In this document: positions 1-23,754 of the stretch, in pieces | Position numbering within the stretch: the stretch's first letter is position 1 | Layout: every line of letters begins with the position of its first letter | From: Chitinophagales bacterium | Lineage (GTDB): Bacteria; Bacteroidota; Bacteroidia; Chitinophagales; UBA2359 | NCBI GenBank assembly: GCA_020629335.1 | Contig: JAHDDN010000022.1 | Coordinates: 1 to 23,754 of the forward strand | Length of the DNA stretch: 23,754 nucleotides | Reading direction: 5' to 3' | Made by a program: the position numbers and the translations under genes | Notes under the pieces: generated by a model | Databases searched by the model: none | Told to the model about the DNA's origin: nothing | Seen by the model: only the letters and a program-made list of their open reading frames with translations

Positions 1-1052
1 GACTGATCTGTGTTCCCATCACCCAACAAAGGGCTAAAGAACTCGAATTAGACCTAATGGTACCTAGTAATTCGGCTGCCTACGAGACCCCTTTTACGGT
101 CTCTGTAGATCTAATCGCTGAGGATACCTCCACAGGTATTTCTGCCTCCGATAGAGCGAAAACCATCCAAGCAATGATTAATCCTGATACTAGGCCCAAC
201 CAATTAGGCCGCCCAGGACATATCTTTCCTTTAAGGGCCAGAGATGGTGGCGTTTTACGCCGTGCAGGACATACAGAAGCTACCATAGATTTAGCTCGAT
301 TAGCAGGCATGTACCCTGCAGGTGTACTCATCGAAATTATGAATGAAGACGGCTCTATGGCTCGTCTTCCAGACCTCAGAATCATAGCCGATAAATTTCA
401 CCTCAAATTAATCTCGATAGAGGATCTTATCTCTTATAGATTAGCCAAAGAAATACTCGTAAAACGTGAAGTAGCTATCAATATGCCCACCGCTTATGGG
501 GATTTTGAATTGGTTGCCTTCACCGACACTAGTACGGATGAACAGCACTTAGCCTTAATAAAAGGCTCCTGGACCAAAGACGAAGCAGTGATGGTAAGAG
601 TGCATTCTTCTTGCCTCACAGGCGATATCTTAGGCTCCATGCGTTGCGACTGCGGCGATCAATTACACGAAGCTATGAAGATGGTACAAGCTGAAGGTAA
701 AGGAGTGATCTTATACATGAATCAAGAAGGACGTGGCATCGGTCTACTTAATAAACTCAAAGCCTATAAACTGCAAGAGGAAGGCCAAGACACCGTGGAG
801 GCTAATATCAGCTTAGGCTTCCAAAAAGATCAAAGAGATTACGGTATTGGCGCACAAATTCTACGAGAATTAGGCATCAGCAAACTCAAATTGCTCACCA
901 ATAATCCTAAGAAAAGAATCGGCTTAATCGGTTATGGCTTGGAAATCGTAGAAAATCTCCCAATAGAAATCAAGCCTAATAAACACAACGAATTTTATCT
1001 GCGTACCAAAAGAGATAAATTAGGACACGAAATCCTAAAAGACAACAAATAA
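1..1052 (+). CDS. ribBA: RibBA: DHBP synthase / GTP cyclohydrolase II (5'-truncated)
   Basis: Bifunctional riboflavin enzyme. The RibB half makes 3,4-dihydroxy-2-butanone 4-phosphate from ribulose 5-phosphate; the RibA half opens GTP. The frame is open from base 3, and translation before the first ATG (57) already matches the family, so the gene starts upstream of the window and ATG 57 is internal. RibB signatures: [34 protein letters not shown], and the [13 protein letters not shown] strand. RibA signatures from about base 595: HSSCLTGD, then MRCDCGDQ (the three zinc-binding Cys), [21 protein letters not shown] and LLTNNPKK. The end is normal ([13 protein letters not shown]). A strong hairpin terminator follows at 1081, so this is probably the last gene of its transcript. 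All visible catalytic motifs are intact. Confidence 0.97.
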
Positions 1053-1080
1053 ATTTTAACTGATTAAGGCTTTTAACTGA

Positions 1081-1132
1081 AAAACTGATTAAGCGAAATA
1101 ATACTAGATTTCGCTTAATCAGTTTTTTTTTG
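1081..1132 (+). terminator. Rho-independent terminator of ribBA
   Basis: A perfect 19-bp inverted repeat (1081-1099 with 1108-1126) with an 8-base loop is followed by a run of T. It lies 28 bp after the ribBA stop. The upstream arm is A-rich on its outer side, so it could also work on the minus strand. Confidence 0.9.
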
Positions 1133-1153
1133 TAAATATTTCATCATTAATCA

Positions 1154-1382
1154 GGGGCTTCCCATGCGTTGATATAATCAAGTACACGGCCAATAAAATC
1201 CATCATTTATAATTCATCTTTCATCATTCGCCGAAGGCGCATGGTCGGGCTATCCGCTCTTATGTGGCTATTCGTCTGCTACTCTGCTAAGTGCTGCTTG
1301 TCTGCCCTGCGGGCCAGCCATCGCATCACTAAGCGCCGTAAGCAGCCTCATAGACGCCACATACCGCTGCTATCCCTAAGCC
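1154..1382 (+). repeat. Dispersed intergenic repeat, copy A
   Basis: One of three copies in the window (see 5311-5535 and 12102-12316). The left end has AGGGGCTTCCC. The conserved core runs from GGTCGGGCTATCCGCTC (1243) to CGCTGCTATCCCTAAGCC (ends 1382). Within the core, TATGTGGC (1261-1268) pairs with GCCACATA (1356-1363), which would form a long stem. It carries no gene. From memory, elements ending in GGGCTATCCGCT and CTATCCCTAA are common between Bacteroidota genes and are often mis-called as small proteins; I cannot confirm that here. Confidence 0.8.
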
Positions 1383-1405
1383 AAAACCAAACAATGAAAG
1401 AAGAA

Positions 1406-2311
1406 CTATAAACTTTCAATGATTGATCTACTGAGGCCAGTTGTTTTTATGATTAGCTCAATATCAATATTATTCGCTTTCATATTTTTAGCAATCTCTA
1501 AAGTTTTTTCTTCTCGACCTTCTTCTCGACCTTCTTCTCGACCTTCTTCTCGACCTTCTTCTCGCCCCTCTTCTCGCCCCTCTTCTCGACCTTCTTCTCT
1601 TGAGGTATCAACTACATTTTTTAAGTCCCTATAATATTTCAAACTTTCTTCGTAAAGGCCTCTTTCTGCCTTACTAAACTTGGCTATTTCAGCAGCCTCA
1701 AAAAGTTTTTTAAAAACCTTATCTTGTAAAGCTTTTGGCCTATCTTGTAATATGGCTAAGTGACGTAATACAAATAACCATTTTTCAAATCGCGAATTTA
1801 ATTCTCGTTCTCCTTTATTAAATTTAGGTAATTCTATATAGATATAAGTTAGTTTATCATAAAATACTTCACAATTCTGATCTTTTAATTTTACTGTGTG
1901 TATAAACTCTTCTTCTTTAGTATGATCATCAAAAATAAAATCAAGTATACCAATTGTGAATACGTCCGTTAATCTATAATCCCAATCTCCTCTTTTGGCT
2001 TGTTCTTGTATTGGAAAACTAGAATAGTAAACACTTCTATCTTTAAAGTAATTTTGCTTCGCTTTTTGAATTTCTACAATAAATTTCTCTCCTTTCTTAC
2101 TCTCACAATACAAATCAAATATGGCTTTTCTATCTAATTGAGTACTCCCTAAATGTTCATTTTTAGTGTAAGTTAAATCCTTAATCGTCTTTTCTTCAGG
2201 TAACAATTGATTCAAAAAATCTATTAACAAATCCTTATTGGGTTCTGTACCAAATAATTTTTTGAAGCCAAAATCTGTAAGTGGATTAATATATTTTTCT
2301 TTGTTTCCCAT
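1406..2311 (-). CDS. Rpn-family / PD-(D/E)XK nuclease-like protein with REEG repeat
   Basis: 301 residues. The N-terminus (INPLTDFGFKKLFG) and the segment FDLYCESKKGEKFIVEIQ are typical of the Rpn recombination-promoting nuclease / PDDEXK_2 'putative transposase' family; the D and E-x-Q would be the metal-binding residues. The known role of the family is RecA-independent DNA cleavage and recombination, and no transposon ends are seen here. Near the C-terminus are seven tandem REEG tetrapeptides plus REEK, predicted as a charged helix, followed by a small helical tail (LIIKTTGLSRSIIESL) also usual in the family. The start is supported by a promoter 22-50 bp upstream. The gene lies 106 bp beyond the 3' end of hsdS on the same strand, but has its own promoter. 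Confidence 0.88.
   Translation of the reverse strand: MGNKEKYINPLTDFGFKKLFGTEPNKDLLIDFLNQLLPEEKTIKDLTYTKNEHLGSTQLDRKAIFDLYCESKKGEKFIVEIQKAKQNYFKDRSVYYSSFPIQEQAKRGDWDYRLTDVFTIGILDFIFDDHTKEEEFIHTVKLKDQNCEVFYDKLTYIYIELPKFNKGERELNSRFEKWLFVLRHLAILQDRPKALQDKVFKKLFEAAEIAKFSKAERGLYEESLKYYRDLKNVVDTSREEGREEGREEGREEGREEGREEGREEGREEKTLEIAKNMKANNIDIELIIKTTGLSRSIIESL
1511..1594 (-). repeat. In-frame 12-bp minisatellite (7 units)
   Basis: Seven tandem 12-base units encode REEG on the minus strand. Five units carry CGACC and two adjacent ones (1559-1582) carry CGCCC, so at least one duplication was of a single variant unit. Because the unit is 12 bases, copy-number change keeps the frame and alters only helix length. 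Confidence 0.95.
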
Positions 2312-2333
2312 TAAGCAGGTATTTAGTCAATTA

Positions 2334-2364
2334 CAAAGATAAAGCATTTTGATTACTTAACAAA
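2334..2364 (-). promoter_or_regulatory. Bacteroidota-type promoter of the Rpn-like gene
   Basis: On the minus strand TTTG (2361-2364) is followed after 19 bases by TATCTTTG (2334-2341). This matches the TTTG-N19-21-TAnnTTTG consensus of the Bacteroidota housekeeping sigma factor. The start codon at 2311 lies 22 bp downstream, giving a leader of roughly 15 bases. Confidence 0.65.
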
Positions 2365-2417
2365 CGCTACAATCTTCCAAACGTTCCAAAGTTCTCAACG
2401 TTGAAACGTTAATCAGT

Positions 2418-3626
2418 TTACCAGTTAATCAGTTCCCCCTTAAACGCCTGCTGCAACAAACAATTAAACAAATCCTCCGCCTTCACTAAACTCTCCTGCG
2501 CCTGCAACTTCTGCGCCTCTATCGATTGCACTCGATTGGCGAATTGGGTTTGGAGGTATATTGAAGGTAGAGGTATAATTAGGTTTCTTAACTTTACTTT
2601 TGATATATTTAGCATAGAACCACTAGTCCCTGTTGCAACTTTTCTTAAATTATGTCTAAAACCATCATGTGATAGCAAAAATTTAACATAATAGTTCTTA
2701 AGTAAGTTGTTTTTCAAATGCAATTTCCATAATTTATCAGGTAAAAATAAGTTATCATAATCCTTATCTACAATTGCTACTGCTCCTACCATTTCCCTAG
2801 TATTAGCACGTGAAAATAACAAGTCTCCTTGTTTAGGTTTTATTAGACCTTTTATCGAAGGGTCAACATTAACAACTTTGTATTCTTCAGATAAAAAAAC
2901 TCCAGAAGTTACAGCACTTATTTTTAAAACGCCTAACTCATTGTCTTTCATTTTTCTTACCTCGCCACCTAAGCTAATTCCTCCTATAATATCATCAACA
3001 CAATTTTGAAATTTAACTTTCTCCCACCCCTTAGGATTAATAACAGGGTCCCCAAACATATCCAAAAACAGACTTTGGGTCAACTCATCATATTTAACGA
3101 TGAGGGCTTTCGTTTTTTGGCGGTAGTCATCGGCTGCATCCAAGATGGCAGCGATCTTTTTTTGTTGGGGTAATGGGGGGAGGAGGATTTTGAATTTTTT
3201 AACATTAGATGCAGATAAATTGGGTTGAGAGGAGCCATTATCAGACTTTTCTATGAGTCTTTTTACCTTGTTACTTTTTAAGTAATTATTCAAATAATTT
3301 ACATCAAGACTCTCCTTTACCCTCAAAATAACCAATGAAGAAGCTATTGCTCCCTTAGTACCTTCTGAGTTTAAGGCATGTTTTCCTAATGATCCTCTTA
3401 AACAGAAAAGAATATCATTATGTTGAAGTTTCCCTCCTCTAATTAAATTATATTTATCTTCTGATATAAAATTAAGTCCATCTTTTTTTATTTTGTAATT
3501 ATCAAGATTACCAGCATTTATGAAAGGGATACCTTCTTCTATAAATGCTGAGCGAGACGGGTAATTCTTACCTCTGTCACCATTTTCAAATTGACAAACA
3601 CTTCCTAATTCAACTTCTTTAATCAT
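2418..3626 (-). CDS. hsdS: Type I restriction-modification specificity subunit HsdS
   Basis: 402 residues, full-length for HsdS. Two target recognition domains are visible. TRD1 is about residues 1-150. A central conserved helix region follows (LPPLPQQKKIAAILDAADD ... LFLDMFGDP, about 150-195). TRD2 is about 198-350. The distal conserved helix region (about 352-402) runs from LPSIYLQTQFANRV to LLQQAFKGEL. The protein gives DNA sequence specificity to an HsdM methylase / HsdR nuclease complex. Neither partner gene is in the window: the next gene downstream is Rpn-like, and upstream are repeats and an unrelated secreted protein. It is therefore an orphan locally, or a spare specificity gene for a system elsewhere. 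Start ATG 3626 sits at the very edge of a 103-bp tandem repeat. No truncation or frameshift is seen. Confidence 0.93.
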   Translation of the reverse strand: MIKEVELGSVCQFENGDRGKNYPSRSAFIEEGIPFINAGNLDNYKIKKDGLNFISEDKYNLIRGGKLQHNDILFCLRGSLGKHALNSEGTKGAIASSLVILRVKESLDVNYLNNYLKSNKVKRLIEKSDNGSSQPNLSASNVKKFKILLPPLPQQKKIAAILDAADDYRQKTKALIVKYDELTQSLFLDMFGDPVINPKGWEKVKFQNCVDDIIGGISLGGEVRKMKDNELGVLKISAVTSGVFLSEEYKVVNVDPSIKGLIKPKQGDLLFSRANTREMVGAVAIVDKDYDNLFLPDKLWKLHLKNNLLKNYYVKFLLSHDGFRHNLRKVATGTSGSMLNISKVKLRNLIIPLPSIYLQTQFANRVQSIEAQKLQAQESLVKAEDLFNCLLQQAFKGELINW

Positions 3627-3876
3627 CCCAACATTTATTTTAAAGCAAAAATTGCTGCTGTTTATTTATTCATTTATAGGGTTAGTTCTAACTTTCCAAA
3701 CGTTCCAACTTTTTCAACGTTCTTACCTTCCCAACATTTATTTTAAAGCAAAAATTGCTGCTGTTTATTTATTCATTTATAGGGTTAGTTCTAACTTTCC
3801 AAACGTTCCAACTTTTTCAACGTTCTTACCTTCCCAACATTTATTTTAAAGCAAAAATTGCTGCTGTTTATTTATT
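3627..3876. repeat. 103-bp tandem repeat at the hsdS start
   Basis: Two complete 103-bp units (3627-3729, 3730-3832) are followed by the first 44 bases of a third (3833-3876). The copies look identical to the eye. Each unit holds AGCAAAAATTGCT (short hairpin), GTTAGTTCTAAC (inverted repeat) and a TTCCAAACGTTCCAA tract with AACGTT palindromes. The array begins immediately upstream of the hsdS start codon, so it is a multiplied hsdS leader. The open frame across it on the plus strand is low-complexity and not credible as a gene. Confidence 0.93.
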
Positions 3877-3901
3877 TTTTTAGCTTATTTGCTCCGATTT
3901 T

Positions 3902-4026
3902 TCCACCCCCGCCTTCGGCACCCCCGCCAGCGGGGGACAGCTTTTTAAATGCTTATGACTAATTCCGAATTCTTAGCAATTTACTATACCCCGCTGGCGG
4001 GGTCAATCCGAAGGATTGGGGGTGGA
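3902..4026. repeat. Large imperfect inverted repeat (hairpin element)
   Basis: The left arm (about 3902-3937) and right arm (about 3988-4026) are inverted copies. Both contain TCCACCCCC at the outer end, CCTTCGG in the middle and CCCCGCCAGCGGGG at the inner end, with small insertions. The loop is about 50 bases. The GC-rich arms stand out in an AT-rich gap. It may be a small non-coding palindromic element; no terminal duplication is evident. Confidence 0.75.
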
Positions 4027-4027
4027 T

Positions 4028-4372
4028 ATACCCCGCTTTTGCGCATTCAAACACACTGCCCCATCTTCCTATTTCCTCCTACTAATTGATAGGCTTACAA
4101 TTTAGGCATTTTTTTGATAAGAGGCTTATATTGCATCTTCTATTTACGACAGGAACCGTACAGATTAAGTGTACTTAGGCATAAGAGGTTTAAAATATCA
4201 TTAAGTAGTTGCGGCCTGGCGTGTTAATTTAGTACTAAAAACAAACATAAAACTTTAAATGATTTTAATAATTCATGCGTAAACCAGCACAATTTTAATC
4301 TAATTTTTTAATTCTATTTTCATCTTTTTTTAGACTAATTGAGTTTAAAAGTTTAATTGACTATTATCCCAC
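4028..4372. other. Gene-less AT-rich spacer
   Basis: About 345 bases downstream of the FGE-like gene's stop. I see no credible frame, RNA gene, hairpin terminator or repeat in it. Confidence 0.5.
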
Positions 4373-5212
4373 TTACTCCCTTACCAATCTAAATCCAATA
4401 ATAGCCCCACTGTGATAGCTATAGTTATTGCTTCTATTCTTGACCCGATTCTTTACTGCTCTATCAAACCAACAACCTCCACGATGTACCCTAAAATCCC
4501 AGCGTTGATCAATGCTTTGATTGCAGGGGTTTTTGGCTCCTTCGCTTTTTTCATAAAAGGACGAGCTGTAGACATCTTCTACCCATTCGCTTACATTGCC
4601 TGATAAATCATAGATACCCAGTGTGTTCGGTTCATAACTACCGACGGGCTTGGTGAGTAAATCCTTATTATTGAAGTTGGCACAGCGAGAGAGCTGCTTT
4701 TCATCATTGGTGCCAGCCCATTCTATGGCTTCTCCCCTATCAGTGGCTGCGAATTCCCACTCTGCTTCAGTGGGTAGGCGATATTTTTCGCCTGTCGTCT
4801 CGCTTTTCCATTGACAAAAGGCTTGCGCATCCTCCCAACTAACATGTAAGACAGGGTGATTATCTTCCTTTTTATCTCTGGGAATTCCATTTGCATCACA
4901 TTGCCAATTGATATTGCCTTTTTTATTCCAAGTACAGCCTGTCCATTTGAGGGATTCGCTTCTTTGTTCTGCACTGGTTTCATACTTAGTGCTATTCACA
5001 AATTCCCTAAACTCAGCGACTGTTACTTCATATTTAGCGATATAGAAGCCATCTAGATGGACGGTATGAACGGGCTTTTCATCTACTTGTCCATTTTCGC
5101 TTCCCATCTCAAATTGACCACCTTCTACCCAGATGAAGTCGTCTGGGGAACTTTGGGCGAGAAGGGTAATAGAAAAAATGAGTAGGATGATTGGGATAGA
5201 TAGTTTTTTCAT
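4373..5212 (-). CDS. Secreted formylglycine-generating-enzyme-like (SUMF1 domain) protein
   Basis: 279 residues. A signal peptide (MKKLSIPIILLIFSITLLAQ) is followed by one FGE-sulfatase/SUMF1 fold domain filling the rest. Signatures are VEGGQFEMGS, KYEVTVAEFREFV, HPVLHVSWEDAQAFCQW, YRLPTEAEWEFAA, LSGNVSEWVEDVY, HRGGCW (243-248) and the terminal GFRLVRE. True sulfatase-activating FGEs carry two catalytic Cys shortly after the RGGS motif. Here the sequence is RGGCWFDRAVKNR, without that pair, so formylglycine formation is unlikely. The family has many non-FGE members, including structural gliding/secretion lipoproteins (GldK type) in Bacteroidota. No sulfatase gene lies nearby. Role unknown; an exported, probably periplasmic protein. 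Confidence 0.88.
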   Translation of the reverse strand: MKKLSIPIILLIFSITLLAQSSPDDFIWVEGGQFEMGSENGQVDEKPVHTVHLDGFYIAKYEVTVAEFREFVNSTKYETSAEQRSESLKWTGCTWNKKGNINWQCDANGIPRDKKEDNHPVLHVSWEDAQAFCQWKSETTGEKYRLPTEAEWEFAATDRGEAIEWAGTNDEKQLSRCANFNNKDLLTKPVGSYEPNTLGIYDLSGNVSEWVEDVYSSSFYEKSEGAKNPCNQSIDQRWDFRVHRGGCWFDRAVKNRVKNRSNNYSYHSGAIIGFRLVRE

Positions 5213-5225
5213 ACTGGCAAGTATA

Positions 5226-5233
5226 CAAAATTA
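5226..5233 (-). promoter_or_regulatory. Possible -7 element of the FGE-like gene
   Basis: The minus strand reads TAATTTTG, matching TAnnTTTG, 13 bp before the start codon. No TTTG is seen at the expected -33 distance and the leader would be very short, so this is weak. Confidence 0.3.
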
Positions 5234-5310
5234 TTTTTGAATTAATTGCTTATATTTGGGATCGTACTCAATACTCAATGCCCACTACCCAATACCAAGA
5301 AAAATGCGCA

Positions 5311-5535
5311 AGGGATAGAAGCGGTATGAGGCGTGATGAAGTGGCTTACGAAGCTTAGGCTCACGCAGGCTGGCCCGCAGGGCAGACAAGTGCGCCTTAG
5401 CGTAGTAGCTACTGAATAGCCTCATAAGAGCGGATAGCCCGACCCTGCGCCTTGGGCGAATGATAAATGCGTAATGATGAATGATAAATTGGCTCGTGCT
5501 GCGCACTCGCATTTGCGATAGCAGGGTTGCGCCCA
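5311..5535 (-). repeat. Dispersed intergenic repeat, copy B (inverted)
   Basis: On the minus strand this reads from TTGGGCGCAACCCTGC (left end, 5521-5535) through CAAGGCGCAGGGTCGGGC and CTATCCGCTCTTATGAGGC to CGCTTCTATCCCT (right end, 5311). It shares the ends, the TCTGCCCTGCGGGCCAGCC segment and the overall stem layout with copy A, in opposite orientation. The 83-codon open frame across it on the minus strand is a by-product of the repeat. Confidence 0.8.
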
Positions 5536-5590
5536 AATATTAATTACAAATTGATTTTGTATTGGGATTAAGGCTATTATAAAAATAGAT

Positions 5591-5696
5591 GTAGGGTGCG
5601 GACCTATGTGTCCGCCCTAAAAAATAGCTGTAGGGTGCGGACCTATGTGTCCGCCCTAAAAAATAGCTGTAGGGTGCGGACCTATGTGTCCGCCCT
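5591..5696. repeat. 39-bp tandem hairpin repeat upstream of the YdeP-like gene
   Basis: Units start at 5591, 5630 and 5669; the third is cut short (2.7 copies). Each contains GCGGAC-CTATGT-GTCCGC, a stem with a six-base loop, extended by a bulged outer GGG/CCC stem. The last stem ends about 31 bp before the start codon at 5728, so the transcript leader could carry three hairpins in a row. The same motif, as GGCGCATCTATGTGTGCGCC, occurs in the loop of the element at 12111-12184. Confidence 0.93.
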
Positions 5697-5727
5697 CTCG
5701 CCCATTGGTAAATACAAACATTATAAA

Positions 5728-8034
5728 ATGTCAGATAAAAAGCGAAAGGTAAAGGCTCAGGGGCCGATCCAATTTACAGGAATAAAGTTAGAGCCTGCGA
5801 AGGAATATGCTGCTGGATTGAAAGCGGTGAATGTGTCTATTAATCATGTGCGTTTAGAAGCGGGGACTTTTAGAGGATTAAAGGTGCTCAATAAAATGAA
5901 TCAGCAGCGAGGAATTGACTGTCCTGGATGTGCTTGGCCTGATCCTGAGGAGGATCGTTCTGTGATTGGTGAATATTGTGAGAATGGCGCAAAGGCGATA
6001 GCGGAAGAAACGACTTTAAAGCGAGTGACGCCAGATTTCTTTGCGAAGCATTCTGTAGAACATCTTTCAGAATGGTCTGATTATCAATTAGGTAAGAGTG
6101 GCAGACTGACTCACCCAATGGTTTTAAAAGAAGATAGCAGCCATTATGAACCGATTAGTTGGGAGGCTGCTTTTGAGATGATTGGAAATGAACTTAGACG
6201 TTTAAACGATGCCGATGAATCTATTTTTTATACCTCAGGAAGAACGAGTAATGAGGCGGCCTATTTGTATCAATTATTTGCTCGGCACTTTGGAACTAAC
6301 AACTTGCCTGACTGCTCCAATATGTGTCATGAGTCCAGCGGAAAAGCTTTATCAGAGACCGTAGGAATTGGAAAGGGTTCTGTCAAATTAGATGATTTTT
6401 ATAAAACAGAATTGGTGGTTGTCATTGGTCAAAATCCTGGCACTAATCATCCGAGAATGCTTTCGGCCTTGCAGAAATCGAAACACAATGGGGCAAAAAT
6501 CATGACTATCAATCCGCTGAAAGAGGCGGGTATGGTTCGCTTTAAAAATCCACAAGAGGCATCTGGCATTATCGGTAAAGGGACTAAATTGACTGATATT
6601 TTTATACCTGTTAGAGTGAATGGAGACGTCGCTTTTTTGAAGGGAGTGATGAAGCTGATGTTGGAAGAAGAAGAACGCTATCCGAATACGGTTTTTAATC
6701 ATGCTTTTATCCAAGAAAAAACGGCAGGATTTGATGCCTTTTTAGAAGACTTGAAGAAGGTTGATTTAACAGAATGTGTAGAACAAAGTGGCGTTAGTTT
6801 GGCGCATTTTAAACAAGCAGCTCAAGCATTTATAGATCATGAAAAAATCATCATTTGCTGGGCAATGGGCTTAACACAGCACGAAAATGGGGTCGCTAAT
6901 ATTCAGGAAGTAGTCAATCTACTATTGCTCAAAGGGAGCATTGGAAAGGAGGGCGCTGGTACTTGTCCTGTAAGAGGACATAGTAATGTGCAAGGAGATC
7001 GGACAATGGGAATTTGGGAAGTACCTAAGCCTGTATTCATGGATAATTTGGAGCGTGAATTTGGATTTGTCGCTCCAAGAAAGACGGGTTTTAATACAGT
7101 AGAGGCTATCAAAGCGATGCATGAAGGACAAGCAAAAGTATTTATTGCGATGGGTGGAAATTTTATTTCGGCTACACCTGACACCGAATATACGGCCTCC
7201 GCTATCCAAAATTGTGAATTAACGGTGCAAGTTTCCACAAAATTAAACCGAAGTCATGTGGTTACTGGAAAAAAAGCCTTAATTTTACCTTGCTTAGGAC
7301 GAACAGAGATAGACCGTCAAAAAAGCGGACCTCAATTTGTTAGCGTAGAAAACTCAATGGGACAAGTACATAGTTCGGAAGGAATATTGGAACCAGCTTC
7401 TGAACAGCTAAAGAGCGAGCCAGCTATTATTGCAGAAATGGCCACTCATTGTTTGAAAGATCAATCTAAATTGGATTGGATGGCATTGGTTGATAATTAT
7501 GATTTGATTCGAACGCATATCCAAAATACGATCGCTGGTTTTGATGATTATAATGTTAGAGTGCGTACTCCTAATGGTTTTTACCTACCTAATGGTGCAA
7601 GAGAGGGACAATTTAATACGCCAAATGGTAAAGCCAATTTCACTGTTCACCCACTACCTAAGCACGATTTAGCCGAAGATGAGTTCATTATGATGACTAT
7701 CAGAAGCCACGATCAATACAATACTACCATTTATGGCTTAAATGATCGTTATAGAGGCATTTTTAATGAAAGAAGGGTCATTTTGATGAATGAAAATGAT
7801 ATGAAAAGCCTTGAATTGTCTAAATTAGATAAGGTCAATTTGACAAGTTATTTTAATGGAAAAAGCCGTGTCGCAGAATGCTTTTTAGTTATTCCCTACG
7901 ATATTCCGCTTAGATGTACAGCGACTTACTTTCCAGAAGCCAATGTATTGGTGCCTATCGATAGTGTTGCAAAAAAGAGTCATACACCCACATCTAAGTA
8001 CGTAAAAATCAAAATTTCAAAGTGGAGTGCATAA
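5728..8034 (+). CDS. FdhF/YdeP-family molybdopterin oxidoreductase
   Basis: 768 residues from ATG 5728, close to E. coli YdeP in length. The frame continues upstream to 5596, but that part is only the 39-bp repeat translated three times as RTYVSAL..., so I place the start at MSDKKRK. Signatures: CPGCAWPDPEED (C65, C68) with a third Cys at C84; the bis-MGD fold proper (YEPISWEAAFEMIG, FYTSGRTSNEAAYLYQLFAR, DCSNMCHESSG with C200, VVVIGQNPGTNHPRM); VRGHSNVQGDRTMGI; and the C-terminal dinucleotide-binding domain from about 652 (TIRSHDQYNTTIYG). It is predicted to be cytoplasmic, with no signal peptide or Tat motif. The substrate of the family is not established; in E. coli ydeP is linked to acid resistance. 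Stand-alone gene: no electron-transfer subunit or cofactor gene adjoins it. Confidence 0.92.
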   Translation: MSDKKRKVKAQGPIQFTGIKLEPAKEYAAGLKAVNVSINHVRLEAGTFRGLKVLNKMNQQRGIDCPGCAWPDPEEDRSVIGEYCENGAKAIAEETTLKRVTPDFFAKHSVEHLSEWSDYQLGKSGRLTHPMVLKEDSSHYEPISWEAAFEMIGNELRRLNDADESIFYTSGRTSNEAAYLYQLFARHFGTNNLPDCSNMCHESSGKALSETVGIGKGSVKLDDFYKTELVVVIGQNPGTNHPRMLSALQKSKHNGAKIMTINPLKEAGMVRFKNPQEASGIIGKGTKLTDIFIPVRVNGDVAFLKGVMKLMLEEEERYPNTVFNHAFIQEKTAGFDAFLEDLKKVDLTECVEQSGVSLAHFKQAAQAFIDHEKIIICWAMGLTQHENGVANIQEVVNLLLLKGSIGKEGAGTCPVRGHSNVQGDRTMGIWEVPKPVFMDNLEREFGFVAPRKTGFNTVEAIKAMHEGQAKVFIAMGGNFISATPDTEYTASAIQNCELTVQVSTKLNRSHVVTGKKALILPCLGRTEIDRQKSGPQFVSVENSMGQVHSSEGILEPASEQLKSEPAIIAEMATHCLKDQSKLDWMALVDNYDLIRTHIQNTIAGFDDYNVRVRTPNGFYLPNGAREGQFNTPNGKANFTVHPLPKHDLAEDEFIMMTIRSHDQYNTTIYGLNDRYRGIFNERRVILMNENDMKSLELSKLDKVNLTSYFNGKSRVAECFLVIPYDIPLRCTATYFPEANVLVPIDSVAKKSHTPTSKYVKIKISKWSA

Positions 8035-8284
8035 TATTCTCCAACTTTTTTTAATACTAACCACCACCAAGCCATTAAATAATTTTTGTTATAAAATTAA
8101 TTACTAAGGACTAATATAGTTGCTTTTAGTTGATTTATACGTTTCGCATAGCAGCCAAGAAATGAATCGTTTTCATTACAATCAGAAGCTATACGATATT
8201 GTGATCAGACTACTAGTTTGGCACTATTTATGACTTTATATTATTGATAACAAACAGTTAATATTTTAAACTATTATACCAGAC
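8035..8284. other. Intergenic spacer before the histidine kinase
   Basis: 250 bases, AT-rich. No clear terminator for the oxidoreductase and no full TTTG/TAnnTTTG promoter was found. ACTAGTTTGG near 8212 is one base short of a -7 box. Confidence 0.4.
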
Positions 8285-11200
8285 TTGGAATACATAAGAA
8301 AATATAGATTACAGGTATTTCTAATATCCATTATCTTATTTCTCCTATCATATGTTATTCATTTCTATACAAACAGGCCAATAAAGCTCTCTAGTGCAGT
8401 AAAGACTTTATCCGTCGGCTTATCTGATATGGAACAGGATTATTATGAATTGACAGAGGAGAAGAGTATAATGAGAGTCCTTGTCGATGGTACATATAGT
8501 GATAAAGTATTAAATTTATTACAAGATAAGCCTTATAGTATATTGGTTTATGTGGATGATGATCTAGTCTTTTGGAATAAGAAAGAAATCAGTATTCCTA
8601 AATCATCTATGGCTTCTCTCCCACCTGGATTAAGTTATGATGTACTCAAGAATGGGTATTATCAGATATTAAAAATGCCTATCGTTAATGTTGACAGTGA
8701 TTCAGAGCTGTATATTGTTGGTCTTCAACTCATCCAAAACATTTACGATTACGAGAATAAATACCTGACCAATCAACTCAATGATTACTTATCCCTGCCA
8801 CAAGGCATCAAGTTTTCTACTGAAGATAATAATGAAACCGAACCCATCCTTAGGGATGATGAACGAAATAGTGTTTTTGTCACCTATGATCAAGTGGCTA
8901 AAACACGGCCAAATCGCTATGCAGTTGGCTTAAGTTTAGTGAGTGTTTTTCTATGGTTAGTGCTGCTTACCAGCTTTGCCATTGAAATTGCAGGTACTCG
9001 AAATAAGTGGATGGGATTCTTATTTTTAACTGTCACTTTCTGTATAGTCAGGGCGATGCTAATGATCTTTAATATCCCTCCCAATCTAAGTGATTACCCC
9101 TTATTCACCCCCGATACAAATGTAGCCTTTGTGCTAGGTCGCTCCTTAGGGGATATATTCTTCAATGCTATTTGGATATTCTGGTTGAGCATGTTCTTCA
9201 GAACGGTTCCCAATGCCGCCTTCATTAAAAATTTAAATAAAAATCAGAAGATATTAACGCATACAGCCATTATATTTGCTCATACAGCATTTACGGCTTT
9301 AATCATTATTTTCCTCAAGTACCTAATCATTGATCTTCAAAATAGTGTCAATATTGGAGAAATAGTCGACCTAAGTAATTCCTCACTATTAACGCTACTT
9401 ATCATTGGTTTGCTGATGACCAGCTATTTCTTTATAGGTCAAAAAATCGCTGAACTCCTTTATAAATTCAGGCTTAAGAATATTGAAAGAACCTTCAGTA
9501 TCTTATTTGCCTTGATCCCTTTTGTCATCTGGCTCAATTACTTTAATTATAGCTGGATAGAATTTTTAGTCATCCCAATTTTACTAATATTCTTATTCGG
9601 ACGAAAGCAGTTTATGGTGACCCATTATGAGCAGCTAAAATTAGGCAATATCACCTCTTGGTTGATTTTCTACGCCTTATTTGCCAGTATTTTCATTGGT
9701 AGCTATGAGTTTTACAAGGAAAAACAAAAAATGGTTCGCTTTGCAGAAAACTTAGCGATTGAGAAAGATATTTATACGGAATTCCTTTTTGAGGATGTCT
9801 CTCTAAAAATAACCAAAGATAAAACTTTAGCGCACTCCTTTGAAAATCCTTTTTTACCCAAAGCGGAGCTGGTTCAAAGGATTAAAAGATACTTTGGTAG
9901 CTACTTCACCAAGTACGATATCAGAGTCATTCCATTTCATTTTAAAGGACAATCTCTAACAGGCAAAATTCCTGCGGATAATACGCTGGATTATTATGAA
10001 GCAAAAATAAGACAAGGAATAGGCACTAAGAGTAGTTACCTCTACTTGATCAATAATTCACTAGGTGCTAGTTTTTATCTAGCCAAAGTCGGAATTTTCA
10101 ATGATGAAAGCCCATTGCCTATCGGGTTCCTGATCATTGAAATGGTCCCAAAAAGTGATAAGCAATTAAATGTGTATCCTGAACTAGTAATTGAAGATAA
10201 ATACCGTAAAGAAATCAACTTTGAAGATTATGATTACGGAGTTTATAGAGAAGATACACTAAGAGTCAATAAAGGCAAATTCCATTATGACTTCTTATTG
10301 AAAGAATCTTACTTCTTAAATCTTACTGATAATTTCCTTATGCAAAATGATTTCTATCATTATGCCTATAAAGGAGAAAACCAAAAGACAATAGTCGTAT
10401 CAAGAAAAAATTTCTCTTTCAATAAACTCTTGTCAATCTTCTCTTTCAATGTTTTCTTCTTTGTACTAATAGCAGCCATTGCAGTACTGTTGATTCCAAT
10501 ATACGGCTGGGGCAACTTCAAAGTAACACTGCATAAATTACTCTATTCTTCTCTAAGACAAAGAGTGAACTTATCAGTCATCATGATCGTTCTACTCTCT
10601 TTTATTATCATTGGTACAGTGACATTGCTCTACTTCTCTAACCGATCTACAGAATACCATAATGAAAGATTAGAACGTAAAGAAAAGTCCATCAAGTTGG
10701 CACTGGAAGAAATGATCAAACGAACTAAATCCAACTATGGCGGCAAGAAAAGCATTCTATCTGATAAGCCTTCTTTAGAAGAACAAATTAGCACCATATC
10801 AGAGATTCACGTCATGGATATCAACATCTATGATCTTAAAGGAGAACTCATATCCTCCTCTCAACCTATCATTTTTGATAAGGGAATTATCTCTAAACTA
10901 ATGGCACCTGATGCTTTCTTCAAAATGAGAAATAGAAGCCTAAAATCCTTCATTCACAATGAAAATATTGGCGACCTCAACTACCTAGCTTCTTATGTTC
11001 CCCTCACGAACGAAATGGGAGAAAGAATCGCCTATCTAAATATTCCTTACTACGCTAAAGAAAGAAATCTCAAACAACAAATTTCTCGTTTCTTAGAAAC
11101 CCTTTTCGTAGTTTATGTACTTCTATTAGTAGGCGCAAGTATACTCGCCTTAAGACTTTCTAATTCTATTACCCAATCACTCTCTATCATTAGAGAAAAA

Positions 11201-12031
11201 CTAAAAGAAATTAGATTAGGTAAGCGAAACGAAATGTTAGAATGGCCTGACGATGATGAAATCGGTGAATTAGTCAAGCAGTATAATCAAACCATCTTTG
11301 AATTGGATCGTTCTGCCGCCCTACTGGCAAAGTCTGAAAGAGAATCGGCATGGCAACAAATGGCTAAGCAAGTAGCCCATGAGATTAAAAATCCACTGAC
11401 GCCTATGAAACTAAGTATCCAACATCTTCAAAGAGCTTACCAAACCAATGCACCCGAATTACCAGAATTAACCGATAAGGTGACTCGTAACCTTATCGAG
11501 CAAATAGACAATTTATCCAATATTGCTTCTAGCTTCTCCTCCTTTGCCCAAATGCCGCAAACCAATGAAGAAGTCGTCAATATTAAAGACATCATTAAGG
11601 CGGCTACAGGGCTATATGACGAAACCAGTATCGTCAAAATAATCGAAGTACTACCCGAAAAAGATTACTTCGTCTTTGCAGATAAAAACCAATTAATGAG
11701 GGTATTCAATAACATCCTCAAAAATGCCGTCCAAGCCATCCCAGTAGATACCGAAGGCGTCATTATTATCAACCTAAACGAATCTCCTGAAAATGAAGAT
11801 GCACTAGTCATCGGTATAGCCGACAACGGAAAAGGCATCGCAGAAGATCAAAAAGATAAAGTATTTGTCCCTAACTTCACCACCAAAACCTCTGGAATGG
11901 GACTCGGACTCGCTATGTCTAAAAATATTATTCTCAATGCCAACGGACGTATCTGGTTCGACTCCGCCGTCGGACAAGGCACCACCTTCTTCATCGAACT
12001 TCCTATCCATCAGTTACACCAAAACAACTAA
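8285..12031 (+). CDS. Large multi-pass membrane sensor histidine kinase (NtrY-like)
   Basis: 1248 residues. The start is TTG (8285): an in-frame stop lies at 8267 with no ATG between, and the next ATG would remove the first membrane helix. Order: helix at about 9-27; extracytoplasmic region 30-210; a bundle of about eight hydrophobic segments between 212 and 477; a second extracytoplasmic region about 480-715; helices about 717-740 and 757-784; a third sensor region about 790-935; a helix about 937-956; HAMP about 957-1012; HisKA with VAHEIKNPLTPMKL (phospho-acceptor H1032); HATPase with N box NILKNAVQAI (N1147), G1 ADNGKGI (D1180) and G2 GMGLGLAMSKN. All kinase motifs are intact. The HAMP-HisKA-HATPase core resembles NtrY. 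No response regulator is adjacent, so the partner is elsewhere. Predicted inner-membrane sensor. Confidence 0.93.
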   Translation: MEYIRKYRLQVFLISIILFLLSYVIHFYTNRPIKLSSAVKTLSVGLSDMEQDYYELTEEKSIMRVLVDGTYSDKVLNLLQDKPYSILVYVDDDLVFWNKKEISIPKSSMASLPPGLSYDVLKNGYYQILKMPIVNVDSDSELYIVGLQLIQNIYDYENKYLTNQLNDYLSLPQGIKFSTEDNNETEPILRDDERNSVFVTYDQVAKTRPNRYAVGLSLVSVFLWLVLLTSFAIEIAGTRNKWMGFLFLTVTFCIVRAMLMIFNIPPNLSDYPLFTPDTNVAFVLGRSLGDIFFNAIWIFWLSMFFRTVPNAAFIKNLNKNQKILTHTAIIFAHTAFTALIIIFLKYLIIDLQNSVNIGEIVDLSNSSLLTLLIIGLLMTSYFFIGQKIAELLYKFRLKNIERTFSILFALIPFVIWLNYFNYSWIEFLVIPILLIFLFGRKQFMVTHYEQLKLGNITSWLIFYALFASIFIGSYEFYKEKQKMVRFAENLAIEKDIYTEFLFEDVSLKITKDKTLAHSFENPFLPKAELVQRIKRYFGSYFTKYDIRVIPFHFKGQSLTGKIPADNTLDYYEAKIRQGIGTKSSYLYLINNSLGASFYLAKVGIFNDESPLPIGFLIIEMVPKSDKQLNVYPELVIEDKYRKEINFEDYDYGVYREDTLRVNKGKFHYDFLLKESYFLNLTDNFLMQNDFYHYAYKGENQKTIVVSRKNFSFNKLLSIFSFNVFFFVLIAAIAVLLIPIYGWGNFKVTLHKLLYSSLRQRVNLSVIMIVLLSFIIIGTVTLLYFSNRSTEYHNERLERKEKSIKLALEEMIKRTKSNYGGKKSILSDKPSLEEQISTISEIHVMDINIYDLKGELISSSQPIIFDKGIISKLMAPDAFFKMRNRSLKSFIHNENIGDLNYLASYVPLTNEMGERIAYLNIPYYAKERNLKQQISRFLETLFVVYVLLLVGASILALRLSNSITQSLSIIREKLKEIRLGKRNEMLEWPDDDEIGELVKQYNQTIFELDRSAALLAKSERESAWQQMAKQVAHEIKNPLTPMKLSIQHLQRAYQTNAPELPELTDKVTRNLIEQIDNLSNIASSFSSFAQMPQTNEEVVNIKDIIKAATGLYDETSIVKIIEVLPEKDYFVFADKNQLMRVFNNILKNAVQAIPVDTEGVIIINLNESPENEDALVIGIADNGKGIAEDQKDKVFVPNFTTKTSGMGLGLAMSKNIILNANGRIWFDSAVGQGTTFFIELPIHQLHQNN

Positions 12032-12101
12032 TCCCTTTTTTTGTCTCCCTTAATACCTTGAAATTCAAAGGAATTATATAATTTCATGCATGGCTTTATT
12101 T

Positions 12102-12127
12102 AGGGGCTTCCCCTTTTTTATTTTTTC
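12102..12127 (+). terminator. Probable terminator of the histidine kinase gene
   Basis: AGGGG-CTT-CCCCT forms a short GC-rich stem (12102-12114) directly followed by T-rich sequence broken only by one A. It also forms the left end of repeat copy C, so the element may have supplied the terminator. Confidence 0.55.
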
Positions 12128-12184
12128 ATCGGCCCATAGGGGCGCATCTATGTGTGCGCCCTCCGATGAAAAAATAAAAAAGGG
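12111..12184. repeat. Perfect 22-bp inverted repeat with nested hairpin
   Basis: 12111-12132 and 12163-12184 are perfect reverse complements (T-rich left arm, A-rich right arm, CATCGG/CCGATG inside). The 30-base loop itself contains GGCGCA...TGCGCC around CTATGTG, the motif of the 39-bp tandem repeat at 5591-5696. On RNA this would be a long two-tier stem. Confidence 0.9.
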
Positions 12185-12341
12185 TCGGGCTATCCGCTCT
12201 TATGTGGCTATGAGTCAGCTACTACGCTAAGTGCTGTTTGTCTCTAAGGAGCCTGCACATCACTAAGCTACGTAAGCTGCCCCATTGACGCCACATACCG
12301 CTTCTATCCCTAAGCCTGTCCTCTCACTCGTACATTGACCC

Positions 12342-12370
12342 GTAAGGACGTTGCACTGCAAGGTCCCTAC
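12342..12370. repeat. 29-bp imperfect palindrome
   Basis: GTAAGGACGTTGCA (12342-12355) and TGCAAGGTCCCTAC (12357-12370) pair at 12 of 14 positions around one base. It ends 14 bp before the start codon of the downstream dehydrogenase. Palindromes of the form GTAGGGACGTTGCATGCAACGTCCCTAC are, from memory, widespread small repeats in bacteria. Confidence 0.75.
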
Positions 12371-12384
12371 AATACCAACTACAA

Positions 12385-13794
12385 ATGAAACCAATATACC
12401 TCTCAATATTAATCGCATTCCTCTCCTGCTCCCTATTCGCCCAAACCATCACCATAGGCGAAACCACCCTCACCGAACACGAAGTCATCACAGGACTGCG
12501 CATTCCTTGGGAAATATTATGGGGACCCGATGACCACATCTGGGGCACCGAAAGAAGAGGACGTATATTTAGAGTAGACCCAGAAAGCGGCACCTTCAAC
12601 TATATCCTCAATTTAGAAGAAAATGTACTCAGTGCAAGTAGTGTGGAATGTGGTATGCTAGGTATGGCCCTTCATCCAAATTTTGAAAATAACCCCCTAC
12701 TATATGTAGTCTATACCTATCTACCTGAGGGCAGTTTTATCCCCATTCTAAAACTATCCAGCTTTGAATGGGACGGAAGCAATCTAATAAACGAAAATAC
12801 ACTACTAGACAATATAAGCAGTGCCGAAACCCTCGTCGGCTCACGACTCATTATATCAGCTGATGAAAAAATTATAATGACCGTCGGACAAGCTAATAGT
12901 GCTTCGAATGCACAAAATCTGGAAGAGTTACAAGGCAAGATTTTACGCATCAATCTAGACGGCAGCCTACCTGATGATAACCCTTTCGATGATTCTTACA
13001 TCTATTCTATCGGACATCGCAACCAACAAGGTTTAGCACTTGGCCCAAACGATCAAATATATAGCACTGAGCACGGCGCTCAATTAGGAGATGAACTCAA
13101 CCTCATCCAAGCAGCCGCTAATTATGGCTGGCCAGATGTGGAAGGCTTTTGTGATAATGATATCGAAATAGAATATTGTGATCAAAATAATATTACCGAA
13201 CCTCTATTAGAATGGTCTCCTTGCATTGCCTTGAATGATATAACCTACTATAACCACCCTGCCATACCCGAATTACAAAACTCTTTTCTAATGGCCGTTT
13301 TGGGAGGTACTGGCGGATATGAAGGAATCCTTCACCTTCCTTTCAATGAAGAGGGAAGCGAGATAAGCAAAGGAGAAACCTATTTTACTAACTATGGTAG
13401 GCTCCGTGATATTTGCATCAATCCCCATAATGGAGCCATCTATTTTGCCACTAACGGGAATACCTACCCAGGCACTGGCCCTAATCGAATCATAGAATAT
13501 AGCAACTTAAGCTACCAAACAGATGCTATCCCTTCTGCTAATATAGCAGAAACACCCCAATTAGAGATTTATCCAAATCCTATTAGTTCGCAAAGTCAAA
13601 TCGACTTCTCTGAACATTTCATAGGAAAAACCTTCGAAATCATTAGTTTTAATGGTGAAATCGTTATAAAAGGAGAAATCAAACAAACATCCGTATCTTT
13701 GCAGTCACTTGCACTTCCAAGTGGATCTTATTATATAAAAGCTGAATCAACTAAAGGCTTCCTTACCAGAAGCTTTATAGTTCCAATGAAATAA
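12385..13794 (+). CDS. Secreted PQQ-type glucose/sorbosone dehydrogenase-like protein with T9SS sorting domain, paralog 1
   Basis: 469 residues: signal peptide (about 1-20, ending LFAQ), glucose/sorbosone dehydrogenase beta-propeller (about 25-375), and a type IX secretion type A sorting domain (393-469, from LEIYPNPISS). Propeller signatures are IPWEILWGPDDHIWGTERRGR, CGMLGMALHPNF, YSIGHRNQQGLALGPN, STEHGAQLGDELNLI, ANYGWPDVEG and YGRLRDICINPHNGAIYFATNG. In soluble PQQ glucose dehydrogenase the motif H-x-S/G-G-R carries the catalytic base. Here the matching stretch is ETLVGSRL, with L150 instead of His, whereas paralog 2 has IHDGSRL. Oxidation of sugars may therefore be lost or altered. It is probably exported through the outer membrane and surface-anchored or released. 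The next gene starts 20 bp after its stop, so the two form one operon. Confidence 0.93.
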   Translation: MKPIYLSILIAFLSCSLFAQTITIGETTLTEHEVITGLRIPWEILWGPDDHIWGTERRGRIFRVDPESGTFNYILNLEENVLSASSVECGMLGMALHPNFENNPLLYVVYTYLPEGSFIPILKLSSFEWDGSNLINENTLLDNISSAETLVGSRLIISADEKIIMTVGQANSASNAQNLEELQGKILRINLDGSLPDDNPFDDSYIYSIGHRNQQGLALGPNDQIYSTEHGAQLGDELNLIQAAANYGWPDVEGFCDNDIEIEYCDQNNITEPLLEWSPCIALNDITYYNHPAIPELQNSFLMAVLGGTGGYEGILHLPFNEEGSEISKGETYFTNYGRLRDICINPHNGAIYFATNGNTYPGTGPNRIIEYSNLSYQTDAIPSANIAETPQLEIYPNPISSQSQIDFSEHFIGKTFEIISFNGEIVIKGEIKQTSVSLQSLALPSGSYYIKAESTKGFLTRSFIVPMK

Positions 13795-13814
13795 TAAACA
13801 GAACATAAAATACT

Positions 13815-15998
13815 ATGAAAAATAAATACCTTATTCAATGGCTATCCTTAGCCTGTTTTGCACTACTCTCTCTAAATACTCAGGCACAATGCCCTGGAGG
13901 AGAAATATTAGTAACCGTTGAAATAGTACCCGATAATTATCCAGATGAAATAGCTTGGAATTTAGCCTATGCTGGTGGAGACAATATTCTGTCTGGGACT
14001 TCACAAGGAGTTACTGCCTGCGTACTATCAGGTACCTGCCTTATCTTTACTATCTCCGATACCTATGGAGATGGCATTTGCTGTACTGGAGGAAATGGAT
14101 CTTATACCCTATATTTTGATGGTCAAGAAGTCGCCACAGGTGGCGATTATGGATATGGAGAAAGTTTATCATTTAATTGCCCTCCAGGATCCATCTGTGG
14201 CGCAGCTATAGAAGCCGAAGCTGGAGGAAGTTATAATGCCAGTGATAATACTTGGTTTTCCTTTTCACCAGAAGAAAACGGGCTTTATAGCATCAGTTCT
14301 TGTGATTTAGGTTCCTTCTGTGAACCAGCACTATGGGTATATGACCTCTGCGATGGACTCGAATGGAATGATACAGCTAACTCTACCATCTATCACACAA
14401 CAGAAGGTTGTGACGCACTGGGTTTTCATGTTGAGGCCGAATTGGAAGGGGGTACAACTTACTACATCCGTGTCGGCGAACTACAAGATGAATGTGATGC
14501 CACCCAAGATTGGACTATTAACTATGAAGGAGAAATCACAGGCTGCACAGACCCTAACGCTTGCTCTTTTAATCCATTAGCGAGTGTTAATGATGAATCG
14601 CTTTGTTTCTATCTGCCTGATGAAGAATGTGTGCAATATTTGCCAAGTGTCACTATTGGTAACACCATTCTTAAGGAAAATGAAATCGCTACTGGCTTAG
14701 ATGTCCCCTGGGAAATCCTTTGGGGACCTGATGACTATATCTGGATGACAGAAAAAGTCGGCAGAATTTCCAGACTCGATCCAGAAACAGGTAATATAAC
14801 TATCGTTCTTGAACTAGATAATGTTTCTTCTGGAAGTGAAAGAGGTATGCTTGGTATGGCCTTACACCCTGACTTCGATAATTCGCCATTAGTGTATGTT
14901 GTTTACACTTATAACAGTGGTGGACTCAAAGAAAGATTGTCTTCTTTTGAATGGGATGGAGATGAACTTGATAATGAAACTGTTTTACTTGATAATATAC
15001 CTGCGGCAAATATTCATGATGGCTCTCGTCTTTTAATCACTGAAGATGAAAAAATCTTAATGACAACAGGAGATGCTGCAAATGATGTGAGTTCACAAAA
15101 TATGAATAGCCTTAGTGGTAAATTATTGCGTATTAATTTAGATGGTTCTATTCCTGACGATAATCCTTTCGAAGATAGCTACATATACACCTATGGCCAC
15201 CGTAATGCACAAGGCTTAACCTTCGGCCCAAATGGCGACATCTATAGCTCCGAACATGGACAAAATAGCTCTGATGAATTTAATATCATTGAAGAAGGAC
15301 GTAATTATGGCTGGCCTAATGTTCAAGGAGCCTGTAATACTGGTGCCGAAAATGCCTTCTGTGACCAGAATAATGTCAAAGAACCATTGATAGAATGGAC
15401 CCCTTGTCCAGCAGTCAATGGTATTGAATATTATACACACCCTGCTATTCCAGAATTCCAAGACAAAATGCTAATGGCCGTCTTAGGTGGACTTAGTGGT
15501 GGTTTAGAACGTATCTCTGTTTTAGAATTTAATGAAGACGGTTCAGAAATCATTGGCGAAGAAGAATACTTTGATAACTATGGTCGACTAAGAGATCTTT
15601 GTGTCAATCCACACAATGGTGCGGTATATTTCGCAACTAATGGACCTAGCTATCCAAGTTCAGGTCCTAACTCAATTATCGAATATCGTAACTATGATTG
15701 GAATCCCAACGATACAAGTGGTCAGGATACAACAGGTGTAAATATACAAGCCTTAAAATTGAAGCAATCACTCAATATCTTCCCTAATCCTATGGGTTCA
15801 AGTGGTTACTTTAGCTTTTCTGATAGCTTCATCGGTGGCCAATTCCAAATCTTTTCTTACGAAGGTAAGTTAATCATGGATCGTAAAATACAAGATAACT
15901 TAACTCGCATCAATACGAATCATTTGCCAAGTGGTGCTTACTATATTAAAGCATTTAGTAGTGAAGGAAAAATATCCAAATCATTTATCATTGAGTAA
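13815..15998 (+). CDS. Secreted PQQ-type glucose/sorbosone dehydrogenase with extra N-terminal domains and T9SS sorting domain, paralog 2
   Basis: 727 residues. Order: signal peptide (about 1-24); a Cys-rich beta domain with ISDTYGDGICCTGGNGSY; a PPC-like beta domain (about 130-235, NTWFSFSPEENGLYSI ... TTYYIRVGEL); a GCTDPNACSFNP linker motif at 243, often repeated in Bacteroidota surface proteins; a glucose/sorbosone dehydrogenase propeller (about 275-645) with VPWEILWGPDD, ERGMLGMALHPDF, IHDGSRL (H401, expected catalytic base), GHRNAQGLTFGPNG and YGRLRDLCVNPHNGAVYFATNG; and a type A sorting domain (653-727, LNIFPNPMGS). The propeller and tail are clearly paralogous to the preceding gene; the two N-terminal domains are unique to this copy. 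It likely oxidises a sugar at the cell surface with PQQ and calcium; the substrate cannot be told from sequence. Confidence 0.94.
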   Translation: MKNKYLIQWLSLACFALLSLNTQAQCPGGEILVTVEIVPDNYPDEIAWNLAYAGGDNILSGTSQGVTACVLSGTCLIFTISDTYGDGICCTGGNGSYTLYFDGQEVATGGDYGYGESLSFNCPPGSICGAAIEAEAGGSYNASDNTWFSFSPEENGLYSISSCDLGSFCEPALWVYDLCDGLEWNDTANSTIYHTTEGCDALGFHVEAELEGGTTYYIRVGELQDECDATQDWTINYEGEITGCTDPNACSFNPLASVNDESLCFYLPDEECVQYLPSVTIGNTILKENEIATGLDVPWEILWGPDDYIWMTEKVGRISRLDPETGNITIVLELDNVSSGSERGMLGMALHPDFDNSPLVYVVYTYNSGGLKERLSSFEWDGDELDNETVLLDNIPAANIHDGSRLLITEDEKILMTTGDAANDVSSQNMNSLSGKLLRINLDGSIPDDNPFEDSYIYTYGHRNAQGLTFGPNGDIYSSEHGQNSSDEFNIIEEGRNYGWPNVQGACNTGAENAFCDQNNVKEPLIEWTPCPAVNGIEYYTHPAIPEFQDKMLMAVLGGLSGGLERISVLEFNEDGSEIIGEEEYFDNYGRLRDLCVNPHNGAVYFATNGPSYPSSGPNSIIEYRNYDWNPNDTSGQDTTGVNIQALKLKQSLNIFPNPMGSSGYFSFSDSFIGGQFQIFSYEGKLIMDRKIQDNLTRINTNHLPSGAYYIKAFSSEGKISKSFIIE

Positions 15999-16018
15999 AC
16001 TTAATTAAAAAGCATAAA

Positions 16019-16060
16019 GAAGCCCTAACATCTTTTGATGTTAGGGCTTCATATTTTTTA
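16019..16060. terminator. Bidirectional terminator between convergent genes
   Basis: A perfect 14-bp stem (GAAGCCCTAACATC, 16019-16032, with 16037-16050) has a TTTT loop. On the plus strand it is followed by ATATTTTTTATG; on the minus strand by a stretch containing CTTTTTAATT. It lies between the sugar dehydrogenase stop (15998) and the amino-acid dehydrogenase stop (16093). Confidence 0.88.
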
Positions 16061-16092
16061 TGTAAACGTATTACATCTTCTATCGATCAAAA

Positions 16093-17367
16093 TTATACTG
16101 GCTCCATCGACTTCCCAAAACCACTCTTAATGACCTCTTCTACTAATTGTGGACCTCTATGTCCCCAAATTGGATGAGCTTCTTTCAATCGTTCTGCTGC
16201 TATTTCATTGGCCATCACAAATGGCGATTGTTTTTTAGATTCGGCTTTCGCAAGTAAATCTAAACTATCTGTATAAACCAATTCTACCTCCCTATCAATA
16301 TCGGCCTTTACATAACCATACTGCTCATTAGCACAATTGATAATTCCTAAGCGATTCACAAAGAAATCAGGTAAATAAATAATACCTCTATCATGTAAGT
16401 CTTGGCTGTGTTTTTCAGGTACTAATAACTGATTATTAGCTCCCCCACAAACGATCTCTACATTTAAGTTGGCAATGGTTTCATCATGTAAAATAGCACC
16501 GATTGCATTCGCTGAAAAAATGTTGGCTTCTTTGGAAAAGAATGCTTGCTCATCTCTCATGATCTCAACTTGCTTAGAATCAAAACTTTCGCTTATATGC
16601 GCTAATGTTTTGTCGTTGATATCAAAGACATACACCTTTGCGCCAGCTTCTATACACTGCTCCATCACATGATAACCTACATTACCAGCTCCATGCAATA
16701 AAACTGTTTTGCCCTTCAAACCAACTTCTTGGCCATACTTATAATCTGCTGCCGCTTTAATACCGCTAAATACTCCTTTAGCCGTATAGGTACTCGGATT
16801 AGAACTGCCGCCCTTATCTACAGGAATACAAGTACAATAGCGAGTATTAGCGAAAATATCTGCTATATCAGAAGGTTTGGTATTCATATCCTCTGCTGTT
16901 ACATAAATACCATTTAAGCTAGAAATAAAAGAACCATATTGATTGAATACAGCTTTTCTCTTATCTCCAACTAATGAGCGAAAATCGCTATTATAAATGA
17001 TGCCTTTTCCACCACCCCACCATAATCGAGCAGTAGCATTCTTATCCGCCATTCCCTTAGAAAGACGCAAACCATCCATTAATAATGCTTCCAATGTGTC
17101 ATAATTATTCAATCGCACTCCTCCAGCCGCTTGGCCTCTAACAGTACTATGAACAAAGGCTGTTAATAAGCTATTACTTGCATCATCTAACTCTATAAAT
17201 AAGCATTCATGCGATTTAAAGTCTGGCATTTTACTAATTGAAGTAGCTAAAGAATCTAAAACTGAATGTGAAGCTTGAAAAATACCATCCTTAAAAATAA
17301 AATAACATGCTTGAATACCATTGTCTTTTAAAAATGAGATAAACTCATTTGGATTCTTGTTAATCAT
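16093..17367 (-). CDS. Glu/Leu/Phe/Val dehydrogenase family protein
   Basis: 424 residues, cytoplasmic. It reversibly deaminates an amino acid with NAD(P). Signatures: AAGGVRL; GMADKNATARLWWGGGKGI with substrate Lys K109 and catalytic Lys K121; TAEDMNT (D160); GGSSNPSTYTAKGVFSGIKAA, closest to the leucine/valine dehydrogenase pattern; Rossmann motif GAGNVG at 226-231; and ANAIGAIL ... VCGGANNQLL. The WWGGGKG variant and the extra N-terminal 50 or so residues make it longer than classical leucine dehydrogenase (about 365). Branched-chain amino acid use is therefore inferred, not certain. It has its own promoter and is divergent from the beta-propeller gene. Confidence 0.92.
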   Translation of the reverse strand: MINKNPNEFISFLKDNGIQACYFIFKDGIFQASHSVLDSLATSISKMPDFKSHECLFIELDDASNSLLTAFVHSTVRGQAAGGVRLNNYDTLEALLMDGLRLSKGMADKNATARLWWGGGKGIIYNSDFRSLVGDKRKAVFNQYGSFISSLNGIYVTAEDMNTKPSDIADIFANTRYCTCIPVDKGGSSNPSTYTAKGVFSGIKAAADYKYGQEVGLKGKTVLLHGAGNVGYHVMEQCIEAGAKVYVFDINDKTLAHISESFDSKQVEIMRDEQAFFSKEANIFSANAIGAILHDETIANLNVEIVCGGANNQLLVPEKHSQDLHDRGIIYLPDFFVNRLGIINCANEQYGYVKADIDREVELVYTDSLDLLAKAESKKQSPFVMANEIAAERLKEAHPIWGHRGPQLVEEVIKSGFGKSMEPV

Positions 17368-17407
17368 CTTAATTATTTGCTTTTGTTGTATATGTTATTT
17401 AAACAAG

Positions 17408-17439
17408 CAAAGCTAAAGACTTTATAGAAATTATACAAA
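17408..17439 (-). promoter_or_regulatory. Promoter of the amino-acid dehydrogenase gene
   Basis: Minus strand TTTG (17436-17439), 20 bases, then TAGCTTTG (17408-17415): a good match to the Bacteroidota -33/-7 consensus. The leader would be about 35 bases. Confidence 0.65.
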
Positions 17440-17496
17440 TCAAATTCCCTCTACTTACACTTCATCCCTTAAATAGGATTTCCCATTGCATATTCG

Positions 17497-17504
17497 TAGC
17501 TTTG
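17497..17504 (+). promoter_or_regulatory. Likely -7 element of the beta-propeller gene
   Basis: TAGCTTTG, the same octamer as in the divergent promoter, lies 34 bp before ATG 17539. The expected -33 TTTG is not conserved. Confidence 0.45.
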
Positions 17505-17538
17505 TTTATCCAAATTAAACAACAACAAAACACCTATT

Positions 17539-18705
17539 ATGTTAAAAAAAATACTTTTCTTAATAACAATCAGCCCATTATTCTACTCCTTCAGTAGTCA
17601 AGCACAAAGCCTTAACTCGATTGAAGCGATTGAGTATGATCCTGAATACAATCGTTGGCTTATCACCAATAATAATTCTATCATCCAAAGAGATAGTATG
17701 GGTGTATTAGACTACTTCGGTACTCCCAATCAAGTAACCGCTGGCTATGGTATGGAAGTGATGAATGGCGCTTTATATGCTATTGATGGCAGTCAAATAT
17801 TTGCTTATGACTTAGAAAGTGAAACAACTATTGATTTTGTTAGCATTAGCGGCGCTGGCTTCCTTAATGGAATGGCAAGTGACCCAACAACCAATCGAAT
17901 TTGGGTAACAGACTTCAGTGCCAAAAGAATCATCGAAATTGATGCCTCTGACAATACGGATATGAGTTATGATATTATCGTCAGTAATACAGTTACAACC
18001 CCTAATGGCATCGTACATGATGAAGAAAATAATCGTTTGGTATTCGTCAATTGGTCAGCTAATGCGCCGATCAAAAGCGTAGATTTGGACACTTATGAAG
18101 TAAGTACGCTTACAAGCACTTCTATCAGCAATATTGACGGGATTGATATCGATAATGAGGGCAATTTCTACATTTCTTCTTGGAGTCCTGAGCAAATCAC
18201 TAAGTACAATAACGATTTTAGCGAATTTGAGGCGGTTTTAGCTCCTTCTCCTGGGCTTAGTTCTCCAGCAGATATTTCTTATGCCCTCGAGTTGGACACT
18301 TTAGGCATTGCTAACAGTGGAAACTCAACGATCACCTTCATTGGCTTTGAACCTTATGTACCACCAGCAGATACAACAGGGAACAATGACACCACTAATA
18401 ATGATACGACAATGACCTCTATCAAAAATATCGCCTTTAATAAAGGAATTCGACAAGTACAGATCTTTCCAAATCCTATCACGGAACAAAGCCTTGTTCA
18501 ATATACACTGGAAAGCCCCACTTATGTAGAGATCAATATTTACAATCATAATGGACAGATTGTCCAAAACCTTTTTAAAGGAATGCAAATTAATGGACAA
18601 TATACTACTTCTTTATCAGATATCCAATTAAGCGATGGCGTTTATATCTGCCAAATCAAGGCAGGAAATAAAAGCATCGCAAAAGAAATAATCCTTTTAG
18701 AATAG
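17539..18705 (+). CDS. Secreted beta-propeller (SMP-30/NHL-like) protein with T9SS sorting domain
   Basis: 388 residues: signal peptide (about 1-22, ending SSQAQ); a beta-propeller of about six blades (about 25-270) with repeated blade motifs such as GFLNGMASDPTTNRIWVTDF, PNGIVHDEENNRLVFVNW and IDGIDIDNEGNFYISSW, as in SMP-30/gluconolactonase and NHL proteins; a Thr/Asn/Asp-rich linker (DTTGNNDTTNNDTT); and a type A sorting domain (about 307-388, QIFPNPITEQS ... GVYICQIKAGNKSIAKEIILLE). It should be exported by the type IX system. I cannot assign an enzymatic activity; a lactonase or a non-enzymatic binding protein are both possible. Stand-alone transcript with a palindrome after the stop. 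Confidence 0.88.
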   Translation: MLKKILFLITISPLFYSFSSQAQSLNSIEAIEYDPEYNRWLITNNNSIIQRDSMGVLDYFGTPNQVTAGYGMEVMNGALYAIDGSQIFAYDLESETTIDFVSISGAGFLNGMASDPTTNRIWVTDFSAKRIIEIDASDNTDMSYDIIVSNTVTTPNGIVHDEENNRLVFVNWSANAPIKSVDLDTYEVSTLTSTSISNIDGIDIDNEGNFYISSWSPEQITKYNNDFSEFEAVLAPSPGLSSPADISYALELDTLGIANSGNSTITFIGFEPYVPPADTTGNNDTTNNDTTMTSIKNIAFNKGIRQVQIFPNPITEQSLVQYTLESPTYVEINIYNHNGQIVQNLFKGMQINGQYTTSLSDIQLSDGVYICQIKAGNKSIAKEIILLE

Positions 18706-18721
18706 TCTCTTTTAATAAACT

Positions 18722-18750
18722 ACTTAAGTGTCAATGATTGACACTTAAGT
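18722..18750. terminator. Perfect palindrome, possible terminator
   Basis: ACTTAAGTGTCAA (18722-18734) pairs perfectly with TTGACACTTAAGT (18738-18750) around TGA, 16 bp after the propeller gene's stop. The downstream sequence is only moderately T-rich (GGTTCACTTATTCTTTATTT), so termination is likely but not textbook. An operator role is the alternative. Confidence 0.55.
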
Positions 18751-19096
18751 GGTTCACTTATTCTTTATTTGGCACTTATTTTGAATATAATTTTCAAACA
18801 ATAACACTTCACACACACCTTGCTTTATTTCAGCTACTTTCACAGTTAAAAACGGATGTTTTTCACAGACAAAACAATGCTGTTTAAACAGCTTTAGAAC
18901 ACCTATTTTCAGCTTAATAAAAATACGAAATAAACAATATATTTGCAAAATTCGCATGGCTAAAATCACATTTTTCCCGATTTTAAATATTAAGTTATTT
19001 GTAACTTGATATTTTTTTGCAATATACAACCCTATACCTTTTAAGCATTATTAAATAGTAAATAAAATGAGTCATATTTTATTGTTACTATACAAT
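18751..19096. other. AT-rich gene-less region upstream of the OmpA-like gene
   Basis: Very AT-rich. A 91-codon frame on the minus strand is Lys/Ile-rich, matches nothing I know and has no promoter, so I do not call it. No repeat or RNA gene is apparent. The region probably serves as the promoter region of the following operon. Confidence 0.4.
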
Positions 19097-19104
19097 TAAC
19101 TTTG
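19097..19104 (+). promoter_or_regulatory. Likely -7 element of the OmpA-like / coiled-coil operon
   Basis: TAACTTTG matches TAnnTTTG, 55 bp before ATG 19160. No good TTTG stands at the -33 distance. Confidence 0.45.
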
Positions 19105-19159
19105 GGTATAAATAATGTGAATAACAATCTAATTCATCAAAATAATATTATAACTTAAA

Positions 19160-20095
19160 ATGAGAGACTCAATCTTCTACTTATTGTTGGTATTACTCAT
19201 CGCCTGGATTATTGCAGGCTCATGGCTTCACAGAAATCACTACTGTGGAGATGAAGATACAACAACTAAGGTCACAGAAAAAGCAGCAGTCGCAACTACC
19301 CCTCCGGTAAAGGAAGTTGCCAAAAAAGCTGCCCTTGGTGCATGGCTTGTCAATGATGGCAATGCATTCAAAACTACTTCTAATGATCACTTTAGATTCA
19401 ACAAATCTAAATTTGTTCATTTAACTCCAAGAAGCAAAAGCTTAGATGCCTCTGTTCAAAAAACAGCAGCATATTTAAAAAAGAATCCTAAAAGATCTTT
19501 AAAAATTACAGGTTACTACCGAGAAAATGAAAAGAACGAAAGTATCTTTCCTAACCTTGGTTTAGCCAGAGCTAATAATGTAAAAAGTCAGTTGACAGCA
19601 GCAGGTGTAGCTGGTAGCCAATTAGATACTGATTCTAAAGTATTAAGCAATGAAGACTGGTATAAAGGAAATATACTCGAGAAAGGAGTTGATTTCAGCT
19701 TTGCAGATGCTGGAGCGAATACAGACCGTTTAGCAGCTATCAAGAAAAGACTATTTGGCAAGCCTATCATCCTTTATTTTGGTACCAATCAAAGTTCTAT
19801 CAGTTTGACTTCTCAACAACGTAAGGATTTCTCTGATTTGATCTACTATCTTGATAATGTCAATACTAGTAGATTAGATATTGAAGGTCATACTGATAAT
19901 GTAGGTAATAGAGGAGGTAATGTCAAATTATCTAAAGATAGAGCCAAATTCGCTCAAAATTACCTGAATAAGAATGGCGGCATTTCTACTAATAGAACTA
20001 AAGTGAATGGATTCGGTCCAGATAAACCTTTAGGTTCTAATGATACCGCTGAAGGTAAAGCTAAGAATCGTAGAGTAGAAGTTACCCTACGATAA
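19160..20095 (+). CDS. Membrane-anchored protein with two OmpA-like domains
   Basis: 311 residues. The N-terminal hydrophobic helix (about 4-20, IFYLLLVLLIAWIIAGSW) has no clear cleavage site, so it is probably an inner-membrane anchor. A first OmpA-like domain (about 68-170: HFRFNKSKF ... ITGYYRENE ... LGLARANNV) is followed by a canonical C-terminal OmpA domain (about 200-311: ILYFGTNQSSI ... IEGHTDNVGN ... LSKDRAKFAQNYL ... GFGPDKPL ... NRRVEVTL). In the second, D246 and R261 are 15 apart, exactly as the peptidoglycan-binding pair of E. coli OmpA (D271/R286). In the first, the Asp is replaced by R121 although R137 remains, so it probably does not bind peptidoglycan the same way. It lies 76 bp upstream of the giant repeat protein on the same strand, with no clear terminator between. 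Confidence 0.92.
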   Translation: MRDSIFYLLLVLLIAWIIAGSWLHRNHYCGDEDTTTKVTEKAAVATTPPVKEVAKKAALGAWLVNDGNAFKTTSNDHFRFNKSKFVHLTPRSKSLDASVQKTAAYLKKNPKRSLKITGYYRENEKNESIFPNLGLARANNVKSQLTAAGVAGSQLDTDSKVLSNEDWYKGNILEKGVDFSFADAGANTDRLAAIKKRLFGKPIILYFGTNQSSISLTSQQRKDFSDLIYYLDNVNTSRLDIEGHTDNVGNRGGNVKLSKDRAKFAQNYLNKNGGISTNRTKVNGFGPDKPLGSNDTAEGKAKNRRVEVTLR

Positions 20096-20171
20096 GGAAT
20101 GAACGATTGTGCTTTATGCACTTTTTCAAACCTCAGAAATCAATATTTTAAAATAATTAAATCAATATACT

Positions 20172-23100
20172 ATGTTTTGGTGTTTTTGGTGGCCTTTTAT
20201 CTGGTTATGTATAGCAGCCTTTCTTGGCTGGCTACTAGCCTGGAGATGGTTTAGAAGCCTTTTTGCTGGTCAAGCAGCAGGAGAGGCAAACAAATATAAC
20301 AGCCTGAAGGCTGATTATGATAGCAATCAATTAAAATTCACTAATCTCGAAAAAGCGAATCTCGCATTAGCTAACGAAAAAAATCAATTACTCTCTTCAG
20401 GAGATGATTGGAAAATAAAATTCGAGAACAGAGATAAAGAATACATTGGATTAGAAGGGCAGTATAAAGAATTAGCTGCTCAATTAGATCAATGGAAAGC
20501 AAAATATGCAAAATTAGAGTCTGACTATGACACTTCTGTTGTCAAGTTATATGAACAAGTTAAGAAAATTGATGGCGAAAAAGTGGCTGTAGTAGCTGAA
20601 AAAGATGCTGTTGATGATGCAAAAGTGAAAGCGTGGACCAACAGCTTAACGAAGCTTAGAGATGGCTATACGCAGGAAACAACGCCTAAGAACTTAAAAG
20701 AACTAAACTTAACCATTCAGAACCTTGGTTCTAAATTAGCTTCTAAGTCTAAAATGCCTAAAGAGGTCATTAAAGAAGTAGAGGTCGTTAAGGAAGTAAT
20801 CGATCAAAAGGGATTAGACGCTTGGAAATTAAAATTTGAAAACAGAGATCAAGACTATACTGGCCTTAGTGCTAAATTTAAAGACATATCTTCAGAATTG
20901 GACGGTTGGAAACAGAAACACGATCAACGTGTGGCTGATAATAATGCTTCTGTACAAAAACTATATGAAGCAGTTAAGTTAATTGACTCGAAAAAAGAAG
21001 CGGTTAATCCTGAATTTGAACTAGTTAACAAAGAAAATGTAAATGCTTGGAATAACAACTTAAGTAGCTTACGAAAAACTTATACAGAAGCCAACTCTCC
21101 TGATAAGTTAAAAGAACTGAATGAAGTTATTCAAAACTTAACTAACAAATTAGCGGCTAAAGCGAATGATGAGTGGAAAGCGAAATACGCTAAGTTAGAG
21201 AGTGATTATAATAATGCTACTTCAGAATTATATGAAGCAGTAAAAATCATGGAGAACCAACAGGAAACTGTGGTGGAAGATTTAGAGAAAATTGACAAAG
21301 CTAAATTCAACAATTGGAATAGTAATTTAGCAGCTGTTTTAGAACAAGATGAACAAAGAGATGTCCCTCAGAAAATGAAGGACTTGAATTTAAGTATCCA
21401 AAGTTTTACTACCAAGTTAGCTGCTTCTGCCGACGATCAGTGGAAAGCGAAATACTTAAACCTTGATGCTGAACATAAGGCTATGAAAGCGGATTATAAT
21501 GCTTCTGTTACAGAGCTTTATACGGCGGTCAAGAAAATGGACGATCAAAAAGAAGCTGTTAGCGAAGAAGCTGAAAAAATCAATACGGAGAAAGCTAATA
21601 GCTGGAAGAGTAGCTTAGCGAATATATTGAAAAGCGATGAGCAACGTAAGGTGCCTGGACAAATGAAAGAGCTGAACCTTTCTATCCAAAACCTTTCTCA
21701 CAAATTAGCTGCAACGGCAACTGACGAATGGAAAGCCAAGTATATCAAGTTGGAAGGCGATCATCAAACACTTCAGAAAAACTATAATACTTTAGAAGAG
21801 GATTATGATTCACTAGAAACTGGTTATAATGCTTCCGTTTCTGATCTCTACATTGCTGTGAAGAAAATGGAAGATCAAAAAGAAGGGGTTGTGGCTGATT
21901 TGGAAAAAGTAAATACTGATAAAGCTAACAACTGGAATAATGGCCTAAAAGAAGTTCTTAAGAAAGACGAAGCAAGAGAGACACCTAAGCAAATGAAAGC
22001 GCTTAATCTTTCTATTCAAACACTCTCTAATAAATTAGCGGCTAAAGCGAATGATGAGTGGATGAATAAATACCTTAAGTTAGAGCCTGATTATTCTGCA
22101 CTTGTTACTAAGTATAATGGCTTAGTGGCGAATTACAATAAATTAGAAGAGGATTATAATGATTTAGAATCTGGTTATAATGCCTCTATATCCGATCTTT
22201 ACACTGCTGTGAAGAAAATGGACGATCAAAAAGAGCAGGTTAATGAAGCAGAAAGTGTCAATACTGAAAAAGCCAATGGCTGGAAGAATAGCTTAGCCAA
22301 TATCTTAAGAAGTGATGAAAAACGTAAGGTGCCAGGACAAATGAAGGCGCTTAACTTAAGCATCCAAAACCTCTCTAATAAATTAGCTGCCAATGCGAAT
22401 GATGAGTGGAAACCTAAATACATTAAATTAGATGCAGACTATAATGCACTAAGTGCTCAATTCAAAGAATTACAAACGAGCTATAATACGCTGGATGCGA
22501 ATTATAAGAAATTGGATGCAGACTATAAGGTCTTAGACACTGACTACAAAACAATGGATGCGGATTATAATGCATCTGTTTCTGATCTCTATGCTGCGGT
22601 GAAGAAGATGGACGATCAAAAAGAAGCTGTCAACGAAGCTGAAACGGTGAATAAAGAGAAGGCTAATAACTGGAGAACTGGTTTAGCTAATGTCTTGAGA
22701 AATGATGAAAAGCGTAAAGCGCCTAAGCAAATCAAAGCGCTTAACTTAAGTATCCAAAATCTTTCTGCTAAATTAGCGGCTAATGCAAATGACGAATGGA
22801 AACCGAAGTTTATTAAACGAGATGAAGAATTTAATGCACTTAATATCCAATTTAAAGATTTGCAATCTAATTATAACACATTAGATGCTAGCTATAAGAA
22901 ATTAGATGCGGATTATAAAGCAATGGATACAGATTATAATGCTTCTATTTCTGATCTCTATGCTGCGGTGAAAAAGATGGACGATCAAAAAGAAGCTGTC
23001 AACGAGGCTGAAACAGTGAATAAAGAGAAGGCTAATAACTGGAGAACTGGTTTAGCTAATGTCTTGAGAAATGATGAAAAACGTAAAGCTCCTCAACAAA

Positions 23101-23754
23101 TGAAGGCGCTTAACTTAAGCATCCAAAACCTTTCTGCTAAATTAGCGGCTAATGCGAATGACGAATGGAAACCGAAGTACATTCAATTAGAGGAGCAGTT
23201 CAAGGAATTGAAAACGAACTATAATACTTTAGATTCTAATTATAAAAAACTGGATGCAGACTATAAAGTATTAGATACCGATTACAGAAAAATGGATGCC
23301 GATTATAACGCATCTGTTTCCGATCTCTATGCTGCGGTGAAGAAGATGGACGATCAAAAAGAAGCTGTCAACGAAGCTGAAACGGTGAATAAAGAGAAGG
23401 CTAATAACTGGAGAACTGGTTTAGCTAATGTCTTGAGAAATGATGAAAAACGTAAAGCTCCTCAACAAATGAAGGCGCTTAACTTAAGCATCCAAAACCT
23501 TTCTGCTAAATTAGCGGCTAATGCGAATGACGAATGGAAACCGAAGTACATTCAGTTAGATCTTAACTATAAAGAGTTGAATAGCAAATATGGCAACTTA
23601 GAGCAATCTAATGCTAATCTCCAAAAATCAAATGCAGAGTGGAAACTTAAGTTTGAGAATAGAGATAAAGACTATAATGGGCTTAATATCAAATTTGGCG
23701 ATCTTACGAAGCAATTAGCGGAGTGGAAACTCAAGTATGAAAATAGAGATAAAG
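20172..23754 (+). CDS. Giant membrane-anchored heptad-repeat (coiled-coil) protein, 3'-truncated by window end
   Basis: ATG 20172 opens a frame of 1194 complete codons with no stop before the window edge. The N-terminus is a Trp-rich membrane helix (MFWCFWWPFIWLCIAAFLGW), then WRWFRS; everything after is soluble, highly charged and helical. Module A is 28 residues, W-K-x-K-F-E-N-R-D-x-D-Y-x-G-L and so on, seen at W80, W218 and W1157, with a fourth beginning at W1185. Module B starts at W108, W246, W335, W424, W520, W630, W746, W876 and W999, and partially at W1122. Its core includes YNASVSDLYAAVKKMDDQ, EKANNW and MKALNLSIQNLSAKLAA, preceded by 1-7 heptads of Y-x-x-L-D-x-x. I do not recognise the family. 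It could be a periplasmic or cell-envelope fibre or tether. The Arg residues after the helix would favour a cytoplasmic tail by the positive-inside rule, so topology is open. Probably in an operon with the OmpA-like gene. Confidence 0.9.
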   Translation, partial: MFWCFWWPFIWLCIAAFLGWLLAWRWFRSLFAGQAAGEANKYNSLKADYDSNQLKFTNLEKANLALANEKNQLLSSGDDWKIKFENRDKEYIGLEGQYKELAAQLDQWKAKYAKLESDYDTSVVKLYEQVKKIDGEKVAVVAEKDAVDDAKVKAWTNSLTKLRDGYTQETTPKNLKELNLTIQNLGSKLASKSKMPKEVIKEVEVVKEVIDQKGLDAWKLKFENRDQDYTGLSAKFKDISSELDGWKQKHDQRVADNNASVQKLYEAVKLIDSKKEAVNPEFELVNKENVNAWNNNLSSLRKTYTEANSPDKLKELNEVIQNLTNKLAAKANDEWKAKYAKLESDYNNATSELYEAVKIMENQQETVVEDLEKIDKAKFNNWNSNLAAVLEQDEQRDVPQKMKDLNLSIQSFTTKLAASADDQWKAKYLNLDAEHKAMKADYNASVTELYTAVKKMDDQKEAVSEEAEKINTEKANSWKSSLANILKSDEQRKVPGQMKELNLSIQNLSHKLAATATDEWKAKYIKLEGDHQTLQKNYNTLEEDYDSLETGYNASVSDLYIAVKKMEDQKEGVVADLEKVNTDKANNWNNGLKEVLKKDEARETPKQMKALNLSIQTLSNKLAAKANDEWMNKYLKLEPDYSALVTKYNGLVANYNKLEEDYNDLESGYNASISDLYTAVKKMDDQKEQVNEAESVNTEKANGWKNSLANILRSDEKRKVPGQMKALNLSIQNLSNKLAANANDEWKPKYIKLDADYNALSAQFKELQTSYNTLDANYKKLDADYKVLDTDYKTMDADYNASVSDLYAAVKKMDDQKEAVNEAETVNKEKANNWRTGLANVLRNDEKRKAPKQIKALNLSIQNLSAKLAANANDEWKPKFIKRDEEFNALNIQFKDLQSNYNTLDASYKKLDADYKAMDTDYNASISDLYAAVKKMDDQKEAVNEAETVNKEKANNWRTGLANVLRNDEKRKAPQQMKALNLSIQNLSAKLAANANDEWKPKYIQLEEQFKELKTNYNTLDSNYKKLDADYKVLDTDYRKMDADYNASVSDLYAAVKKMDDQKEAVNEAETVNKEKANNWRTGLANVLRNDEKRKAPQQMKALNLSIQNLSAKLAANANDEWKPKYIQLDLNYKELNSKYGNLEQSNANLQKSNAEWKLKFENRDKDYNGLNIKFGDLTKQLAEWKLKYENRDK
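20493..23534 (+). repeat. Tandem protein-coding repeat array (module B, 9 units)
   Basis: Unit boundaries at the Trp codon (nt): 20493, 20907, 21174, 21441, 21729, 22059, 22407, 22797, 23166, ending before 23535. From the second unit on, lengths are 89, 89, 96, 110, 116, 130, 123 and 123 residues. The first unit carries an extra Lys/Glu/Val-rich insert (KEVIKEVEVVKEV) and is followed by module A. The early units are diverged; the last three are almost identical, including a 170-base stretch with no difference that I can find (23016-23185 against 23385-23554). Confidence 0.9.

Follow-up and report, generated by a model that had tools for sequence, protein, structure and literature searches.

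We found that a gene for an OmpA-like transmembrane (TM) protein, followed by a gene for a second TM protein with a spacer of variable length, is a gene pair present in three Bacteroidota orders. The window analysed here, a 23,754-nucleotide stretch of a Chitinophagales bacterium contig, carries one such pair, in which the spacer protein is built of repeats whose linkers grow in exact heptads. With a probability of about 0.45, we read this repeat protein as a tether anchored in the membrane, in a version with a long spacer, whose body would be cytoplasmic and whose helix-hairpin-helix (HhH) end may hold the nucleoid. If this is true, a cell could alter the reach of its tether without breaking it, with 21 bases corresponding to one heptad and to about 1 nm. 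The series of one to seven heptads in a single gene would then be a natural experiment on spacer length, and the gene pair, present in three orders, would make it possible to test whether cell wall, membrane and cytoplasm are linked.

A gene pair in three Bacteroidota orders

The repeat protein (P0001) is encoded in frame +1 from an ATG at 20172 and its frame is open to 23753, at the window end. Its C-terminus lies beyond, and what we state about P0001 covers the 1194 N-terminal residues that are seen. Their order is a TM segment, a module A, B unit 1, an IKEV-type segment, a second module A, B units 2-9 and two more A modules. The gene starts directly downstream of that for the OmpA-like protein P0002. 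The features are as follows (evidence in brackets).

19160..20095, + strand: partner P0002, a TM-anchored OmpA-like protein of 311 aa (PF00691, 2.8e-24; hydrophobic N-terminus)
19778..20071, + strand: OmpA-like domain of P0002, peptidoglycan-binding type (PF00691, residues 207-304)
20172..23754, + strand: TM-anchored repeat protein P0001 (open frame)
20175..20243, + strand: N-terminal transmembrane segment, followed by Arg25 and Arg28 (translation; charge pattern of relatives)
20406..20489, + strand: module A copy 1, 28 aa (Trp spacing; profile match of relatives near residue 91)
20493..20744, + strand: B unit 1 (W108-S191), 1 heptad (Trp spacing, heptad count)
20745..20819, + strand: short IKEV-type segment, KEVIKEVEVVKEV (translation)
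20820..20903, + strand: module A copy 2 (Trp spacing, profile)
20907..21158, + strand: B unit 2, 1 heptad (Trp spacing, heptad count)
21174..21425, + strand: B unit 3, 1 heptad (Trp spacing, heptad count)
21441..21713, + strand: B unit 4, 2 heptads (Trp spacing, heptad count)
21729..22043, + strand: B unit 5, 4 heptads (Trp spacing, heptad count, AlphaFold2)
22059..22391, + strand: B unit 6 with 5 heptads and a core shorter by one residue (Trp spacing, heptad count)
22407..22781, + strand: B unit 7, 7 heptads (Trp spacing, heptad count, AlphaFold2)
22797..23150, + strand: B unit 8 with 6 heptads; relative to unit 7 its DNA has a 21-base gap (Trp spacing, heptad count, DNA alignment)
23166..23519, + strand: B unit 9, 6 heptads, another 21-base gap (Trp spacing, heptad count, DNA alignment)
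23637..23720, + strand: module A copy 3 (Trp spacing, profile)
23721..23754, + strand: module A copy 4, partial at the window end (Trp spacing)

The PF00691 match of P0002 scores 85.8 bits against a cut-off of 27.2, and the solved relatives of this domain include YiaD, Pal, MotB and MotY. A protein collection contains 32 relatives of P0002 besides itself. We aligned P0002 with 19 of them (alignment A1) and scanned named genomes with this alignment, keeping 80 of 563 confirmed loci. Nine of the 80 (L001-L008 and L011) match most of the A1 query, L003 from residue 64 on. In all nine, the next gene downstream on the same strand encodes a TM protein, and HhH-like sequence was found by eye in the eight that can be read to the end, L003 running off its contig.

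We also surveyed whole orders for genes of the P0002 type at a threshold of E 1e-40. In the order to which a Saprospiraceae MAG belongs, 29 of 248 genomes had matches; the Flavobacterium order gave 12 of 196 and the Spirosoma order 12 of 194. Loci were taken for 30 of 53, 12 of 12 and 14 of 14 matches, respectively. Four survey loci (L082, L093, L159 and L174) repeat L001, L003, L002 and L007, and 55 of the 56 were read, L177 being unreadable. Counting TM frames of at least 90 aa that start at most 450 nt downstream on the same strand, 49 of the 55 read loci have such a frame (25/30, 12/12 and 12/13 per order). The HhH motif, which is short, is present in 28 of the 31 complete downstream TM genes, the exceptions being L092, L097 and L179. 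The OmpA-like gene stands without a downstream partner at L091, L103, L106 and L180, and the contig ends at L086 and L094. As a control we used the other 71 loci of the A1 scan, which mostly match the OmpA part only: under the same criteria 70 of the 71 taken were read, with a TM frame downstream in 20 and the HhH motif in none. All relatives except those of module B were found via the OmpA-like gene. The spacer from TM segment to HhH motif ranges from about 58 to 1060 aa across the family, or approximately 18-fold.

The sequence-only reading had matched the repeat protein to no named family. Because the window gene lies beside an OmpA-like gene and encodes an N-terminal TM segment and spacer modules, we place it in this Bacteroidota gene-pair family, though no Pfam or NCBIfam model matched P0001 above its cut-off, and no match to P0001 was found in the protein collection. 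Searches of an open-licence library turned up no paper that appears to describe the gene pair.

The repeat units and their seven-residue steps

The heptad arithmetic on which the sequence-only reading had rested is confirmed. The Trp-to-Trp distances of 89, 89, 96, 110, 116, 130, 123 and 123 residues are exact, with Trp at 246, 335, 424, 520, 630, 746, 876, 999 and 1122. Ahead of the NASV heptad, units 2-9 do have the stated 1, 1, 2, 4, 5, 7, 6 and 6 heptads, but the one in unit 2 is HDQRVAD rather than of the Y-x-x-L-D type, and the unit list had lacked unit 1, with which there are nine in all. The one-residue deletion that had been invoked for the later units is real, as the part after LY shortens from 65 residues (units 1-5) to 64 (units 6-9). 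Likewise, the 28-residue length given for module A agrees with its spacing at W80-108, W218-246 and W1157-1185. Counted from the starting Trp (W246 for unit 2) to the L of LY, units 1-9 give 18, 18, 18, 25, 39, 46, 60, 53 and 53, every one of which is 4 mod 7. Units 3-9 together have 38 heptads, in which position a is occupied by Y 31 times, by F 5 times and by H twice, and position d by L 26 times, by S 6 times (the NAS heptad), by M 4 times and by A and R once each. In contrast to the variable linkers, the B cores differ by at most one residue in length, and their W, LN and KLA columns are invariant.

We modelled units 7-8 (model 1) and unit 5 (model 2) with AlphaFold2 from the window sequences alone. 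In the models, a single unbroken helix spans the heptads and YNASVSDLY..AVKK, followed by two short helices and then the next long helix; the long helices cover residues 6-79 and 136-198 in model 1 and 4-54 in model 2. Confidence is moderate, with mean pLDDT of 63 and 66 and pTM of 0.48 and 0.27. In model 1, pLDDT is 71-88 in the heptad helix blocks, 53-67 in the first core and below 50 at residues 201-264; in model 2 it is 64-81 in the heptad blocks and 54-78 thereafter. Hydrophobic residues show a modest period peak at 3.52. The prediction and the period together support linkers that are helical and keep heptad register on either side of a core of near-fixed length, and with them a modular spacer. 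Matches of the models to solved structures were unspecific. Spectrin repeats were absent from the Pfam matches, and the predicted unit has one long and two short helices, whose packing is unsure. If they add end to end, the long helix parts would come to approximately 510 residues, which by arithmetic rather than measurement is 76 nm.

We then asked how modules A and B are distributed among relatives. Counting stretches above 40 bits and leaving out weaker ones of 6-10 bits, the B profile finds six units in L121, three each in L125 and L126, and a single unit in each of L124 and L129; every one of these units lies in the gene that follows the OmpA-like gene. A search of 396 genomes of the order, run independently of the OmpA gene, found module B in three genomes; all 14 hits lie in genes downstream of an OmpA-like gene, and the three genomes come from a single family, represented in the search by 20 genomes. 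The profile search that had been proposed for module B returns a rare spacer domain. Module A also matches near residue 91 in L122, L124 and L129. The IKEV-type segment, short in the window gene, is long in L121, L001 and L005. The B linkers measure 18 or 21 residues in L121 and 14 in L125 and L126; for L124 and L129 the script started from a Trp further upstream and returned 63, and measuring by eye from the closest Trp gives 14. Since linkers of relatives differ by 3, 4 and 7 residues, exact seven-stepping is special to the window gene. In a tree of 23 B cores, with 8 of 19 inner branches open and a long-branch warning for unit 2, window units 3-9 group together (99/95), and L121 units 2-6 group with the units of L125, L126, L124 and L129 (99/97). 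The simplest reading is that module B was apparently amplified separately in separate lineages.

The DNA of the window gene bears on the origin of the steps. When the linkers of units 7-9 are aligned at the DNA level, two distinct, clean 21-base gaps appear, and Tandem Repeats Finder reports repeats of 21, 42 and 369 bp in the linker and unit region. B units measure 267-390 bp from W to W, and the core DNA of units 7, 8 and 9 is 94-97% identical. From the gaps and the tandem repeats we conclude that heptads come and go as 21-bp units and that whole units duplicate. Selection for register, which the sequence-only reading had offered beside duplication, is not supported as such: 21-bp slippage suffices and could account for the exact seven-stepping, and the relatives have linkers of 14, 18 and 21 residues. 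From unit 3 to unit 8 the length changes five times, each time by a multiple of seven. The chance of this is about 6e-5 if in-frame indel sizes are uniform mod 7, but gain and loss of 21-bp repeats yields such multiples automatically, and the figure is therefore no proof of selection.

We consider it a real possibility, short of probable, that slippage of 21-bp repeats and unequal exchange produced the heptad steps as a neutral side effect, with spacer length little constrained and no ruler function. The clean gaps and the 21- and 42-bp repeats are what such a process would leave, and the apparently separate amplification in each lineage, the unequal linkers of relatives and the 18-fold range of spacers are consistent with it. 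However, the core dN/dS of 0.04-0.07 among units 7-9 indicates purifying selection, although repeat homogenisation distorts this figure, and the linkers of these units have a dN of 0.07-0.15 despite saturated synonymous sites. The prevalence of Y at position a (31/38) and of L at position d (26/38) further argues that the helix itself is constrained.

The HhH end of relatives and the readings of the spacer protein

The window copy very likely ends in an HhH domain like those of its relatives. Pfam HHH_5 scores above its cut-off in L008, L121 (three copies), L125 and the third-gene protein of L128, and below it in L001, L002, L011, L122 and the second gene of L128; it was not among the matches of L004, L005 and the first gene of L007. 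Thirteen C-terminal domains (alignment A6), including those of L004 and L005, are 49-70% identical to that of L121. At L116, L125, L126, L128 and L129, a third gene encodes an HhH protein lacking a TM segment, whose C-terminal region is, by eye, of the same kind as in the TM proteins and whose N-terminus has a weak HU-like match. Because this third gene carries the HhH domain without a TM segment, the HhH end is likely cytoplasmic.

Charges around the TM segments suggest that the two paired proteins would have opposite topologies. The downstream protein is more positive after its TM segment than before it in 38 of 49 cases, the other 11 departing from the C-in rule, and the OmpA-like protein has the reverse pattern in 29 of 49, with equal charges in 11 and the pattern turned round in 9. 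In the window gene, Arg25 and Arg28 after the TM segment predict a cytoplasmic body. A Lys-rich stretch (+5 to +15 net in 42 residues, 29-38% K/R) precedes the HhH domain in 7 of the 17 TM proteins longer than 400 aa (L128, L122, L127, L129, L116, L124 and L131), while the other ten have -8 to +4 there, including L121, the closest relative by B units, with +1. The HhH domain and, in some members, this stretch and the HU-like third protein are what a peptidoglycan-to-nucleoid reading draws on.

In the tether reading, the N-terminal TM segment would fix the repeat protein in the inner membrane so that its body extends into the cytoplasm, and A modules, B units and heptad linkers would make up a mostly helical rod. 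An HhH domain beyond the window would hold a cytoplasmic partner, either the nucleoid (DNA) or some other. The OmpA-like protein would grip peptidoglycan from the periplasmic side, and the pair could thus connect wall, membrane and cytoplasmic cargo. The length of the rod could change by duplication of whole B units (267-390 bp) or as 21-bp heptad units are gained and lost; each of the latter would add or remove about 1 nm of coiled coil and leave the helix register intact. That the two proteins act together, and that the repeat protein serves as a tether, we infer from these features. With its 18-fold variation in length, the spacer is more easily understood as a tether than as a conserved ruler. 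A more ambitious version, in which an undescribed and widespread Bacteroidota system joins peptidoglycan, inner membrane and nucleoid, its reach evolving by register-keeping 21-bp steps, seems to us unlikely as a whole.

The HhH domain may bind DNA. Its closest solved relatives are the O chain of the photosynthetic reaction centre (8.8e-6) and a complex I subunit (0.0065), with DNA polymerase beta at 0.29; as the former are subunits of membrane complexes, this is evidence against DNA binding. The same relatives favour a somewhat doubtful alternative, a membrane-anchored cytoplasmic scaffold in which the HhH domain docks to a protein, the B units bind a partner and the heptads set the spacing. 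NCBIfam matches of family members, all below cut-off, include NuoE, L21, S2 and PhaH tails, and the nearly fixed B core between variable linkers also agrees with a scaffold. The Lys-rich stretches and the HU-like N-terminus, by contrast, point to nucleic acid. A receptor like ComEA, with the HhH domain on the outer side of the inner membrane to capture incoming DNA, is very improbable: TM segment, linker and HhH domain come in the same order, but the charges (38/49) favour a C-terminus inside, the third gene lacks a TM segment in five frames, and no ComEA model was listed at E 0.01 for the seven proteins of relatives compared (five second-gene and two third-gene proteins).

Over the 1194 residues seen, SMC and Rad50 were rejected as candidates, a TM segment replacing the N-terminal ATPase head; SMC_prok_B reached 41 bits against a cut-off of 567, over coil residues 725-992. 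No phasin model was listed for P0001, and PhaH matches in relatives fall below cut-off.

Comparison with known systems

ComEA consists of a TM segment, a short linker and an HhH domain, and its topology is opposite to that predicted for the window protein. A peptidoglycan-membrane-nucleoid link would have its proposed counterpart in the envelope-to-chromatin linkers of eukaryotes. The phasin PhaF, which to our knowledge has neither a TM segment nor an OmpA partner, nevertheless shares the plan of the proposed tether. An anchor, a coiled coil and a DNA-binding tail join PHA granules to the nucleoid; PhaF is short, however, and binds the granules (PMC3574117). SMC arms are described as long coiled coils with periodic length limits and heptad register, but SMC has ATPase heads and a hinge, whereas the window protein has an N-terminal TM segment (PMC5344682).

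Coiled coils have been reviewed as spacers and rulers, at about 1 nm per heptad (PMC5082667). One such spacer is that of Lpp, where lengthening by 21 residues (Lpp+21) is reported to change an envelope distance; Lpp, though, is a short outer-membrane lipoprotein (PMC8824477). Small heptad units are also found in the cytoplasmic tails of chicken BG proteins, where many units of seven and sometimes eight residues have coiled-coil potential, and a 1990 title cited there refers to length variation of the heptad region; the BG units are vertebrate exons, and the text available describes no repeated core between them (PMC4046983). A parallel to the numbers lies in the PadC phytochrome-diguanylate cyclases, whose linker lengths differ by multiples of seven in 54% of PadCs, which is read as coiled-coil register, but this variation is between homologs with one linker each (PMC9587094). 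What looks new in the window gene is a graded series of heptads that separates copies of a fixed core within a single protein, together with its family context.

Spacers and C-terminal types in relatives

In two loci from other Bacteroidota genomes, L005 and L001, the spacers are built from IKEVEVIKEVPVEV-type repeats by the dozen, and their composition is PEVK-like (coordinates in this section and the next are those within each locus).

L005 4211-6859, spacer of IKEVEVIKEVPVEV-type repeats
L001 4773-8159, spacer of IKEVEVIKEVPVEV-type repeats

We also found a second C-terminal type, in which the helix-hairpin-helix (HhH) is followed by an FFPGR..RD.W..QA ending that replaces the GKW..L.K.QDELDGG ending. 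This type occurs in L101, L104, L117, L123, L136 and L140, and in six Spirosoma-order loci (L170-L175).

Third and fourth genes of the neighbourhood

Some relatives encode a third gene, which in the loci listed has a weakly HU-like N-terminus and contains IKEV/PEVK-like repeats. Complete copies end in a C-terminal HhH resembling that of the second gene, which encodes the TM-anchored spacer protein.

L001 8426-10558, third gene
L121 11844-14186, third gene
L124 1-1664, third gene
L125 4023-6062, third gene
L126 13129-15129, third gene
L128 5321-6748, third gene
L129 11458-13491, third gene

The fourth-gene product is 234-237 aa long in five of these loci. A domain scan, run for L001 alone, shows a proprotein-convertase P domain (PF01483) in that copy, which is without an obvious export signal.

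L001 10592-11305, fourth gene
L121 11094-11807, fourth gene
L125 6122-6826, fourth gene
L126 12355-13059, fourth gene
L129 10706-11416, fourth gene

Other repeats and genes in the window

2418-3626, minus strand, type I restriction specificity gene
12385-15998, two glucose/sorbosone dehydrogenase genes in tandem

Both dehydrogenase genes carry type IX secretion tails, which points to a Bacteroidota-like source. A 12-bp repeat (1508-1599, 7.7 copies) lies within a PDDEXK transposase/Rpn-type gene, in its C-terminal portion, and three copies of a 39-bp repeat (5581-5696) stand immediately ahead of an FdhF/YdeP-type oxidoreductase gene, partly overlapping its listed frame. At the start of the restriction specificity gene, 2.4 exact (100%) copies of a 103-bp tandem repeat (3626-3876) could serve as a recombination or switching site.
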